Shown: piece by piece, positions 1-64,000 of the stretch
Layout of the letters: every line of letters begins with the position of its first letter
Position numbering within the stretch: position 1 is the stretch's first letter
NCBI RefSeq assembly: GCF_900109515.1
Contig: NZ_FOBD01000012.1
Location: 124,001-188,000 of the forward strand
Direction of reading: 5' to 3'
Length of the DNA stretch: 64,000 nucleotides
Source of the DNA: Paenibacillus sp. OK003
GTDB lineage: Bacteria; Bacillota; Bacilli; Paenibacillales; Paenibacillaceae
Notes under the pieces: model-generated
The model's input: the letters and a program-made list of their open reading frames with translations, nothing else
Databases searched by the model: none
What the model was told of the DNA's origin: nothing
Position numbers and translations under genes: made by a program

Positions 1-1362
1 AATATCTCAGCAGCAACAGCCCAATGGTTTACGACAGGCTACATGCTGGTGAATGGTGTACTCATTCCCATCACGGCCTATTTCATGCAACGCTTTTCGA
101 CAAGGCAATTATTTCAAGCTTCGATGTTTATTTTCCTCATCGGTACGATTATATCTGCCCTTGCGAGTAACTTCGGTACACTGTTGACTGGACGTATGGT
201 TCAAGCAGCCGGTGCCGGTATTATCATGCCATTGTTAATGCATGTCATTCTTACCTTGTTCACTCCTGAGAAAAGGGGCGCCGCGATGGGCATGGTCGGC
301 TTTGCCATCATTTTCGCTCCAGCGATTGGGCCAACCCTTGCTGGTTATATTCTTGAGAACTACACATGGCAAACGATGTTTTACGGGATGATCCCACTAA
401 CCGTTATTGTTATTGGTTTTGCGTTTGTATATCTCAAAAATGTATCGGAACGAGTCAATCTCAAGTTCGACACACTCAGCGTAATGCTGTCCACGATTGG
501 ATTCGGCGCATTGCTGTATGGCTTCAGCCGGGCAGGAAGTCTGGGATGGTCAAGCGCAGAAGTCATCATATGCCTTGCAGCAGGAGTTATTGCTCTTGGA
601 CTGTTCACATGGAGACAGCTCGCGTCTGCAAATCCGCTGCTCGATCTGCGGGCTTTCAAGTATAATATGTTCTCTCTGACCACGATCATTAATATCGCGA
701 TCACGATGATCATGTATGCTGATATGATGTTGCTTCCTTTATACCTCCAAAATGCACGGGGTTACACGGCATTGGAGTCCGGGTTATTATTGCTTCCAGG
801 AGCGCTTGTCATGGGCTTCCTGATGCCAATAACGGGCAGATTGTTTGACCGGTTTGGCGCAAAATGGCTGGCGATTATCGGGATGGTTATCACGATCGTA
901 ACCACGATCGGGTTCATCGATCTAACCGATTCTACCAGCTATACCTACCTTGTATTGATGTCAACAGGTCGTCGGATTGGTATGGCCCTGCTCATGATGC
1001 CAATCCAAACGGCAGGTTTGAATCAACTGCCACCACGACTAGGACCACACGGTACAGCGATATCCAATACCGTCAGACAAGTAGCTGGCGCTGTGGGTAC
1101 TTCATTGCTCGTAAGTGTAATGACCAGTCGCACAACGGCACATGTACAGGATATGGTGGCAACGGGCGCAGCCAAAGGTTTAACCCAGCAGCAATTGGGA
1201 ATGGAATCCATGATCCAGGGAATTAATGATGCTTACGTTGTCATTATCGGCATTGCCGTTCTTGGATTGCTCCTTTCCTTCTTCATCAAACGTACCAAAC
1301 AAGCGACGGAGGAAGACTCCAAACAGCCTGTAAGACAAAAAGTCTCGATGAATACAAATTAA
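1..1362 (+). CDS. MFS drug-efflux transporter, DHA2 (EmrB/LmrB-like), 5' truncated by window edge
   Basis: Proton-driven multidrug exporter of the inner membrane. The reading frame is open from base 1, so the protein begins before the window; the ATG at 43 is internal. Visible are many hydrophobic helices, the loop motif GRMVQAAGAGIIMPL typical of 14-TMS DHA2 proteins, and the motif-C-like FAPAIGPTLAGYI. The C-terminal tail is short and charged. The stop at 1362 is followed by a strong hairpin terminator shared with the convergent TetR gene. LmrB/EmrB-type proteins export hydrophobic drugs; the substrate here cannot be read from sequence. Confidence 0.9.
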   Translation, partial: NISAATAQWFTTGYMLVNGVLIPITAYFMQRFSTRQLFQASMFIFLIGTIISALASNFGTLLTGRMVQAAGAGIIMPLLMHVILTLFTPEKRGAAMGMVGFAIIFAPAIGPTLAGYILENYTWQTMFYGMIPLTVIVIGFAFVYLKNVSERVNLKFDTLSVMLSTIGFGALLYGFSRAGSLGWSSAEVIICLAAGVIALGLFTWRQLASANPLLDLRAFKYNMFSLTTIINIAITMIMYADMMLLPLYLQNARGYTALESGLLLLPGALVMGFLMPITGRLFDRFGAKWLAIIGMVITIVTTIGFIDLTDSTSYTYLVLMSTGRRIGMALLMMPIQTAGLNQLPPRLGPHGTAISNTVRQVAGAVGTSLLVSVMTSRTTAHVQDMVATGAAKGLTQQQLGMESMIQGINDAYVVIIGIAVLGLLLSFFIKRTKQATEEDSKQPVRQKVSMNTN

Positions 1363-1412
1363 GAGCAATATTTACATGAATTACATCATGTAGAGCCTAT
1401 TGTATCTTATAT

Positions 1413-1464
1413 AAAAAGCGGCAGATCAGGACACTAAGCTTTACGTCCAATCTGCCGCTTTTTT
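1413..1464. terminator. Bidirectional rho-independent terminator
   Basis: The arm AAAAAGCGGCAGAT pairs with ATCTGCCGCTTTTTT across a loop of about 24 bases. A-tract and T-tract lie on both sides, so it can stop both the MFS transcript (+) and the convergent TetR transcript (-). Confidence 0.85.
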
Positions 1465-1525
1465 GTGGTGTATTACATAATATAAATGAACAATTTGCCT
1501 GCACACGTAAGTAAGAACAGCTGCG

Positions 1526-2425
1526 TTAACTCGTTCTCTCCATGAGGATCTGCCTGAATTGTTCGAGATACGATCTGCAGTCTTTGACAATCCTGTTTGC
1601 CTCACACTGAAGAGAAGACGATTCAAATTCCGTTTGAAACGCCTGTAGCGTTACTTCCAACATGGAGATATTGATCTCTTTCTGCTCAACTAAAACAAGC
1701 AGCCCTTTGGTCAGTTCTTTCGCTTTAATAGGTACTTGCAATTGGAGAATAGAATGACTGAATTTCTGAAGACCTGCAATCAGATTGTTTTTATCCAGCA
1801 TAAGTTCTTTGGAATCAGGAGCGATCATCGAAAGACTTGGAAAGTCAATAATATGCTCCTGTCTTTCCAGCATGGCACGAAGCAAAATTTCAATGTAGTT
1901 CAGGATTTTGGGCACAAGATGCTTCCAATCCGGCTGGTCAAGATGGAAGTTTCTCCACATATTCGAGATTTGATGAATCATGCCAAAACCAAAAATGGCC
2001 CCTTCATAAGCGAAAGGTTTTAATTCTTCACCAAATACCTGTACCAGTCGTTCAGATAACCAATTGATCTGCATGCGAGTCAAATGTTCCAGATCGCACT
2101 CGCCAGAGTAGAAGCCTGTCCAGAATAGCTCCACAACAAGCTTTTTTTCCGGCAAAATCATCGGCACCATAATCTGATCCACCAGTAGATCAAAATCGGA
2201 AGCATAGCTTTGGCTCTCCAAATCTTTGCGAATCATCATGTCTTCCTGTACACGCTGCTCCAGAATGGCAAGAATACAATCATCCTTTGAACCAAAGAAT
2301 TTGTAAAATGTTCCTTTGGACACACCTGACTCGTCTAGGATCATCTGTATGGAGGTGTTGGTTACTCCATATTTCTCAAAGAGCACAAGTGCTGAGTCCA
2401 ATAACATTTGTTTCCGTTTATTCAT
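1526..2425 (-). CDS. TetR/AcrR family transcriptional regulator
   Basis: 299-residue dimeric repressor. The N-terminal tri-helical HTH is evident (residues about 5-50, with SGVSKGTFYKFFGSKDD as the recognition helix region). The rest is a long, poorly conserved ligand-binding domain, longer than the usual 190-220 residues. The start is an ATG preceded by GGGGGAA. It is convergent with the MFS efflux gene, so control of that gene is possible by analogy but not shown. It could be the last cistron after tenA and the GNAT gene (gap 49 bases). Confidence 0.88.
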   Translation of the reverse strand: MNKRKQMLLDSALVLFEKYGVTNTSIQMILDESGVSKGTFYKFFGSKDDCILAILEQRVQEDMMIRKDLESQSYASDFDLLVDQIMVPMILPEKKLVVELFWTGFYSGECDLEHLTRMQINWLSERLVQVFGEELKPFAYEGAIFGFGMIHQISNMWRNFHLDQPDWKHLVPKILNYIEILLRAMLERQEHIIDFPSLSMIAPDSKELMLDKNNLIAGLQKFSHSILQLQVPIKAKELTKGLLVLVEQKEINISMLEVTLQAFQTEFESSSLQCEANRIVKDCRSYLEQFRQILMERTS

Positions 2426-2474
2426 AAGTTCCCCCTGGATGAGTTAGGTGGTTCACGTTACAGTATTCAACAAT

Positions 2475-3020
2475 CTACTGCAAATCCACTGCAAACATCA
2501 CATGTTCCTTCCATATTCCCTTGATTTTAATATTCTGCCGATCCGTCTCCTGAAAGCCCGCCTTGCGAAGCACTCGAATCGATCCGGCATTGTCGGGCAG
2601 CGCACCTGCCTCCACTCGTTTTATGCCCGCTTCATTCACGGCAAAATCCAGTGCTAGCTGAAGGGCTTCACTCATATATCCCTTGCCATTCTGCACCTGA
2701 TCAAGCACATAACCAACAATCCATTTGGCGGTGGAATCCAGTTCAAGCTCGAACAGAGAGATCTCCCCAATAAGCTCATGCGTATGGTTCAGAAAGATCC
2801 CGAAAGAGTACCGTTTCCCTTCTTCCCTTGCCTTGTTCCAGCCTTCAAGAAGGGCGATCTGACCCTCCAGTGTATAGAATGTCTCTGATCGTTCACTTGC
2901 CGATATCTCTTCGAAAACAGCCCGGTTACGGAACTGCAAATCCAGCAGTGTCGGCGCGTCCTCCACGTTCAAAAATCGTAAATAGATGCGTTCTCCACGA
3001 TTGTTCATCTGTATGTTCAT
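2475..3020 (-). CDS. GNAT family N-acetyltransferase (RimJ/RimL-like)
   Basis: Acetyl-CoA-dependent N-acetyltransferase of about 181 residues. It begins RIYLRFLNVEDAPTLLDLQ and contains the acetyl-CoA region VGYVLDQVQNGKGYMSEAL, then the closing NAGSIRVLRKAGFQ typical of the RimJ/RimL/PaiA group. An open frame continues upstream into tenA, but those residues are unlike the family. The ATG at 3020 (weak AGAG at 6 bases) or at 3008 is the likely start. It lies 31 bases after tenA on the same strand and is probably co-transcribed under the TPP riboswitch. Substrate unknown. Confidence 0.82.
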   Translation of the reverse strand: MNIQMNNRGERIYLRFLNVEDAPTLLDLQFRNRAVFEEISASERSETFYTLEGQIALLEGWNKAREEGKRYSFGIFLNHTHELIGEISLFELELDSTAKWIVGYVLDQVQNGKGYMSEALQLALDFAVNEAGIKRVEAGALPDNAGSIRVLRKAGFQETDRQNIKIKGIWKEHVMFAVDLQ

Positions 3021-3051
3021 CCTTATCTCTGGTTGTAGTAGATTGCATTCA

Positions 3052-3723
3052 TCAGAAGTACGAGAGTTGCCGTTTATAAGCCATATCCCAGAACAGATAT
3101 TCAAATTCAACACTTCTTCTGAATATGTCTTCAATGACCTCCAGCTCCTGCTCGGTTTTATGTTCACATAATGCATCCAGTGTATCATAGAACCATTCGA
3201 ATGAGTCGCGGAATTCATCACTTGCATAATTTTCGATCCAAGTCTGATAGAAATTGCCCTCTAATGAATCTCGATATTGTTCTTTTAATCTTGTGGCATA
3301 GTCGTAATACGTCCACGCACAAGGGAAAATGACGGCGATGATTTCGGCAACCCCACCTGTTTGTGCAACACTCATCATATTCGACGTATACGCCTTGTTG
3401 TAAAGAGAGGGTTTGACAGCATGATTTTCATCCAGCGTAATTCCGAATTCCTTCATATAATTTCGATGCAAATCCATTTCTTTGTATAAAATAGCGTGTT
3501 GAATCACGGTAAAGTTCGTCATCAGTTTTTCATCTGTCGCCTTCACCGCACCCATGGCAAAAATCTTCGCATATTCAATCAGATATGTATAGTCCTGAAG
3601 AAGATAAAACTTAAACGCTTCCTGATCCAGTGTGCCTTTCCCCATTTCGTGTAAAAAGGGATGATTGTACCCATCTTCCCATACGGTTATGGACTTATCT
3701 TTTAACCTTCTTGAAAATGACAT
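3052..3723 (-). CDS. tenA: TenA family aminopyrimidine aminohydrolase (thiaminase II)
   Basis: Thiamin-salvage enzyme that hydrolyses aminopyrimidine breakdown products of thiamin to HMP. Recognised by YLLQDYTYLIEYAKIFAMG near the N-terminus, the nucleophilic cysteine in VIFPCAWTYYDYA, and the C-terminal FEYLFWDMAYKRQ with the catalytic glutamate. Length (about 223 residues) is normal. Two ATGs are possible; AAGGAG lies 2 bases from the first (3729) but 8 from the second (3723), which decides for 3723. The leader carries a TPP riboswitch and terminator, matching the family's regulation. Confidence 0.93.
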   Translation of the reverse strand: MSFSRRLKDKSITVWEDGYNHPFLHEMGKGTLDQEAFKFYLLQDYTYLIEYAKIFAMGAVKATDEKLMTNFTVIQHAILYKEMDLHRNYMKEFGITLDENHAVKPSLYNKAYTSNMMSVAQTGGVAEIIAVIFPCAWTYYDYATRLKEQYRDSLEGNFYQTWIENYASDEFRDSFEWFYDTLDALCEHKTEQELEVIEDIFRRSVEFEYLFWDMAYKRQLSYF

Positions 3724-3803
3724 GATCATTTCTCCTTGTATTAAAATTATAATGTCCCAGCTTCACATCCAGCTATCGCGTTCTGTCACCCAAAATGCAA
3801 ACC

Positions 3804-3834
3804 AAAAAGCCCTTGACCTATTTTCGGCAAGGGC
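3804..3834 (-). terminator. Riboswitch-controlled terminator in the tenA leader
   Basis: On the minus strand GCCCTTG (3828-3834) pairs with CAAGGGC (3809-3815), followed by TTTTT (3804-3808). It lies between the TPP aptamer and tenA, so it is probably the expression platform that closes the operon when TPP is bound. Confidence 0.85.
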
Positions 3835-3857
3835 AAAATAACATGAGTACATGTCAT

Positions 3858-3936
3858 TTGCTCCCTACGTCAGTATTAACTAACAGGTTCAAAGGGTCAG
3901 GTTTTAACCTTCTCAACTGCGAACAGTCCCCCTGCA
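3858..3936 (-). promoter_or_regulatory. TPP riboswitch (THI element)
   Basis: The minus strand reads GTTGAGAAGG (variant of CTGAGA), then CCCTTTGAACCTGTTAG, then TTAATACTGACGTAGGGA. These are the conserved J3/2, P2-P4 and P5 landmarks of thiamin pyrophosphate riboswitches, in the right order and spacing. It sits about 135 bases upstream of tenA and is followed by a hairpin terminator, so transcription attenuation is the likely mode. Confidence 0.92.
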
Positions 3937-3950
3937 AATAGCTCAGGCTT

Positions 3951-3979
3951 ATTACAACATGTGTTTTTCCAAATGTCAA
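3951..3979 (-). promoter_or_regulatory. SigA-type promoter of the tenA transcript
   Basis: On the minus strand TTGACA (3974-3979), a 17-base spacer and TGTAAT (3951-3956). Transcription would begin near 3944, just ahead of the riboswitch. Confidence 0.75.
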
Positions 3980-3989
3980 ACTATTCCTT

Positions 3990-4280
3990 TTAATCTTCAA
4001 GTTCCCCTAACTCTTCTTGCAAGTTCTTAAGTCGGGTGCGGATATCCTCAATCATACTTTGTACCTTGTTTAACTCCTCCACCCATTTTTGCTCATTAGA
4101 GACGTTCGTCGCTGAAGTTGCATGATACGCTGGAGACGTCCTTAACTTGTCTAATTCCGATTCGTAACCCCTCCGCTCTTCCTCGGCTTTTGCTAATTCC
4201 TCCTCGGCGATGCCAATCTGGTGCTCCAGATAAATAATGTCTGATGAGTTGCCGTGAGTTAAGCGCTGTGAATACGTCAT
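3990..4280 (-). CDS. Small coiled-coil protein, function unknown
   Basis: 96 residues, not recognised. Two charged helical stretches (about residues 18-48 and 65-95, rich in E, K, L and R in heptad-like order, e.g. IAEEELAKAEEERRG and IRTRLKNLQEELGELED) flank a short Ser/Thr/Asn-rich hinge, suggesting a helical hairpin or dimeric coiled coil. No signal or membrane segment. The ATG follows GAGGTG at short spacing, 8 bases after the FAD oxidoreductase stop, so the two are almost certainly one transcript. Confidence 0.7.
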   Translation of the reverse strand: MTYSQRLTHGNSSDIIYLEHQIGIAEEELAKAEEERRGYESELDKLRTSPAYHATSATNVSNEQKWVEELNKVQSMIEDIRTRLKNLQEELGELED

Positions 4281-4288
4281 CGTTCACC

Positions 4289-5419
4289 TCATTTCTGATC
4301 ATCCATTGCTTTTCCAAGGTCATATGGCTGAATATCAATATCCAAATCCATACCCAGAGCTAATTTGGCAAGTTGACTTCCAATAAAAGGCCCCATCGTT
4401 AGCCCAGACGCTCCAAGCCCGTTGGCTGCGATCAAGCCATTCCAACCAGGAACAGCACCCATCACCGGAAGAAAACCTGGTGTAAACGGACGAAAACCTA
4501 CTCTTACTTCCTGAAACGTGCTATCCGCTAAACCGGGAGCCAGTTCCAATCCTTTATTCAAAATTTCCTGCATTCCGCCTGCGGTTACTCTTATATCATA
4601 GCCTTCAATATCATTTTCGTGAGTCGCCCCGATCACAATCTTCTGTTGATCAAAGGCTAACAGATATTGATCCGAAGGAGGCATGACCACAGGCCAGTTC
4701 CCCGTGTCTTCTCGATCATGAACCTGCAAATGCATAATTTGCGCCTTCTGATAATGAACCTTAAAATCAATGCCCAAGGGCCTCAACAGTTCACTAGCCC
4801 AAGCGCCGGCACACACAATAACCTCGTCAGCCGATATGACTTTACCGTCAACAACCACTCCAGTTACTCGGTCCGATTCATATTGAAGTGTCGCATCCCC
4901 ATTAATCAGGACCGCTCCATTTCGCTGTGCCGATCGGATTAAGGCATCACGCAGTGCACGTCCATCGATACGCGCAGCACCACTGATGTAGACGGACTGA
5001 AAGTTCTCCTCCAGGAGAGGAAAACGCTCATGGGTTTCTTTTGCATCCAGACGGGTAATATCGGCAATCTCCGGTGCATCTTCTTTACGAAGGTGTGCTC
5101 GCTCCTGCATCTTGTTGATTTTCTCTACATCCGTATGAATACTAAGAGCACCCACTTGAGCGTAACCCGTTTCCGTTTCCCCTTCACTCTTGAGTTCTTC
5201 AATCAAACCGGGATAAAAACGTGCACCCGCCTTGGCAAGCTGATACCAATCCTGATTGCGGCGCTGAGATAACCAGGGACAGATGATCCCGGCAGCAGCA
5301 TCCGTAGCCTGCCCTCGATCTTTCCGGTCTATAATAAAAACTTCCGCACCCCGTTTTGCCAATTGATATGCTGTGGAAGCCCCAAGAATTCCTGATCCTA
5401 CGACGATGACTTTCTTCAT
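4289..5419 (-). CDS. FAD-dependent oxidoreductase, DAO/glycine-oxidase superfamily (YurR-like)
   Basis: 376-residue flavin amine oxidase fold. The N-terminal dinucleotide motif VIVVGSGILGASTAYQLAKRG starts at residue 4, followed by the acidic-end strand VFIIDRKDRG. The C-terminal FAD signature VGFRPFTPGFLPVMG with NGLGASGLTMGP is present. The family oxidises amino or imino acids with O2, giving H2O2; here the substrate is unknown. Nearby tenA raises a link to thiazole synthesis (ThiO), but tenA has its own promoter and no other thi gene is present, so that is weak. Cytoplasmic; first gene of a two-gene unit. Confidence 0.87.
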   Translation of the reverse strand: MKKVIVVGSGILGASTAYQLAKRGAEVFIIDRKDRGQATDAAAGIICPWLSQRRNQDWYQLAKAGARFYPGLIEELKSEGETETGYAQVGALSIHTDVEKINKMQERAHLRKEDAPEIADITRLDAKETHERFPLLEENFQSVYISGAARIDGRALRDALIRSAQRNGAVLINGDATLQYESDRVTGVVVDGKVISADEVIVCAGAWASELLRPLGIDFKVHYQKAQIMHLQVHDREDTGNWPVVMPPSDQYLLAFDQQKIVIGATHENDIEGYDIRVTAGGMQEILNKGLELAPGLADSTFQEVRVGFRPFTPGFLPVMGAVPGWNGLIAANGLGASGLTMGPFIGSQLAKLALGMDLDIDIQPYDLGKAMDDQK

Positions 5420-5450
5420 GACTGCATCCCTTTCCTAAATCACTGTATCC

Positions 5451-5479
5451 ATTATAGCGTATACTGTTTGGTCTGATAA
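5451..5479 (-). promoter_or_regulatory. Probable promoter of the FAD oxidoreductase gene
   Basis: Minus strand: TTATCA (5474-5479), 17-base spacer, perfect TATAAT (5451-5456), about 32 bases before the ATG. Confidence 0.6.
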
Positions 5480-5643
5480 TGGCAAGGCATCGACATGATG
5501 ATACATATTCCTAAAAGGTTTTCGATAAGTCGTTCATCGAAGTAAATAGTTCGTTTAAATTAATGTTATTTATGTAATATAATTCAAATCAGGTTTCTTT
5601 TAACGCTGTATCCGCGCCATTTACGCACACGACCTTTAACGAA

Positions 5644-6477
5644 ATGAGGAATAACACAACGATGCCGAAACCTAGTACGGGGAATTCACTGGATACCGAT
5701 ATGCCGCTTATGATTACAGGTCAAAACCAGCTGACCGTAGATGAATTAATGAATTGGAACGGCCATTCACGGGATTACAGTATTGTGCAGTGTATCGGGG
5801 GAACAGGGAAAATTGCAGCCCAAAATCATGAGTTTTCGATTCGGAAAGGAACAGCTCTTATTATGTTCCCGGAGGTCACATACCGTTACGACAATCTGAG
5901 TGATTCATTGTTGTTCGATTGTTTGTCCTTTAATGGCTATTTATTGCCTCGGTTTCTGCATACCTTGCAGATCGGGGAGCTGCGCGCCTTCAAGCCGGAT
6001 GGGATGCTTCATATCCTGTTGCATGAAATAACGTTGGCGCTGCAGTCCCGGCACAAGGATCAGATCTGGCACGTATCCGCATTGCTGTACATGGTACTGG
6101 TCAGGTTAACCATTGATGGCGATCGTTATGGTGCTTTTGAACGCTCGGATGCCCGATTAAAGCTCACCGGACTGGTTACTTTTATCAAGCAAAATTATGA
6201 TCAGGATATCTCGCTCTCCATGCTGGCTCAGCAAATGAACGTCACCGAACAGCATTTGAATCGGATATTCAAAAAGGAGTTCCAAATGACTCCGCTTGAT
6301 TATCTGACACGGTATCGGTTATTGAAAGCCAAAGAAATGCTCGTTCATGACGCCGGAATAACGGCCCACGAGATCGCCCGGGCTGTTGGTTTCAACAGCG
6401 CCAGTTATTTTGGCTCCGTATTCAAAAAATATGAAGGAATCTCCCCTATCGAGTTACGCAAGCAATACCAGAGTTAA
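5644..6477 (+). CDS. AraC family transcriptional regulator
   Basis: 277 residues: an N-terminal cupin-like sensor domain (about 25-130) and a C-terminal double HTH (about 175-275) with ISLSMLAQQMNVTEQHLNRIF and the family signature IARAVGFNSASYFGSVFKKY. Start is uncertain: ATG 5644 has no clear ribosome site, whereas GAGGA (5646-5650) precedes ATG 5662 by 11 bases. It is divergent from the FAD oxidoreductase and convergent with the HAD gene, whose stop codon overlaps its own. Target and ligand unknown. Confidence 0.88.
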   Translation: MRNNTTMPKPSTGNSLDTDMPLMITGQNQLTVDELMNWNGHSRDYSIVQCIGGTGKIAAQNHEFSIRKGTALIMFPEVTYRYDNLSDSLLFDCLSFNGYLLPRFLHTLQIGELRAFKPDGMLHILLHEITLALQSRHKDQIWHVSALLYMVLVRLTIDGDRYGAFERSDARLKLTGLVTFIKQNYDQDISLSMLAQQMNVTEQHLNRIFKKEFQMTPLDYLTRYRLLKAKEMLVHDAGITAHEIARAVGFNSASYFGSVFKKYEGISPIELRKQYQS

Positions 6478-7115
6478 AGGATTTCCATCGTGATCTCTGC
6501 CAGCGAGGTTAACCGCAGATCATACTTCGAGAATTCCAGATTACGCGTTACCTCGTTAGGCACAATGACACAGCGAATCCCCGCGGCTTTGGCTGCCTTC
6601 AGTCCATTCGGCGAGTCTTCGAACACAACCGCTTCGGAAGCCCCGATCCCGAGACTCTCCAGGGCGAGCAGATACAATTCCGGGTCCGGTTTAACCCGCT
6701 TGACGTCCTCGGCTGTATGAATGACATCGAATAGTTCGAAAATGCCGAGTGTGCGCAAATATCCATGAACCCAATCCCGGGTAGAGCTGGAAGCAACAGC
6801 AAGTTGAATTCCCTTTTTACGGGCAGACTGGAGCAACTCATGCACGCCTGGAAGAATTGCTGCCTGCCCCAGGTATGCTTCGTATTTCTGTTCAGAGAGC
6901 AACTTGATATGCTCGTGATCGATCGGTTTTTGCAGCGCTTGCTCCAGGTATAGAAAAGGATGAAATTCTTCAAACGATGTCCCTACATTTTTCGACCAAA
7001 GCTCCAGGCCAAGTTCAAGTCCATGCTCTTTATAAATATCGCGAAAAGCATAGAACCAGGGAGTCTCCGTGTCCACAATCAGTCCATCAAAATCCAAAAT
7101 AAAGGCTTTTACCAT
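6474..7115 (-). CDS. HAD superfamily phosphatase/phosphomutase (beta-PGM-like)
   Basis: About 213 residues, cytoplasmic. The nucleophile motif is FILDFDGLIVDTETPWF (residues 4-20), motif II is VASSSTRDW, and the Lys/Asp motifs are RVKPDPELY and VFEDSPNGLKAAKAAG; a helical cap lies between. This is the subfamily I layout of beta-phosphoglucomutase and small sugar-phosphate phosphatases. The open frame extends upstream, but GGAGGG 9 bases before ATG 7115 marks the start. It follows the DUF1349 gene by 47 bases and is probably the last gene of the polyol/sugar unit. Confidence 0.88.
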   Translation of the reverse strand: MVKAFILDFDGLIVDTETPWFYAFRDIYKEHGLELGLELWSKNVGTSFEEFHPFLYLEQALQKPIDHEHIKLLSEQKYEAYLGQAAILPGVHELLQSARKKGIQLAVASSSTRDWVHGYLRTLGIFELFDVIHTAEDVKRVKPDPELYLLALESLGIGASEAVVFEDSPNGLKAAKAAGIRCVIVPNEVTRNLEFSKYDLRLTSLAEITMEIL

Positions 7116-7162
7116 GACGCTTTTCTCCCTCCAATGATCAGCCGATTGGCAGGGAGATGGGC

Positions 7163-7756
7163 TTAGAAGCGTGCAGTCACGTCCGGGCGGGTAACATTCA
7201 TCGATAAAAAGTGACAGGTGCATCCCGTTCCGGCTGGTGACTGTCCAACAACTCCAGCCCGAATCTCCCCTTCTATCGGCATGCCGAAATATCGAATTAA
7301 TTTCCACTCCACCCCATCGGGTGAATAAAAAAATGAAATGCAGTCCTCCACTTTGCGTATGCGCAGATAAGGGTTGGTTACGGGAACTTCAACCGAATTG
7401 CAATCGTCGGATGAACCTTCCTTCGTTACTACCGACACAATGGTAGCCGCTTTTCCATCATACTCAAAACAAAGTTTGCACCAGTTTCGTTCATCCGCCA
7501 TCACCATCAAACATCCGGAATCATACTGATGTTGCATGTCCACGGTTAGCTGGGTCGTCATTTCAAAATCGTTAGGCACCGGCATCGACAGAAATGGCGC
7601 GGTTGCACGGATGTGTTTACCCGCTGGGTCCTGGAAAAAGTCTGTATCAGCCTGAGCTTCTACAATTAGAACGCCTTGATCGGTATAAGACCAGGTCTTC
7701 GGCTCATTAATCCAGTTCATTTGGTTTCTTGTTTCTGTTGCAAATACGTTTGTCAT
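7163..7756 (-). CDS. DUF1349 (YesU-like, concanavalin-fold) protein
   Basis: About 197 residues of beta-rich sequence, recognised as DUF1349 by the pattern DFEMTTQLTVDMQHQYDSGC, then RNWCKLCFEYDG and FFYSPDGVEWKLIRYF. The fold resembles LamG/concanavalin lectins; members such as B. subtilis YesU sit in sugar-utilisation loci, but no activity is established. No signal peptide. GGGAGG 7 bases before ATG 7756 fixes the start rather than the ATG at 7777. Confidence 0.82.
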   Translation of the reverse strand: MTNVFATETRNQMNWINEPKTWSYTDQGVLIVEAQADTDFFQDPAGKHIRATAPFLSMPVPNDFEMTTQLTVDMQHQYDSGCLMVMADERNWCKLCFEYDGKAATIVSVVTKEGSSDDCNSVEVPVTNPYLRIRKVEDCISFFYSPDGVEWKLIRYFGMPIEGEIRAGVVGQSPAGTGCTCHFLSMNVTRPDVTARF

Positions 7757-7821
7757 TTCTATGCCTCCCAGGTTCATTTTCTGTATTATATATTCGTTCG
7801 TTATACAGAAAACCCCTTCTC

Positions 7822-9066
7822 CTACATATTTTTGTAAGAACTGATCACTTGGGAGTGTTTCTGGGGATCAGGGAGGAATAACATAATGACCATGAGTACG
7901 ATGTAAAATATAAGAATGACACTGAATAACAGCACAGGATTATAGTGATACAGTAGCCCTGTCAGGTAACCTGATGGAATCGCGGTTAACGTCATGACGG
8001 TCTGCACTGCCGAGAACATATCCGCTTTTTCATGTGTACCCAATCGGTTCATAAGCAGTGAGTCCCGGTACGTTTGTAAGATGAAATTGCCTGCCGCCAG
8101 TACAATTAGAGTCAGAAATAACATGGCTATATTTCCCGCAGGGATCAACAGAAAAAGTATTGCCCCCACTGTACTCAAAATGATCGAGAAACTGACATAC
8201 TTCTCTTCTGAACGCCGTTTCAGACGCGGGATAATGACCAAATACAAGAGCATGACGGTTACAGCGGTGACGACCGGGATAAATGAAATCATCTGATCAT
8301 TGAATTTTAATTGTTCCTTGAAAAAAATCACCTGAAAAAAGTTCAGCTGCAGGATCAGATTGGAAAGCACCGTGATGAGAATAATCGGTAAAAGTCTCCG
8401 TTTGTAGAATGATTTGCCGAAAAGTCGCATACTGGAAGCCAAACTCTGAATCACCCGGGTCTGGCTATGCATTCCCATAAGTTCCTTCCCTACTGCGGTC
8501 TCATCCGTATATCGGTTGCGAATGAAGAACATGACGGTCATGAGGATGCCACCGACAAAATAAATACTGGCTAGTGTTGGCACAATGCCAAAATCAGCAA
8601 TCACTACCCCGGCGATCGGTGTCAGTACTCCAGCACCCGTAATGATCATGTTGAGAATGGCGAATACCTTGGATCGCTTGTGTTCCTCAACATCCTCAAT
8701 AATGAGACAGTTGAAGGAAACCGTCACAAATTTGGAGGTTGCATTCAGCAGGTAAGCGATCAGAAACAACCAAAAATTCTGGGAGAACGCCCAGATGAAC
8801 ATGGGAACACTCCAGGCAATCAGATCAAAAATCAGTGTTGTTCGCTTGCGGCCAAGCTTATTCGTGATTGAACCGGCAAATAACTGAAATATAAAGGCAA
8901 AATAAAGATTGACCGAATTAATCAAACCAATTTCAATATCCGAAAGTCCGGCTTCCTTCATATATAAAGGAGCATAAAAAAGAACAATCGTGCCCGGAAT
9001 GGCCCATACCGGTTCAAGTAAGATGGAGTACCGCGGATTTCTCGGCAAATCCTGAAGCAGCTTCAA
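7822..9066 (-). CDS. MFS transporter
   Basis: 414-residue permease with about 12 hydrophobic helices and the loop motif FAGSITNKLGRKRTTLIFD after helix 2. Substrate not evident. The start is TTG at 9066 with GGGGGAG 7 bases upstream. It lies 85 bases after the alcohol dehydrogenase and 65 before the DUF1349 gene, so import or export of a sugar or polyol related to those genes is a reasonable inference. Confidence 0.87.
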   Translation of the reverse strand: MKLLQDLPRNPRYSILLEPVWAIPGTIVLFYAPLYMKEAGLSDIEIGLINSVNLYFAFIFQLFAGSITNKLGRKRTTLIFDLIAWSVPMFIWAFSQNFWLFLIAYLLNATSKFVTVSFNCLIIEDVEEHKRSKVFAILNMIITGAGVLTPIAGVVIADFGIVPTLASIYFVGGILMTVMFFIRNRYTDETAVGKELMGMHSQTRVIQSLASSMRLFGKSFYKRRLLPIILITVLSNLILQLNFFQVIFFKEQLKFNDQMISFIPVVTAVTVMLLYLVIIPRLKRRSEEKYVSFSIILSTVGAILFLLIPAGNIAMLFLTLIVLAAGNFILQTYRDSLLMNRLGTHEKADMFSAVQTVMTLTAIPSGYLTGLLYHYNPVLLFSVILIFYIVLMVIMLFLPDPQKHSQVISSYKNM

Positions 9067-9151
9067 TCGCTATCTCCCCCTTTTATGCGGTGGTTTTCAC
9101 CGCTGCGAACTCCTGCTTTTCGCAGCGGCAAACCCGCAAATGTCTACATGC

Positions 9152-10183
9152 TTACAAGATCAAAGCTGTTTTAACCGAATTCATGGGCAATTTCTCTCCG
9201 CTACGCAGATGATACCCGATTGTCCCATTAAATGCCTGTTCATAATCACTCAGCAGCTCCGTCGATGTCACCATTTGCTCCAGTTCGGGAATACTTTGTG
9301 CAAATTTCAATGCTGTACTGATCATGGAGTGATTAGCTACCGCACCAATGATACTAATACCATCATTAATTACGTGTGTGGATTTAAACGTCACTTCATA
9401 GCTGTCGTCATAACCCATAGGAATGATTCTGCCCCCTTTGGCAATCAGCTCAAATCCCACATGAAGCTGGTTTCCGACAGCATCCACCACGATATCAAAT
9501 TTCTTATTGTTATTAATCTCGTATACTTTATCGAGCGTGAGTTCCTGAGGATAGAAAACATGATCAGCTATGCCTACAGCAAATTCTTTGCGGTATGGAT
9601 CTACTTCTGTTCCTACAGTTAGCCTGGCTAGTCGTTTACTTACAAGCTGACATAACGAACCAATGGCACCGGAACCCAGCACAAGGACGGAATCACTTGG
9701 TTTGACTCCTGCTTTCATGAACGTCTGAAGTACACAACCAAGCGGTTCGATCATCATAGCGGTTTCCCAGCTCATGGAATCCGGGATGGCATAGATATAC
9801 TTCTCATCCCCTACGTAATATTCTGCAAATGTACCGTGCGTCGTCATCCCTACTTGATAGTCATCAAAATTCTCGCAATAGATGAAAAGACCTTCACGGC
9901 AATAGGAGCAGGTACCGCAAGATTGCGTGGGATCAACCAATACCCGATCACCTATCTTGAAGCCACGAACCTCGTCGCCCACCTCAACCACTGTACCTAC
10001 ACCTTCATGACCAATAATCGTTCCTTTATTCGCCGGCACTTTGCCTTTGACAATATTCAGGTCTGTACCGCAGATGCCTGAACCATAGATTTTAATTTTT
10101 ACCTGGTTTGGCTTTTGTATGGTTGGCTCCTCAATATCCTGGTAAGTCACCTGTTTAAGATCCTGATATACGAGTGCTTTCAT
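9152..10183 (-). CDS. Zinc-dependent alcohol/polyol dehydrogenase (MDR family)
   Basis: 343 residues. Catalytic-zinc motif GSGICGTDLNIVKG and IIGHEGVGTVVEVGDEV; structural-zinc cysteines in DPTQSCGTCSYCREGLFIYC; Rossmann segment VLVLGSGAIGSLCQLVSKRL. Closest in type to sorbitol, threonine or butanediol dehydrogenases, which oxidise a secondary alcohol with NAD(P). ATG preceded by AGGAGG. Apparent first gene of a four-gene unit with MFS, DUF1349 and HAD genes. Confidence 0.9.
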   Translation of the reverse strand: MKALVYQDLKQVTYQDIEEPTIQKPNQVKIKIYGSGICGTDLNIVKGKVPANKGTIIGHEGVGTVVEVGDEVRGFKIGDRVLVDPTQSCGTCSYCREGLFIYCENFDDYQVGMTTHGTFAEYYVGDEKYIYAIPDSMSWETAMMIEPLGCVLQTFMKAGVKPSDSVLVLGSGAIGSLCQLVSKRLARLTVGTEVDPYRKEFAVGIADHVFYPQELTLDKVYEINNNKKFDIVVDAVGNQLHVGFELIAKGGRIIPMGYDDSYEVTFKSTHVINDGISIIGAVANHSMISTALKFAQSIPELEQMVTSTELLSDYEQAFNGTIGYHLRSGEKLPMNSVKTALIL

Positions 10184-10271
10184 TGAATATTCCTCCTAGT
10201 CAATGTTTTATATAAGTTGAAATAAAGTTTTTACACAATCCACTCCGATCAGAACAACCTTCCAATCGCTG

Positions 10272-10366
10272 TTATCCCCAGATTTTTTAATTCCTTTTTT
10301 TAAAGGGGAAAATCCGGGGATAAAGGCGAGGTGTATGCTTCCGATGTAGCTTTCTTTCAGAAAGCT
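10272..10366. repeat. Intergenic inverted repeats upstream of the alcohol dehydrogenase
   Basis: TTATCCCCAGATTTT (10272-10286) is matched by AAAATCCGGGGATAA (10309-10323), 14 of 15 paired, with a nested CCTTT/AAAGG. A second perfect hairpin, AGCTTTCT-TTC-AGAAAGCT, spans 10348-10366. The first may end the aminotransferase transcript or act as an operator of the dehydrogenase unit. The remainder of 10184-10469 shows no gene. Confidence 0.5.
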
Positions 10367-10469
10367 CTTAGTTCCGCTTTTTCAGGTTTATTCTGTCCTC
10401 TCCGTTCACGTGTAAATGAATAGTTCAACTAATATAATTTGGATGAAATTTTAAACGTTTTCGTAAATC

Positions 10470-11750
10470 TCAATTCGAAAGGTGTTGCTGTTTCAGCATT
10501 TCTTTCCAGTCGGAAAGTGTCTGCAAGAGAGCTTCCTCCACCCACAACAATTCATCCCGGTTATGAGCATCTGAGAAAATAAAGTACCCTTTGGTAAAAA
10601 TTCCGAAGTGGGCCATTCTTTTGACGATAAACTCACGGAACGGATCGGTATGAAAGTTTTCCTCCGAAATAGAGCTAATGGAGAAGCTCGCATAGGTACC
10701 CTTCAACACCAATTGATCGGTTAATCCAAGAAGTACGAATTCGGCTTCAATCAGATCCATCATTCGAATGGTAGCCTCGCGCCAGCTAGGCCATACTTTA
10801 GCGCTTTTCATCAATCGTTCACATGCAATCGCTGCCGCAAGCGCAGTGGTCTCGCTGGAATGCGCATTGCTGAATCTGACCTGTCCTGATAATGACATCA
10901 GATGTTCCGGTCCCATTACGGCTGCGAGTGGCAGTCCATTCGCCATGCCTTTGGAAATACAAAGCAGATCCGGCCAGATGTCATACTCCCCAGCTGTAGC
11001 TTGCTTGCCCATTCGAATGCCGGAGGTGACTTCATCAAATATGACAATGATATCCAATGACCGACATAGGGATACAACTTGCGTCAACGGCTCACGTTTC
11101 CATTCATTTGGACAAAGGACAATGCAGGCGATATCCTCGGGAGAGGATTGGATTTGGGCCTCGATACGCTCTGGTGAGGGCTTATCTATCCAGATTGTTG
11201 TGCGCTCGATATCCACGGGGATGCCTCGCTCTTTCGTTTCACGGCCATAGTATCCATAGGCAGACCAGTCATGCCACCCATGATAGGCCGTTGCGATGAC
11301 CCTGCTTTTGCCACTTCCCGCACGAGCCAGACGTACGGCTCCACTGACGGCATCGGCGCCGCTTTTGGTGAATCGCAATGAAGGGTAGCGGCCTTCAAAC
11401 CGCTCCAAAATCAGTTCAGCGCATTCAAGTTCAATGTCAGCAGGAATAGAATAACTTGTCCCTTTTTTCAGCTGATGGATAACGGTTAGTTGAACTTCGT
11501 GTCGTGCATGCCCCCATGGCGCCGTACCCATGGCCATCTCACAATCCAGCCATTCATTTCCGTCGATATCTATAAAACGGGAATTGCGTGCTTCTGCGCA
11601 GCATACGGGTGTATATCCCGGAAATAATCGCTCTGGTGCTTTGGCTAACGTACTGCATCCGCTCGGAATGACCTTTTCGACATGTTCCAACCACTCCAGA
11701 TTCCGTGTAAACCTTACGGCACGATCCAGCGTGCTCTCTTTTGATTTCAC
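10470..11750 (-). CDS. Class III PLP-dependent aminotransferase (glutamate-1-semialdehyde aminomutase-like)
   Basis: 426 residues, fold type I PLP enzyme. The Schiff-base lysine is K267 in CISKGMANGLPLAAVMG, the cofactor aspartate D239 in IIVIFDEVTSG, and FTKSGADAVSGAVRLARA with TAYHGWHDW are diagnostic. It resembles HemL but lies alone with a glycosyltransferase, as in surface-glycan loci, so transamination of a sugar-linked or small carbonyl substrate is more likely than haem synthesis. Start is GTG with GGAGG 8 bases upstream. It follows the GT2 gene by 33 bases. Confidence 0.88.
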   Translation of the reverse strand: MKSKESTLDRAVRFTRNLEWLEHVEKVIPSGCSTLAKAPERLFPGYTPVCCAEARNSRFIDIDGNEWLDCEMAMGTAPWGHARHEVQLTVIHQLKKGTSYSIPADIELECAELILERFEGRYPSLRFTKSGADAVSGAVRLARAGSGKSRVIATAYHGWHDWSAYGYYGRETKERGIPVDIERTTIWIDKPSPERIEAQIQSSPEDIACIVLCPNEWKREPLTQVVSLCRSLDIIVIFDEVTSGIRMGKQATAGEYDIWPDLLCISKGMANGLPLAAVMGPEHLMSLSGQVRFSNAHSSETTALAAAIACERLMKSAKVWPSWREATIRMMDLIEAEFVLLGLTDQLVLKGTYASFSISSISEENFHTDPFREFIVKRMAHFGIFTKGYFIFSDAHNRDELLWVEEALLQTLSDWKEMLKQQHLSN

Positions 11751-11783
11751 CTTTGGTTCCTCCCTGTTTACTTGGTTTGTGAG

Positions 11784-12938
11784 TTAGCGAACTTTGGAGC
11801 CTGGCCAGCAGCCATCATATATACGATCCATGGTGATGACATTGCCATACAGATCAATGATCAGATCTTTAGCCCGATGAGCATGTCTCATCTCGATCCA
11901 GTAACGGTTTTCCAGCAACCGGGCGAAATTGTCCACGAGAAACAATAATCGGTTCTCGCTATGAATCAGCTCCTTGCCCAGAACCTGCGGCAGCCAGATC
12001 GCTCCATTAGAGTTAAAGCGGTTGGAATAGTCACGTACCTCAGCAACAGGTGCAATGTCAGCTTCCTCCAGCTTGGTCCAGAACGTATCCGCGTCACTGC
12101 GAACTTCTGCAAGATCAATGCCAACGATCGGCAGATGTTGATATTCACTCTGGCTATCCAGCTGTTCTTTCAGATGACCGAATACGAATGGCCAAACATC
12201 GGCCTCAATTTCCCCACCCCACTTTTTCCAGAAGCGTGCAAGATTGTTTTTCCGGTTAAAGTTGCGATGAATGCCACTGCTCCGTTCCCAGTGATAGGCG
12301 AGAATATTCGGATTAATGACCGTATCATATCCGGCTGCCCGTGCTCGCATCTGATAATCAAAATCCTCATATCCGTTAAAGAACTTCTCATCCAGCTCGC
12401 CTACCATTTCATACACTTCCCTCTTCATGCCGAACATGGCGAATACAACAAGCTGAACTGAAAATGTTTCCTTCGGAATGTCTTCAGGCGAAGCGTTCAG
12501 AAATAAGTGGCGCCCAATTGTATCGGCAAATGCAATACCACAATGCTGCACACCTCCCGTTTGCGGATAGAGCAGAACACCGCCAATCATACCAATCGTA
12601 ATGTCGCTGTCCATCGTCTCTTTCATCATTGATTGCCAGTTCGGTTGAAGAATCGTATCGGAATCCAGGAAGAAAATATAATCTCCCTCTGCTCGCCGAA
12701 GTGCGCTATTAATTGATACAGCACAACCGAGTGGAAAATCATGCTGAAGAATTTCAATCGTTACACCTTCTCTAACCTCTTGTTTCAGTTTCTCCAAATG
12801 CTGTAAGACAGCAGAACCGGAACCATCGTTGATAAAAATGATTTGAGTGGACGGGCTTACGGTCCGTAGCAATGAGTCCGTGAACAGGTTCAAAATGTTA
12901 TAGTCCTGGTTAACTGGCACAATAATGGTGTAAAGCAT
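11784..12938 (-). CDS. Family 2 glycosyltransferase
   Basis: 384 residues. N-terminal GT-A domain: YTIIVPVNQDYNILN, then FINDGSGS, the metal-binding DSDT in YIFFLDSDTILQPNW, and a late FNGYEDFDYQMRARAAGYD acceptor region. The last 130 residues are unassigned. It transfers a nucleotide-activated sugar to an unknown acceptor, probably at the cytoplasmic membrane face. ATG with AGGAGGG 6 bases upstream. First gene of a two-gene unit with the aminotransferase. Confidence 0.9.
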   Translation of the reverse strand: MLYTIIVPVNQDYNILNLFTDSLLRTVSPSTQIIFINDGSGSAVLQHLEKLKQEVREGVTIEILQHDFPLGCAVSINSALRRAEGDYIFFLDSDTILQPNWQSMMKETMDSDITIGMIGGVLLYPQTGGVQHCGIAFADTIGRHLFLNASPEDIPKETFSVQLVVFAMFGMKREVYEMVGELDEKFFNGYEDFDYQMRARAAGYDTVINPNILAYHWERSSGIHRNFNRKNNLARFWKKWGGEIEADVWPFVFGHLKEQLDSQSEYQHLPIVGIDLAEVRSDADTFWTKLEEADIAPVAEVRDYSNRFNSNGAIWLPQVLGKELIHSENRLLFLVDNFARLLENRYWIEMRHAHRAKDLIIDLYGNVITMDRIYDGCWPGSKVR

Positions 12939-13185
12939 GGAATCCCTCCTGTTGGATATGATGGAATGCGTGCAAAAGCGAGTTGAAACGTTATCGAGTT
13001 CAGCGCAGATTATCGACCTCCTTGTCGTAAATTCACTGTCTTAATTTGGTAATGATTTGAATCTACTAGAAATTTATATCATTTTTTGTAAGTTTGAAAT
13101 CTTAAATTCTGAACTCTGTTAAAATATGAATATGTACCGAAAAGAAAATATGCGCCTTTCAAGTATCGCAGATAGCTCTCCACGC

Positions 13186-13249
13186 AAAAAAACACCTCCA
13201 AAGTGAGTCTCGTATCCAATGACACGACTGACTCCACAATGGGGTGTTT
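13186..13249 (-). terminator. Terminator of the TetR gene
   Basis: On the minus strand AAACACCCC...GACTC pairs imperfectly with GAGTC...GGAGGTGTTT, followed by a run of T. It lies directly downstream of the TetR gene. The rest of 12939-13185 is AT-rich and without a recognisable gene. Confidence 0.7.
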
Positions 13250-13283
13250 ATCATTATTGTATGTTGCTGTAAGGTAGCGGCTA

Positions 13284-13850
13284 TTATCTAGACCTAAAGC
13301 CATGATAGAACGTATCCACAACCAGAGAAGCTGCTGATTTACGAGCAATATCACCACTCACAACCTGCTGCCACGTCAGAAACAGGATAGAATACAGCAC
13401 ATCTACAATCCAGTTTTTATTGACATCCTGACGAAAATAACCCTTTTGCTGTAACAAACTGACCGCATGCAGTATAGGTTCTCTCAGCTTCAAATCTGCT
13501 CCCTCAATCTCAGGGTTATAGTGTATAGCTGCATCATGGGTAAGGAAAAATATTTTATCCCCTAACGGAATGAGCACTTCGATCAGTTCCGGAATATACG
13601 TTTCACAGTTTTCCTCATCCAGATGAATGTTTTGCATGGCCTCACTGACCACCTCGATTGCACGCAAACCCAGATAAACCATTAATTGTTCTCGACTCTC
13701 CACGTAACGATGAAGGGTCGCAATGCCGATTTTTGCAGAGTCTGCGATATCATTCATGGATGCATTGGGCTTTTCAATCAGCAGTTTGGTTGCTTCGTCC
13801 AGGATGGAATTAAGTCTCGTTTGCTTCATCGATGTCATTTCTTTTTTCAA
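13284..13850 (-). CDS. TetR family transcriptional regulator
   Basis: 188-residue repressor. HTH near residues 25-60 with MNDIADSAKIGIATLHRYV as the DNA-binding part; the C-terminal all-helical domain is typical in length. The likely start is TTG 13850, since AGAGGTG lies 8 bases upstream; ATG 13829 is the alternative. It is a single gene between two terminators, with no adjacent pump, so its target lies elsewhere or is itself. Confidence 0.86.
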   Translation of the reverse strand: MKKEMTSMKQTRLNSILDEATKLLIEKPNASMNDIADSAKIGIATLHRYVESREQLMVYLGLRAIEVVSEAMQNIHLDEENCETYIPELIEVLIPLGDKIFFLTHDAAIHYNPEIEGADLKLREPILHAVSLLQQKGYFRQDVNKNWIVDVLYSILFLTWQQVVSGDIARKSAASLVVDTFYHGFRSR

Positions 13851-14019
13851 CGGGTTTACACCTCTTGGGGAGTTTAATCTATAAATTGATTCATCTATCC
13901 ATCATTTGATTGGAATGTGACTTTAAAATTATAGCATAGTTCCTCATTAAAACGGATATCTGGACTCCACATGAGTAATAAAACTCGTGTTCATTATATT
14001 GGGTGTTGTATATGGACAG

Positions 14020-14050
14020 CTAAAAAAGCCGCGCTTCGGCGGCTTTTAGC
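14020..14050. terminator. Terminator downstream of the malic enzyme gene
   Basis: GCTAAAAAAGCCGC and GCGGCTTTTAGC form a tight hairpin with a short CTTCG-type loop, able to work in both directions. Confidence 0.85.
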
Positions 14051-14098
14051 ATTGATATTATATCTATTGGTCAAGATGAGCAATAGGGATAAATTGTA

Positions 14099-15799
14099 TT
14101 AAACGGCTGCATACAGCGGTTTGTACACCGGATGCCACATAGCAGCTTTTACAGCCTCTTCAACGTCTTTCAATTCTACACGCGCAACGCCATCTTCCAC
14201 TGCCGCCTTAGCGACTGCCACTGCAACTTTGTACGAGACAGCATGCAGCTCTTTCACTCTGGGCAGAAGTGGAGCACCTGGTGCAGAGGAGTCTACCGAA
14301 TGAGCTACGGCCACTGCAGCTGCGGTGAACATGTTTTTGGTGAATTTCGATGCTTTCGCCACAATCGCTCCCAGACCCAAACCAGGGAACACAAAAGCAT
14401 TATTGGATTGACCAATTTCATATAAAGTGTCATTAAACATGACAGGTTCAAATGGACTGCCTGTTGCAATTAGTGCTTTGCCATCCGTCCATTCAATCAA
14501 ACTTCTTGGTGCTGCCTCGGCAAGCGAGGTCGGATTGGACATCGGCATAATGATTGGGCGTTCCACATGCTTCGCCATTTCTTTGATAACTTGTTCATTA
14601 AAGGCACCTGTCACACCGGACGTCCCGATCAGAATCGTTGGTTTGATTTGTTTCACAGCTTCCAGCAAACTAACTTGTCCCTGCTCATTCAATGCCCAAT
14701 TTTTCACTTCCGCAGCTTTACGCACATATGGTTTCTGGAATTCAAATAGACCTTCCGTCTCATCGGTAAGGATTCCGCGGTAATCGAAAGCCCAGAACCG
14801 GTTCTCAGCTTCCTCCCTCTCAAGTCCTTCTTCCATCATGGCGTCACGAATCTGATCTGCGTTACCAATACCAGCGGCCCCTGGACCAAAAACAAGGACA
14901 CGATGCTCACGAAGAGGCACACCCGTCACTTGAACTCCGGACATAATCGCCGCAAGTGTAACTGCCCCCGTTCCCTGAATATCATCATTAAACGTAAGCA
15001 GTTCTTCCCCATATTTCTGAATAATATTTCTGGCATTCACGCTGCCCAAGTCTTCCCAGTGAAGCAGGATATCCGGGAACCACTTTGTTGTTTCTTTCAC
15101 AAAGGCTTCGATAAATTGATCATATTTTTCCCCGCGAATCCGTTCATGACGGTTACCCACATACAATGGATCATTCAGCAATTTGGGATTATTTGTTCCG
15201 ACGTCCAGCACGACAGGCAATACCCGGCTTGGATCAACGCCTACGGCTGCTGTGTATACCGCGAGTTTACCAATGGCAATCTTAATGCCGCCAACGCCCC
15301 AGTCTCCGATGCCCAGAATACTTTCCGAGTCGGTCACCACAATCAAATCCACATCTCCAGCATGTAAACCACTGTTACGGAAAGCTTCCTCCAGCCCATC
15401 CATATCATTAATGGATAAATATAAACCGCCAGGTCTGTGATACTGATGGCTATATTCCTGGATAGCTTGTCCGACCGTAGGTGTATACACAATCGGCAGC
15501 ATTTCACTAAGGTGATCCTTCATTAGACGGTAGAATAGGACAATATTTCGGTTGAACAAATCACTAAGCATGATGCTTTTCCGCAAATTATCCGATTCAT
15601 TCTGTAATTGTTGATATACTCGACTCACTTGTTCTTCAATATTTAAAACCATCGGTGGCAAGATACCATTCAGGTTAAGTTCTCTTCTCTCTTCTTCGTT
15701 AAAGGCAGTACCCTTGTTCAACATGGGATTGGACAGAACATCCTTGCCTTTCAAAGCGGTTTTTAAGTTTCCATCAGAATCTACAAAAAATGAATTCAT
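14099..15799 (-). CDS. maeA: NAD-dependent malic enzyme
   Basis: Oxidatively decarboxylates malate to pyruvate and CO2. 566 residues, the length of the large SfcA/MaeA type. Catalytic tyrosine in [13 protein letters not shown], catalytic lysine region [16 protein letters not shown], metal-binding [11 protein letters not shown] and [18 protein letters not shown] site [14 protein letters not shown]. Single gene with its own promoter and terminator. Cytoplasmic; joins the TCA cycle to pyruvate during growth on malate or gluconeogenic substrates. Confidence 0.96.
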
Positions 15800-15903
15800 T
15801 TACTGATTGCCTTCTTTCATGATGTCTCTTGACGTTTTAACGTCCTTTTAATTTATTTTTAATACTTAGTAACTTTTAGTTAGTTACAGATCTTCCGATG
15901 ACA

Positions 15904-15932
15904 ATTATAAAATATTTTCTATGGCATGTAAA
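15904..15932 (-). promoter_or_regulatory. Promoter of the malic enzyme gene
   Basis: Minus strand TTTACA (15927-15932), 17-base spacer, TATAAT (15904-15909), about 100 bases upstream of the ATG. The long AT-rich leader contains no recognised riboswitch. Confidence 0.65.
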
Positions 15933-16043
15933 CGAACTCATGAAACTTTCATGAATGAAATTCAATTTCATTTCGATAAATAAAATTTATCACTTTGTTA
16001 TTTTTCAACAAATTCATTTTATAAACAGGTTTTTGTGAAATAC

Positions 16044-16069
16044 AAAAAAGCCACGAAATTCGTGGCTTC
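16044..16069 (-). terminator. Terminator of the VOC gene
   Basis: Minus strand GAAGCCACGAA pairs with TTCGTGGCTT, followed by TTTTTT. Confidence 0.85.
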
Positions 16070-16083
16070 AGTAGAATTCATTT

Positions 16084-16479
16084 TTATAGTTTTCCAAATG
16101 ATGGACGAGGTCCTTTGGTTGGATCTTCCCCTTCGATGAGACAGTATGCTTCAAGTGTGATTCCACCCGGCGCCTGAAGATAAAAGGTATAAGAACCATG
16201 AACAATTGCCGGGCTTTCTACCTGAATTCCATCGTTCTTGAGACGTTGGTTCAAGTTATCCACCTCTTCCTTACTGTCTTGCGGGAACCCTACATGGAAA
16301 GTTTCTGGATATTTGATATCCTTGCCATACATTAAGTTTAATAAAAATCCATCGTCGTCGGTCATAGCCGCAAATGCTTTACCTGCATTGACGTAACAGG
16401 TTAATCCAAAATATGTTTCGAGAAAATGTTGAACCTCAATAACGTCAGTTACCGTTAAGTTTAAGTGATTAATTTTCAT
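16084..16479 (-). CDS. VOC superfamily protein (glyoxalase/dioxygenase fold)
   Basis: 131 residues, a single vicinal-oxygen-chelate unit of two beta-alpha-beta-beta-beta modules: MKINHLNLTVTDVIEVQHFL at the N-terminus and FYLQAPGGITLEAYCLIE at the end. The His near residue 5 and the Glu in TLEAY are at usual metal-ligand positions. Substrate unknown; family activities include glyoxalase, extradiol dioxygenase and drug binding. ATG with GAGG 8 bases upstream. Its promoter is overlapped by an MhqR-like operator, suggesting induction by quinone-like electrophiles. Confidence 0.87.
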   Translation of the reverse strand: MKINHLNLTVTDVIEVQHFLETYFGLTCYVNAGKAFAAMTDDDGFLLNLMYGKDIKYPETFHVGFPQDSKEEVDNLNQRLKNDGIQVESPAIVHGSYTFYLQAPGGITLEAYCLIEGEDPTKGPRPSFGKL

Positions 16480-16500
16480 ATGAGCTGCCTCAATTCTTCT

Positions 16501-16549
16501 ATTAATTTATCTCGAAAATAAAGTATCTAGATTATCGAGATAAATTAAT
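16501..16549. promoter_or_regulatory. Large inverted repeat, MhqR-like operator of the VOC gene
   Basis: ATTAATTTATCTCGA (16501-16515) is exactly repeated in inverse at 16535-16549. Inside, TATCTAGA and TCGAGATA (16524-16542) form a second pair spaced by 3, giving three half-sites of the TATCTCGA type. B. subtilis MhqR binds a TATCTCGA inverted repeat. The site begins at the presumed transcription start and ends 22 bases before the ATG, so binding should block transcription. Confidence 0.7.
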
Positions 16550-16576
16550 TCTAAACCAGTTCATACTTCTAGTCAA
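16548..16576 (-). promoter_or_regulatory. Promoter of the VOC gene
   Basis: Minus strand TTGACT (16571-16576), 17-base spacer, TAGAAT (16548-16553). The inverted repeat starts directly after the -10 box. Confidence 0.7.
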
Positions 16577-16636
16577 TGTAGAACCTCACCATTTTAATGG
16601 TAATATGCCCCCTATCGCTGCGTTCAACAGTCAAAT

Positions 16637-17020
16637 TCACGGAACATAGGCATCCTCTACCTCAACCTTTCGTTCATTTCCGTTTACAATGTATCTTACG
16701 TGAATGACATTTCCTTTCTGGAATTGAGGAATATGTGTAACCGGGATATATGTCTCTACAATCGTGGGAAAGGTACGGCCGTCAACTTGGGTTACGGTCA
16801 AATCCAGTCGCACTCCAGGCCTTCCATCCATACTGGATGAAGTTTGTGTAATATCATGAATAACCGCCTCTGCGGGAATTCCCTCTGTTAGAATGCTTTT
16901 TCGAAAATGCTGTTTCTGATTGTTGTTACGAAGCAGTTTAAATATCATAACCATAATGATCGTGCCTGCTATAATCCCAAAACCAATAACAGCAACAATA
17001 GTAATTAATGTAGTGGTCAT
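16637..17020 (-). CDS. Small membrane-anchored protein, function unknown
   Basis: 127 residues, not recognised. One strong hydrophobic helix (about residues 4-29, including IVAVIGFGIIAGTIIMVMIF) is followed by a basic segment, and then a beta-rich domain (about 45-127) with VRLDLTVTQVDGRTF and VIHVRYIVNGNERKVEVED. The layout predicts an N-out anchor with a cytoplasmic domain, as in DUF3592-like proteins, but this is only a resemblance. ATG with GGAGG 5 bases upstream. Single gene, no clear partner. Confidence 0.7.
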   Translation of the reverse strand: MTTTLITIVAVIGFGIIAGTIIMVMIFKLLRNNNQKQHFRKSILTEGIPAEAVIHDITQTSSSMDGRPGVRLDLTVTQVDGRTFPTIVETYIPVTHIPQFQKGNVIHVRYIVNGNERKVEVEDAYVP

Positions 17021-17114
17021 GATAGCCTCCTTTTATTTGAAACTTATGTTTACTATTCCTTGGTTATATCTCTTATTCCTTCAAAATTTGTTTTAAATGG
17101 AAATCATTCATGCC

Positions 17115-17140
17115 AAAAAAGCCACCTTTTTGGTGGCTTC
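17115..17140 (-). terminator. Terminator of the pentapeptide-repeat gene
   Basis: Minus strand GAAGCCACC pairs with GGTGGCTT, followed by TTTTT. Confidence 0.85.
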
Positions 17141-17214
17141 ATACAGTTTATGACGTTTTTAAAGTTTTGAAGTTTCTATAATACTGGCCTAAACTGTAGC
17201 AGTATATGTTCAAC

Positions 17215-17820
17215 TTAATCTACTTTCGCACCATAAGAGCGTACAAACAGAACGGCTTGTTCGCGATCCAAACGTACGCTTTTAATATCCAATGATTTCA
17301 GATCGATTCCTTCCAGATTAGCGCCTCTAAGATCGGCCCCTTGCAGCTTGGCTCTGCTTAAAACTGCTCGTGTGAGATCACAGTCTCTCAGATCCGCTTT
17401 GGTAAAATCCGTGTCCGTAAAGTCGGCTTCAAAGAAACGAATTCCTCGCAAATCCTGTTTGCCCAATCGGGTATGTCTCAGATTCGTATAAGACCAATCA
17501 CCCTGACTTAGTGTAATACCATCCATTTGTGCACCGGAAAAGTCTGAGCCCGTCATCTTGCAGGAGGTGAATTTGGAAGCGAAAAGATTAGCACCACCAA
17601 ATAAGCAGTTTTCAAACGCCGACTCTCTATGGATCGAGCCATTCATGGAAGCACCTTTAAAGTCACACTCGATAAAACGGCAGTTGCTTGTCTCGATTTC
17701 TTCCATCGAAGCGTTCATAAAGGTACACTGTTTGAAAACACAGCTGATTAGTTCTCCATAACGCAAGTCACGTCCTTCAAAATGTACCCCATCATATTCC
17801 TGATCCTTGTATTGATACAT
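17215..17820 (-). CDS. Pentapeptide-repeat protein, Qnr-like
   Basis: About 201 residues, almost wholly tandem A(D/N)LXX-type pentapeptides (e.g. FTDTDFTKADLRDCDLTRA, LQGADLRGANLEGIDLKSL) that fold as a right-handed quadrilateral beta-helix. The end, SVRLDREQAVLFVRSYGAKV, follows the Qnr C-terminal pattern (GVKLD..QA.LL...LG..V), which in Qnr forms the dimerisation helix. Qnr proteins mimic DNA and shield gyrase from quinolones; whether this one does is unknown. The frame is open upstream to 17898, but ATG 17820 with GGGGTG 6 bases before it fits best. Single gene. Confidence 0.82.
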   Translation of the reverse strand: MYQYKDQEYDGVHFEGRDLRYGELISCVFKQCTFMNASMEEIETSNCRFIECDFKGASMNGSIHRESAFENCLFGGANLFASKFTSCKMTGSDFSGAQMDGITLSQGDWSYTNLRHTRLGKQDLRGIRFFEADFTDTDFTKADLRDCDLTRAVLSRAKLQGADLRGANLEGIDLKSLDIKSVRLDREQAVLFVRSYGAKVD

Positions 17821-18011
17821 CACGTACACCCCATCTTGTATGATTATCATGTGTTCCCCATTAAAAGAGCTTTTTATAATATACCATACGGCTGTCAAGT
17901 ACCTGCTTAAACGTCTGCAAAAGTCAAGTCACTTTTTTCTAAAAAACGGAGCTAATTTAATTCAAAAAACCGCGAAAATCGCGGCTTTTGGCGCCAAATA
18001 TATCTGCTTTG

Positions 18012-18361
18012 CTAGTACTTCAAGCGGATGTGAACACGGATACGCGACGATGCATCTTTGTCCTTGTTTTTGTCCTTTTCTCTGTCCTTGTCTCGGTGCT
18101 CGTCTTTGTCTTGTTTTTCTTCTTGCACAATCCACTGTCTGCCAATTAACAATTGCAGCAACTCGATCTCTTGCAAGGTCAAATGAATATCTTTCAGTGA
18201 CAGTTCATCCTGGATATAATCCTGATTTGCCTTGAGATCAAACCGGAAATAGAGAAGTCTTTTCTCTGTAAACAATCAATGATTAATTCGCGCGGTTCAC
18301 CGCTCGTCAGAACATTTTCCACGAACAGAGCTACAGGAATGGATAACTGAACGTGCCTCAT
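18012..18361 (-). pseudogene. Small charged gene split by a -1 frameshift, coupled to the S9 peptidase
   Basis: An ATG at 18361 overlaps the S9 peptidase stop as ATGA, with GGAGAGG 7 bases upstream, a typical coupled start. It encodes MRHVQLSIPVALFVENVLTS and on, but stops at 18194 after 55 codons. The -1 frame is then open from 18275 to 18012 and gives RLLYFRFDLKANQDYIQDEL, an LQEIELLQLLIG segment and a tail rich in alternating Lys and Asp. The change of frame must lie between 18275 and 18196; an AAAAG stretch near 18258-18262 is a possible slip or indel site. Joined, the product is about 117 residues. Not recognised. Could be a decayed gene, an assembly error, or true recoding. Confidence 0.6.
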
Positions 18362-20409
18362 GCTTCGTCCTCTCCATCTTTGAGATATTGATTAAACCAG
18401 GCATTGACCTGTTCAAAGCTATCGACGCGCAGCGAGGGTTTTCCGCTTTTGAGCAACGTGTGATTGGAGCCTGGATATCGAATCAGTTTAGTCGTTTTTC
18501 CATATCGTTTTAACGTAGTATATAACTCTTCCGCCTGTCCGATCGGTGTACGATAATCCTGCTCTCCATGCATAATCAGAAGTGGTGTTTCAATCTTGTG
18601 CGAATGAGCAAGGGGAGAACGGGCCCATAACATGTCTGCATGTTCGTTCGGATTGCCGCCGATTACCCCCTCCACATAGGAGATTCCAATATCACTGGTT
18701 CCATACAGGGACAACCAATTGGATATACAACGCTGCGTTACTGCCGCCTTAAATCGATGGGTATGAGCTACGATCCAGTTAGTCATGACGCCTCCGTAAC
18801 TGCCTCCACCAATACCAAGACGTGTTTCATCCAGAAAATCATATGTTGCCAGTGCATAGTCCACCGCCTCAAGCAGATCACGACAGTCTCCCCCGGCAAA
18901 ATCTCCTCGGCAAGCTCTGGCGAATTCCTGCCCGTATCCCATACTTCCCCGGGGATTTACCCATAGAACAGCATATCCCTGTGCAGCAAGTGTCTGCATT
19001 TCGTGGCTGAAGATGCCTGTATACATGGCGTGCGGTCCACCATGAATCTGTAAAATCATCGGCACTTTCGTGTCCGATTTCCGCATAACCGGCTTCATCA
19101 ACCAACCTTGAATGAGCCATCCGTCCGACGATGTAAACTCGACACGCTCAGGTATATTGACTTGCAAGCCTGCCAAAAATTCATCGTTTCGCTGAGTAAG
19201 TCTGAACATATCACCACTTTTAATATCTACACGGTACAGTTCTCCCGGGTGATCCTCAGTCAGTGCGCCAATGACCAGCGTCTTACCATCAGGTGACAGG
19301 GTATATTGGTATACATCCTTCTCCCCGCTTCCCGTCACGGCTTGGCAATACCCATCCTCGGTGATTTGATACACGTCCACATTTCCACCCTGGGTACCCA
19401 GTACATATGCCTTACGTTGCGCATGATGGTCATCCATTAGTGGTGACGGAGATGGGCTTGCCGATTTCATGTCCCCAAGTGCTGCGTTTCCCAACTGCAT
19501 ATCAACATCAGGTGCCAGCTGCTTTGGAATACCTCCACTACTCGGCACTTCATATAGTCTGTTGTGACTGCCACTTCCGTACTCTCGGTCGCTGGCGATC
19601 AGAATCAGTTGCTCTCCGTCAGGTGAATATGCGAACTGGCTCACCTGAAGACTGGAATCCGTTACTCTGCGCTGCTCACCGCTTGCCAGATTCACGGTAT
19701 GTACATCTGCAAAGTACACTAGATCCGCATCCACCCCCTCATCCTGTACCTGCTTGGAAATGAAGGAAATAGCCTGACCATCTGGCGACCATACCGGAAC
19801 AGCAACATTCCATGATCCGGTTGTTACCTGTGTAATGGTTCCATTTCCGATCTCATATACAAACAGATGGCTATAAAGACCATCCCACCAGCCGGAGCCT
19901 TCTGCCTTGGGTGTCGTGCGCTCAAAGACCTTGCCTCTCAGGGGAGTTACTTTAGGTGATTCGTTTGTCTTTGATGATTTCTCTGTCTTTGATGTTTCAT
20001 CAGCCATTGCTTCTTCTTTGGCTTCTGCAACTTTGCTGGTAAACGCAATATATTGCCCATCCGGGGACCATACAAATTGTATAAGCTTGTGCTCAGGCGA
20101 GATGAGATTTATAGGCTTTGTGTCATCTGACGCAAGGGTCCATAACCCTTTACCCCCACTTTCCAATCGTAAAAAAGCGAGCTGTGTTCCATCTGGTGAC
20201 CAGGAAGGAGATGAATCCTTTACGCCGTCTGTAAGTGGCCTGTCCCCACTACCATCAAGTGAAATGCCACGAATTTGCGTGTTATATTCATTTTTCTGCT
20301 CATCAATCGTCTGTTCAACGTACGCCACTTGACCATCTGGATTAATTACAGGCTGGCTAACCCAGCGGTATTGAACTAAGTCCTCTGGCAAGATCGGTCT
20401 TTTGTTCAT
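18358..20409 (-). CDS. S9 family serine peptidase (acylaminoacyl-peptidase/DPP-like)
   Basis: About 683 residues, no signal peptide, so cytoplasmic. The N-terminal two thirds hold WD40-like beta-propeller repeats (SWSPDGTQLAFLR, VWSPDGQYIAFTS, VWSPDGQAISFIS). The C-terminal alpha/beta hydrolase domain has, counting from ATG 20415, Ser539 in GGGSYGGVMTNW, Asp620 in IMHGEQDYRTP and His652 in PGSNHTLLKSG. Such enzymes trim short peptides entering the cell. Start is ATG 20409 (AGGGAG at 8 bases) or 20415. It follows the permease gene by 20-26 bases and closes the peptide-uptake operon. Confidence 0.93.
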   Translation of the reverse strand: MNKRPILPEDLVQYRWVSQPVINPDGQVAYVEQTIDEQKNEYNTQIRGISLDGSGDRPLTDGVKDSSPSWSPDGTQLAFLRLESGGKGLWTLASDDTKPINLISPEHKLIQFVWSPDGQYIAFTSKVAEAKEEAMADETSKTEKSSKTNESPKVTPLRGKVFERTTPKAEGSGWWDGLYSHLFVYEIGNGTITQVTTGSWNVAVPVWSPDGQAISFISKQVQDEGVDADLVYFADVHTVNLASGEQRRVTDSSLQVSQFAYSPDGEQLILIASDREYGSGSHNRLYEVPSSGGIPKQLAPDVDMQLGNAALGDMKSASPSPSPLMDDHHAQRKAYVLGTQGGNVDVYQITEDGYCQAVTGSGEKDVYQYTLSPDGKTLVIGALTEDHPGELYRVDIKSGDMFRLTQRNDEFLAGLQVNIPERVEFTSSDGWLIQGWLMKPVMRKSDTKVPMILQIHGGPHAMYTGIFSHEMQTLAAQGYAVLWVNPRGSMGYGQEFARACRGDFAGGDCRDLLEAVDYALATYDFLDETRLGIGGGSYGGVMTNWIVAHTHRFKAAVTQRCISNWLSLYGTSDIGISYVEGVIGGNPNEHADMLWARSPLAHSHKIETPLLIMHGEQDYRTPIGQAEELYTTLKRYGKTTKLIRYPGSNHTLLKSGKPSLRVDSFEQVNAWFNQYLKDGEDEA

Positions 20410-20435
20410 GTGCATGGCTCCCTTCTCCGTTCATC

Positions 20436-21365
20436 TTATTTCTTGTTTGTATCCGTACGTGGATCAAGTACATCACGCAGCCAATCTCCCAGGAAAATGA
20501 CACCAAGAACCGTCAGTGTAATTGCCAGTCCAGGGAACGTTGCCACCCACCAACTTGTTGCTACATATTGCCTTCCATCACTGAGCATACCTCCCCAGGA
20601 TATGTCAGGTGGCTTAATGCCCAGGCCCAGGAAACTGAGCGAAGCTTCCATAATGATCGTGGTCCCAACATTCATACCGCAGATCACGATAAAGGAAGAT
20701 AAAATATTCGGCAGGATGTGTTTTAGAATCAATCTCCCATTCTTGGCACCGATTGATCTGGCAGCGTGAACAAAGTCCCGTTCCTTGATACTCAACACTT
20801 CACTGCGGACCACACGGGTGAAAGGCACCCAGTTCGTCACACCGATAACCAAAATCAGCGTTGTGATCCCTGGTCCCACAATAGCCATCACAACGAGCAT
20901 AAACAGAATGGTAGGGATAGCCATGAATGCATCACCCACGCGCATAATAACTGCATCCAGCCATTTTCCATAAAATCCGGACAAGAGACCAAGAATGGCA
21001 CCAATGATTCCGGACACGATGACTGCACCCATACCTACAATTAATGAAACACGCGCACCATATACAATTCGGCTCCACATGTCCCTGCCCAGATTATCCG
21101 TACCCAGCCAGTATTCAGCCGTTCCCCCATCAAGCCAAGCTGGCGGTTTAAGACGATTGAGAGGATTCACTGCACCAGGATCATGACTCGTTAACAGAGG
21201 TGCACATATGGCGATTAACACAACCAACAAAACGAGCACAGCGCCAAATATTCCTGTCTTGCTGATGATCAGTTGTTTCCAGATATAGCGAAGTCCTGTT
21301 GGTGGGCGTACATTCTCTTGTTCCTGTTCTGCACCCCGCATTGGCATTTCATTGCTGCCTGTCAT
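20436..21365 (-). CDS. Peptide ABC transporter permease, OppC/DppC type
   Basis: About 309 residues with an N-terminal OppC leader helix (ISKTGIFGAVLVLLVVLIAI) and the YWLGTDNLGRDMWSRIVYGAR segment seen in all DppC proteins. Five further helices and the EAA-loop ARSIGAKNGRLILKHILPN contact the ATPase. A perfect AAAGGAGGT lies 6 bases before ATG 21365, so the in-frame GTG at 21374, inside the ribosome site, is not the start. Pairs with the adjacent OppB gene. Confidence 0.93.
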   Translation of the reverse strand: MTGSNEMPMRGAEQEQENVRPPTGLRYIWKQLIISKTGIFGAVLVLLVVLIAICAPLLTSHDPGAVNPLNRLKPPAWLDGGTAEYWLGTDNLGRDMWSRIVYGARVSLIVGMGAVIVSGIIGAILGLLSGFYGKWLDAVIMRVGDAFMAIPTILFMLVVMAIVGPGITTLILVIGVTNWVPFTRVVRSEVLSIKERDFVHAARSIGAKNGRLILKHILPNILSSFIVICGMNVGTTIIMEASLSFLGLGIKPPDISWGGMLSDGRQYVATSWWVATFPGLAITLTVLGVIFLGDWLRDVLDPRTDTNKK

Positions 21366-21380
21366 CGATTGCACCTCCTT

Positions 21381-22298
21381 TTAATCGTATTTAATGCGTG
21401 GATCAAGCAGCCGGTAGGACACATCTGTCAAAATATTGGTTACAACGACGATAAACGCAATGACAAAAACAGCAGCCTGTACAATCGCCATGTCATGGGT
21501 GTTGACTGCAACAACCAGCAGCTGACCTAGCCCTGGCCAGGAGAATACCGTCTCCGTAATCAATGTTCCACCAATTAAGCTTGTGAACTGCAAACTCATA
21601 ATCGTCACGACCGGAATCAATCCGTTGCGAAACGCATGTTTGCCAATCACGACCATCCGGCCAAGCCCCTTGCTCCGTGCTGTACGGATGTAATCCTGAC
21701 TCAGAATTTCCAGCATGCTGGAGCGAATCAGACGAGTCATTTGCGCAGCGAGCCCGACCCCTAGCGTAAAGGCAGGCAATATCAGATGTGATACTCCGCC
21801 GCGGCCGGATACAGGCAAAACTCCCCACATCACGGAAAATAACAAAATGAGCATGATGCCCATCCAAAAGTTCGGCATAGCTTTACCAATGACTGATATC
21901 CCAGAGATGATCAGATCAGTAAATGTATTACGTTTGACTGCTGAGGCAACGCCAAGCGGTACAGCCATAACAATGGCAAAAAACATCGCTGCAACAGCCA
22001 GTTCAAAGCTGGCCGGCAATCGTTCCAGTACAAGCTGTAAAGCCGGTTCTCCATAACGGAAGGATTGACCAAAGTCTCCCTGCAAGGCGCTGCCAAGGAA
22101 CTTCATATACTGCGTGTATAACGGCTGGTCCAGTCCGAGAGCCTGCGTTAATACAGCGCGGTCTTCCGCAGTAGCTGTTTCGGGCAGCATCAGAGCAACC
22201 GGATCACCCGTGACGCGGACCAATATAAATACGATTAATGAAACAATGAACAGAACCGGTATAACCTGCAGTAGTGACTTCAGTACATATTTGCCCAT
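21381..22298 (-). CDS. Peptide ABC transporter permease, OppB/DppB type
   Basis: About 305 residues, six hydrophobic helices, opening MGKYVLKSLLQVIPVLFIVS and carrying the EAA loop TARSKGLGRMVVIGKHAFRN and the GTLITETVFSWPGLGQLL end region. AAAGGAGGT before ATG 22298 excludes the upstream GTG. The gap to the OppC gene is 15 bases. It forms the membrane channel with OppC; the ATP-binding OppD/OppF subunits are not encoded nearby. Confidence 0.93.
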   Translation of the reverse strand: MGKYVLKSLLQVIPVLFIVSLIVFILVRVTGDPVALMLPETATAEDRAVLTQALGLDQPLYTQYMKFLGSALQGDFGQSFRYGEPALQLVLERLPASFELAVAAMFFAIVMAVPLGVASAVKRNTFTDLIISGISVIGKAMPNFWMGIMLILLFSVMWGVLPVSGRGGVSHLILPAFTLGVGLAAQMTRLIRSSMLEILSQDYIRTARSKGLGRMVVIGKHAFRNGLIPVVTIMSLQFTSLIGGTLITETVFSWPGLGQLLVVAVNTHDMAIVQAAVFVIAFIVVVTNILTDVSYRLLDPRIKYD

Positions 22299-22318
22299 TT
22301 CTCTGTCCACCTCCTTTT

Positions 22319-22358
22319 AAAAAAGAACGACAGGAACGTGGTACAGTCCCTGCCGTTC
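22319..22358 (-). terminator. Intra-operon terminator/attenuator between binding-protein and permease genes
   Basis: Minus strand GAACGGCAGG pairs with CCTGTCGTTC and is followed by TTTTTT. It lies between the binding-protein stop and the OppB ribosome site, so partial readthrough would give more binding protein than permease. Confidence 0.75.
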
Positions 22359-22396
22359 TCGGCTTGTCTTTTCATAACAGGTTGTTCTGTCTGATG

Positions 22397-23962
22397 TTAC
22401 TGTGCAGGTGTAATCTCGTCAGCATAGAACATTTCATCACTACGCGGCTTGAAGTTCACACGGCTATCGGTACCATAAACCCCTTCCATCTGGTACAAAT
22501 ACACAGCTGGGCGATCTTCAGCAAGAATTTGCTGTACCTGCTGATACTCTTTCTCCCTGGAAGCCGGGTCCATGTTAACCAGCGCAGACTGAAGCAATTT
22601 CTCCACTTCCGGATTGTTATAGTCCGACTCTCCTTTGGCCTCTTCCAACATGTACCGATTGTAGTTATTGGAAGCATCAAAGAGGGAGTTCCCAATTCCA
22701 ATCATGAAGATTTCCTTGAATGATTTGGAACTGTAACGTTCACTGAAAGCACTTGGCTCCAGCACGTCCAGGTTAATTTTGAAGCCCACTTGCTCCAGCA
22801 TCGCTGCCACGACTTCGGCAGGTTCTTTGTACTGAGAGGATACCGAGATGGTCATCTCCGCTTCACCTTCTGCATAACCTGCTTCCTGCAACAGTTGCTT
22901 CGCCTTCTCTTGATCATAAAGTGATGTTTTGTACAACGAAGGATCTGCCCCAAAGTTGCCAGGTGTTACGGATGTGCGAGTCACGATGCCTGCACCTCCG
23001 GCAATGCTGTCTACAATGCCCTGCTTGTCAATCGCCAGATCAATGGCCTCCCGAACCTTCGGATCAGCTGTGACGCTGCCCTCTGTTTGGCGGAAAATCA
23101 ACTGAAGTACACGCTGAATCGGCGCTTTGACGATCTTTTTGTCCCCTTCGCCTTCAATGCGGGCAATATCTGTCGACGGTATGGATGCTGCGATATCAAC
23201 ACCACCAGCCAGCAGTTCCGATACACGTGTGGAAGCTTCCGGGATGACACGGAATACAACCTCATTCCATTTCGGTTCACCATCGAAGTAATTTTCATTT
23301 TTCACCAGTTCAACGCGATCATCTTTTGTCCATTTGCTGAATTGGTATGGACCTGTGCCAACCGGTTGTTTAAGGAATTGATCAAACCCATTATCCTCAA
23401 TATATTTTGCTGGCAAGATGCCTGCCCCCATTTTGGACAGACGATTAAGCAGCAACGGGTCTGGTCCGTCGGTAATAATATCTACCGTATATTCGTCGAC
23501 CGCTTTCACTTCAACAATGTTTTTGAAGTAGCTGTTTTGTTTCAGTGTGCTGTCTTTAGCTACGCGCTCCAGTGTATACTTCACATCCGCTGAGGTGAAT
23601 GGATCACCGTTATGGAAGGTCACGCCTTCACGCAGCTTGATGCGCCATGTGGTGTCATTCACCTGCTCCCATGAAGTCGCTAGACCTGGAACCTTCTTCT
23701 GTTCACTATCATTTTTGATCAGATAATCAAATACGTTGACCAGCACCGCTTCACTGGATGTATTATTGTTGTTGTGCGGGTCAAAGCTCTCAATATCCGT
23801 AGCAGTTGCGATGGTAAGTGTAGTGCTGGCAGCAGTCCCACTGCCAGTTTCACTGGATGCCGAATTGCTATCTGTACCCGTGCTCTTGCCACCGCAAGCG
23901 CTCAGTACTAGTACTACAGCCAATAATGTGATCCACATGCTAGTCCATTGTCTTTTTTTCAT
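22397..23962 (-). CDS. Peptide/dipeptide-binding lipoprotein (SBP family 5)
   Basis: 521 residues. Lipoprotein signal with LVLSACGG, Cys23 as the lipidated residue, then a Ser/Thr/Gly linker. The mature part is SBP_bac_5: IATATDIESFDPHNNNN at the start of the mature fold, ATSWEQVNDTTWRIKLREGV and the FHNGDPFTSADVKYTLERV signature, GTGPYQFSKW, then VREAIDLAIDKQGIV. Tethered outside the membrane, it delivers oligopeptides to OppB/OppC. ATG with GGGGGAG 8 bases upstream, 14 bases after the M20 gene. Confidence 0.95.
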   Translation of the reverse strand: MKKRQWTSMWITLLAVVLVLSACGGKSTGTDSNSASSETGSGTAASTTLTIATATDIESFDPHNNNNTSSEAVLVNVFDYLIKNDSEQKKVPGLATSWEQVNDTTWRIKLREGVTFHNGDPFTSADVKYTLERVAKDSTLKQNSYFKNIVEVKAVDEYTVDIITDGPDPLLLNRLSKMGAGILPAKYIEDNGFDQFLKQPVGTGPYQFSKWTKDDRVELVKNENYFDGEPKWNEVVFRVIPEASTRVSELLAGGVDIAASIPSTDIARIEGEGDKKIVKAPIQRVLQLIFRQTEGSVTADPKVREAIDLAIDKQGIVDSIAGGAGIVTRTSVTPGNFGADPSLYKTSLYDQEKAKQLLQEAGYAEGEAEMTISVSSQYKEPAEVVAAMLEQVGFKINLDVLEPSAFSERYSSKSFKEIFMIGIGNSLFDASNNYNRYMLEEAKGESDYNNPEVEKLLQSALVNMDPASREKEYQQVQQILAEDRPAVYLYQMEGVYGTDSRVNFKPRSDEMFYADEITPAQ

Positions 23963-23976
23963 TTTCCATGCTCCCC

Positions 23977-25170
23977 CTAAGAAGTTGTGTGTCTTGCCAA
24001 ATATTCAAGCGCTACGGCGGACAGCATGCCTACTCCATAAGGCATGACCGTCTCATCCAGATCGAACATCGGATGGTGAAGCGGGTAACGGGTTCGCTCT
24101 TCCTCGTTCCCTGAACCCAATCGGAAGAAAACACCCGGAATCTGTTCACAGTAGAACGCGAAATCTTCGCCGCCGGTGGACGGCGGAATGCTGCTCCATC
24201 CCTTCGCCCATTCGAGGCCGTCAACGGTCTCCGCAAGCAGGTCAACCATACCCAGATCATTAACCACAACGGGGTAGCCATCACCATAGATGACTTCATG
24301 GCCCGCCCCGAACGAACTGCACACACCACTTACGACCTGTTCAATCAAGGCTGGCATGCGTTCACGAATGGCAGGGGAGAGTGTTCGAACCGTGCCGATC
24401 ATCTCAACCTTCGGCGCAATTGCTGTTCCCATGTAACCCCCGGTGATTTTACCGATCGTTACCACAACCGGCTCCAGCGGGTCTATCATACGACTGGCCA
24501 GATTCTGTAGTGCAGTGATGACCTGAGCAGATACGGCAATGGCATCGATACCTTCATGCGGCCTCGCAGCATGTCCACCCTTGCCAAGTATCCGGATCAC
24601 CAGACGGTCTGCCGAAGCAAACGCCACACCTTTGCTTACCCCAACGGTACCCGTATCTTGTCCTGGAGTCATATGCAGTCCTGCGATCGCGTCCACCTTA
24701 GGATTTTCCAGTACTCCATCCTGAATCATCGCACGCGCACCTGCCAATCCTTCCTCCGCAGGCTGGAACACAAATTTGATGTTGCCCGCTTTCGGTCGGC
24801 CGAGGCTCGTTAGCAGCTCCGCCGCACCCATCAGAATGGTTGTATGTGCATCATGCCCGCACAGATGCGCCTTGCCTTCTACTTGGGAACTGTACTCAGC
24901 CGACTTCTGATCTTGGATAGGCAATGCGTCCATATCTGCCCGAAGTGCAAAAGTGGGGCCCTCTGTCTCTCCTCTCAACAAGCCTACAACTCCGGTTTTT
25001 CCGACATTGCGCGTCACTTCAAGACCCAGACTTTCCAAGTGTTGGGCTACGATCTCTGACGTTCTGAATTCTTCATAGCCGATTTCCGGATGGCGATGAA
25101 AATCTCTCCGCCAGGCAATGAGTTGGGGCTGCAATGCTTGTGCGCGTTGATATAGTTGTGATTGGTCCAT
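23977..25170 (-). CDS. M20 family amidohydrolase (N-acyl-amino-acid/hippurate hydrolase type)
   Basis: 397-residue cytoplasmic metalloenzyme that hydrolyses amide bonds of N-acylated amino acids or small peptides. Metal ligands in LCGHDAHTTILMGAAELL, FQPAEEGLAGA, IAGLHMTPG and the C-terminal HHPMFDLDE; ALRADMDALPIQ is the usual N-terminal strand; an insertion domain (about 185-300) gives dimer contacts. The ATG overlaps the upstream regulator stop as TAATG, so translation is coupled. Confidence 0.93.
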   Translation of the reverse strand: MDQSQLYQRAQALQPQLIAWRRDFHRHPEIGYEEFRTSEIVAQHLESLGLEVTRNVGKTGVVGLLRGETEGPTFALRADMDALPIQDQKSAEYSSQVEGKAHLCGHDAHTTILMGAAELLTSLGRPKAGNIKFVFQPAEEGLAGARAMIQDGVLENPKVDAIAGLHMTPGQDTGTVGVSKGVAFASADRLVIRILGKGGHAARPHEGIDAIAVSAQVITALQNLASRMIDPLEPVVVTIGKITGGYMGTAIAPKVEMIGTVRTLSPAIRERMPALIEQVVSGVCSSFGAGHEVIYGDGYPVVVNDLGMVDLLAETVDGLEWAKGWSSIPPSTGGEDFAFYCEQIPGVFFRLGSGNEEERTRYPLHHPMFDLDETVMPYGVGMLSAVALEYLARHTTS

Positions 25171-25919
25171 TAGTTCTCATTCCCTTCTTTGTCATCCGAT
25201 TCTGATACCAGTCGGGCATAGATCGCATCAGCCGAGAATTCGATGTGTCTTTTCATGGTCTCCCGGGACTTGATGCTGTCATGTGCTTTCAGTGCTTCAA
25301 GAATCTCCATATGTATGCCATGATTGACGGAGCGGATTCGGTCATCATATGGCATGAGGTCCAATGCCGGATTAATTTTTGTTCTGATCTGTCTCACGGC
25401 CGCCTCGCAGTATGGATTCCCGGATGACTTGGCAATGGTCAGATGGAACTTCACATCCAGAGCCCGGAACCATTCCCTTGTACAATGAGGTTCAATGCTT
25501 TGCTCCATATAAGCTTCCAACAGCTCCAGCTCGCCTGCGGTAATCCGCTCAGCAGCCAGAAAAGCCGCTTCGGGCTCAATAATGATCCGGAATTCAAACA
25601 CTTTCAGCATCTGTTCCCAATCCCGTTTAATTTCTTCTCTTGTGCGTTTATGAGAATTGGCTGTCAGAGGCAAGACAAACGTTCCACCCTTAGCCCCCAC
25701 GCGCTTCTCAATCAAACCCTTGTCTTCCAGCGTGGATAGTGCCTCGCGCACCGTAATACGACTCGCATTAAAAATCTCGGCCAGTTCTCGTTCCGAAGGA
25801 AGCTGTTCTTCACTCATTAATTCTTTGAGTATGATGGCTTCTTCCAGTTGTTCTCTAATAAATTCACTGACCTTTTTAGTTGATACTTTTTCAAAACGAA
25901 ATGAAAACCTACTGGACAT
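25170..25919 (-). CDS. GntR family regulator, FadR/FCD subfamily
   Basis: About 249 residues. An N-terminal winged HTH (LPSERELAEIFNASRITVREALSTL within it) and a C-terminal all-helical FCD domain with a metal/ligand site (FHLTIAKSSGNPYCEAAVRQ). ATG 25919 with GGAG 7 bases upstream is chosen over the longer frame to 25982. First gene of the peptide operon; an inverted repeat sits between its promoter and start, so it likely represses itself and the operon until a peptide or amino-acid signal binds. Confidence 0.9.
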   Translation of the reverse strand: MSSRFSFRFEKVSTKKVSEFIREQLEEAIILKELMSEEQLPSERELAEIFNASRITVREALSTLEDKGLIEKRVGAKGGTFVLPLTANSHKRTREEIKRDWEQMLKVFEFRIIIEPEAAFLAAERITAGELELLEAYMEQSIEPHCTREWFRALDVKFHLTIAKSSGNPYCEAAVRQIRTKINPALDLMPYDDRIRSVNHGIHMEILEALKAHDSIKSRETMKRHIEFSADAIYARLVSESDDKEGNEN

Positions 25920-25938
25920 GCAAACACTCCGATCTGTA

Positions 25939-25961
25939 AATGGTCTAGACCTTATACCATT
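25939..25961. promoter_or_regulatory. Probable operator of the FadR-type regulator
   Basis: AATGGT (25939-25944) and ACCATT (25956-25961) form an inverted repeat with the perfect palindrome GGTCTAGACC (25942-25951) inside. TGGT...ACC sites are typical of FadR-type GntR proteins. It begins right after the -10 box. Confidence 0.6.
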
Positions 25962-25990
25962 AATATAATTCCGACTAAACATATATGCAA
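25962..25990 (-). promoter_or_regulatory. Promoter of the peptide-utilisation operon
   Basis: Minus strand TTGCAT (25985-25990), 17-base spacer, TATATT (25962-25967). Confidence 0.65.
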
Positions 25991-26044
25991 TACTTTTTTT
26001 GAATATATTTAAAAATAGTTTTTAACTCGACCCGTTTTCCAAAT

Positions 26045-26095
26045 AAAAAAAAAGATGCATCTGCATTAGACAGTAACATCTTTTTAATTTGGATT
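26045..26095. terminator. Possible second, bidirectional terminator
   Basis: AAAAAGATG (ending 26057) and CATCTTTTT (26087-26095) pair across a long loop. It follows the main terminator of the Gfo/Idh operon. Confidence 0.45.
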
Positions 26096-26160
26096 ACTCT
26101 ATCTATAGACGTACAGAAGTAAGGCACGGTATGGACAAATGGATAGCGTATAAAAGACCA

Positions 26161-26195
26161 AAAAACCTTTATCCCCCTAATGAGGATAAAGGTTT
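26161..26195 (-). terminator. Terminator of the Gfo/Idh-AraC operon
   Basis: Minus strand AACCTTTATCC pairs with GGATAAAGGTT, followed by TTTT. Confidence 0.85.
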
Positions 26196-26207
26196 CTGAA
26201 ATTCATT

Positions 26208-27305
26208 TTAGGCTTGATTGGATTCGTTCATGTAAACGGCTTTACCTGTACGAGCGGACTCATAGAGTGCCTCCAGGATCTGTGAAACCACCAAAGCCTG
26301 TTTAGGAGTTACAACCGGCTCCAGATCTTTATCAATCGCTTCAATCCATTTTCTCATCTCTACATCCGGTGCACTTTCACTCTTTCCATCGTAGAAAGCG
26401 ACCCCACCTGCACTCAGTTCAATTTCATTGGTGTACAGACGACTGAATTTCTCGCCATTAATACGCAGGCCATTCTTCATATCCGCACCCGCTTCGCTTC
26501 CGCTCAAGCTGCATTTCGCTTCATCCACGTCCAGTGAATTGAGTGCCCAGCTGGATTCCAGCATGATCGTCGCGCCATTCTCCATTACGATCATACCAAA
26601 AGCGGAATCCTCAACCGAGAATTTTTCCGGGTCCCACGGGCCCCATGCATTCGCTGCATTTTCTCGTTGTGAGAGCTCATGATACGTTGTGCCCAGAACA
26701 ACCTTCGGTTGATAGTTATCCATCATCCACAGCGTCAGATCGAGTGCGTGTGTACCGATGTCAATCAACGGTCCGCCGCCTTGTTTCTCCTCATCAAGGA
26801 AAACACCCCACGTAGGTACCGCTCTTCTTCTGATCGCATGTGCTTTGGCAAAGTAAATTGAACCCAGTTCGCCAGCTTCACACAGCTGCTTCAGGTACAA
26901 ACTGTCTTCTCTGAAACGGTTATTGTATCCGATGGTCAATTTTTTACCCGTACGTTCGGCTGCTTCAAGCATTTTTTGCGCTTCAGCAGATGTCTTGGCC
27001 ATTGGTTTTTCACACATGACGTGTTTTCCGGATTCAAGTGCAGCAATAGAAATCTCTGCGTGAGAGATATTTGGCGTAAGAACATGAACAATATCAATCG
27101 TTTCATCCTGAAGTAATTCTTGATAATCCGTGTATACCTGTGCTTCGGAACTACCATACTTTTCTTTGGCTTCTTCTGCACGTTCCTGAACGATATCACA
27201 GAAAGCAACCAGTTCTACTTTGTCAAGCTTGCTCAGACTTGGCAGATGTTTGCCGTTTGCAATCCCGCCACAGCCAATAATTCCTACACGATACGTTTTA
27301 CTCAT
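26208..27305 (-). CDS. Gfo/Idh/MocA family oxidoreductase
   Basis: 365 residues. N-terminal Rossmann fold with VGIIGCGGIANGKHLPSL, then the conserved HVMCEKPMAKT (EKP motif, catalytic Lys) and GYNNRFREDS; the C-terminal alpha/beta domain includes GGPLIDIGTHALDLTLWMM. The family oxidises or reduces sugars, inositols or their glycosides with NAD(P). It is the third gene of a unit with an AraC regulator and a second, divergent-type Gfo/Idh protein; substrate unknown. Confidence 0.92.
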   Translation of the reverse strand: MSKTYRVGIIGCGGIANGKHLPSLSKLDKVELVAFCDIVQERAEEAKEKYGSSEAQVYTDYQELLQDETIDIVHVLTPNISHAEISIAALESGKHVMCEKPMAKTSAEAQKMLEAAERTGKKLTIGYNNRFREDSLYLKQLCEAGELGSIYFAKAHAIRRRAVPTWGVFLDEEKQGGGPLIDIGTHALDLTLWMMDNYQPKVVLGTTYHELSQRENAANAWGPWDPEKFSVEDSAFGMIVMENGATIMLESSWALNSLDVDEAKCSLSGSEAGADMKNGLRINGEKFSRLYTNEIELSAGGVAFYDGKSESAPDVEMRKWIEAIDKDLEPVVTPKQALVVSQILEALYESARTGKAVYMNESNQA

Positions 27306-27317
27306 ATCTAATCACCC

Positions 27318-28241
27318 TCACTTTTGGTTTGGTTGTTTCATTTTACGGAAAGCTGATGGGGTCATCCCCAGACGCTTGCGAAAAACAGCATGCAAATAAT
27401 TCGCATTGGTAAACCCTGAAGCCAGGGCAATTTGTTCGATGGAAACATGACTTTCTTCCAGATGGCGGCACACCGCGCGCAGACGAATATCCTCCAGCAC
27501 ACGGCTGAAAGGCATTTCCGGCTGAACCTGATAAAAGATTCGTTGCAGTTGTCTGCTGCTAATATGCAGCTTCTCCGCTACATTTTCCAGCGTTACTGCT
27601 GAAGGATGATTCGCTTCCATATACTGAATGGCGTAATCGTACCTGTAGACAGACATGTCTCGAACAGGCGCCTCCGCCCGATTTCCCCCGGTATCATAGG
27701 CTCGGACGGTCTTCAGCAAAATACTGATCACCTGCTGCTTAATGGTCGTGTAATACCCGATCAGTTTACGGTCACAAGCCTCATAGGCTTCCAGAAAACA
27801 GTTCATGGCGCGGTGATAGTCATGTACCGGAACAAGAGGAAGCGTTCTAAGCTTTTCGATCGTTTCCTCTGATTCTGCTGCCTCCCACGGATCTACACCC
27901 TCTCTGGGATGTTCAATAATATCCACGTGCAGGCATAATTCATCCATGGCCTCCTGGGAATCCGCCTCCTGATAATGTACAAGACCCGGACCCGTTAAAT
28001 ACAGCATGCCTTCAGAGAGCGGATGCATCTCATCCCCCAGAATGACTTTTCCTTTCCCTCTCGGGATGAAATGGAACTCGAATTCCGCATGGTTATGAAA
28101 ATCAACAATTCTGCCTGCTGGAAAAGAAGTCAGATGAAATCGCAGAACCCGAATCTCGTAGTGTCCCCACAGGATCGAGACATCCAGTCTTTCCAGGATA
28201 TCCTGTCGTTCAAGCATCTTCTCAAAAGGATATCGGCTCAA
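27318..28241 (-). CDS. AraC family regulator with N-terminal cupin domain
   Basis: About 307 residues. Cupin sensor (about 30-110; DFHNHAEFEFHFIPRGKG and YLTGPGLVHYQE) and C-terminal double HTH (VTLENVAEKLHISSRQLQRIF; IALASGFTNANYLHAVFRKR). Start is taken as TTG 28241, because GGGAGGT lies 6 bases before it; the upstream in-frame TTG 28256 overlaps that ribosome site. It lies between two Gfo/Idh genes with gaps of 12 and 19 bases, so it is co-transcribed with its likely targets. Confidence 0.9.
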   Translation of the reverse strand: MSRYPFEKMLERQDILERLDVSILWGHYEIRVLRFHLTSFPAGRIVDFHNHAEFEFHFIPRGKGKVILGDEMHPLSEGMLYLTGPGLVHYQEADSQEAMDELCLHVDIIEHPREGVDPWEAAESEETIEKLRTLPLVPVHDYHRAMNCFLEAYEACDRKLIGYYTTIKQQVISILLKTVRAYDTGGNRAEAPVRDMSVYRYDYAIQYMEANHPSAVTLENVAEKLHISSRQLQRIFYQVQPEMPFSRVLEDIRLRAVCRHLEESHVSIEQIALASGFTNANYLHAVFRKRLGMTPSAFRKMKQPNQK

Positions 28242-28260
28242 TGCGGCACCTCCCAATACC

Positions 28261-29265
28261 CTATCCCTGTAACTCCTTCAAGGAGATTTTGCGCCCTTCC
28301 TTCGCAGAAAGGTTGGCTGCCTCCATCAGGCGAGTCAATTGAATAGCTGTCTGCAAATTCTCGGTAGCCATCGTATCATTCTGAATATGGGATACCCACT
28401 GGCTGAATGCGCTTTCTCTTCTGTCCAGCAAAGGAATCTCCGTCCATTCTTTCTGTAGATCTGAACCAACATTCGTGCGAATTAGCAACTTATCCTCCGG
28501 TGTTCCGTATAACAGTGTGCCCTCCGTGCCATGAACCTCTATCGCAAACGGCGAATGACTGTTCACAAACCCAGCCTCAACCACACCGATCGCTCCGGAA
28601 TCCGTAAATAAGGTAGCAACCGCGTTATCTTCCACTTCTTTTCCAGTAACATATCCAAAATTAGCATTAACTCCTGTCACTTCTTGACCCAGGAACAGAT
28701 TCGTCAGATACATCGGATGACAGCCGAGGTCAATTAATGCCCCGCCCTGACAATCTTCCAGATGATAAAAATGCTCAGGCAGCCAATTGCCAATCGCACC
28801 GTTATGCGATAAACGCACACGAACATAAGTCACCTTACCAAGTAGTCCCTGTTTCAGAATATCTTGAATCGTTAATGTATATCCATCGTTCAAACGAGGT
28901 AAAGAAACCGTCATTTTCACTCCGTTATCCTGTACATCCGAAATGATCGTATTTACTTCTTTAATCGTTGAAGCGATCACTTTCTCTGTAAAAATGTGTT
29001 TGCCTGCTTTCGCAGCAGCAGTGATCACATCTTCGTGAAGACGTGTCGGAGCATCCACAATGACAGCATCGATGTTGTCCTGTGCCAGCATATCTTCAAG
29101 CGAAGCATAGAATGGCACGTTCAAACGTTCAGCAGCTTCCTGTCCGCGCTCGGCATCTTCATCCCATATAGCAGCCATCACCGTATCTTCATGCTCCTGA
29201 GCCTGCTTAATATAATCCCAGGCATGTACGTGCCATAAGCTTATTTTACCTATTCGAATGGTCAC
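28261..29265 (-). CDS. Gfo/Idh/MocA-like protein with atypical nucleotide-binding motif
   Basis: About 334 residues, starting at GTG 29265 (GGAGGT 8 bases upstream). The fold is clear from IDAVIVDAPTRLHEDVITAA, GKHIFTEKVIAST and GGALIDLGCHPMYLTNLF. However, the N-terminal strand reads IRIGKISLWHVHAWDYI in place of the usual GxGxxG loop, and the EKP motif is EKV. NAD(P) binding may therefore be altered or lost. First gene of the operon with the AraC regulator and a canonical Gfo/Idh enzyme. Confidence 0.87.
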   Translation of the reverse strand: MTIRIGKISLWHVHAWDYIKQAQEHEDTVMAAIWDEDAERGQEAAERLNVPFYASLEDMLAQDNIDAVIVDAPTRLHEDVITAAAKAGKHIFTEKVIASTIKEVNTIISDVQDNGVKMTVSLPRLNDGYTLTIQDILKQGLLGKVTYVRVRLSHNGAIGNWLPEHFYHLEDCQGGALIDLGCHPMYLTNLFLGQEVTGVNANFGYVTGKEVEDNAVATLFTDSGAIGVVEAGFVNSHSPFAIEVHGTEGTLLYGTPEDKLLIRTNVGSDLQKEWTEIPLLDRRESAFSQWVSHIQNDTMATENLQTAIQLTRLMEAANLSAKEGRKISLKELQG

Positions 29266-29407
29266 TATGATTAACCTCCATACTATATGATATTCTGACA
29301 CCCAACTATAAATTAACACAGACCTGATCTAATTTTAATAGGAACTCACGACAATAACTATATAAAATTACGACATGAATTAGAATGACCCTCTTAAGAA
29401 AACAAGC

Positions 29408-29450
29408 AAAAAAGCTTCCTGCTCACCAAGTCGTGATAATAGGAAGCTTT
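29408..29450 (-). terminator. Terminator of the YheC/YheD-like gene
   Basis: Minus strand AAAGCTTCCT pairs with AGGAAGCTTTTTT across a loop of about 20 bases. Confidence 0.8.
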
Positions 29451-29504
29451 ATCTGCATGTAACAATTCGGAATCAAGGATGTCCAAAGTTAAGCTGAAGA
29501 TTAT

Positions 29505-30263
29505 TTATGGCTTATGATCTGTATGGCGGAAATACCGAATTACCTTGCGATACATCGTCTTGTCTTTTAATTGTTTAAAAATATAGGGGTCCGGCTTGGC
29601 ATTCACTTCAATGACCCAGGGTGTCAGACTTTGATCCAGTCCAATATCCACGCCAATTCCCTTCAATCGCTTGTATTTCTTACTCATATGACGAGCTATC
29701 CCAACACCCAGCTTATTCATCTCCTGAATCAGTTCATTTCTGCGCTTTGCGGACACATGAGATTCCAGAAGCTTATGAATATCCATTGGCTGACCGCCGT
29801 TATGATAGTTGGTTACTATTTTTTGGGAATGTCCAAGTCGACCGATAACCCCCGTTGCTTCCCACTGCTGTTCTGGGCTTAACTGTACCATGACCCGGAT
29901 GTCAAAGCGCCTGTTGTTGTGTTTTAGCAGATGTATTCCTCTTTGAATGAGATAGCTTCGCTGTTTCACAACGTGTGCAAGACTTTTATGGAACGAATCG
30001 AAGCTATTAAACGTCAGACGTTTTTGGTTCATCTGATACGCAAAATTTTGTTGATTCTCCATCTCAGCCTTAATGACGCCCATTCCATGGGTTCCTATTT
30101 CAGGCTTGATATATAACATCCCATATCTGGCTATCATAGATTTTAGATTCACCTTGTTAAACTTTTGTGTATCAGGTATGAATGGTTTTATTGAATCATT
30201 ATTGATAAGCTGCTTTGTTTTTAGCCATTTGCTTCTTAACGGTTGTGATTTCTCAATACCCAC
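29505..30263 (-). CDS. YheC/YheD family ATP-grasp protein (endospore coat-associated)
   Basis: About 252 residues. The ATP-grasp fold is seen in MLYIKPEIGTHGMGVIKAE, the ligase-like RRFDIRVMVQLSPEQQW with AT-GVIGRLG, and the metal/ATP-binding GVDIGLDQSLTPWVIEVNAKPDP. B. subtilis YheC/YheD are coat-associated; their reaction is unknown. GTG 30263 has GGAGGA 7 bases before it and is preferred to GTG 30278, which precedes the ribosome site. Single gene with its own terminator. Confidence 0.87.
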   Translation of the reverse strand: MGIEKSQPLRSKWLKTKQLINNDSIKPFIPDTQKFNKVNLKSMIARYGMLYIKPEIGTHGMGVIKAEMENQQNFAYQMNQKRLTFNSFDSFHKSLAHVVKQRSYLIQRGIHLLKHNNRRFDIRVMVQLSPEQQWEATGVIGRLGHSQKIVTNYHNGGQPMDIHKLLESHVSAKRRNELIQEMNKLGVGIARHMSKKYKRLKGIGVDIGLDQSLTPWVIEVNAKPDPYIFKQLKDKTMYRKVIRYFRHTDHKP

Positions 30264-30373
30264 AGATCGTTCCTCCACTCTTCATATTGAACACATATCG
30301 CTGTTTCATTAAGTTCATGCATCATATGCAATATCATTGAACGAATCTTAGGCAATACTTCTTGAATTTACAT

Positions 30374-30417
30374 ACAAAAAGCCGACAAGCCCCTCTTCTT
30401 TGGGCTTGTCGGCTTTT
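30374..30417. terminator. Terminator of the bacillopeptidase gene
   Basis: AAAAAGCCGACAAGCCC pairs with GGGCTTGTCGGCTTTT; a very stable hairpin with U-tracts in both directions. Confidence 0.9.
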
Positions 30418-30491
30418 CACTTTACATGTTCAAATCATCGTTTCTGTTTTAATTTGAAGCTGGATTATAAGCATCTTTCGTGATGCTTCGA

Positions 30492-33400
30492 TTAAGGCAA
30501 CAGACTTTCGTCAGAAGGTACATTCGTGTCCGGAGCTTCTGCTGCAGATACGAATAACCGTCCTGGGGCTTCCAGCTCGACTTTATTTCCTGCTGCATCC
30601 TGAGCACGGATCACGATCACTCCACCCTCAAGCACCAGCGAAGAAGCTGTGGTATAGGTGCCTGTATAGTGACCAGGTTCCGTTTCCACCAATGGAATCT
30701 CTGCCCCAGCCTGTGTGCTCAGATTGGATGGCAGTTCAATCCGGAAAGAAGCCTGCAATTTGGAGATACTGTCGAACGAAACTGTTACGGTTTCTCCTGC
30801 CACAATCCGTACATCCTCAGCCGGAGAAATATTGGTCAGTTCAGGTAAAGCCGTTTCCACATAAACCGTCCGCGTCACGGTTGTTTTATTGCCTGCAATA
30901 TCTGTCGCTATGATTGTGATCGTGTTCTTGCCCTCATTCACAAGTACGCGATGATTAAAGCTTCTGTCCTGCTCCAATTTCACCTTTTGTCCGTTAATGG
31001 TTACTTTGTCGAGGAACTGGTCCTCCGCATTGCCGGTCACATGGACCACTTCTGTGTTGGTTCGGCTTCCTTCCTCAGGTGTGACGACCGTTAACACAGG
31101 TGCTGTCTGATCCAAGATGATCACAACTGGAAGGGAACGGTCCGTCGTTTTTCCGTTAACTACCGCCTCGGCAGTAATCGCATTAACCCCTGCACGAAGT
31201 TTGACATTCAGCTTGAACTTTCCATTCTCCACGGTTGTTGTTCCCGCAACTTCTTTCCCGTTATAGATCTTGATTTGGGCTCCAGAAGCTGGGGAAGTAC
31301 CCGATACAGCAAATGTCGCCTGATTGGTATAGGTGCTCGTCGGTTGCGTGAGTACAGGTGCATTCACCGGATATTTCACCACTGCACGAATCATATAGTT
31401 CCCCTCTTCAGCTGGTGCAGCACTCCATGCACCGCCTACACGCTGCCAGCTCCGCCCTGCATTCACACCATTTTCATCGGTTGCGAGTCCAGGTGAGCTC
31501 GTTCCGACAGCAGTCTGCACATACACGATATAGAAATCGCCTTGTACCACGACTGGCTCAGGAAATTCAACAGTTGTCCACTGATCATTACGCAATGCCG
31601 TGCCGTCGAATGGTCCTGCCAGCAATCGGCCTGGCGCTCCACCCGATCCGGAGGCATCATAGACAGCATATTTGAATGCCGTTCCACCTGGTACAGGCCA
31701 TTGTGTGTTCCAAAATCGAAGTGAAGCACCTGTAAGCTGTGCTGTCTCCAATTCCGGCGTCATACGTACTGCCCATGCGTTATCTGCGGCCACAAAGGCT
31801 CTAGCATTTTCAGCCGTTCCATCGTCATAGGCGATTTCGCCAGGAAATCCGATAAAAGGTTTTAAGGCAACTTTCGCTTCCACTTTACCGTTTCCAGGAA
31901 CCGTTACATTTACCGTTTTGCTATAGTAGTCCATCGCGATGATCGACAGCGTATAGCTTCCTTCCAGAACATCCAGAACGAATTTGCCGTCTGCTCCTGT
32001 GCGAACAGTGCCTACTTGAGCATCTTCCAACACGAGAACGGATGCTCCAGCTATAGGTTTTCCTGTCCGTTCATCGCTCACAACACCTTCAATCTTACCT
32101 TGGGGAATGGTTTCCAGATTGAAGTTGGCTGTCGCTCCACTACCGTCCGTGATCGTTACCGTCTTCGTCTGAGGATAATACCCATAGGCCTCAGCCTTCA
32201 ACGTGTAATCTCCCGCCACGTGAGTGAAACTGTATTTGCCTGTTGTCGGGTCCGTCTTCACTGAACGTCCTGTTTCCAGAACGGTAACCGTTGCACTTGC
32301 AGGCAAGCTTTGCGGTGTCACAGAACCTGTGCCAGGTTTCTGCACTTCAGGCTGCTCCTGCTTGGTTTTATTGAACTCAGCCTTGTCCGTGCTTGAAATT
32401 TTGTACCAAGGAGTATCATATTCCGGCTTAGCCTTGTCACTGTTCAGAACAACCGCGGTATCTTTCGTCACCGTCTCAGTGGCGATACCCAGAATGCGGA
32501 AGTCATCAATGTACCAGCCTTGCTTGACGACACTGCTGTCCGAGGTCAATCTGAACCGGAATTGAACTTCATTTCCTTTCAATGCAGCCAAATCGTAGAA
32601 TACCGGAGTCCATTGTTTTCCATTTGAAGAATGAGAGAATTTGCCGAGCTCCGACCATGTGTTGCCACCGTCTTTCGTGGCTTCAACATAACCGTAATCG
32701 TATCCACTTTCGATTTCATACCAATGATTGAACGTCAGCGTAGCATGATCCACCTGAGTTAGATCCACGACTGGCGATACCAAAGAATAGTTAGAACCGT
32801 TCTCATAGGTACTGTCCAGATCGGTTGCCCAAACATTCGGTGGAGAAACCGCACTGGCAGGTCCAACAACAGGTACTCCGCGTTCCCACTCGTCCTTGGT
32901 ACCCGAATGAGTCCACCCGTTGTCACTGTTGCCATCAAAGTGATCGATGAAGATATCTTCAGGGACCTCCACCGTCACGGATACCTCATTCGACTTGTTA
33001 CTCTCATTGCCACTATAATCAAGAGCGGCTACCGTATAAAAATAAGTCGAATCTGTTACTGTAGCCGTATCCGTAAATGTCGTTGCAGTTGTATTTCCGA
33101 GCAATTCATAACCTGAGCCGGAATTCGTTGAACGATACACGTTGTAGGATTTCAGATCCTCATCGTCCGATCCCGTCCAGGACAAGTTTACGTTCCCCAG
33201 TATGTCTGCAGAAGCGGACAATCCGCTTGGCGCTCCCGGAGCAATATCATCTGGAGCTTGTACTGAGAAGTCATCGATATACCAACCAGCCTTTTGAATG
33301 GAATTATCACTGGTCAGATTAAATTTGATAAATACCTGTTGACCGGCGTACTCACGCAAGTCAATATATTGCGTTTTCCAACCTCCACCGGCACCTGTAA

Positions 33401-35690
33401 AGCTCAACGCCTCTTCAAATGCGAAGTCACTATCCTCTGTGGCAATGTACACTTTGCCAAAATCGATGTTGCTCTCCAAATCATACCAGTGCTTGAAGGA
33501 TAACAAGGCTCCCTCGGGGCTCTGGGTAAGATCAATCGGCGGTGCGAGCAAATAGGCATTGCTGTTGGCCGCATAAGTACCCGTCAGATTGGTTGCAATC
33601 AGCTTGTCACCGGAGAAGGCACTTCCCGGTCCACTTGTTGGTGCTCCCCATGCCCAGGTGTTGCCAACTCCACCCGAGGTAAAGCCCAGATTATCTTCCT
33701 CAAAATCCTGCAGGTACCCAGGCTGGACTCCATTGGATACAGCAACCTTGTAAACTTCACTCTCGAATCCGTTATTGCCATAATCATTAACCCGGATATA
33801 GTACTCCAAACCTTGTGACTCGATCAAAAATGCCGGAATTGTCGCTGTGTAGGTTCCATCCTTGGCATCCCCAGCTACTCGATTCATTGGCAGATATACG
33901 TATTGACTTGTGCCCGTTGTTTTGGCAAAAGCCTCCACCGTGGTTACACCGACATTATCCGTAACACGCGCAGTCAGTGGAATATCAAGCCCTGTAAAAG
34001 CAGAATTTACAGGCGTATGTTCGAGGACCGGCGCTTCCAGATCGTCACCTGCTGTGACAACCCTGCCCGATACCGTGCCTATACCTTCAAGAACGGAGCC
34101 GACAGCATCCAGTGCATTGATAATGCCGTGACCGTAGCCGTTATTTGGCGAGGTTGGATACCGGCTGTCTGTTCTCGGTGTTGCTGTATCCATAATGATC
34201 TGCTCCAACTGATCAACCGTAAGGGAATGATTGGCTTGAAGCAGGAGTGCGGCCAGTGCAGTTGTATGCGGGCCTGCCATGGAAGTGCCGTTCCAGCCAC
34301 CCTCATATACTCCGCCCGGAACAGAGGAACGAATGTTTACACCTGGAGCCGAAACTTCAGGTTTAATTTCTTCATAAGGGGAAGGACCAAGAAGGGAGAA
34401 AGAAGCGAGATTCCCGTTGATATCCGTTGCTCCCGTTGCAAAGCTCTCCGGATAGTTGGCAGGGTTCGCAACCGAACCTGGACCTCCCGGATTCGTCAGT
34501 GTCACATTCCCGGCTGAAAATTCCGGAAAGATCTGTGCATCACGCCAGGCCTGAACCATTGGACGGAACCACTCGTCCAATCCTGGACCACCACCCCAGG
34601 AGTTGTTAACCACATCCGGGGCAAGCTCAGGGTGCAAGTTTCCTTCGGCATCCACTGGCGCAATCAGCCATTGCCCGCCATCCAATATAATGGCATCGGT
34701 GGTACTTGGATTGAAAATCCGGACAGCAATCCATTTTGCTCCGGGAGCAACCCCGATCTTGTTGGTGCCGTTCGCTTCGGAGCCTACCATCGTACCCATG
34801 GTATGTGTACCATGACCGTCTCCATCCGCAGGAAGCGAAGCATTGCTATGGGGATCGTACCAGCTTAGTTCGGGATCAACGATATTTCCCGAAGCATCAA
34901 GCCCTCTCCATTTGCTCCGAAGCGCTGGATGCGTGTAATCGACCCCGCTGTCCAGGTTGGCAACAACGATTCCTGTACCGTCGATTCCTTTATCCCAGAC
35001 TGCTGGCGCGTTGATAGAATCGATATTCCATTCTACGTTCTCTGTCTGCAGGCTCTTATCGTTAGCCGCTGCACTTTCTTTCCCTGGCGACTCTTTGACC
35101 GGGGTCGTTGCAGTGTCTGCCGCAGGGGCTGCGGTTGCTTTTTCATTGCTGACCTCGGTCTTTTGCAGGAAACGCTCCTCATTTGGCAATATTTTATCTA
35201 CCTCAGGCAGAAGTGCAATCTGTTCCATGACTTCTTTGGTGCTCGTTACTGCGAGTGCATTAACGATGAAATAGCTTTTATATTCTTTGACCTTGCCAAG
35301 GTCAAGTTCCTTTTCAAGAAAACTTTCAAGTGTATACTGAGATCGCGAGGCCGTTTCCCGCAGAGAGCTGACAACGGTGCTTCGTACCGACAGTTTCGTT
35401 GCCGAAGCCGTTTGCTTTTCAATGGTTGCCTTTTGCAAGGCTTGTTTGGAGACAGAGGCTGTATCTACCTGTTCTTTCATTTTCACCAGATAAGTAACAT
35501 AATCATTGCTCTCAAATTCCTTGCTCAGCTTGGCGTTGACTTTGGAGGTGGTGATGTTGCCCGAGCTGGATTTCATGTCGATCTTCTGCGATGCGGCGTT
35601 TTCAGCTGAAACCGGTTGTATGATAGATAATGCAAGGAGAAGCGACAGGCCCATGGAGAGCGGCTTGCGTATACGATTCATCTTTATCAA
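30492..35690 (-). CDS. bpr: Bacillopeptidase F-like S8 serine protease, multidomain, secreted
   Basis: 1732 residues, longer than B. subtilis Bpr (1433). Signal peptide (1-29, cut near PVSA), I9-type propeptide (about 60-180), subtilisin domain (about 230-530) with Asp247 (VANLDSGVDYTHP), His293 (DGHGTHTMGT), Asn395 (SAGN) and Ser470 (NGTSMAGPH). Then two MAM/immune-inhibitor-A-like sandwiches (655-812, 915-1068) that both contain GWYIDDF, an FN3 domain between them, two carboxypeptidase-regulatory-like repeats (1130-1275), a further beta domain, and Ig-like repeats to the end. No LPXTG or SLH anchor. Starts at TTG with AAAGGAG 9 bases upstream. Confidence 0.93.
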   Translation of the reverse strand: MIKMNRIRKPLSMGLSLLLALSIIQPVSAENAASQKIDMKSSSGNITTSKVNAKLSKEFESNDYVTYLVKMKEQVDTASVSKQALQKATIEKQTASATKLSVRSTVVSSLRETASRSQYTLESFLEKELDLGKVKEYKSYFIVNALAVTSTKEVMEQIALLPEVDKILPNEERFLQKTEVSNEKATAAPAADTATTPVKESPGKESAAANDKSLQTENVEWNIDSINAPAVWDKGIDGTGIVVANLDSGVDYTHPALRSKWRGLDASGNIVDPELSWYDPHSNASLPADGDGHGTHTMGTMVGSEANGTNKIGVAPGAKWIAVRIFNPSTTDAIILDGGQWLIAPVDAEGNLHPELAPDVVNNSWGGGPGLDEWFRPMVQAWRDAQIFPEFSAGNVTLTNPGGPGSVANPANYPESFATGATDINGNLASFSLLGPSPYEEIKPEVSAPGVNIRSSVPGGVYEGGWNGTSMAGPHTTALAALLLQANHSLTVDQLEQIIMDTATPRTDSRYPTSPNNGYGHGIINALDAVGSVLEGIGTVSGRVVTAGDDLEAPVLEHTPVNSAFTGLDIPLTARVTDNVGVTTVEAFAKTTGTSQYVYLPMNRVAGDAKDGTYTATIPAFLIESQGLEYYIRVNDYGNNGFESEVYKVAVSNGVQPGYLQDFEEDNLGFTSGGVGNTWAWGAPTSGPGSAFSGDKLIATNLTGTYAANSNAYLLAPPIDLTQSPEGALLSFKHWYDLESNIDFGKVYIATEDSDFAFEEALSFTGAGGGWKTQYIDLREYAGQQVFIKFNLTSDNSIQKAGWYIDDFSVQAPDDIAPGAPSGLSASADILGNVNLSWTGSDDEDLKSYNVYRSTNSGSGYELLGNTTATTFTDTATVTDSTYFYTVAALDYSGNESNKSNEVSVTVEVPEDIFIDHFDGNSDNGWTHSGTKDEWERGVPVVGPASAVSPPNVWATDLDSTYENGSNYSLVSPVVDLTQVDHATLTFNHWYEIESGYDYGYVEATKDGGNTWSELGKFSHSSNGKQWTPVFYDLAALKGNEVQFRFRLTSDSSVVKQGWYIDDFRILGIATETVTKDTAVVLNSDKAKPEYDTPWYKISSTDKAEFNKTKQEQPEVQKPGTGSVTPQSLPASATVTVLETGRSVKTDPTTGKYSFTHVAGDYTLKAEAYGYYPQTKTVTITDGSGATANFNLETIPQGKIEGVVSDERTGKPIAGASVLVLEDAQVGTVRTGADGKFVLDVLEGSYTLSIIAMDYYSKTVNVTVPGNGKVEAKVALKPFIGFPGEIAYDDGTAENARAFVAADNAWAVRMTPELETAQLTGASLRFWNTQWPVPGGTAFKYAVYDASGSGGAPGRLLAGPFDGTALRNDQWTTVEFPEPVVVQGDFYIVYVQTAVGTSSPGLATDENGVNAGRSWQRVGGAWSAAPAEEGNYMIRAVVKYPVNAPVLTQPTSTYTNQATFAVSGTSPASGAQIKIYNGKEVAGTTTVENGKFKLNVKLRAGVNAITAEAVVNGKTTDRSLPVVIILDQTAPVLTVVTPEEGSRTNTEVVHVTGNAEDQFLDKVTINGQKVKLEQDRSFNHRVLVNEGKNTITIIATDIAGNKTTVTRTVYVETALPELTNISPAEDVRIVAGETVTVSFDSISKLQASFRIELPSNLSTQAGAEIPLVETEPGHYTGTYTTASSLVLEGGVIVIRAQDAAGNKVELEAPGRLFVSAAEAPDTNVPSDESLLP

Positions 35691-36287
35691 ACTTTTCCAC
35701 TCCTTTTACCCGGTTTTTGTAATACAGCGATTCACTGTATCCATTTCTTTAAACGAAACGATGATTGAAACGGCCTCCACTGGACAGACTTATTGCGTTT
35801 ATTTACATCAAGCCTCACCTCCTTTACAGGATAGGTTATGAAATTACATCGCATGTGAAAGATTATAGATAGCCAATTTCAGCGTATATGGAAGAGTTGG
35901 ATTTCAGATCAATCCATCTTGTGAGCGGAAGTTTATTCGCATGCATTAAGGAGGGTAATCACCGGCGTTAGCAAGAACGCATACTTTACATGGGAGTATT
36001 ATGGATCTGGGTAGATCAGGAGATTTCTTTACCTATGTACAAACCAACTTTTAAAATTACATATAATATAAAATTTAGAATCTAATTGTATATTTATGGT
36101 ATATTATAGAGTCATAAAAAGAGATATACAAGCACTTTTATAGAAAAATATAGAAAATAAGCCTTTATAATGCTTTCTTAAGTCTAATGACTCTCGGTTA
36201 ATCATCTGTTTTTCGCAAATGCGAACACCCTGGATTTTTGATTGATTCAAACAGTTCTTTATAACTACGTCTGATTATTCTGACATC
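35691..36287. other. Long AT-rich leader/intergenic region upstream of bpr, with a minimal ORF
   Basis: No gene is recognised in 597 bases. On the minus strand AAAGGAGG (about 35818-35825) precedes TTG-ATG-TAA (35803-35811), a perfect ribosome site with a two-codon frame, about 115 bases before the bpr start. TTCGCA-AA-TGCGAA (36212-36225) is a short palindrome. Stretch 36050-36180 is very AT-rich. Confidence 0.45.
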
Positions 36288-36325
36288 AAAAAGAACGACG
36301 CGAGAAACTTCACGCCGTTCTTTTT
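36288..36325. terminator. Terminator of the HTH-YkvA gene
   Basis: AAAAAGAACG (36288-36297) pairs with CGTTCTTTTT (36316-36325), with further CG pairs inside; can act in both directions. Confidence 0.85.
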
Positions 36326-36347
36326 GGGTTCTTCCAAACCAATCGTG

Positions 36348-37001
36348 TCATGTGCGTTGTTTCAGACGATCCAGCACCAGATACACAACGATGGCATCAT
36401 CCAGATAACCAATCGGAAAGAGATAGTCCGGGATCAGATCCGCAGACGAAATAAAATATAACAATGCACTGCCGATCAGCGACCGATCGTTATCGGGTGT
36501 AATCTCATCACAGTATTGAATATGCATTTCCTTCAAATGTTCAATAAACGGTCCTGCACCGTTTATCTGATTAATTTTTAGATCAAACTCCTTACATATT
36601 ATTCGATGCCCTTCATCCGTACGCGCATATTGTTCGTACTTGACCATTTCCTGTTCTATCCGCTCTGTTGTCACATCGAGGTCAAATAATTTCGTATGTT
36701 GCAGGACCGTCTTGATCGATTCAAGCGAATCCAGAATACCCCGCTCGGCCCCTCTTTTGGCGTTATCGATTTTGTAGCCGGCAGCTTCAATGAGATGATC
36801 CAGGGAAACGTCCAACTGCTCGGAAAAAATCTGCAAATGGGTGAGCTTCGGTTGCTGCTTCCCGTTCAGAATCCGAGAAATGGTGGCCGTGTCCATTCCG
36901 CAAAGCGTGCTGAATTTGCGCATCGAGAGAGAGCGTCTGGCAAGCAGAGGCTTGATCAAATCTCCGATATGGCAATCCTTTGCTTGATCGTTTGCTCTCA
37001 C
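36348..37001 (-). CDS. XRE-family HTH fused to a YkvA (DUF1232) domain
   Basis: About 217 residues. N-terminal Cro/CI HTH (about 15-70; LSMRKFSTLCGMDTATISRI and LNGKQQPKLTHLQIFSEQL), a helical linker, and a C-terminal YkvA segment (about 170-217; SALLYFISSADLIPDYLFPI, then GYLDDAIVVYLVLDRL). YkvA domains look membrane-associated and have no known activity. GGAGGG touches the first ATG (37007), whereas GTG 37001 lies 6 bases after it and is preferred. Single gene, divergent from ytaF. Confidence 0.85.
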   Translation of the reverse strand: MRANDQAKDCHIGDLIKPLLARRSLSMRKFSTLCGMDTATISRILNGKQQPKLTHLQIFSEQLDVSLDHLIEAAGYKIDNAKRGAERGILDSLESIKTVLQHTKLFDLDVTTERIEQEMVKYEQYARTDEGHRIICKEFDLKINQINGAGPFIEHLKEMHIQYCDEITPDNDRSLIGSALLYFISSADLIPDYLFPIGYLDDAIVVYLVLDRLKQRT

Positions 37002-37172
37002 CAGCATCCCTCCAGAGATATGATCGATAGTCTAGTATATGGGACAATGTGGTGAAAGTTTACTTTATTCTTTCTTCATCAGCAGCGTTTTGTTGCATTT
37101 TTCTCAAGGACGGGCACATGAATCTCAACACGACATACATTAAGAGCAGAATACAGATCATGAGGTGATTTT

Positions 37173-37796
37173 ATGGCGTGGATGCTCATTCTTGCTTTGG
37201 CCGTCTCTTCGAGTCTTGACAATCTGGGTGTCGGATTATCGTACGGGATCAGAAAAATCAGAATCAGCCTATTTTCGAATTTTTTGATTGCCGTTGTTTG
37301 TTTATTATTCAGCTATTCAGGCATTTTGTTCGGGAAATGGATTTCAGTCGTGCTTCCTGGCGTTTTCCCTATCCTACTGGGGACATTTATCCTGCTCGTT
37401 ATCGGTTTTCGTATCATCTTGTTATCTGTTCCCCGCAAGAAGAAAGATCACGATGAGAACGATTCCCAAACCCTCGGGATCGGGTCTATTTTGCAAAATC
37501 CGGAACGGATAGATTTGGACAAATCGAATCATATTGGAGTTCTGGAAGCATTGATTCTCGGTGTTGCCCTTTCGACAAACGCACTGACGAATGGCTTAAG
37601 CGCAGGGCTCATGGGCTTATCCCCCTTGTATATTTCCCTTACCGCAGCGATCGGCAGTTTTGTTACCGTATGGTTTGGTGTGTGGATGGGGTCCAAAGCG
37701 GCTAACGTTCGTATTGGTTCATTCACATTGGGACAATTCGGAACGCTTGTCAGCGGGGTTCTCTTATTGCTGATTGCAGCCAACAATTTGTTCTGA
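37173..37796 (+). CDS. ytaF: Sporulation membrane protein YtaF (MntP-like fold)
   Basis: 207 residues, six hydrophobic helices in two homologous halves, opening WMLILALAVSSSLDNLGVGL and repeating as VLEALILGVALSTNALTNGL; the paired Asp/Asn helices are characteristic of the YtaF/MntP cation-transport-like family. A charged loop (about 88-120) separates the halves. YtaF is linked to sporulation in Bacillus; its substrate is unproven. ATG with GAGGTG upstream. Confidence 0.92.
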   Translation: MAWMLILALAVSSSLDNLGVGLSYGIRKIRISLFSNFLIAVVCLLFSYSGILFGKWISVVLPGVFPILLGTFILLVIGFRIILLSVPRKKKDHDENDSQTLGIGSILQNPERIDLDKSNHIGVLEALILGVALSTNALTNGLSAGLMGLSPLYISLTAAIGSFVTVWFGVWMGSKAANVRIGSFTLGQFGTLVSGVLLLLIAANNLF

Positions 37797-37815
37797 TCAT
37801 TTATGGTAAACTCCA

Positions 37816-37849
37816 AAAAGGAGACATCTGATCAGATGTCTCCTTTTTG
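37816..37849. terminator. Bidirectional terminator between ytaF and the isochorismatase-like gene
   Basis: AAAAAGGAGACATCT pairs with AGATGTCTCCTTTTT; nearly perfect palindrome between convergent genes. Confidence 0.92.
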
Positions 37850-37917
37850 AGCATGTTAAACCTTTTGTTAATGGATTATTGTCTTATCAGAATCCTGGGT
37901 TATATACCCGGCTTATC

Positions 37918-38511
37918 TTACTTCAGTGCCGTAACCACTTCTTCACTGGAGCGAATTCGACCCAATCTGGGGAAAATGGTTTTACAAACGTAGTCATGTT
38001 CTTCTTTGGTAGCAGCTGTCATTGCATCTTCTACAAAAATCTGTTGATATCCATGCTGATAAGCTTCTCTGGCTGTAGTATCCACGCCGATCGACGTGGA
38101 TACGCCACATAATACAATGGTATCAATTCCCCGACGCCGCAACTGGAGGTCCAGATCCGTACCGAAGAAAGCACCCCATTGACGCTTGGCAACCGTATGA
38201 TAAGGTGTATGGGCAGTCATTTCAGGCACGAATTGATCCCAGTCTGCGCTAAACTGAATCGTAGCCCGTTCCATATCCGTCTTTGGTTTTAACATGTCTT
38301 TTCCATCAACGGACGAGACTTTTACAAGCACGACAAAGGCTCCCTTTTCCGTGAAAGCCTGTGCTAACTTGGCCGCATTCTGCACCACCTGCTCGCCTGT
38401 ATGCGGAGCCTGTAACGGGCTATTCACAATCCCCTTTTGCAAATCAATCACAACCAACGCTGTTTTTTCAGCTGAAAATTGTTCAGCTTCTGCTTTTTTC
38501 AAGTTTTCCAT
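37918..38511 (-). CDS. Isochorismatase-like hydrolase lacking the catalytic cysteine
   Basis: About 197 residues. Asp in [15 protein letters not shown] and Lys in [16 protein letters not shown] are the usual first two catalytic residues. The third segment reads [17 protein letters not shown], with Gly where cysteine hydrolases (nicotinamidase, N-carbamoylsarcosine amidase) have Cys. True isochorismatases (EntB, PhzD) also have Gly there, so a vinyl-ether hydrolase or non-thiol role is likelier. ATG 38511 with GGGAG at 8-9 bases; its start overlaps the end of the MFS gene by 29 bases. Confidence 0.87.
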
Positions 38512-39712
38512 GATCTTCTCTCCCATTCGTTTCAAGTTTTTTGTATACCTTAAAATACACCCAGCCAGCATTGATCAATATCAATGCACTGGTAATCAAG
38601 AACACATATCGTATTCCCAGCCAGGCAGCCACTTGTCCGCCTAAAACAGCACCGCCGAATACACCCAGATATCCTGCTGACATGTTAAAACCAAACATTC
38701 TACCTGTCAGTGAAGCTGGTGTGATTTTTTTGATCAGAGTATTCACCGAAGGAATTAACCCAGCTGCCGCCAATCCCAATAAGAAACGCAAGCCCATTAA
38801 CTGCCACGGACTGGTTACAAACGCCTGTGCTATGAAGAGAATTCCGGCAGCTAAAAGAGCAACCAATATGACCTTCTGTGCGCCTATTTGGTCCGAAAGC
38901 TTACCCAGTCTTGGAGCAGCAATGAGATTGGCGAGTCCTGATGCCGAGAACACGATTCCAGCCAATAGAGCAACATGCGAAGTGATACCGGAAAGCTGCG
39001 TAATATATACGGTAATGATAGGCTCCACCGAATATAAGGCCACAGTGAGTACAAAAAAAGTAACAAACAAGTTAATCGTCAAACTTTTCTCGGGCACTTT
39101 TCGCCATACTTCCCTAAGACCAAGCACCACCTTGTCCTCTCGCGTGAACGATTCCTTCACAAATAAAGCAGTCGTAATAAAGGCAATCATCATCAGCCCA
39201 CCCGTTATAAAAAACGAATTTTGGATCCCCCAATTTACCTCTATGAATCCACCAATTGTCGGACCGATCAAGGAACCTGCGATGTTGGCGGTTGAAAGTG
39301 TTCCCAAAGCATAGCCCGCATGTTTGGATTCGGTTTGGGTCGCTATCAGCGTTGTACAGGCGGTGCTATATCCTGTGATGACACCCTGTAGCAGCCGAAG
39401 TCCAATGAGCATGTACACATTTGTTGAGAACCCCATACAACCTACCACTACAGCCATCCCCAAACTGGCTCGAAGCAGCATCGGTTTTCGTCCCCATCGG
39501 TCGGCAGCCGCTCCCCATAGGGGGGAGAAAATGGCGGAAAGCACAAAGGTGATGCCAAAGGCAATGCCAGAGAATTGGGCAATCGCTGCTGAATCATTCA
39601 CACCAAGCTGCTTGATGTACAGCGGCAAAATCGGTGCGATCTGACTCATGCCAACTCCGGTCACAAACATTCCGAACCAGCATACAATCAAATTTCTTTT
39701 CCACAGCGGCAT
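38483..39712 (-). CDS. MFS efflux transporter (MdtG/TetA-like, DHA1)
   Basis: 409 residues, 12 hydrophobic helices. Motif A is [20 protein letters not shown] and motif C is [15 protein letters not shown], the signature of proton-coupled drug exporters; a second motif A-like [16 protein letters not shown] lies in the second half. ATG with GGAGGAAGG upstream. It lies between the AraC gene (76-base gap) and the isochorismatase-like gene that overlaps it, so the three are probably one transcript. Confidence 0.9.
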
Positions 39713-39788
39713 ATCAACAAGCCTTCCTCCTGCTTCAGAATCATATCCTCATCTTAGCGATCAGAATGGCTATGCACCATGCATTATG

Positions 39789-40619
39789 TTAAACTCCATG
39801 GACATTTTTGCTGTAAAATTCCGATGGACTCATTCCTTCCAATTGTTTAAAAAGCCTACTGAAATAAAACTCATCCGTGTAACCGAGTACCTGCGCCACC
39901 TCTTTAACTTTGTTGTTTCCTTCCAAAATGATTTCTTTTGCCTTATCCATTTTCAGTTTGTTAAAAAATTCTATGATGGAGTATCCGGTAATCTCTTTGA
40001 AAGCTCTTGATAAATACGGGGCTGATAACTGTACCAGCTCAGATAGTTGGGTCAAGGTGACTTTACGATGCAAATGTTGATTCATATAGTTGATGATCTT
40101 TTCCACTTTCAAGGATGTCGCATAATTACGATGTCGCTTTTTTATATTTTGGCCAATCGCGATAATTAATTGCTGTAGTAAAGACTTGGTGCTAAATTCA
40201 TAACCCGGTAGTTTTGTATGCCAGGTGTCCACCATATGTTTAAATACTTCATCCACTTGATAATAATCCTGTAATTGCTGGACAGCGGGCAAGGGAAACA
40301 TCTCTACGTCCTTGTTTACAGTCCATGTATTGTCATTCTGCTCGATCCGGACATAACTGAAGTGAACCGAAAAAAAACTTATGGGATCGTTAAGATCAAT
40401 CTCTATCAAGTGAGGCACATCCGGTTGAAGGTAGATCAGAACGCCTTCCTGAATGGTATGTCTTTTACTCTCGACGGTAAAATCCGCTTTGCCGCCTGTA
40501 ATAAAAATGAGTTCATGATGCTGAAGCGTGCGCACCCCTTTATTGGAAAATGTTCGAAGTTCATTCGGTTTCCTTGAGTTGCAGTATAAAATATGGAAAA
40601 AAAGCTGTTCTATATTCAT
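39789..40619 (-). CDS. AraC family transcriptional regulator
   Basis: About 276 residues. Cupin-type sensor domain (about 15-95; HELIFITGGKADFTVES, YLQPDVPHLIEIDLND) and C-terminal double HTH (VTLTQLSELVQLSAPYLSRAF; VAQVLGYTDEFYFSRLFKQL). ATG 40619 with GGAGGG upstream is preferred to the longer frame from 40637. First gene before the MFS exporter and isochorismatase-like gene, hence their likely regulator. Confidence 0.9.
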   Translation of the reverse strand: MNIEQLFFHILYCNSRKPNELRTFSNKGVRTLQHHELIFITGGKADFTVESKRHTIQEGVLIYLQPDVPHLIEIDLNDPISFFSVHFSYVRIEQNDNTWTVNKDVEMFPLPAVQQLQDYYQVDEVFKHMVDTWHTKLPGYEFSTKSLLQQLIIAIGQNIKKRHRNYATSLKVEKIINYMNQHLHRKVTLTQLSELVQLSAPYLSRAFKEITGYSIIEFFNKLKMDKAKEIILEGNNKVKEVAQVLGYTDEFYFSRLFKQLEGMSPSEFYSKNVHGV

Positions 40620-40683
40620 AGTTCCCTCCACGCACATATCGTTCTTGCAATCCTCTTTCTGACGAAGATAAACCTAAAAGAAC

Positions 40684-40729
40684 AAAAAAACAAGCTGACT
40701 CCAATACATTATGGAGTGCAGCCTGTTTC
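40684..40729 (-). terminator. Terminator of the collagen-like gene
   Basis: Minus strand AAACAGG-CTG...CTCCA pairs with TGGAG...CAGCTTGTTT, then a run of T. One bulge. Confidence 0.75.
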
Positions 40730-40764
40730 GTGATTGTATTTATTCTTTGGATCGTCAAAGTAAA

Positions 40765-42606
40765 TCAAGTAATATTCAAACCACCACTTGCATAGCCAGT
40801 TACGGTATTAATAAGTGTAAGTCCGGCTGCAGTTGCGGAGAACACGAGCAACAACTGTGTCTGTGCAGTAACTGGAATGGCCAAACCGGTAGTTATGCCG
40901 CTGGATATAGTCCCCAGTCCGATAATACCTGTCAATGGAGGTGCTAAGGTTACAACAGCTCCAGGAACTGCCGAGAAAGAATTGTTTGGCGTCGGTGAAC
41001 TGAATAATTGCGCCGTAATGGTTACGGTTGAACCAATTAGGCTCAATGCAACAGTGGTACTGAAATATGCAGAGAGGGAAGTGATAACGCCATCCCTTGG
41101 AGCCGAGAATGCAAAGTTGATAAGAGGTCCCAGGGCCGTTCCGGTTAAATCAATGAGCCCACCCACGACATCAATTCCGGTGGCGGAACTTCCAAAACCA
41201 ATGAGACTTGCCGTTCCTACCAATCCACCCGCAATCGTTGTCAGGATCGCTGGTCCGCCAGAAGCAAACGGAATGATGGCTCCCGAACCTGTTGCTCCCG
41301 TTACACCAGTAACACCAGTGGTGCCTGTTACTCCGGCCAATCCCGTCGCTCCTGTTGCTCCTGTATCACCGGTCGCCCCAGTAACTCCGGCTACTCCTGT
41401 TGCTCCAGTTACACCTGTTACCCCAGTGACCCCGGCTACTCCTGTTGCTCCAGTTACACCTGTTACCCCAGTGACCCCGGCTACTCCTGTTGCTCCAGTT
41501 ACACCTGTTACCCCAGTGACCCCGGCTACTCCTGTTGCTCCAGTTACACCTGTCACCCCAGTGACCCCGGCTACTCCTGTTGCTCCAGTTACACCAGTGA
41601 CGCCAATAGCACCTGCTGCTCCTGTATCACCCGTCGCTCCCGTTACACCAGGATCTCCCGTGGCTCCGGTTACGCCTGGATCGCCTGTCGCTCCCGTTAC
41701 ACCAGGATCTCCCGTGGCTCCGGTTACGCCTGGATCGCCCGTCGCTCCCGTTACACCTGGATCGCCCGTCGCTCCCGTTACACCAGGATCACCCGTGGCT
41801 CCCGTTACGCCTGGATCGCCCGTCGCTCCCGTTACGCCCGGATCACCCGTGGCTCCCGTTACACCTGCCGCTCCAGCAGTTCCTGTCGCTCCTGTAGATC
41901 CTGTCGCTCCTGTCGCCCCACCTGCTGGACCTGCTGCACCCGTGGCTCCGGTTGCACCCGTCGCTCCGTTCAGACCGGCTGCACCTGCTGGCCCCTGAGC
42001 GCCAGCAGCGCCTGGAGTACCCGCTGTACCGGCGGGTCCGACCGGACCAATAGGTCCTGCTGGACCTACTCCACCCTGAGAACCCGCAGCGCCCGCTGGC
42101 CCTTGTGGTCCAGGTACACCCTGAGGACCTGCGGGTCCCGCTGGACCCTGACTGTCTGTATTTCGAAGACCTGTTGTAACGGCAACTTCAGTTGCCCGAA
42201 TCAAAATGACCAGCTGATCTTTCTCAGCGGAAGTGATATTTCCCTGTAAAACGACCGACAGCAGCAAATCAAGCAATTGCTGCAAATTGGTTCCTACAGC
42301 GATCGGAGAAAATGGAACGACCTCTGCAGAAGCAATTGTAAGCTCCAATGCTGCTTCAAGGTCTGCCTTGGTTCCCCGTTTCAAATCCGAATGATGGACC
42401 AGTGCCAGCAATTTACGCAGTATCTCAATCAGAAATGAAATATTGGATGGTGTGGGATTGGCAAAGACCTGTATAATCGCTGTTTTCAACTCACCAATCA
42501 ACTTGAGAAGTAGTTCGGCTTCTTTTTCAAAGCACTTGTGATGTTCTTCTCCTCTACCTTTTTTAAATCCGCTTCCACCAAATCTTATACGTTTCTTTGG
42601 TTTCAT
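40765..42606 (-). CDS. BclB-like collagen-repeat glycoprotein (exosporium/spore surface type)
   Basis: 613 residues in three parts. Residues about 1-155: basic start, then helices ([36 protein letters not shown]). About 156-450: uninterrupted Gly-X-Y collagen triplets, first GPAGPQG-type, then Thr-rich GATGDPGVT (8 copies) and [15 protein letters not shown] (4 nearly identical, plus variants). About 451-613: the globular BclB C-terminal domain ([33 protein letters not shown]). Thr-rich triplets are typical O-glycosylation sites and the end domain trimerises in this family. No signal peptide, as usual for mother-cell-made spore proteins. ATG with GGAGGAG upstream. Confidence 0.93.
41402..41581. 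repeat. Tandem 45-bp repeats in the collagen gene, 4 copies
   Basis: Four adjacent 45-base units (starts 41402, 41447, 41492, 41537), nearly identical, each coding for 15 residues on the minus strand. Further diverged copies flank the block. Unit length is a multiple of 9, so copy change keeps frame and triplet register. Confidence 0.9.
41636..41851. repeat. Tandem 27-bp repeats in the collagen gene, 8 copies
   Basis: Eight 27-base units, each coding for GATGDPGVT on the minus strand, with silent differences (ACC/ACG, GGA/GGG). The silent differences alternate in pairs, as if pairs of units had been duplicated together. Confidence 0.9.
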
Positions 42607-42733
42607 TCTTTGGGATCTCCTCCTTAGTGAACCGTCTTACTCATTACCAATCGGGCGAACGTCACTTGTTTGATGTGATCAATATATTAGCCAAAACGGA
42701 TTCCGTGATTGTTTTTATAGATATTATTCATAT

Positions 42734-42770
42734 AAAAAACATTCCAGACTGCACAACCGGAATGTTTTTT
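42734..42770 (-). terminator. Terminator of the GH16 gene
   Basis: AAAAAACATTCC pairs with GGAATGTTTTTT around a 13-base loop, downstream of the glucanase gene. Confidence 0.88.
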
Positions 42771-42817
42771 CGTAAATAGAGCGCTTATATATTGAAATGT
42801 ATTAGCTAATACATGGA

Positions 42818-44056
42818 TCAGTTCAATTTGTTAAACGACCATCTCTGTGCATCTGTACCGTTATCATTCCATTGTTGGATTGCAGCCCCATCTGCCGTTG
42901 AAGAGCTCGACACATCTACTGCCAATCCATTCACCTTGGAAATGATTTTGTAGTAACCGTTACCCGCATCCTGGATGCTCCACCTTTGGGCGTTAGAGCC
43001 GTTATCGTCCCATTGCTGGAGCTGTACGCCGGGTGATGCTGTTGAGTTAGGCACATCCAGAACTTTTCCGCTGTGAACCGCCGTGAGTTTATAGAAACCA
43101 TCTCCTGTGCTGTCGACCCTGAACGTTTGGTTGCTCGCAGTGTAGTTGGTCCATTGTTGTACTTTGGCTCCGCTTGCCGTAGATACATCCACGATATCCA
43201 ACACTTTACCACTGGCTTTGGAACCGATCGTATAAAGACCCCCGCTGACGATGTTCGGTGTACTCGCTGCTTGATATACCCGCACATAATCCACCAGCAT
43301 TTGTGACGGGAAAGGTGTCGCATTATTAGGGCTGCCAGGCCAATTCCCACCCACAGCCATATTCAACAGGAGGAAAAACGGACGCTGGAACTCCTCGGTA
43401 TTCCCTGTTCCATTTTCGATGTAAAACTCATTGAACTGTTTGCCATCCACAAACCATCTTATATATTTGGAATCCCATTCGATGCTGTATACATGAAATT
43501 GGGAAAAATCAAGATTCTCCGATATCTTTCCATAATCGGCATGCCCGTTAGCATCCCAGTGCACGGTTCCGTTTACAAAAGCATTGTTGTTGACCCGCTC
43601 CATAATGTCGATCTCTCCGCTCTTAGGCCAGCCAACGGAATTAATGTTGCTTCCCAACATCCAAAAAGCAGGCCACAGCCCCTGACCGGACGGCAGCTTG
43701 ATGCGTGCTTCAACTTTCCCGTAAGTAAAATCCTTCAAGCCTTGGGTTTTGATTCGTGCGGAGGTATAGCTGCTGCCATTGTAATTTTCTTTGCGTGCAG
43801 TGATGACCAGATTGCCACCTGTAACTTGCAGGTTCTCGGTGCGATTCGTATAATACTGCAATTCATTATTTCCCCATCCGCCGCTGCCGGTACCAATCTC
43901 TGCAGACCAATTCGACGTATTCAGAGAACTTCCATTGAATTCGTCACTCCACACCAGATTCCAATTGGTCGCTGCGTTTGTCGTCGTGCCAGGCAGTAAA
44001 GCGATTAGGAAACTGAACAGCACCAGCGTACTTACGATTTTTCTTTTTCTCAACAA
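42818..44056 (-). CDS. Secreted GH16 beta-glucanase (laminarinase) with C-terminal ricin-type CBM13
   Basis: About 412 residues. Signal peptide RKRKIVSTLVLFSFLIALLP ending near TTNA-ATN. GH16 domain (about 35-270) with the catalytic pair in SGEIDIMERV and substrate strand LWPAFWMLGSNIN; this type cleaves beta-1,3 or mixed beta-1,3-1,4-glucans. The C-terminal part (about 275-412) has three ricin-B repeats with QxW (KVQQWTN, QLQQWDD, AIQQWND). GGGGAGG before TTG 44056 fixes the start; the frame upstream is not signal-like. Single gene; a cre-like site lies upstream. Confidence 0.92.
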   Translation of the reverse strand: MLRKRKIVSTLVLFSFLIALLPGTTTNAATNWNLVWSDEFNGSSLNTSNWSAEIGTGSGGWGNNELQYYTNRTENLQVTGGNLVITARKENYNGSSYTSARIKTQGLKDFTYGKVEARIKLPSGQGLWPAFWMLGSNINSVGWPKSGEIDIMERVNNNAFVNGTVHWDANGHADYGKISENLDFSQFHVYSIEWDSKYIRWFVDGKQFNEFYIENGTGNTEEFQRPFFLLLNMAVGGNWPGSPNNATPFPSQMLVDYVRVYQAASTPNIVSGGLYTIGSKASGKVLDIVDVSTASGAKVQQWTNYTASNQTFRVDSTGDGFYKLTAVHSGKVLDVPNSTASPGVQLQQWDDNGSNAQRWSIQDAGNGYYKIISKVNGLAVDVSSSSTADGAAIQQWNDNGTDAQRWSFNKLN

Positions 44057-44119
44057 TCTTTTCCCTCCCCATATTAACGGACTGATTCTGAACGGGGATA
44101 CCCCATTTTTCTCAATCCG

Positions 44120-44134
44120 TAACAACGTTTACAT
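44120..44134. promoter_or_regulatory. Possible CcpA cre site upstream of the GH16 gene
   Basis: Minus strand ATGTAAACGTTGTTA differs from the cre consensus WTGNAANCGNWNNCW at one base. Its position about 65 bases before the start fits carbon-catabolite control. Confidence 0.4.
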
Positions 44135-44314
44135 TAAATGTATTCTGTATGCAACTGGATTATTTCTAACAGCGAACAGGATATTCCATGGACAAGACGG
44201 CATTTGAAGTATTTTATCAGGCCTGTGCGAATGAACGGTCCATACCTTGTGACCTTTAATATATTAAGGACATGGCAAATGGTTTGTTCTCAACGTGAGG
44301 AAGGAGTAAGCGGT

Positions 44315-45250
44315 ATGAGCAAGCAAGTAATCATTAATGCGGATGATTTCGGGCTGTCGCCCGGCGTTAATCAGGGGATTATTCAAGCATATCAGGCTGG
44401 TGGAATTACGAGTACTTCGATGATGGTGAATATGCCGGGCTTTGATCATGCACTGAGTTTAGCCCGATCGCTGCCGGACCTCGGAATCGGATTGCATTTT
44501 AACCTGACTTACGGGAGACCCGTATCCGATCCGGCCATCGTGCCTTCTTTGGTGAATCCTGACGGTGCTTTTCATCAAGGCCAGTCTGGATTCATACGAG
44601 ACTTCGCTGATATTGCCAAAGAACTCGATGCTCAATGGAACGTTTTGGCTCAAGCGTCAATTTCCCCTACACATCTCGATTCCCATCAGCTGCTGCATCA
44701 AAACGATTCCATCATATACAAAATCATGGCCGAGAAAGCTGTTCGGGAAAACATCCCGCTTCGGAGATCTCAGGTCCGGCATTCAAGCCCTGATATGCCA
44801 GCCCCCCGGATGACAGATACGATTCTGCTGGATACTTATGGAGATCATGAGGGTTTGCAGCGATTGCTTCAACATGTATCTACACTCCCCGATGGCATTA
44901 CCGAGATTGTATGTCATCCGGGATATGTCGATGATGCCCTGCGTGAAATTTCCAACTGGCTGGACATCCGCGAGCATGAGCTTGCCGTGTTTGTTAATCA
45001 AGATGTTGCCCGAACGATCCAGGCGCTTGGCATTGTGCCAATAAACTACAGAGCGGTGATGGATACTACCAATGAACCATGCGAACTGCCACCAATACAA
45101 ATGACATCCCCTCTCAAACCAGTAGGAAAAAGACGGCCTCGTCATTTGCGACAGCGCTTATTGAAGCGGCAGCGTATGGCGAAGGTACATCGTTTATCCA
45201 AAAAGCGAAGAACGCTCCGTCGATCTTCTTCAACCCGCAAACGAGTGTAA
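44315..45250 (+). CDS. YdjC/ChbG-family carbohydrate deacetylase with a basic C-terminal tail
   Basis: 311 residues from ATG 44315 (GGAG 8 bases upstream); the longer frame to 44138 lacks a ribosome site. The family metal site is seen as QVIINADDFGLSPGVNQGI (Asp), THLDSHQLLHQ (His, His) and VCHPGYVDDAL. ChbG removes an acetyl group from chitooligosaccharides. The family core ends near residue 248 (GIVPINYR); a linker and a tail of about 40 residues follow in which half are Lys or Arg. That tail is not part of the usual family and may bind an acidic polymer or DNA. Confidence 0.88.
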   Translation: MSKQVIINADDFGLSPGVNQGIIQAYQAGGITSTSMMVNMPGFDHALSLARSLPDLGIGLHFNLTYGRPVSDPAIVPSLVNPDGAFHQGQSGFIRDFADIAKELDAQWNVLAQASISPTHLDSHQLLHQNDSIIYKIMAEKAVRENIPLRRSQVRHSSPDMPAPRMTDTILLDTYGDHEGLQRLLQHVSTLPDGITEIVCHPGYVDDALREISNWLDIREHELAVFVNQDVARTIQALGIVPINYRAVMDTTNEPCELPPIQMTSPLKPVGKRRPRHLRQRLLKRQRMAKVHRLSKKRRTLRRSSSTRKRV

Positions 45251-45268
45251 TCCATTGCAGAATCGCAC

Positions 45269-45313
45269 AAAAAATAGGACTATAACCAGTACATATCGCT
45301 GTTGGTTATAGCC
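45269..45313. terminator. Terminator between the convergent deacetylase and fucosidase genes
   Basis: Minus strand GGGCTATAACCA pairs with TGGTTATAGTCC, followed by TATTTTTT. The + strand end is weaker. Confidence 0.78.
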
Positions 45314-45328
45314 CTTTGATCTCGTCTC

Positions 45329-46798
45329 TTAATCCAGCTCTATTTTAAATACGACGGGTGAGCCACTCTGCACGTTCCTTGTCGTTATCGTCAAGGACTC
45401 TTCCGTCCTGCTCCATTCCGGTTGTTCCTCGAAGCCCAATACCTGAATGTCCCTGATCAGTCCATGGAAATGATGAGAGTTTTCCTTCAGCGAACGAATA
45501 TGAACGATCCCGTTCTCCGGGTAGGCCATAACCGTGGCATAAAGGCAGCTTTCTTTGACAGTGAAACGAATGTCCTCACTTGTAAAAATCTTGGTCTCGC
45601 CATCTGTAAACTGTCCTTCCTTCACCTCGGTTGGCCCTTCCCCATACGTCCGCCAGAAGGTCGTGTCATAAATTGCCTCGCCATTCACTTCGAGCCATTG
45701 ACCTATGGCAAGCAAAATATCTCTGTCTTCATCCGGGATGCTGCCATCTGCTTTTGGACCAATATTCAGGAGCAGGCTGCCATTTTTGCTTACAATATCC
45801 ACGAGGTCCCTGATGATCTCATCCGCTGTTTTATAGTTGTTGTTTTCTGTATAACACCAGGAATTTTTGGCGACAGCCGTATCCGTTTGCCAGAAATACG
45901 GTTTCAGATCGGCGAATTGTCCGCGCTCCACATCGGGAACGGCACAGCCGAGCATAAAGGCATCATGTTTGTAGTTAATCGCTACCGGAATGCCCCACTC
46001 TTCACCTTTGTTATAGTAGTAGGCGCTGAACTTTTTCAAGTAAGGTTTGAACGCTGCCGTCTGGATCCACCAGTCAAAATAAAAAACGCTCGGCTGGTAT
46101 TGATCCACCAGTTCACAGCAACGAAGCAGCCAATCTTCCAGATATTCATCCGTTGGAGGTGAGCCGTATAAGTCCTGATGATCTGGTTCTGGCATGGCAG
46201 GCCAGTAGAAATCACCGCGTCTGAGCGGCTCCTTAACGTCTGAATCAAATTTTTTCCCATGGGACATAAAAAACCAATGTTCAGCACGGTGTGAAGAGAC
46301 ACATAAGGTAAGTCCCTGCTTCTCGTACGCGACCTTCATCTCCCCCAGCAGATCTCGTTTTGGACCCATTTCAACTGTGTTATAGTGAGAGATGGAGCTT
46401 TTGTACATTTGAAAGCCATCATGGTGCTCGGCTACAGGCATCACATATCGGGCTCCGGCTTGTTTGAAAAGTGTTGCCCACTCGTCTGCGTCAAACTTCT
46501 CGGCGCGGAACATTGGAATGAAATCCTTATAGCCAAACTCCTTGGGATGACCATAAACGCTAAGGTGATGTTCATACGCTTTGGAGCCTTCGATATACAT
46601 ATTTCGTGAATACCATTCACTGTCATAAGCAGGAATCGAGTAAAGGCCCCAATGAATGAAAATACCGAACTTGGCGTTCTTGTACCACTCGGGAACCTCG
46701 AATGCGCTAAGTGAATTCCAGTTGTCCTTATACTTACCTTCGGCAATCGTTTTGTCGATCTGCTGCAAATATTCATTTTTGTCCAGCATTGTTCTCAT
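45329..46798 (-). CDS. GH29 alpha-L-fucosidase
   Basis: About 489 residues, intracellular (no signal peptide). FGIFIHWGLYSIPAYDSEWY near residue 45, KFDADEWATLFKQAGARYVM, HHDGFQMYKS and the nucleophile Asp in SVFYFDWWIQ mark the GH29 barrel; a C-terminal beta domain follows. It releases alpha-L-fucose from glycans or oligosaccharides. The start is probably ATG 46798 (GGAAGGG about 11 bases upstream); the frame extends upstream to 46927 without family similarity. Divergent from an AraC gene, its likely regulator. Confidence 0.92.
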   Translation of the reverse strand: MRTMLDKNEYLQQIDKTIAEGKYKDNWNSLSAFEVPEWYKNAKFGIFIHWGLYSIPAYDSEWYSRNMYIEGSKAYEHHLSVYGHPKEFGYKDFIPMFRAEKFDADEWATLFKQAGARYVMPVAEHHDGFQMYKSSISHYNTVEMGPKRDLLGEMKVAYEKQGLTLCVSSHRAEHWFFMSHGKKFDSDVKEPLRRGDFYWPAMPEPDHQDLYGSPPTDEYLEDWLLRCCELVDQYQPSVFYFDWWIQTAAFKPYLKKFSAYYYNKGEEWGIPVAINYKHDAFMLGCAVPDVERGQFADLKPYFWQTDTAVAKNSWCYTENNNYKTADEIIRDLVDIVSKNGSLLLNIGPKADGSIPDEDRDILLAIGQWLEVNGEAIYDTTFWRTYGEGPTEVKEGQFTDGETKIFTSEDIRFTVKESCLYATVMAYPENGIVHIRSLKENSHHFHGLIRDIQVLGFEEQPEWSRTEESLTITTRNVQSGSPVVFKIELD

Positions 46799-46919
46799 TC
46801 GGTTCTCATCCCTTCCGTTATCGGCTGCACTTGTATTGTAGTAGCTGGTTGAACAGATAAACATGCAGAACATTAACTTTTGCTTGGACAATACTAACCT
46901 TGTAAGGGAGATGAGGATC

Positions 46920-47750
46920 ATGATCATGAATCATCAGACACTGCTCACAAACTACCTGTCCAATCTGCAGGTTGATTTGTTCATGGTCAACTTCAATCGC
47001 TGCGATACGGATTGGCGGGACCTCGATTACACACCCGATTACAGCAAATTTTATTTGATCTGTGAGGGCGAGGGCTGGCTCAAGATCGGCGATCAAGAGT
47101 ATTATCCTGCACCTGGACAGCTTTTTTTGATGCCAGAGGGGGTCACGCAGTCTTACTCTGCCATCAGTGATCGTCCTTTTCTCAAATACTGGTGTCATTT
47201 CAGTGCGAAGGTTGGAGGCATCAACCTATTTCAAATTTTGAATTTCCCCCACTTCTGTTCATCGGATCGGCCCGAGCTGATCCAGGAAATATTCAACAGC
47301 ATTCTTAATTACGCCCGATCCGGTGAAGTGTATGCGCATATGATGGCAAAAAGCAAATTAATAGAGTTGTTGTCCCACTACATTATGCATCTGGATCAGG
47401 AACAGATTAGTTATAACAATGTGCCTGTTATGGAGAAAATATCTGCAATACTGGCCTATATCGATTCCAATATTGAAGAAAGTATTTCTGTCCGCGATCT
47501 GGCTCAGATTGCCTACATGCATCCCAATTATTTCATCCGTTTCTTCAAACAGCACATCGGTGTTCCACCCATGCACTACATTGCCAGCAAAAAAATGGAA
47601 AAGGCAAAAGAACTTCTGACCTGTACGCCAAAAACAGTCACTGCAATTGCCGAGCACCTTGGGTTTAGTGACTTATATTACTTCTCCAGGCAATTTAAAA
47701 AGCATACAGGTCTTAATCCAACGGAGTACCGCAAACAAATCATGGTCTGA
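46920..47750 (+). CDS. AraC family regulator, divergent from the fucosidase
   Basis: About 276 residues. N-terminal cupin (about 10-100; YLICEGEGWLKIGDQEYYPA, QLFLMPEGVTQSY) and C-terminal double HTH (ISVRDLAQIAYMHPNYFIRF; IAEHLGFSDLYYFSRQFKKH). AAGGGAG precedes several ATGs (46911, 46920, 46926); 46920 has the best spacing. The 120-base gap to the fucosidase start must hold both promoters, so it probably controls that gene in response to a sugar. Confidence 0.9.
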   Translation: MIMNHQTLLTNYLSNLQVDLFMVNFNRCDTDWRDLDYTPDYSKFYLICEGEGWLKIGDQEYYPAPGQLFLMPEGVTQSYSAISDRPFLKYWCHFSAKVGGINLFQILNFPHFCSSDRPELIQEIFNSILNYARSGEVYAHMMAKSKLIELLSHYIMHLDQEQISYNNVPVMEKISAILAYIDSNIEESISVRDLAQIAYMHPNYFIRFFKQHIGVPPMHYIASKKMEKAKELLTCTPKTVTAIAEHLGFSDLYYFSRQFKKHTGLNPTEYRKQIMV

Positions 47751-47790
47751 ACATCGACAAAGATGACATCATTTCACTCGCCCAAAAGCA

Positions 47791-47818
47791 AATGGAGCCC
47801 CACAAAGGGAACTCCATT
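47791..47818. terminator. Terminator between AraC and WbsX-like genes
   Basis: AATGGAG-CCC pairs with GGG-AACTCCATT; modest U-tract on the minus strand. Serves the convergent gene ends. Confidence 0.55.
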
Positions 47819-47819
47819 G

Positions 47820-48890
47820 TCATATCTTGCTGCGGTTTCCCGCGCCTTGCACAACCACTCTTTTGACCTCTCTCAAATAGGCGTACCCATAATCGTCATC
47901 CGGTTCAAGGTACGCTCCTTCCGCCCACTCATTCCATGCGTTAACGAACAGGAAGCCACTGCCGTTCAATTCCTGAGCTTTCTCCATCTGTCGCGATAGA
48001 TACAAGCCGAATTTTTCAGGTGTTGCGCCTACAGTACTCTGTCCTTCAACCGACCGACGCGGTGTATTGTCCCAATTCACAAATGCACCAGGATATACGA
48101 CTTCCCCGTTTCGGTGAGGTGTTCTTTCGAGAATGGATGACCATACTTTATCGTAGTCGACCACAATGTGCTTCTTCCCCTTGATGTCCAGTTCAATCCA
48201 GATTCCATTCATATGACCATGTGCAAACGTATAGTGGGGCTCAAATTCCATGCTTGCGTCAAAGGCAGGTCGATTAAAGGTAGGAAATCCACCGATCGTC
48301 TGCACAAAATGAATACCCTCCAGCCCGTGTTCTATCGCAAGCCTACGCCAATAATGAATCATTTCCTGACATCGAGGTATGCTTGCAGGACGATAAATCA
48401 GAAATAGCGGTTTTCCCTCTACACGAATGTATCGTTTGTCCTTAAACGCTCTGATCAGATAATCGAAATGTTGTTTCCAGTCACTCTCTTCTCCGTAGTC
48501 CTGCGAAATAAGAATATCCGATTCGCGTCCATCCCATTTGCGTGTCCACGTTTCATTGGCCCATGATAAACAAAAAGGGAAATCCGGTTCCCCACTATCC
48601 AAAATTTCATCAAACGGCTTTTCAAGCAATCGTTTTCCTTTAAACCAGTAGTGATAATAACAGAATCCGTATATTCCGTAATTTTTGGCCGTGTCAGCCT
48701 GCCATTTGCGTACCTTGGGGTCCGTTAAATCATAGTAGTTCTGATGCAATGGCTTTTTGGGTTGCAGATGGCCTGGATAAAGGGGAATTGTTTTTTTTAC
48801 ATTGGTCCATTCTGTAAAGCCATCCCCCCACCACTTGTCATTCTCCGCAATTCGATGAAATTGAGGTAAGTGTAATGCAATAAGCTTCAA
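47820..48890 (-). CDS. WbsX-like glycosyltransferase/GH99-like protein
   Basis: About 356 residues, cytoplasmic. The WbsX family opens LIALHLPQFHRIAENDKWWG with GFTEWTNVKK, then HYYDLTDP-type and NYGIYGFCYYHYWFKGKRLL, LSWANETWTRKWDG and the C-terminal LFVNAWNEWAEGAYLEPDDD, all conserved in this GH99-like barrel. WbsX occurs in O-antigen and rhamnan loci and is thought to act on glycans; the exact reaction is unsettled. TTG 48890 with GGAGGA 7 bases upstream is chosen. It follows the CgeB-like gene by 28 bases. Confidence 0.9.
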   Translation of the reverse strand: MKLIALHLPQFHRIAENDKWWGDGFTEWTNVKKTIPLYPGHLQPKKPLHQNYYDLTDPKVRKWQADTAKNYGIYGFCYYHYWFKGKRLLEKPFDEILDSGEPDFPFCLSWANETWTRKWDGRESDILISQDYGEESDWKQHFDYLIRAFKDKRYIRVEGKPLFLIYRPASIPRCQEMIHYWRRLAIEHGLEGIHFVQTIGGFPTFNRPAFDASMEFEPHYTFAHGHMNGIWIELDIKGKKHIVVDYDKVWSSILERTPHRNGEVVYPGAFVNWDNTPRRSVEGQSTVGATPEKFGLYLSRQMEKAQELNGSGFLFVNAWNEWAEGAYLEPDDDYGYAYLREVKRVVVQGAGNRSKI

Positions 48891-48918
48891 GCAGGACTCC
48901 TCCAATTAACAGACATAT

Positions 48919-50052
48919 TCATTGGAAAATAATATCCATAAGTTGCAAACTTTTATGAAGATAGGATTGATTGTACTTCATATAAGAAAGTGCCCGGGAG
49001 GCAGCCAGTCTTCGTTGATCCACATGGTCCCAATAATGTCCAAGCTTCTGTACGAGTTCTTCAAATGTTGCATAGCGTTGGAAGTCATCCGTGTTCAAGG
49101 GCCCGCTTGAAGAAGCCGAAATAAGTTGAAATGTGCCGCACGCAGCTACTTCCATGATACGTCTAACGGAAAATTTTTCCTGAACAACAAGTTTGGTGCC
49201 GTTGTATAACTTTTCCCGAATCTCATGAGGTTTCACGGGCACAAATGCACCGAATCTCTCCCACCCCTGTCCTTCAACTCGCACTCTTTTATCCGATAAC
49301 GACGCATGAGTTGCAAGAGCATACAGGCAGCTGCCAGGGTGTGCATCCCCAATGATATAAACATCGGATTCATATTCTCTTCCCACCACCTGTGGACAGA
49401 ACACTGTGGGATTCGGTGGAAAAGGTATTGCATGACATGAGACATTCACCATATGCTGATCGGAGGGAATCTGGGTCGAATGCTGTGTAAATACATAATC
49501 AAAAAAAGGGATGATTGATTCCAACTGTTTTACATCCGACTGGTCCGACAACCAAATCGCCTTTTTGGCAGAGGATGTCCTCAACGCTTCCATATTCTGA
49601 TTTGACAGAGCATCTTCTCCATCCAGTACCAGAATCAAATCCAAATCCTGCCCTGCCGTATGATCTGCCAACGACTGAATCGTTTTGATTTCATTAACAT
49701 GTTGAACCAAATGCCTCAAGCTCTGTTCAATCATAATAGATTTCGCAGAGCCTTTTCGTTCTATTGCAGGAGTAATCAGGAGGACCTTCAGCTGTTTATA
49801 ATGAACACGGGGAGAATCCGAAATGTTCCCATTGTCTTTACTATCCATGGACTGTTCCTTACCGTCCTGAATCATTTTCATAAGATGCTGCTGCAGATCC
49901 GATTGCTGTACCACCAGATGATGCCGGATTGATTTAAGTTTTCGGTTCAATCTTGCGTTCATTTGTCTGAGGTATAGTTGATTGGGATGCTGGACAGGAC
50001 GCCGATTCTTTTGGGATTTGGCTAGCATACGCCTCCTTTTTTTGATGACCAT
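48919..50052 (-). CDS. CgeB-like glycosyltransferase family protein
   Basis: About 377 residues. A very basic N-terminus (about 1-45) with helices, then VLLITPAIERKGSAKSIMIE and FDYVFTQHS, and the C-terminal half typical of CgeB/GT1-like proteins: VYIIGDAHPG, KPHEIREKLYNGTKLVVQEK, IMEVAACGTFQLISASSSGP and YATFEELVQKLGHYW. CgeB acts in spore-crust maturation in B. subtilis. Start uncertain (ATG 50052, TTG 50061 or ATG 50028; ribosome sites are close to all). Probably co-transcribed with the WbsX gene; divergent from the small repeat protein. Confidence 0.85.
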   Translation of the reverse strand: MVIKKRRRMLAKSQKNRRPVQHPNQLYLRQMNARLNRKLKSIRHHLVVQQSDLQQHLMKMIQDGKEQSMDSKDNGNISDSPRVHYKQLKVLLITPAIERKGSAKSIMIEQSLRHLVQHVNEIKTIQSLADHTAGQDLDLILVLDGEDALSNQNMEALRTSSAKKAIWLSDQSDVKQLESIIPFFDYVFTQHSTQIPSDQHMVNVSCHAIPFPPNPTVFCPQVVGREYESDVYIIGDAHPGSCLYALATHASLSDKRVRVEGQGWERFGAFVPVKPHEIREKLYNGTKLVVQEKFSVRRIMEVAACGTFQLISASSSGPLNTDDFQRYATFEELVQKLGHYWDHVDQRRLAASRALSYMKYNQSYLHKSLQLMDIIFQ

Positions 50053-50250
50053 ACCCTCCAATCACGAAGCGGATTAACTCTCATTGCCTACAATATGCAT
50101 TTGTCTTTGGCTAGGTTTCTATCGCCTCATTTTTAGGTGTTTAACTATTCAAAGATGGGCTTCACCCGTGTCTTTAAATGTGCCACAACCCCGTGTCCAT
50201 CCGGTTCTTGTCCTCATAAAATATATCAAACCAGATAGGAGTTGATATGA

Positions 50251-50649
50251 TTGCCAACATTCGATAGCATTCTTGTCACGGGAAATCAAACTATTAATCA
50301 GGATTTGCAGGTAAACGGTAATGTAACCATTGGCCTGGATCTGCAGGTGAATGGAGAACAGACGGTTGCTGGCAGCTTGCAGATTAACGACAGCTCCTCC
50401 ATTACAAATAATCTGGGTGTCGGCGGGGTTATCGAGGCAGGAGACAGTGTAAAAGCAACAACACAGCTCATGGCCATGAATCAGCCGACTCTTCCAGTTG
50501 CCTTGCCACTCATCCAGCAACTGTTATATTATAATCCCGGTGTACTCAATCAGCCGGGTCTAGTGTTAATAGGCACTAGCGGGAATAAGTATGTTCTGTT
50601 TATTGATGAGAGCGGAGGAACACCAAATCTAGCGATTCAACGCGTGTAG
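50251..50649 (+). CDS. Small repeat-rich protein, possibly surface or spore exposed; function unknown
   Basis: 132 residues. Start is TTG 50251 with TAGGAG 9 bases upstream; the ATG at 50247 is in another frame and stops after six codons. Residues about 12-62 have an alternating V/G/N/D pattern in short repeats (QDLQVNGNVTIGLDLQVNGE, then AGSLQINDSSSITNNLGVGG), as in beta-helical shafts of tail-fibre or spore-surface proteins. The C-terminal half (PLIQQLLYYNPGVL; KYVLFIDESGG) looks globular. No signal peptide. CATAAAATA at 50215-50223 matches the SigK -10 pattern CATAnnnTA, but no matching -35 was found. Confidence 0.7.
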   Translation: MPTFDSILVTGNQTINQDLQVNGNVTIGLDLQVNGEQTVAGSLQINDSSSITNNLGVGGVIEAGDSVKATTQLMAMNQPTLPVALPLIQQLLYYNPGVLNQPGLVLIGTSGNKYVLFIDESGGTPNLAIQRV

Positions 50650-50680
50650 GTTTTTCACGTAATATAGAAAGTAGTATAAA

Positions 50681-50723
50681 GAGGATGTCTCCAAAGTCAT
50701 GAATATGACGACGGACATCCCCT
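50681..50723 (+). terminator. Weak terminator of the small repeat-protein gene
   Basis: GGATGTC (50683-50689) pairs with GACATCC (50714-50720) with an inner TCAT/ATGA pair; the following T-tract is interrupted. Confidence 0.4.
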
Positions 50724-50792
50724 TGTTATCGTTATTTTGTTTTAACGAATCTGGTACACGCTATTGGCTCTTATTAGTCCATGTCTGTAATC

Positions 50793-50944
50793 TAACGAAT
50801 CACAGAGACGTTATTTCGTTAATGAGGCCGATTTTTAAGGTGTTAACGCCGTTTTGTGACGGAATAACGTCACTGAGGTTCGTTAAAATGTGCATTCCTT
50901 AAAAATTCGCCGTTTAAGGTGTAGTAGGTTCGTTTGCACCTTAA
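50793..50944. repeat. Imperfect inverted-repeat element in the intergenic region
   Basis: The 27 bases at 50793-50819 (TAACGAATCACAGAGACG and on) match the inverse of 50859-50885 at 23 of 27 positions. Further pairs are present: CGATTTTTAAGG (50829-50840) with CCTTAAAAATTCG, and TTAAGGTG (50914-50921) with CACCTTAA (50937-50944). No coding potential. It looks like a palindromic intergenic repeat (REP/MITE type). The rest of 50650-50950 holds only a weak terminator. Confidence 0.6.
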
Positions 50945-50950
50945 GACGAC

Positions 50951-52300
50951 TTATTCAGGGTTGATCAAAATGGACAAGGCCCCTTTGGATTCCAATTGCA
51001 GGTGTAAAAGCTCATCATTGCGAAGGTTCACCTGCACATTTCCGGTTTGCTCCCCATCATTGAATAGAACGACGGCAATCGAACCATCCATATTTTTGAA
51101 GGCAACGGAACGAATGGATGCCTCATTGGAGGAAGAGTCAATCCGCACAGCCTGTGGACGAATCAATGCACTGAAATGAGCCAGAGCATAATAGTCTAGT
51201 GTATAGGTAAGCTCTTTCGTTTGCTGGTTAACCTTCACAATGCCTCGGCACGTACTTTTCCCGAAGCCAGGAACGGTAGGACCGTTGTTCTCATCCAGTG
51301 CCATATTCCAGAGTACAAAAGATTTGCTGTAATTGCGAAGAATCTCAATACCTGTTCTGATCACATTGGAGAAAGCTTGTTCGAATGGAGGAATCCATTC
51401 CCCACCAGATCCTTCGGTGAAGTGTACCTCTTTACCAGCAAAGGCTTCATATACCTTAGTTTGTGCTGAGGCTTCGCCCCCATACCAGTGCCACGCGACT
51501 CCATCCACTTCATCTGCTGCCTCATCAAGTACGGTCAACGGATAATCCGGACGATCCCAGTTGTGATCATAACAGAGGATTTTGGTTTGAATGTCGTTGC
51601 GTACCAAAGCCGGCTTGAGATGATTTTTGATAAAGTCTGCTTGTGCTTCAGCTGGCATCAACATGCCGGGATAATGTCCTGGTTCATAAAGTGCCTCATT
51701 CTGTGGTGTTACGGCATGGATAGGCAATCCATGGGATGCGTAGGCTTGAATATATTTCACAAAATAGTCCGCATACGCCGAATACCACTCATTTTTCAGT
51801 TGACCTGTAATCATCGAGCCGCTTGTTTTCATCCAGCCCGGGGCACTCCAAGGTGAAGCGAACAGCTTCAGATCAGGATTCAGCTCCAAAGCCTTCTGAG
51901 TCAAAGGAATAACATCCGCTTCATCATGTATAATGCTGAACCCGGATAAATCCGGGTCCGTTTGATTTTCTGGCAGATCATTATAGCTGTATACCGTTCT
52001 GGCATAGTCTGAAGCTCCCATCGGATTGCGGATGACCGACAATCCAATGCCTTCCTCGGGATGGAACAACCGGGTCATGACTTCAGCTCTCTGCTCTTCG
52101 CTTAATATCTGGTTGATCAGATAGGCCGCTGAGTCGGTAAAAGAAGCCCCGAAACCATCCATTTCCTGATACGTTTGCTGATCATCGAGAAGAATAGTCG
52201 TTGTCTCCATGCTGGAGTCCTGCGATTTCAATTGATCCTGGGACACAGATACAAACAATGCATCTTCTCCCGTGGATTTGTACATTTTGAATTTCGTCAT
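50951..52300 (-). CDS. GH30 family glycosidase (beta-glucosidase/beta-1,6-glucanase type)
   Basis: About 449 residues, no signal peptide, so it acts on imported oligosaccharides. MDGFGASFTDSAAYLI and SVIRNPMGASDYART mark the GH30 barrel; acid/base Glu lies in VTPQNEALYEPGHYPG and the nucleophile Glu in VHFTEGSGGEW; the C-terminal beta domain has SVAFKNMDGSIAVVLFNDG. Known activities are glucosylceramidase, beta-1,6-glucanase, beta-xylosidase and beta-fucosidase. GGAGGG 7 bases before ATG 52300 decides the start. Last gene of the LplA-type ABC operon. Confidence 0.92.
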   Translation of the reverse strand: MTKFKMYKSTGEDALFVSVSQDQLKSQDSSMETTTILLDDQQTYQEMDGFGASFTDSAAYLINQILSEEQRAEVMTRLFHPEEGIGLSVIRNPMGASDYARTVYSYNDLPENQTDPDLSGFSIIHDEADVIPLTQKALELNPDLKLFASPWSAPGWMKTSGSMITGQLKNEWYSAYADYFVKYIQAYASHGLPIHAVTPQNEALYEPGHYPGMLMPAEAQADFIKNHLKPALVRNDIQTKILCYDHNWDRPDYPLTVLDEAADEVDGVAWHWYGGEASAQTKVYEAFAGKEVHFTEGSGGEWIPPFEQAFSNVIRTGIEILRNYSKSFVLWNMALDENNGPTVPGFGKSTCRGIVKVNQQTKELTYTLDYYALAHFSALIRPQAVRIDSSSNEASIRSVAFKNMDGSIAVVLFNDGEQTGNVQVNLRNDELLHLQLESKGALSILINPE

Positions 52301-52322
52301 ATGCTTTCCCTCCACATTCCTC

Positions 52323-53966
52323 TTATTGGATGCCCAATTTCTCTTTATTTTGTTTCATCTTCTCACTACGTACCTTCAGGATGTCATCCCAACGGTTTTC
52401 ACCTAAAAATGACTTGTAAGCGGCGAGCGCATTGTCAAAAGAGGCATCATCTTTGGCACGTACCATGCTTACCAGTGTTGAATTCCACTTGGCATTGATC
52501 GCAGACAACGCACGTGCTTCAGGGGTTCCTTGATTCGGACTAATATTCTCCAGAATGAAGTGTGGTTTCAGTTTCCCTTTGCCCCACTCTTGCATTTGTT
52601 TAATCGCTTCCGGGAAAGCATCCGCGCTCAGTGCTTTGTGACGGTCATGACCAAAGAACATGAATTCACCCATCCGGTATTCCTTCTTGAATTTGTCCGC
52701 GTTGTGCAGCTGCAGGTCTTTCACAGCTGGCAGCAGCTCAACCGTACCGTCTGCATTCTTTTTATACGTCTCGCCTTCAATACCATAGTTCATCAGAAGC
52801 TGACCTTCTTCACTCAGCAGGTACGTAAAGATTTGAATGGCTTTGGCCGGATCTTTGGCGTCTTTGGAGATGAAGTTGATCATCCAGCCTGTAATACCGG
52901 ATTGATTGAGTGTCGGTGCATTACCCTTGGTGCTTTGTGGTCCATCTATGGCAACATACTCTTTGCCTTCATTGGCACTCAGATAAATTTGCAGATTTCC
53001 TCCCTGTTGAGGTGTACCATCCAGCAGCATCGTTGCATATTTTCCGGATTTCACTTTTTCCTCAAAGGCCGTACCATCATCAGCAAAGCTGTCATCGCTG
53101 ATATTTCCGTCTCTGTATACCTTGTTTAAAGTCTTCAACCACGTAAGATAATCTTCATCCTGATTGCGGTCATAGAATTCTCCATTTTCAGTTTCAAGCG
53201 GCACGCCAATGAAATCTTGCAACGTGTCTCCGAGTGAACCTGTTCCTTCCCCGATCGAGTTAAAACCAAATGGAATCAGCGTAGGGAACTTTTCCTTGAT
53301 CTGTTTCATTACATTTTCGAATTCCTCTGGCGTTCCCATGACAGGGCTTCCCAAAGCTTCGTATACGTCTTTACGGATGATAAATGCCGTTTTGGCTGGG
53401 ATGTTGCCGCTATCATAATCGGCTTGCGTATTGGAGTAGTTTGGATAACCATACGTCTTGCCATCAGCCAGTTGGAACCAGTTCAGGGTATCGGCAGCCG
53501 CGACCTTGTTGAAGTATGGATCATATTTCTCCGCAAGATCATTCAGCGGCATAGCCCACGTTGCAGCTTTTTGCACCACAGGGGAATTGGAGTCAAACAC
53601 GGTCAGCAGGTCAGGCATGTCGCCACCGGCAAAGAATGTATTTAACTTCGTGTCATCACCTGTAATGAATTTGATATTGATGTTCAGATCTTCCTTGATT
53701 TTCTTGGTCACAATGTCTTTACCGAAATCCGTGTTCCACCAGTCCGCATTAACATACCAGGTAAGGTCCGTAGCTTCTTCCTTTTTATCAAGCTGCCAGG
53801 CTGGTTTTTCTGGATCGACTGTATAGCGATCTTCAATGGAAACCCAGTTCCCTTCGCTCGAACCCCCTGAACCGCCACTGCAGCCTGTAATCATCAGCAC
53901 CGCTGTCAGAAATGCCGCGCACAGCTTAACTCCTTTTTTGCCTGCTGCCTTATTCATCTTGAACAT
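52323..53966 (-). CDS. Extracellular sugar-binding lipoprotein (LplA/YtcQ type)
   Basis: 547 residues. Lipobox LMITGCSGG, Cys29 lipidated, then a Gly/Ser linker. The mature protein is an SBP family 1 fold, with WYVNADWWNTDFGKDIVTKK, MPDLLTVFDSNSPVVQK and FGFNSIGEGTGSLGD. This long type serves carbohydrate ABC importers of oligosaccharides (lplABC, ytcQ, yteP). ATG with AAGGAGG upstream. It feeds the two permeases upstream; substrate probably a beta-glucoside of the kind cut by the GH30. Confidence 0.93.
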   Translation of the reverse strand: MFKMNKAAGKKGVKLCAAFLTAVLMITGCSGGSGGSSEGNWVSIEDRYTVDPEKPAWQLDKKEEATDLTWYVNADWWNTDFGKDIVTKKIKEDLNINIKFITGDDTKLNTFFAGGDMPDLLTVFDSNSPVVQKAATWAMPLNDLAEKYDPYFNKVAAADTLNWFQLADGKTYGYPNYSNTQADYDSGNIPAKTAFIIRKDVYEALGSPVMGTPEEFENVMKQIKEKFPTLIPFGFNSIGEGTGSLGDTLQDFIGVPLETENGEFYDRNQDEDYLTWLKTLNKVYRDGNISDDSFADDGTAFEEKVKSGKYATMLLDGTPQQGGNLQIYLSANEGKEYVAIDGPQSTKGNAPTLNQSGITGWMINFISKDAKDPAKAIQIFTYLLSEEGQLLMNYGIEGETYKKNADGTVELLPAVKDLQLHNADKFKKEYRMGEFMFFGHDRHKALSADAFPEAIKQMQEWGKGKLKPHFILENISPNQGTPEARALSAINAKWNSTLVSMVRAKDDASFDNALAAYKSFLGENRWDDILKVRSEKMKQNKEKLGIQ

Positions 53967-54036
53967 ATTGTTTCCTCCTTAAGGTTAGGTGAGAAATATT
54001 GAATAGAGCGAACTTTCGAACATGCTTGGATTTCCC

Positions 54037-54924
54037 TTACTCCTTGACTGCACCCAGCATCATACCCGAGATAAAGTATCTTTGAAGGATGGGATAGATC
54101 AGTATGATTGGCAGTGTGGTAATAACAATCGTGGCCAGTTGCACCCCTTTTGTCGTTGTTTCGATGACTGCTGAACCGCCGATATTTTGCATCGACTGCG
54201 TTTGGGACTGAACAATAATCTCATACAGCATCATCTGTAATGGATACAGAGACTGATCGGTAATGTACAGCTTGGTTGTCATAAAGTCATTCCATTGCCC
54301 CACCCCATTGAATAAGGCAATGGTTGCCATCGCTGGCATGGACAGCGGGATGAAGATTTTGAGGAAAATATGCCAGTCTCCTGCACCATCGATTTTGGCT
54401 GACTCCTCCAGGGAATCCGGTACATTCCGGAAGAAATTCATCAGAATGACGACATCATAGAAGCTGAACAATGCCGGAATAATGTACACCCAGAAGCTGT
54501 TGAGCAGGCCGAGTGATTTGATCAATAGGTACGTTGGGATCATTCCGCCAGAGAAGAACATCGTAATAACCCCCATGGCAACGTACAGTTTACGGCCACG
54601 TATGTGCTTTTTGCTCAGACCGTAGCCGACCATGGCACAGAAGAACACGTGTGTAACGACTCCGATTGTTGTTTTGGATACGGAGATGAAGAACGCTTGC
54701 CAGATATTTGAATCGTTGAACACGGCTCTATAATTCTCCAGCGAGAACTCCGGTGACCAGAAGATGAACCCGCCTTCCGCCAAAGCCTTGCCTGAGCTAA
54801 AAGAAGAGATGATGACATTCCAGAGTGGAACCACAATAACAACAGTACAAATAACGAGTAAAATAATATTTAAGGTATCAAAGATCCGACTATCGAGATC
54901 TTCTTTAGCCACCTTTCCATTCAC
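54037..54924 (-). CDS. Carbohydrate ABC transporter permease (LplC/YtcP type)
   Basis: 295 residues, six hydrophobic helices; begins with NIILLVICTVVIVVPLWNVI, ATPase-contact loop ESAKIDGAGDWHIFLKIFIP, ends RYFISGMMLGAVKE as LplC-type proteins do. GTG start with GGAGG 8 bases upstream. 15 bases after the LplB-type gene. Confidence 0.94.
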   Translation of the reverse strand: MNGKVAKEDLDSRIFDTLNIILLVICTVVIVVPLWNVIISSFSSGKALAEGGFIFWSPEFSLENYRAVFNDSNIWQAFFISVSKTTIGVVTHVFFCAMVGYGLSKKHIRGRKLYVAMGVITMFFSGGMIPTYLLIKSLGLLNSFWVYIIPALFSFYDVVILMNFFRNVPDSLEESAKIDGAGDWHIFLKIFIPLSMPAMATIALFNGVGQWNDFMTTKLYITDQSLYPLQMMLYEIIVQSQTQSMQNIGGSAVIETTTKGVQLATIVITTLPIILIYPILQRYFISGMMLGAVKE

Positions 54925-54939
54925 ACGGGATGCCTCCTT

Positions 54940-55932
54940 CTACAGCACAGATTGATTATCGTTTAATTTGCTTGTAATTTTGTTCGCGGTGACCAACAGA
55001 ATAACGGACACAATCGAGACGCCCAGACCAACCGCGGTAGCATACGAAAAGTCACCCTGTGACATCCCCATACGATATACATACGAATTGATCACTTCTG
55101 CCTTATCACGGTTTTGCGAGTTCATCAGAACCAGCGTCTGGTCCAGATTGGAACCAAGTAAACCGCTTACAGTAAGGATCAGATTAAGGCTAATGATCGA
55201 CTTCATGTTGGGCAACGTGATATTCCAGATTTGTCTGAGACGGCTTGCACCATCAATTTTCGCTGCCTCGTAATACGTAGGATCAATCTTCGACATAATC
55301 GCCAAATACAGAATTGTTCCCCAGCCGGCCTCTTTCCAAATATCGGATAACACTGCAATCCACCAATACTTGCCTGCATCCAGCAAAATGTTCTGCGGCT
55401 GCGAGATCAGTCCCAGACTAAGTAGCAGCTGATTAAACAATCCCGTAGTTGAAAACCAGGTGATAAGCATACCCCCCAGTACGATCCAGGACAGAAAGTG
55501 AGGTAGATATGAAACCGTTTGCACGAACTTTTTGAAGCGTCCGCTGTTTAATTCATAGATCATGATCGCCAGGATAATGGGAATGACGAACCCGATACCC
55601 AATTTCAAAAAGCTGATCCCCAGCGTATTCACTACAGCATCCCAGAAGTATTTGTCTGACATAATGATTCTGAAATTTTCCAAACCAACCCATGGTGCGC
55701 TAGACAGCGTATCAATAACGGTGTAATTTTTGAATGCAATCGTCAATCCGTATATGGGAATGTAACAAAAAATAATCATAAAAATGATGCCAGGTATAAT
55801 CATCGATTGAATTTCCCATTGTCTTCGATAATCGATGACGAACTCTTTTACTCTTTGTCCGACTGGCTTCCTTCCCCCCGGTCTTACAGGCTTTTTACCG
55901 GTTGACGACGTCTCTACGGCTAATTTACTCAC
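54940..55932 (-). CDS. Carbohydrate ABC transporter permease (LplB/YteP type)
   Basis: 330 residues, first gene of the operon. A basic N-terminus, then IIPGIIFMIIFCYIPIYGLT, and the EAA loop YYEAAKIDGASRLRQIWNIT that docks the ATPase. The permease pair needs an ATPase not encoded here; in Bacillus the shared MsmX serves such systems. GTG start with GGGGAG 9 bases upstream. Its promoter carries a LacI-type operator in the spacer. Confidence 0.94.
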   Translation of the reverse strand: MSKLAVETSSTGKKPVRPGGRKPVGQRVKEFVIDYRRQWEIQSMIIPGIIFMIIFCYIPIYGLTIAFKNYTVIDTLSSAPWVGLENFRIIMSDKYFWDAVVNTLGISFLKLGIGFVIPIILAIMIYELNSGRFKKFVQTVSYLPHFLSWIVLGGMLITWFSTTGLFNQLLLSLGLISQPQNILLDAGKYWWIAVLSDIWKEAGWGTILYLAIMSKIDPTYYEAAKIDGASRLRQIWNITLPNMKSIISLNLILTVSGLLGSNLDQTLVLMNSQNRDKAEVINSYVYRMGMSQGDFSYATAVGLGVSIVSVILLVTANKITSKLNDNQSVL

Positions 55933-55964
55933 GCTTTTTTGCTCCCCTCCAACTTAAGCATTTC

Positions 55965-55993
55965 ATCATAAAAACGTTTTTATTCTCTGACAA
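55965..55993 (-). promoter_or_regulatory. Promoter and LacI-type operator of the LplB-LplC-LplA-GH30 operon
   Basis: Minus strand TTGTCA (55988-55993), 17-base spacer, TATGAT (55965-55970). The palindrome ATAAAAACGTTTTTAT (55968-55983) fills the spacer. The same core is found before the neighbouring LacI gene. Confidence 0.82.
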
Positions 55994-56022
55994 AAAAACC
56001 CCCTAATCTCAAATCTATAATT

Positions 56023-56073
56023 AAAAAAGACCGGAAATGATTGCATCAGTTATGTTGAAAAATCACTCCGGTC
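56023..56073 (-). terminator. Terminator of the LacI gene
   Basis: Minus strand GACCGGA-TGATT pairs with AATCATTTCCGGTC, followed by TTTTTT. The 5' arm includes the last codons of the LacI gene, so LacI and the ABC operon are separate transcripts. Confidence 0.85.
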
Positions 56074-57072
56074 CATCTTCACATGACTTGATCCCCGTAT
56101 GATAAGTTCACCCGCCAGTTTCTGTGAAACCCCATGTTCCTTCTTTTTGATCATGCGAACCAGGTGATTGACCGCCAGGATACCCTGCCTTGCAATCTGG
56201 TTTCTTACGGTACTTAATGGTGGGGAGAAGTATTGGGCAATATCAATATCATCGAAGCCTACTACACTTACATCCTGAGGAACCTCGAAGCCATGCGACT
56301 TCAACGCATGGATGCAGCCAATTGCACTCACATCATTTCCTGCTAAAAAAGCATCAGGCAGCTTGGCAGGATGCAGATGAAGAAAAGATTTTACCGCACT
56401 GTAGGTGCCCTCTTCCTCAAAATATCCCTGTAAGATGTAATCATCATCCAGCGGAAGCTGGTACTCACGCAAAGCGGCCAGATATCCATCTCTACGCTGA
56501 TTACTGTCAAACATCGTGTCCACGCCGGAGATGTAGGCAATTTTCTTGTGTCCCAGCCCAATTAAATACTTGGTCGCTTCGTAACCTGCCACATAGGAGT
56601 CAAAAATGACGCTTCCCATCGTATCGCTCTGATAGACCCGGTCCAGAAATACAGCCTTGATCTTGTCTTTTTCCATAGCGATAATATCCTGCTCATCAAT
56701 CCGCAGTTCTTCGTAGATGATGACGCCATCCACACGCCGACCCAGAATATTACTCATAATGACCTGCTTATCCTTGGTCACAAATACATTCAGCCCGTAG
56801 CCCAGACGATCGCATTCGCGAGACATGGATTCAACCAGCTTATAAAAATACGGGCCCGACACACTTGTGGTGAAAAAGCCCAGCATTTTGGTTTGCCCGG
56901 ATTTTAGCAGCTTGCCGTTCAGGTTGGGAACGTAGTTTAAACGCTCTGCCACCTTCAGGACATGTGACTTGGTCTCCGGGTTTAAGACATCCACGCCGTT
57001 CAAGGCGTTAGAAACCGTAGAAATGGATACTCCGGCTTCCCTTGCAACATCTTTAATTGTAATCTTTCCCAT
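56050..57072 (-). CDS. LacI/GalR family regulator of the GH30 ABC operon
   Basis: 340 residues. Classic N-terminal HTH TIKDVAREAGVSISTVSNAL with the hinge RLNYVPNLNGKLLKSG, then the periplasmic-binding-like core (LGFFTTSVSGPYFYKLVE; AIGCIHALKSHGFEVPQDVS; VVGFDDIDIAQYFSPPLSTV). ATG start with AAAGGA upstream. Identical AAAAACGTTTTT operators lie in its own promoter region and in that of the neighbouring ABC/GH30 operon, so it should repress both until a sugar is bound. Confidence 0.94.
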   Translation of the reverse strand: MGKITIKDVAREAGVSISTVSNALNGVDVLNPETKSHVLKVAERLNYVPNLNGKLLKSGQTKMLGFFTTSVSGPYFYKLVESMSRECDRLGYGLNVFVTKDKQVIMSNILGRRVDGVIIYEELRIDEQDIIAMEKDKIKAVFLDRVYQSDTMGSVIFDSYVAGYEATKYLIGLGHKKIAYISGVDTMFDSNQRRDGYLAALREYQLPLDDDYILQGYFEEEGTYSAVKSFLHLHPAKLPDAFLAGNDVSAIGCIHALKSHGFEVPQDVSVVGFDDIDIAQYFSPPLSTVRNQIARQGILAVNHLVRMIKKKEHGVSQKLAGELIIRGSSHVKMDRSDFST

Positions 57073-57090
57073 AATTTTTTGGTCCTTTGC

Positions 57091-57108
57091 TATAAAAACG
57101 TTTTTATA
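57091..57108. promoter_or_regulatory. LacI autoregulatory operator
   Basis: Perfect palindrome TATAAAAACGTTTTTATA, located just after the -10 box of the LacI gene. It shares 16 central bases with the site at 55968-55983. Confidence 0.82.
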
Positions 57109-57109
57109 T

Positions 57110-57138
57110 ATTTTAAATTAGCATAAAACCGTTTTCAA
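57110..57138 (-). promoter_or_regulatory. Promoter of the LacI gene with overlapping cre-like site
   Basis: Minus strand TTGAAA (57133-57138), 17-base spacer, TAAAAT (57110-57115). TTGAAAACGGTTTTATG (57122-57138) resembles a CcpA cre site over the -35 region. Confidence 0.6.
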
Positions 57139-57327
57139 CACAACACTTAATTCATTTTGTTGAATCATATCTTCGAACATCTCTATGAATGTTATGGCAT
57201 TATGTTCTTTCACAAGGGTCACCCTTTCGGCCAGATTCGCGCTCGCTTAAACATTTTCTTTTCAAACACAGCCTATCTGCATTAAAATGAAGTTGGAAGA
57301 TCATCCCAAATGAAAAGAGGTTATTGT

Positions 57328-57465
57328 ATGAAAAAATCATTTCTTTTTCTGCTTACTGCCCTGATTGCTGTTATCTCCTTCTCCGCGTATGCACCTGCAT
57401 CTGATGCCTCTGGTGATATTGGAGTTAGCCTGCTATCGGATCGTCAATCAGGCACTGTAAAATAA
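57328..57465 (+). CDS. 45-residue exported peptide (pre-peptide), function unknown
   Basis: ATG 57328 with AGAGG 7 bases upstream; stop TAA at 57463-57465. The product starts MKKSFLFLLTALIAVISFSA, a full signal sequence (basic start, hydrophobic core), with AYA or ASDA as possible cleavage sites, and ends GVSLLSDRQSGTVK. The mature part would be about 20 residues, hydrophilic and without cysteine. The layout resembles Phr-type signalling pre-peptides, but no Rap receptor gene is adjacent. It is followed by a long hairpin. Confidence 0.6.
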   Translation: MKKSFLFLLTALIAVISFSAYAPASDASGDIGVSLLSDRQSGTVK

Positions 57466-57505
57466 GCGTTCGCACTCTTTCCAAGAAAGAATTTGCACAG
57501 AAAAT

Positions 57506-57551
57506 CAGCAGGCGACCAGTTCGGATAACATCCGAATTTGGCCGCCTGCTG
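57506..57551. terminator. Long hairpin between the peptide gene and the DUF3817 gene
   Basis: CAGCAGGCGACCAGTTCGGAT pairs with the inverse at 57530-57551 with few mismatches around a three-base loop. T-tracts are weak on both strands, so termination is probable but not typical. Confidence 0.55.
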
Positions 57552-57579
57552 TCATTGTCATCATTCTTTTCAACAATTC

Positions 57580-57873
57580 TTACTTCCACTCTCTCTTGCG
57601 AAGATAGGATTCGAAACCAAATGTTCCGAAAGGCAATACGCCTGCTACCAATCCCATGAACCAGCGTGAAGCTTTCCACTTCTTCACAACAGCCAAATGT
57701 ACAAGCGTAATCAGATATAACGGAAAAAGAATACCGTGAATCATCCCCATAATCATTACCGGGGAAGACATATCGGCTAAATATTTTAGCGGCATGGCTA
57801 CAAAAATCAACAGCAGTAAGGATACACCTTCCCAATTGCCTGCAATTCTGAAACGACCTGTGACTGTCTTCAT
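57580..57873 (-). CDS. DUF3817 integral membrane protein
   Basis: About 97 residues. Three hydrophobic helices (GVSLLLLIFVAMPLKYLA; MIMGMIHGILFPLYLITLVH; WFMGLVAGVLPFGTFGFE) with the DUF3817 landmarks GxHGxLFxxY and LPFGTF. The family has no established role. ATG 57873 with AAAGGTGAG about 10 bases upstream is preferred over the longer frame to 57939. Single gene. The 260 bases upstream to the next gene show no recognised element. Confidence 0.83.
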   Translation of the reverse strand: MKTVTGRFRIAGNWEGVSLLLLIFVAMPLKYLADMSSPVMIMGMIHGILFPLYLITLVHLAVVKKWKASRWFMGLVAGVLPFGTFGFESYLRKREWK

Positions 57874-58133
57874 CCTGTTCAATCTCACCTTTCCAGCAGC
57901 TAGTTTGTGAAATATGTAACTTGTTACAAGATGTTTCAACTTGAAGCCACATCATCTGTAATCATGCAGCTTCTCTTGAAACGTCTTGTTCAGTATACCG
58001 CATGGTTCTGGTTCGGAAATGCTTCAATTTTGAATAATTAATGACTGAACTATCCGTGCAGGTATTGTTGAGAGTTTTAAAATGGTGTATGAATTCGTAA
58101 GCAATGATATGTTTATGTACTTCCCCCAAAAAA

Positions 58134-59102
58134 TTAGGTAGTAGCACGTTCAATCAGTTGAAATTCCAATTGTTGAGGCTGTAGCTCCTGCTTGCCAAGG
58201 ACGGCCCATAATCGATGAAAGGCCTGGGTAGCCTGTTCTGCAATTGGATTATGTATGGTCGTTATTCCAAGCACACGGGACAGTTCAATGTCATCGAAAC
58301 CAACAATAGCAAGTTTTTGGGGAACTTGTATATTCTGTTTGCGTGCTTCGGACCAGATTCCGATTGCTGCATAATCATTCGAACATAACACAGCTTGAGG
58401 AAGTTCTGGCCCACTTGCCATTCTTCGCATCGCCTCTTCTCCGTCAGATGAACTGAACACGGAATATTGATAAGCTTCACGCCATACAGGCAGACCCTTA
58501 TCTGCCATAAATGATTCATAGGCTTCACGCCGACTCTGGGTATTCAGGCTTTCTGCTCTGCCAAAGGCATTGGCAATGCGGGTATAGCCTTTGGACACCA
58601 GATGTTCAAGAGCTAGCCTGTAGCCTTGCGCCTGGTCCATAGCCACTGACGGAATTTCGTCATTCCCCATCCGCTGCCAGGATACAATCGGACCATACTC
58701 GCAGTAGGCTTTCAGTTTGTCTGGATGATTGACACAGGTCATAATCACCAGTCCATCTACCCGTTTACTCCGCAGATCCTCGAACGCCTGCAATTCAATC
58801 TCTTTATCTCCACGCGAAGTATAGATCAGGGTCTGGAATCCATAATCCATCGCTGTATCAATGAATTGATTCATGAACGTAATAATAATTTCGTTGGTAG
58901 CCGATGTGACAATCCCAATTTGCTTGGTCTGTCCAGTGGATAACGAAACCGCATTTCGGTTTGGGATATAATTTAGTTGTTTCATGATTTCGGTTATTTT
59001 CTGCCGGGCCTCGTCACTCACATGTGGTGAATGATTAATCACTCTGGACACCGTGGCCTTCGAGTAGCCGGACAGCTTCATAATTTCATCGAACTTGGAC
59101 AC
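58134..59102 (-). CDS. LacI/GalR family regulator, divergent from GH1
   Basis: 322 residues. The HTH is KFDEIMKLSGYSKATVSRVI with the hinge QLNYIPNRNAVSLSTG and the effector core (IGIVTSATNEIIITFMNQF; AIGIWSEARKQNIQVPQ; LAIVGFDDIELSRVLGITTI). GTG start with AAAGGAG 7 bases upstream. It reads away from the GH1 gene with 166 bases between, and is its likely repressor. A CG-centred stretch TGTAACCCGTTCCAA lies between them, but it is not a clear palindrome. Confidence 0.92.
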   Translation of the reverse strand: MSKFDEIMKLSGYSKATVSRVINHSPHVSDEARQKITEIMKQLNYIPNRNAVSLSTGQTKQIGIVTSATNEIIITFMNQFIDTAMDYGFQTLIYTSRGDKEIELQAFEDLRSKRVDGLVIMTCVNHPDKLKAYCEYGPIVSWQRMGNDEIPSVAMDQAQGYRLALEHLVSKGYTRIANAFGRAESLNTQSRREAYESFMADKGLPVWREAYQYSVFSSSDGEEAMRRMASGPELPQAVLCSNDYAAIGIWSEARKQNIQVPQKLAIVGFDDIELSRVLGITTIHNPIAEQATQAFHRLWAVLGKQELQPQQLEFQLIERATT

Positions 59103-59184
59103 ATGAAGTCTCCTTTCTTGCTGACTTTCTATGATGAATTACAGTTTGCCTCAAAATAAATAAAAAGTAAAACTTGACGTGTAA

Positions 59185-60702
<1,518 letters not shown>

Positions 60703-60739
60703 GGAATTGTTACAGCTGTAGCAGGTGCATTCCTGCTCT

Positions 60740-60812
60740 CCCCCAGCAGAAAACAAGGACATGCATTGGTATACAATGTGATAATGTATTGTTTTCTGCT
60801 GAGGGATTTTTA
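60740..60812. terminator. Terminator between the GH1 and ROK genes
   Basis: CAGCAGAAAACAA pairs with TTGTTTTCTGCTG around a loop of about 30 bases; TTTTT follows on the + strand. Confidence 0.8.
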
Positions 60813-60832
60813 TTAATATGGGAGTCCCGTCT

Positions 60833-61843
60833 TCAGTTGAATTGGACCAGGTCCGGTTCCAATGCTTTCAACGTTAACCATCTCATCCCTGCTTCAAAGT
60901 CTTCCTGGAAGGAATCGATCAGAATGATGTCAGGATCAGATGGCATCGACAGCTCGGCTTGATACATTTGCCATGCATGAACCACTGCATCTTTCTCAAC
61001 CATCTTCTGGTAAATCACAACCTGGTCTGGAGCAAGAATCGCATTTACCATTTGAATCATTTTGCATACTGTTGCAATAAACGCTTCCTTCTCCACTGTA
61101 TCATACCAATCAACTCCCATAGGAAGGTATTTGACCTCCCCGGCCATACCAAGTTTTCCTTTGATCACTTTACCGTCCACATAAATGCCCATGCCTGGAG
61201 GATATTTAGTTGGAAAATAAATTCCGATGACACATTGATCCTCATCTAACTCTTTTTTTGCGCAATATCCGCTAATTGCAGCGTTCACATCATTTTCCAC
61301 CATGACTGGTAATCCGAACTGTGCTTCAAGATCTTCAATCATGCGGACACCTTCTAACTGCCGGTGACTGCTCACCGTAATTTCTCCATTCACGGTTTGC
61401 CCCGGAATACCGATACCGATGACTTTAATGGAAGCATGTTGAGCCAGTACGTTCCCAATGATTTCATAGAAGTGTCTCTGGTCAAAGGCGTGCATCGTAT
61501 ATTCTTCTCTGAACACCATGTTATCCTCTAAGTTAATGACAGTGGCTGTGATCAGATCCTGCCCCTGCTTTTCGTTGATATACATGACCAAAGCCAAGCT
61601 AAAATCGTAATTATATCTGTAGGTTAATGCAGGTCTTCCCCCGTTGGAAGGCACGGTCTCGTCCTCAAACAGTTCACCCAGATCACACAACTCTTTGACC
61701 AGTGAATTGACGGTTACTACACTGAGCTTGGTCAAGGAGGCCAGTTGTGGCTTGGTTGCTGTTTCCACCCTTTTCATGACCTGGCGTACATGGTTTATAT
61801 TAATTTCTTTCATCAAATACGCGTTCGCTATTTTCATAAGCAC
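60833..61843 (-). CDS. ROK family transcriptional regulator (XylR/NagC-like)
   Basis: 336 residues. N-terminal winged HTH (about 15-65; TKPQLASLTKLSVVTVNSLV, then GGRPALTYRYN). The C-terminal ROK kinase-like domain has IGIGIPGQTVNG and VENDVNAAISGYCAKKE; the zinc-binding Cys motif of classic ROK proteins is not evident. The 5' end is GTG 61843 (GGAG 5 bases) or ATG 61837. Next to GH1, so a second sugar-responsive regulator of beta-glucoside use is possible. Confidence 0.87.
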   Translation of the reverse strand: MLMKIANAYLMKEININHVRQVMKRVETATKPQLASLTKLSVVTVNSLVKELCDLGELFEDETVPSNGGRPALTYRYNYDFSLALVMYINEKQGQDLITATVINLEDNMVFREEYTMHAFDQRHFYEIIGNVLAQHASIKVIGIGIPGQTVNGEITVSSHRQLEGVRMIEDLEAQFGLPVMVENDVNAAISGYCAKKELDEDQCVIGIYFPTKYPPGMGIYVDGKVIKGKLGMAGEVKYLPMGVDWYDTVEKEAFIATVCKMIQMVNAILAPDQVVIYQKMVEKDAVVHAWQMYQAELSMPSDPDIILIDSFQEDFEAGMRWLTLKALEPDLVQFN

Positions 61844-61900
61844 CCCTACTCCATCGTTTCTTCTCCAATGTAGTAACTATACAATATCTTCAAAGGGTTT

Positions 61901-61927
61901 AAAAACACCCGATGAAAAAACATCGGG
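61901..61927 (-). terminator. Terminator of the sugar O-acetyltransferase gene
   Basis: Minus strand CCCGATG pairs with CATCGGG, followed by TGTTTTT. Confidence 0.85.
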
Positions 61928-61957
61928 CATTCTAAGGGTTCGTATACACTTCCGTAT

Positions 61958-62545
61958 TTAGCCTCTGCTATACTTCGTTTTGTCTGCTTCCGTTATTTTG
62001 CGAATCACTCTGCATGGATTACCCGCAGCAATTACATCCGAAGGAATGTCTCTGGTAACTACACTTCCTGCCCCGATAATGGTGTTATCTCCAATGGTCA
62101 CACCCGCAAGCACCGTCACACCGCCGCCGATCCATACATTATTGCCCACTGTGATGGGACCTACAATTTCAAGACCTTCATTACGTTGTTCCACATCATA
62201 AGGATGACCCGCAGTGTAGAACCCACAGTTCGGAGCAACAAAAACGTTGTCACCAAAGCTGATTTTGGCTCCGTCCAGCATAACGATATTATGATTGCTA
62301 TAGAAGTTCTCACCAATTTCAATGTTATAGCCATAGTCACATACAAACGGCTGCTCGATCAGAAAACGATCCGTCGTTTTTCCAAGCAACTTTTTAATTA
62401 GCATTTCTCTCTCGGTAATTTTGCCTGGATGAAGCTGATTATATTCGTAGCAAAGCCCCTTCGCGTACAAACGCTCATCAATTAATTCTTTGTCGTAATT
62501 CGCATTATACAGCAGTCCCAGTTGTGATTTCTCTTTTTCTGTCAT
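61958..62545 (-). CDS. Sugar O-acetyltransferase (maltose/galactoside acetyltransferase family)
   Basis: 195 residues, typical of Maa/LacA. N-terminal helical Mac domain (EKSQLGLLYNANYDKELIDE), then left-handed beta-helix hexapeptides (IEIGENFYSNHNIVML, VAPNCGFYTAGHPYD with the catalytic His, VWIGGGVTVLAGVTIGDN). It moves acetyl from acetyl-CoA to a 6-OH of sugars, often seen as detoxification before export. The MFS gene just upstream could export the product. Confidence 0.93.
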   Translation of the reverse strand: MTEKEKSQLGLLYNANYDKELIDERLYAKGLCYEYNQLHPGKITEREMLIKKLLGKTTDRFLIEQPFVCDYGYNIEIGENFYSNHNIVMLDGAKISFGDNVFVAPNCGFYTAGHPYDVEQRNEGLEIVGPITVGNNVWIGGGVTVLAGVTIGDNTIIGAGSVVTRDIPSDVIAAGNPCRVIRKITEADKTKYSRG

Positions 62546-62627
62546 GAATTCTTGTGCCTCCAGCTCTTCTCTATATATTAAAACACTTTATAAAACTATT
62601 TTAATTATAGGGGTTAATTTCAATTAA

Positions 62628-63791
62628 TCAAGTAACCGTATGAACGGTTTGCTCCTTGCGACTAATTGCGTAAACGGCCGACACCAGACCCATCAGGATC
62701 AGAACCGATCCCACCCATCCTGTATATATAATGGTCGAATGATCGATAACCACCCCACCAATATAGGTTCCGAGAGCAATACCAGCATGTGCAATGCCTG
62801 AATTGGTGCTAATTAACGTTTCAGCCGTTGCCGGTGAGGTTTTGATAATCAGACTATTCTGTACCGGTGTAACGGTCCAGCTTAATGCACTCCAGATACT
62901 TAGCAGAATCAAGAAGGCAATTAAAGGCAACCCGGTACTAAATGGAATAACCGCCATGCTTATGATAAAGGGTATCAGCACGATAATAATGGCTTTGGCT
63001 GGGTGCAAGCGATCTGATAATATGCCGCCGATTCCTCCCCCTGCCACAGCAGCGATACCAAACATCATATAGATAAAGGTGACCATTGTTGAGCTGGCTC
63101 CCAGCGCTTCCTGGAGAAATGGTGTGAAATAAGCATATAACGTCAAGTGTCCTGCAAGCACAAGCAATGTTGTAACATGGATTGCCAGCATTTTCGGATT
63201 CCATAGAGCAGTAAGCTGCTTCTTCAGGGATACTGCCGGAATCGGCTGCACACGATCCATGGCAATGCCAATGGCAACCATGACTACTGCAGTCAAAATC
63301 GCGATCAACATAAACACTTCACGCCATCCAGCGAGATTACCCACAAAGATTCCGAGAGGTACACCCAGGATCAGTGAAGCACTTCCTCCCATCGTGATAA
63401 TCCCCACAGCACGCCCTTTATATTGGGGCTCCACAATACGAGCTGCGAGCGTCAAAGACAGGACAAAAATCAGAGAGCCCGTTGCGGCCCCCAATGCTCT
63501 GCCTGCCAAAAGAATATAGAAATTGGCACTGAACGCAGAGATGAGATTGCTGATTAGAAAAACGAATAAAGTGCACATATATACTTTTTTACGTTCGAAT
63601 CTAGCCGTCATATTTAACAAAATAGGCGCAGATAACGCATAGACGAGTGAGAAGATGGAAATTAAATACCCGGCTTTGGCCAAGGTTAGATGAAGATCTG
63701 TTGCAATCAAGTCCAGAATCCCGCCTAAAATGAGTTCAACGGTACCAACCACAAATGCCGCGATTGCCAGGACATATACTTTTTTATTCAT
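62628..63791 (-). CDS. MFS transporter (DHA1, sugar-efflux/AraJ-like)
   Basis: 387 residues, 12 hydrophobic helices; motif A variant PILLNMTARFERKKVYMCTL and GSASLILGVPLGIFVGNLAG (motif C) place it with DHA1 exporters such as AraJ. ATG with GAGGAGG 8 bases upstream. An inverted repeat sits 18 bases before the start. It is followed after 82 bases by the acetyltransferase gene and may form a unit with it. Confidence 0.9.
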   Translation of the reverse strand: MNKKVYVLAIAAFVVGTVELILGGILDLIATDLHLTLAKAGYLISIFSLVYALSAPILLNMTARFERKKVYMCTLFVFLISNLISAFSANFYILLAGRALGAATGSLIFVLSLTLAARIVEPQYKGRAVGIITMGGSASLILGVPLGIFVGNLAGWREVFMLIAILTAVVMVAIGIAMDRVQPIPAVSLKKQLTALWNPKMLAIHVTTLLVLAGHLTLYAYFTPFLQEALGASSTMVTFIYMMFGIAAVAGGGIGGILSDRLHPAKAIIIVLIPFIISMAVIPFSTGLPLIAFLILLSIWSALSWTVTPVQNSLIIKTSPATAETLISTNSGIAHAGIALGTYIGGVVIDHSTIIYTGWVGSVLILMGLVSAVYAISRKEQTVHTVT

Positions 63792-63808
63792 TTTTGAATC
63801 CTCCTCAA

Positions 63809-63832
63809 AAGTTACAACTACGATAGTAACTT
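63809..63832. promoter_or_regulatory. Inverted repeat before the MFS gene, possible MarR/HxlR-type operator
   Basis: AAGTTAC (63809-63815) and GTAACTT (63826-63832) with an inner ACTACGATAGT (on the minus strand ACTA-TCG-TAGT). It overlaps the leader of the MFS gene. Confidence 0.45.
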
Positions 63833-63853
63833 AATTAAGAGAGGATTTCAATA

Positions 63854-63884
63854 CAAAAAAGCTATTCTCCGAAAGAATAGCTTT
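63854..63884 (-). terminator. Terminator of the gene cut by the window end
   Basis: Minus strand AAAGCTATTCT pairs with AGAATAGCTTTTTT. Confidence 0.85.
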
Positions 63885-63896
63885 GGAACCATCGTT

Positions 63897-64000
63897 TTAA
63901 TAAATTAATCGCGCCAACAGACGTGCGATTTCTTCGTCCTGAAGCAGCTGGTCGCCGTATTTTTTGGTAATTTGAGTAAGAGCGACGTCATGATAGAAAT
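63897..64000 (-). CDS. C-terminal end of an unidentified protein (cut by window edge)
   Basis: An open minus-strand frame runs from the window edge to TAA at 63897-63899 and is followed by a strong terminator 13 bases on. The visible 33 residues (LTQITKKYGDQLLQDEEIAR then LLARLIY) are helical and charged. Too short to identify. Confidence 0.5.
   Translation of the reverse strand, partial: FYHDVALTQITKKYGDQLLQDEEIARLLARLIY

Follow-up and report, generated by a model that had tools for sequence, protein, structure and literature searches.

Gene arrangement at the locus

Three genes lie between positions 47820 and 50649 of the window, by which we mean the whole 64,000-nucleotide stretch of Paenibacillus DNA that was analysed, and they encode two predicted glycan enzymes and a small repeat protein. 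The genes and the features recognized within and between them are as follows:

47820-48905, minus strand: WbsX gene, 361 aa, Pfam family PF14307, predicted GH99-like fold
47919-47930, minus strand: putative catalytic residues E326 and E329 of WbsX, within NAWNEWAEG, which aligns with GH99 NEWHEG
48919-50061, minus strand: CgeB-like glycosyltransferase (GT) gene, 380 aa, PF13524
50089-50097, minus strand: SigK-type -10 box CATATTGTA of the GT-WbsX pair, preceded by ACC-N16
50215-50223, plus strand: SigK-type -10 box CATAAAATA of the small gene, 36 nt upstream of its TTG start
50251-50649, plus strand: small repeat protein gene, 132 aa, TTG start, repeats followed by a C-terminal beta domain
50251-50466, plus strand: stalk of the small protein, approximately residues 1-72, period 12
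50512-50646, plus strand: C-terminal domain of the small protein, approximately residues 88-132, four predicted strands

The stop codon of the GT gene and the start of the WbsX gene are only 13 nt apart, therefore these two genes probably form one operon, and the small gene is divergent from the pair across a spacer of 189 bp. The 6.7 Mb source genome holds a single PF14307 match and a single copy of the small protein. An earlier note on this DNA had given these positions for the three genes and for the CATAAAATA box, and a check of the open reading frames and of the sequence itself confirmed them.

The repeat protein and the two enzymes

The earlier note had also described the small protein as a repeat protein, and the repeats proved to be real, with a period of 12 across 36 family members. 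Within the repeat part of these members the mean self-identity is 0.36 at an offset of 12 residues and 0.34 at an offset of 24, and it ranges from 0.04 to 0.17 at the remaining offsets between 4 and 30, where lesser maxima occur at 6, 18 and 30. The 12-residue consensus of the stalk reads V-N-G-[NS]-x-T-[IV]-x-x-x-L-Q. In 25 of the 36 members the distance from the start to a QPGL-type motif is 88, 100, 112 or 124 residues, which corresponds to steps of one repeat, while the stalk length is off step in the other 11, among them L115, whose row begins inside the gene. The C-terminal domain carries the motif QPGLVL.GT.G..Y.LF.D and, together with the N-terminus (M-P-T-F-D), is the most conserved part of the protein. 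There is one Cys in all of the 36 sequences, and Lys and Arg together average 2%. No signal peptide was seen by eye, and a comparison with Pfam gave no match above cut-off.

In the AlphaFold model of the monomer, residues 1-50 have an average pLDDT of 91-96 and form no intrachain strands, the C-terminal 40 residues contain strands, and the stretch 76-87 is poorly modelled (pTM 0.46); the model has no match among PDB and viral folds at E 0.001. A chain that pairs only with the partners of a trimer would be expected to look like this model. A NCBIfam match to the LpxD hexapeptide repeat (E 2.2e-5, but 23.8 bits at a cut-off of 207) and a comparison with solved LpxD structures (E 0.02) are read as a resemblance between repeats and not as kinship. 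Similarly, N-x-S/T sequons are more frequent in the family than in shuffled sequences (131 versus 62), however, this excess could arise from the repeat motif G-[NS]-x-T itself, and it is not taken as evidence of N-glycosylation.

Both enzymes belong to Pfam families that agree with the earlier reading of the pair as glycan enzymes, although the label CgeB holds at the family level only, and the assignment of WbsX as a glycosyltransferase had to be revised. The GT matches PF13524 (Glyco_trans_1_2) with an E-value of 1.6e-7 and 31.8 bits (cut-off 25), a family that we take to be the CgeB C-terminal domain, and a search for a relative of the GT with a solved structure found none. WbsX matches PF14307 over profile positions 1-349 of 350 (E 4.6e-134, 447.7 bits), and its structural model is of moderate quality (mean pLDDT 70.8, pTM 0.79). 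A Foldseek search with this model returned GH99 endo-alpha-mannosidases first (best E 1.8e-10, probability 1.00), and ranks 1-33 were all bacterial GH99 enzymes or human MANEA, with TM-scores of 0.53-0.60 by query length and sequence identities of 11-16% in these best 33 fold alignments. The NAWNEWAEG motif of WbsX aligns with GH99 NEWHEG in a weak profile match (E 0.006), and E326 and E329 do not vary across two alignments, one of 16 and one of 21 sequences. As far as the titles of PDB entries tell, the GH99 mutants concern E333 and E336, which have the same three-residue spacing. Furthermore, among the ten matches listed for plasmid-borne relatives of WbsX, nine are named 'glycoside hydrolase family 99-like domain-containing protein'.

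According to the model, WbsX thus has a GH99-like fold, that of a glycosidase, with both catalytic glutamates kept, and for this reason the name 'glycosyltransferase WbsX' should not stand for its activity. The enzyme may trim or transglycosylate a glycan rather than transfer a sugar from a nucleotide sugar. It shares the PF14307 match, the predicted GH99-like fold and the NEWxEG pair with the WbsX family and the GH99 endo-alpha-mannosidases, but it is very distant in sequence from GH99 and is tied to one protein gene.

Conservation, gene order and promoters

Among 394 genomes of the family to which the window belongs, the small protein is present in 65 and a close WbsX in 73, and all 65 genomes with the small protein also have the close WbsX. 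These counts were obtained from 84 and 93 genomes, respectively, that matched the two profiles. For the small protein, 19 genomes were dropped, of which six hold fragments only (G001, G159, G171, G222, G225 and G269), two hold long fibres (G375 and G376) and 11 have weak matches inside other long reading frames; for WbsX, 20 genomes with distant matches only were dropped. The small gene and the close WbsX are at most 5 kb apart in 63 of the 65 genomes, and in the two exceptions, G199 and G246, the GT-WbsX pair is retained elsewhere. A near-full-length small gene is absent from 329 of the 394 genomes, which indicates that it is not generally needed for spores. The Fisher p-values of the co-occurrence and promoter tests take kin genomes as independent and hence overstate significance.

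In a closer set of 59 relatives, the source genome included, 19 match the small protein, and in 18 the match covers most of its length. Both enzymes adjoin the small gene in all of these 18, including two genomes that are assigned to another family of the same taxonomic order (G047 and G055). When 16 module-bearing neighborhoods were compared, the three module genes alone were the clusters of reading frames common to all. The small-protein profile identified 38 named loci, each in Paenibacillus or Cohnella, and both enzymes are present at 35 of them, with broken or partial enzyme copies at four (L094, L103, L113 and L125). The remaining three have a member of the small family and no enzymes nearby, namely L111, which is on a plasmid at the same place as in G199, L114, and L127, which encodes a long fibre. 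The closest named record of the small protein is from Paenibacillus taichungensis, with an identity of 94-95%, a comparison from which the window's own species was possibly left out. Strains that carry the module include P. taichungensis DSM 19942 and P. xylanilyticus LMG 21957. When 398 sampled genomes of the class were compared with the small-family profile, 18 matched, 16 of them in the window's family, and the two outside it are weak repeat matches within other reading frames. Eight of the 73 genomes with a WbsX of the close clade lack the small gene, and the GT still adjoins WbsX in two of these (G112 and G309); beside WbsX in G063, G086, G126, G258, G282 and G290, no GT of the module type was labelled.

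The order of the genes is less constant than their linkage. Classified by the distance between the small gene and WbsX and not by strand, 32 of the 63 linked genomes have a distance of 600-5000 nt, as in the window, where the GT lies in between, and 31 have less than 600 nt, which is the tail-to-tail layout. By strand, 15 named loci are head to head and 20 are tail to tail, and in all 35 named three-gene loci the small gene is on the strand opposite to the GT and WbsX. A WbsX tree of 33 of the 36 rows, from which the broken copies L103, L113 and L125 were excluded, has well-supported branches that force at least two layout switches, and L110, a tail-to-tail locus, is nested in the head-to-head group. 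The flanking genes vary between the layout groups as well. Linkage that outlasts such re-ordering argues for a shared function. G001, G159 and G171 retain no more of the small gene than its 3' end, and their flanking genes lie near each other, a pattern consistent with a single deletion that removed WbsX, the GT and most of the small gene; the break points are identical in G001 and G159, where the deletion may be a shared event. The earlier note had proposed that the three genes form one system, and this is strongly supported by the comparison of the genomes, with co-occurrence in all 65 and linkage in 63 of them, kept through changes in gene order. The proposed check of the conservation of the block yielded a module kept across Paenibacillus-type bacteria, and in place of a small protein never linked to glycosyltransferases, which the note had named as evidence against its idea, linkage turned out to be the rule.

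The SigK-like -10 box that had been noticed before the small gene is conserved too. At 29 of 39 loci, CATANNNTA lies 33-41 nt upstream of the start of the small gene, and at 34 of 37 CATANNNT[AG] lies 33-42 nt upstream, the exceptions being L100, L124 and L125. The latter count excludes L115 and L127, since their locus coordinate is not the start codon, and the small gene of L115 carries CATATACTG. The box is retained in relatives with approximately 45% protein identity. CATANNNTA occurs 25 times on both strands of the 64-kb window, and the 189-bp divergent spacer holds two of these occurrences, at 50215 on the plus strand and 50097 on the minus strand, so that the box in the window looks like more than a chance occurrence.

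A second test counted CATANNNTA in a window around the stop-to-stop start. It is found in this position in 24 of 38 GT reading frames, which include fragments of broken copies, compared to 20 of 223 other genes with a length of 200 aa or more and 2 of 37 WbsX reading frames, while the expectations from shuffled sequences are 2.4, 11.5 and 1.6, respectively; the other genes thus exceed their shuffles as well (20 versus 11.5). Applied to the small gene, this rougher test found the box in 23 of 40 cases, compared to 3.3 in shuffles. This test replaced an earlier one that required a recognized ribosome site and gave 18 of 29 for the small gene, 4 of 36 for the GT and 7 of 209 for other genes (GT versus others, Fisher p 0.06 with related genomes taken as independent). 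The earlier test had missed most GT starts, and the switch was decided after its result was known.

In the window, the GT box has the form ACC-N16-CATATTGTA. The -35 signal is weak, as AC at a spacing of 15-17 upstream accompanies 8 of the 36 boxes of the small gene and 16 of the 32 GT boxes; some of the GT boxes counted are outside a likely promoter position. GT boxes with the -35 check cover 31 of 36 loci, with L094, L096, L104, L112 and L115 excluded, and a GT box was looked for and not found at L096, L104 and L112. For comparison, yabG, a sporulation protease gene that is SigK-dependent in B. subtilis, was examined at 27 loci, where a script detected the strict box at 11 and reading by eye added 15 with G as the last base, and ACC is located about 16 nt upstream of the box in many of these loci. 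Conserved SigK-type -10 boxes before both transcription units and the comparison with yabG suggest that both units are expressed late in the mother cell.

Proposed function and related systems

These findings lead us to favor, with moderate confidence, a module that would be expressed in the mother cell to produce a spore-surface fibre and to glycosylate it. In late sporulation, a SigK-type RNA polymerase would transcribe the small fibre gene as one unit and the putative GT-WbsX operon as another. The small protein, with no evident signal peptide, would be made in the mother-cell cytosol and would form a trimeric stalk, longer or shorter according to how many 12-residue repeats it has, with the C-terminal domain on top. 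The CgeB-like GT would add a sugar to the small protein or to a glycan carried on it, the GH99-like WbsX would extend, trim or transglycosylate this glycan, and the product would be deposited on the forespore, where it would serve as a glycosylated fibre of the surface or as part of the crust.

By analogy, the nearest working principle is that of CgeA and CgeB in B. subtilis, which are under late mother-cell control, as is suggested for the module, and which similarly combine a small surface protein with a glycosyltransferase of the CgeB type, here recognized by PF13524. This likeness is in outline and membership is not claimed; the description of CgeA as a possible target or hub of glycosylation (PMC10502511) gives the working principle a precedent. 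In contrast to CgeA, the small protein of the module is a fibre of 12-residue repeats and is encoded in a separate transcription unit, a GH99-like enzyme is added, and the genes do not form a single co-directional operon at the 35 named loci. In the available part of one report, cgeAB is described from the B. subtilis group only (PMC3533761).

Fibrous surface proteins are also known from the collagen-like exosporium proteins BclA and BclB of the B. cereus group. BclA is a trimeric glycoprotein, and a SigK-type promoter with a CATA -10 is described for this group of proteins in PMC4750369. The module probably shares this type of promoter, and a trimer and a glycan are inferred only. Unlike BclA and BclB, the small protein has another C-terminal domain and directly linked sugar enzymes, and its 12-residue repeats contain no run of Gly-X-Y, which excludes it from this type. 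The F-ENA endospore appendages (DUF4183) likewise consist of small proteins, with a Paenibacillaceae example of 136 aa, and occur in Paenibacillus and Cohnella, according to the accessible part of PMC11952670. However, the small protein has a repeat stalk and no DUF4183 match was listed for it up to E 1, and membership of this group was rejected.

Alternatively, the target of the two enzymes, which they build or trim, could be a separate polysaccharide of the spore surface, for which the small fibre would be an unglycosylated anchor or scaffold. CgeA offers a precedent, since part of PMC10502511 proposes it as a glycosylation target or hub; moreover, a GH99 fold suits a longer glycan, and the parts of the module are at separate sites in G199 and G246. 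Nevertheless, that a single protein gene is linked to two enzyme genes in 63 of 65 genomes is what a dedicated acceptor would give, and no further polymer genes travel along in the 16 neighborhoods; we regard this arrangement as less likely. Far less probable is a vegetative cell-surface or biofilm glycoprotein system with no link to spores. Relatives of WbsX are present on plasmids of bacteria such as Lactococcus, which is non-sporulating, and WbsX is named in papers on O-antigen gene clusters, as far as the available parts of these show. A vegetative role agrees poorly with the apparent lack of a signal peptide, with the conservation of CATANNNT[AG] before the small gene and the enrichment of CATANNNTA before the GT, and with the origin of all 38 named small-family loci in Paenibacillus or Cohnella. 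Phage fibres use repeats similar to those of the small protein, and a weak PHROG tail-fibre match (E 0.001) raised the idea of a leftover or domesticated tail fibre with accidental linkage; this match is a single weak and partial one among 50,697 phage records, the model resembles no viral fold at E 0.001, and the protein always co-occurs with WbsX (65 of 65), which leaves a phage origin close to refuted.

A narrower alternative keeps the same module and replaces SigK with SigE as the transcribing sigma factor. The -10 boxes of both factors start with CATA, and some boxes at the loci read CATACAATA or CATAGAATA, but the ACC-N16 that precedes the GT box in the window recurs at several loci of the SigK-dependent yabG, and transcription by SigE seems rather improbable to us.

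No description of the three-gene module was found in the literature searched, which was one paper collection, and this agrees with the earlier note, in which the combination was not recognized as described. To our knowledge, the Paenibacillus spore surface is less well described than the surfaces of B. subtilis or the B. cereus group. The module is a concrete and testable candidate for how Paenibacillus-type spores obtain a sugar-coated surface, and it ties the WbsX family to a single small protein as a possible substrate carrier. A bolder and more doubtful proposal, offered tentatively, is that Paenibacillus and Cohnella possess a distinct class of glycosylated spore-surface fibres, built from subunits with 12-residue repeats and served by a dedicated enzyme pair in the mother-cell cytosol, in which the GH99-fold enzyme would act as a transglycosidase or glycan-processing enzyme on a protein-bound glycan.

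Similar N- and C-terminal motifs and a repeat stalk are also found in long 'ATFDN' fibres (L173 in G375; L174 and L127 in G376), which differ from the small protein in their length of approximately 570-640 aa and in that neither genome has a close WbsX. The neighbors of these long fibres include reading frames that appear SpsF- or NeuB-like by eye.

Collagen-like proteins near WbsX genes

About 5 kb separates the three-gene module from the gene of a BclB-type collagen-like protein, and the 160 bp upstream of this gene do not contain CATANNNTA, the SigK-type -10 box sequence. Further collagen-like ORFs, recognized by eye, lie within a few kb of WbsX relatives at two loci, L163 and L164, which hints at a broader tie between the WbsX clade of the module and collagen-like fibres. 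In a model scan, the L164 ORF matched collagen-like adhesin models with scores below the model cut-offs.

Window 40765-42606, minus strand: collagen-like protein, 613 aa, BclB-type C-terminal domain (TIGR03721, E 1.7e-61)
L163 (genome G258) 93-320, antisense: collagen-like ORF, by eye
L164 (genome G126) 9492-10922, strand not given: collagen-like ORF, by eye and model scan

Long fibres resembling the small protein

Long fibres of ~570-640 aa, whose N- and C-terminal motifs resemble those of the small repeat protein, are encoded at L173, L174 and L127, where they are surrounded by ORFs of SpsF/NeuB-like appearance by eye. The L174 and L127 loci seem to be one and the same contig, and L173 includes a masked run of N.

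L173 4523-6439, strand not given: long fibre, small-protein-like terminal motifs
L174 4478-6190, strand not given: long fibre, same motifs
L127 4407-6134, strand not given: long fibre, same motifs

Location and upstream region of the small gene

P. cellulositrophicus has its copy of the small gene on an 897-kb plasmid (L111, listed together with L170). Genome G199 has the small gene at identical coordinates, and its CgeB-like glycosyltransferase and WbsX genes are on a different contig.

NZ_CP045296.1 (plasmid) 16692-17108, strand not given: small gene, L111

At six loci, the -10 box of the small gene is preceded, at a distance of ~13-30 nt, by the palindrome TTTTGCTATATAGCAAAA, perhaps a regulator site; the palindrome is perfect at L119, L122 and L123 and imperfect at L116, L117 and L120.
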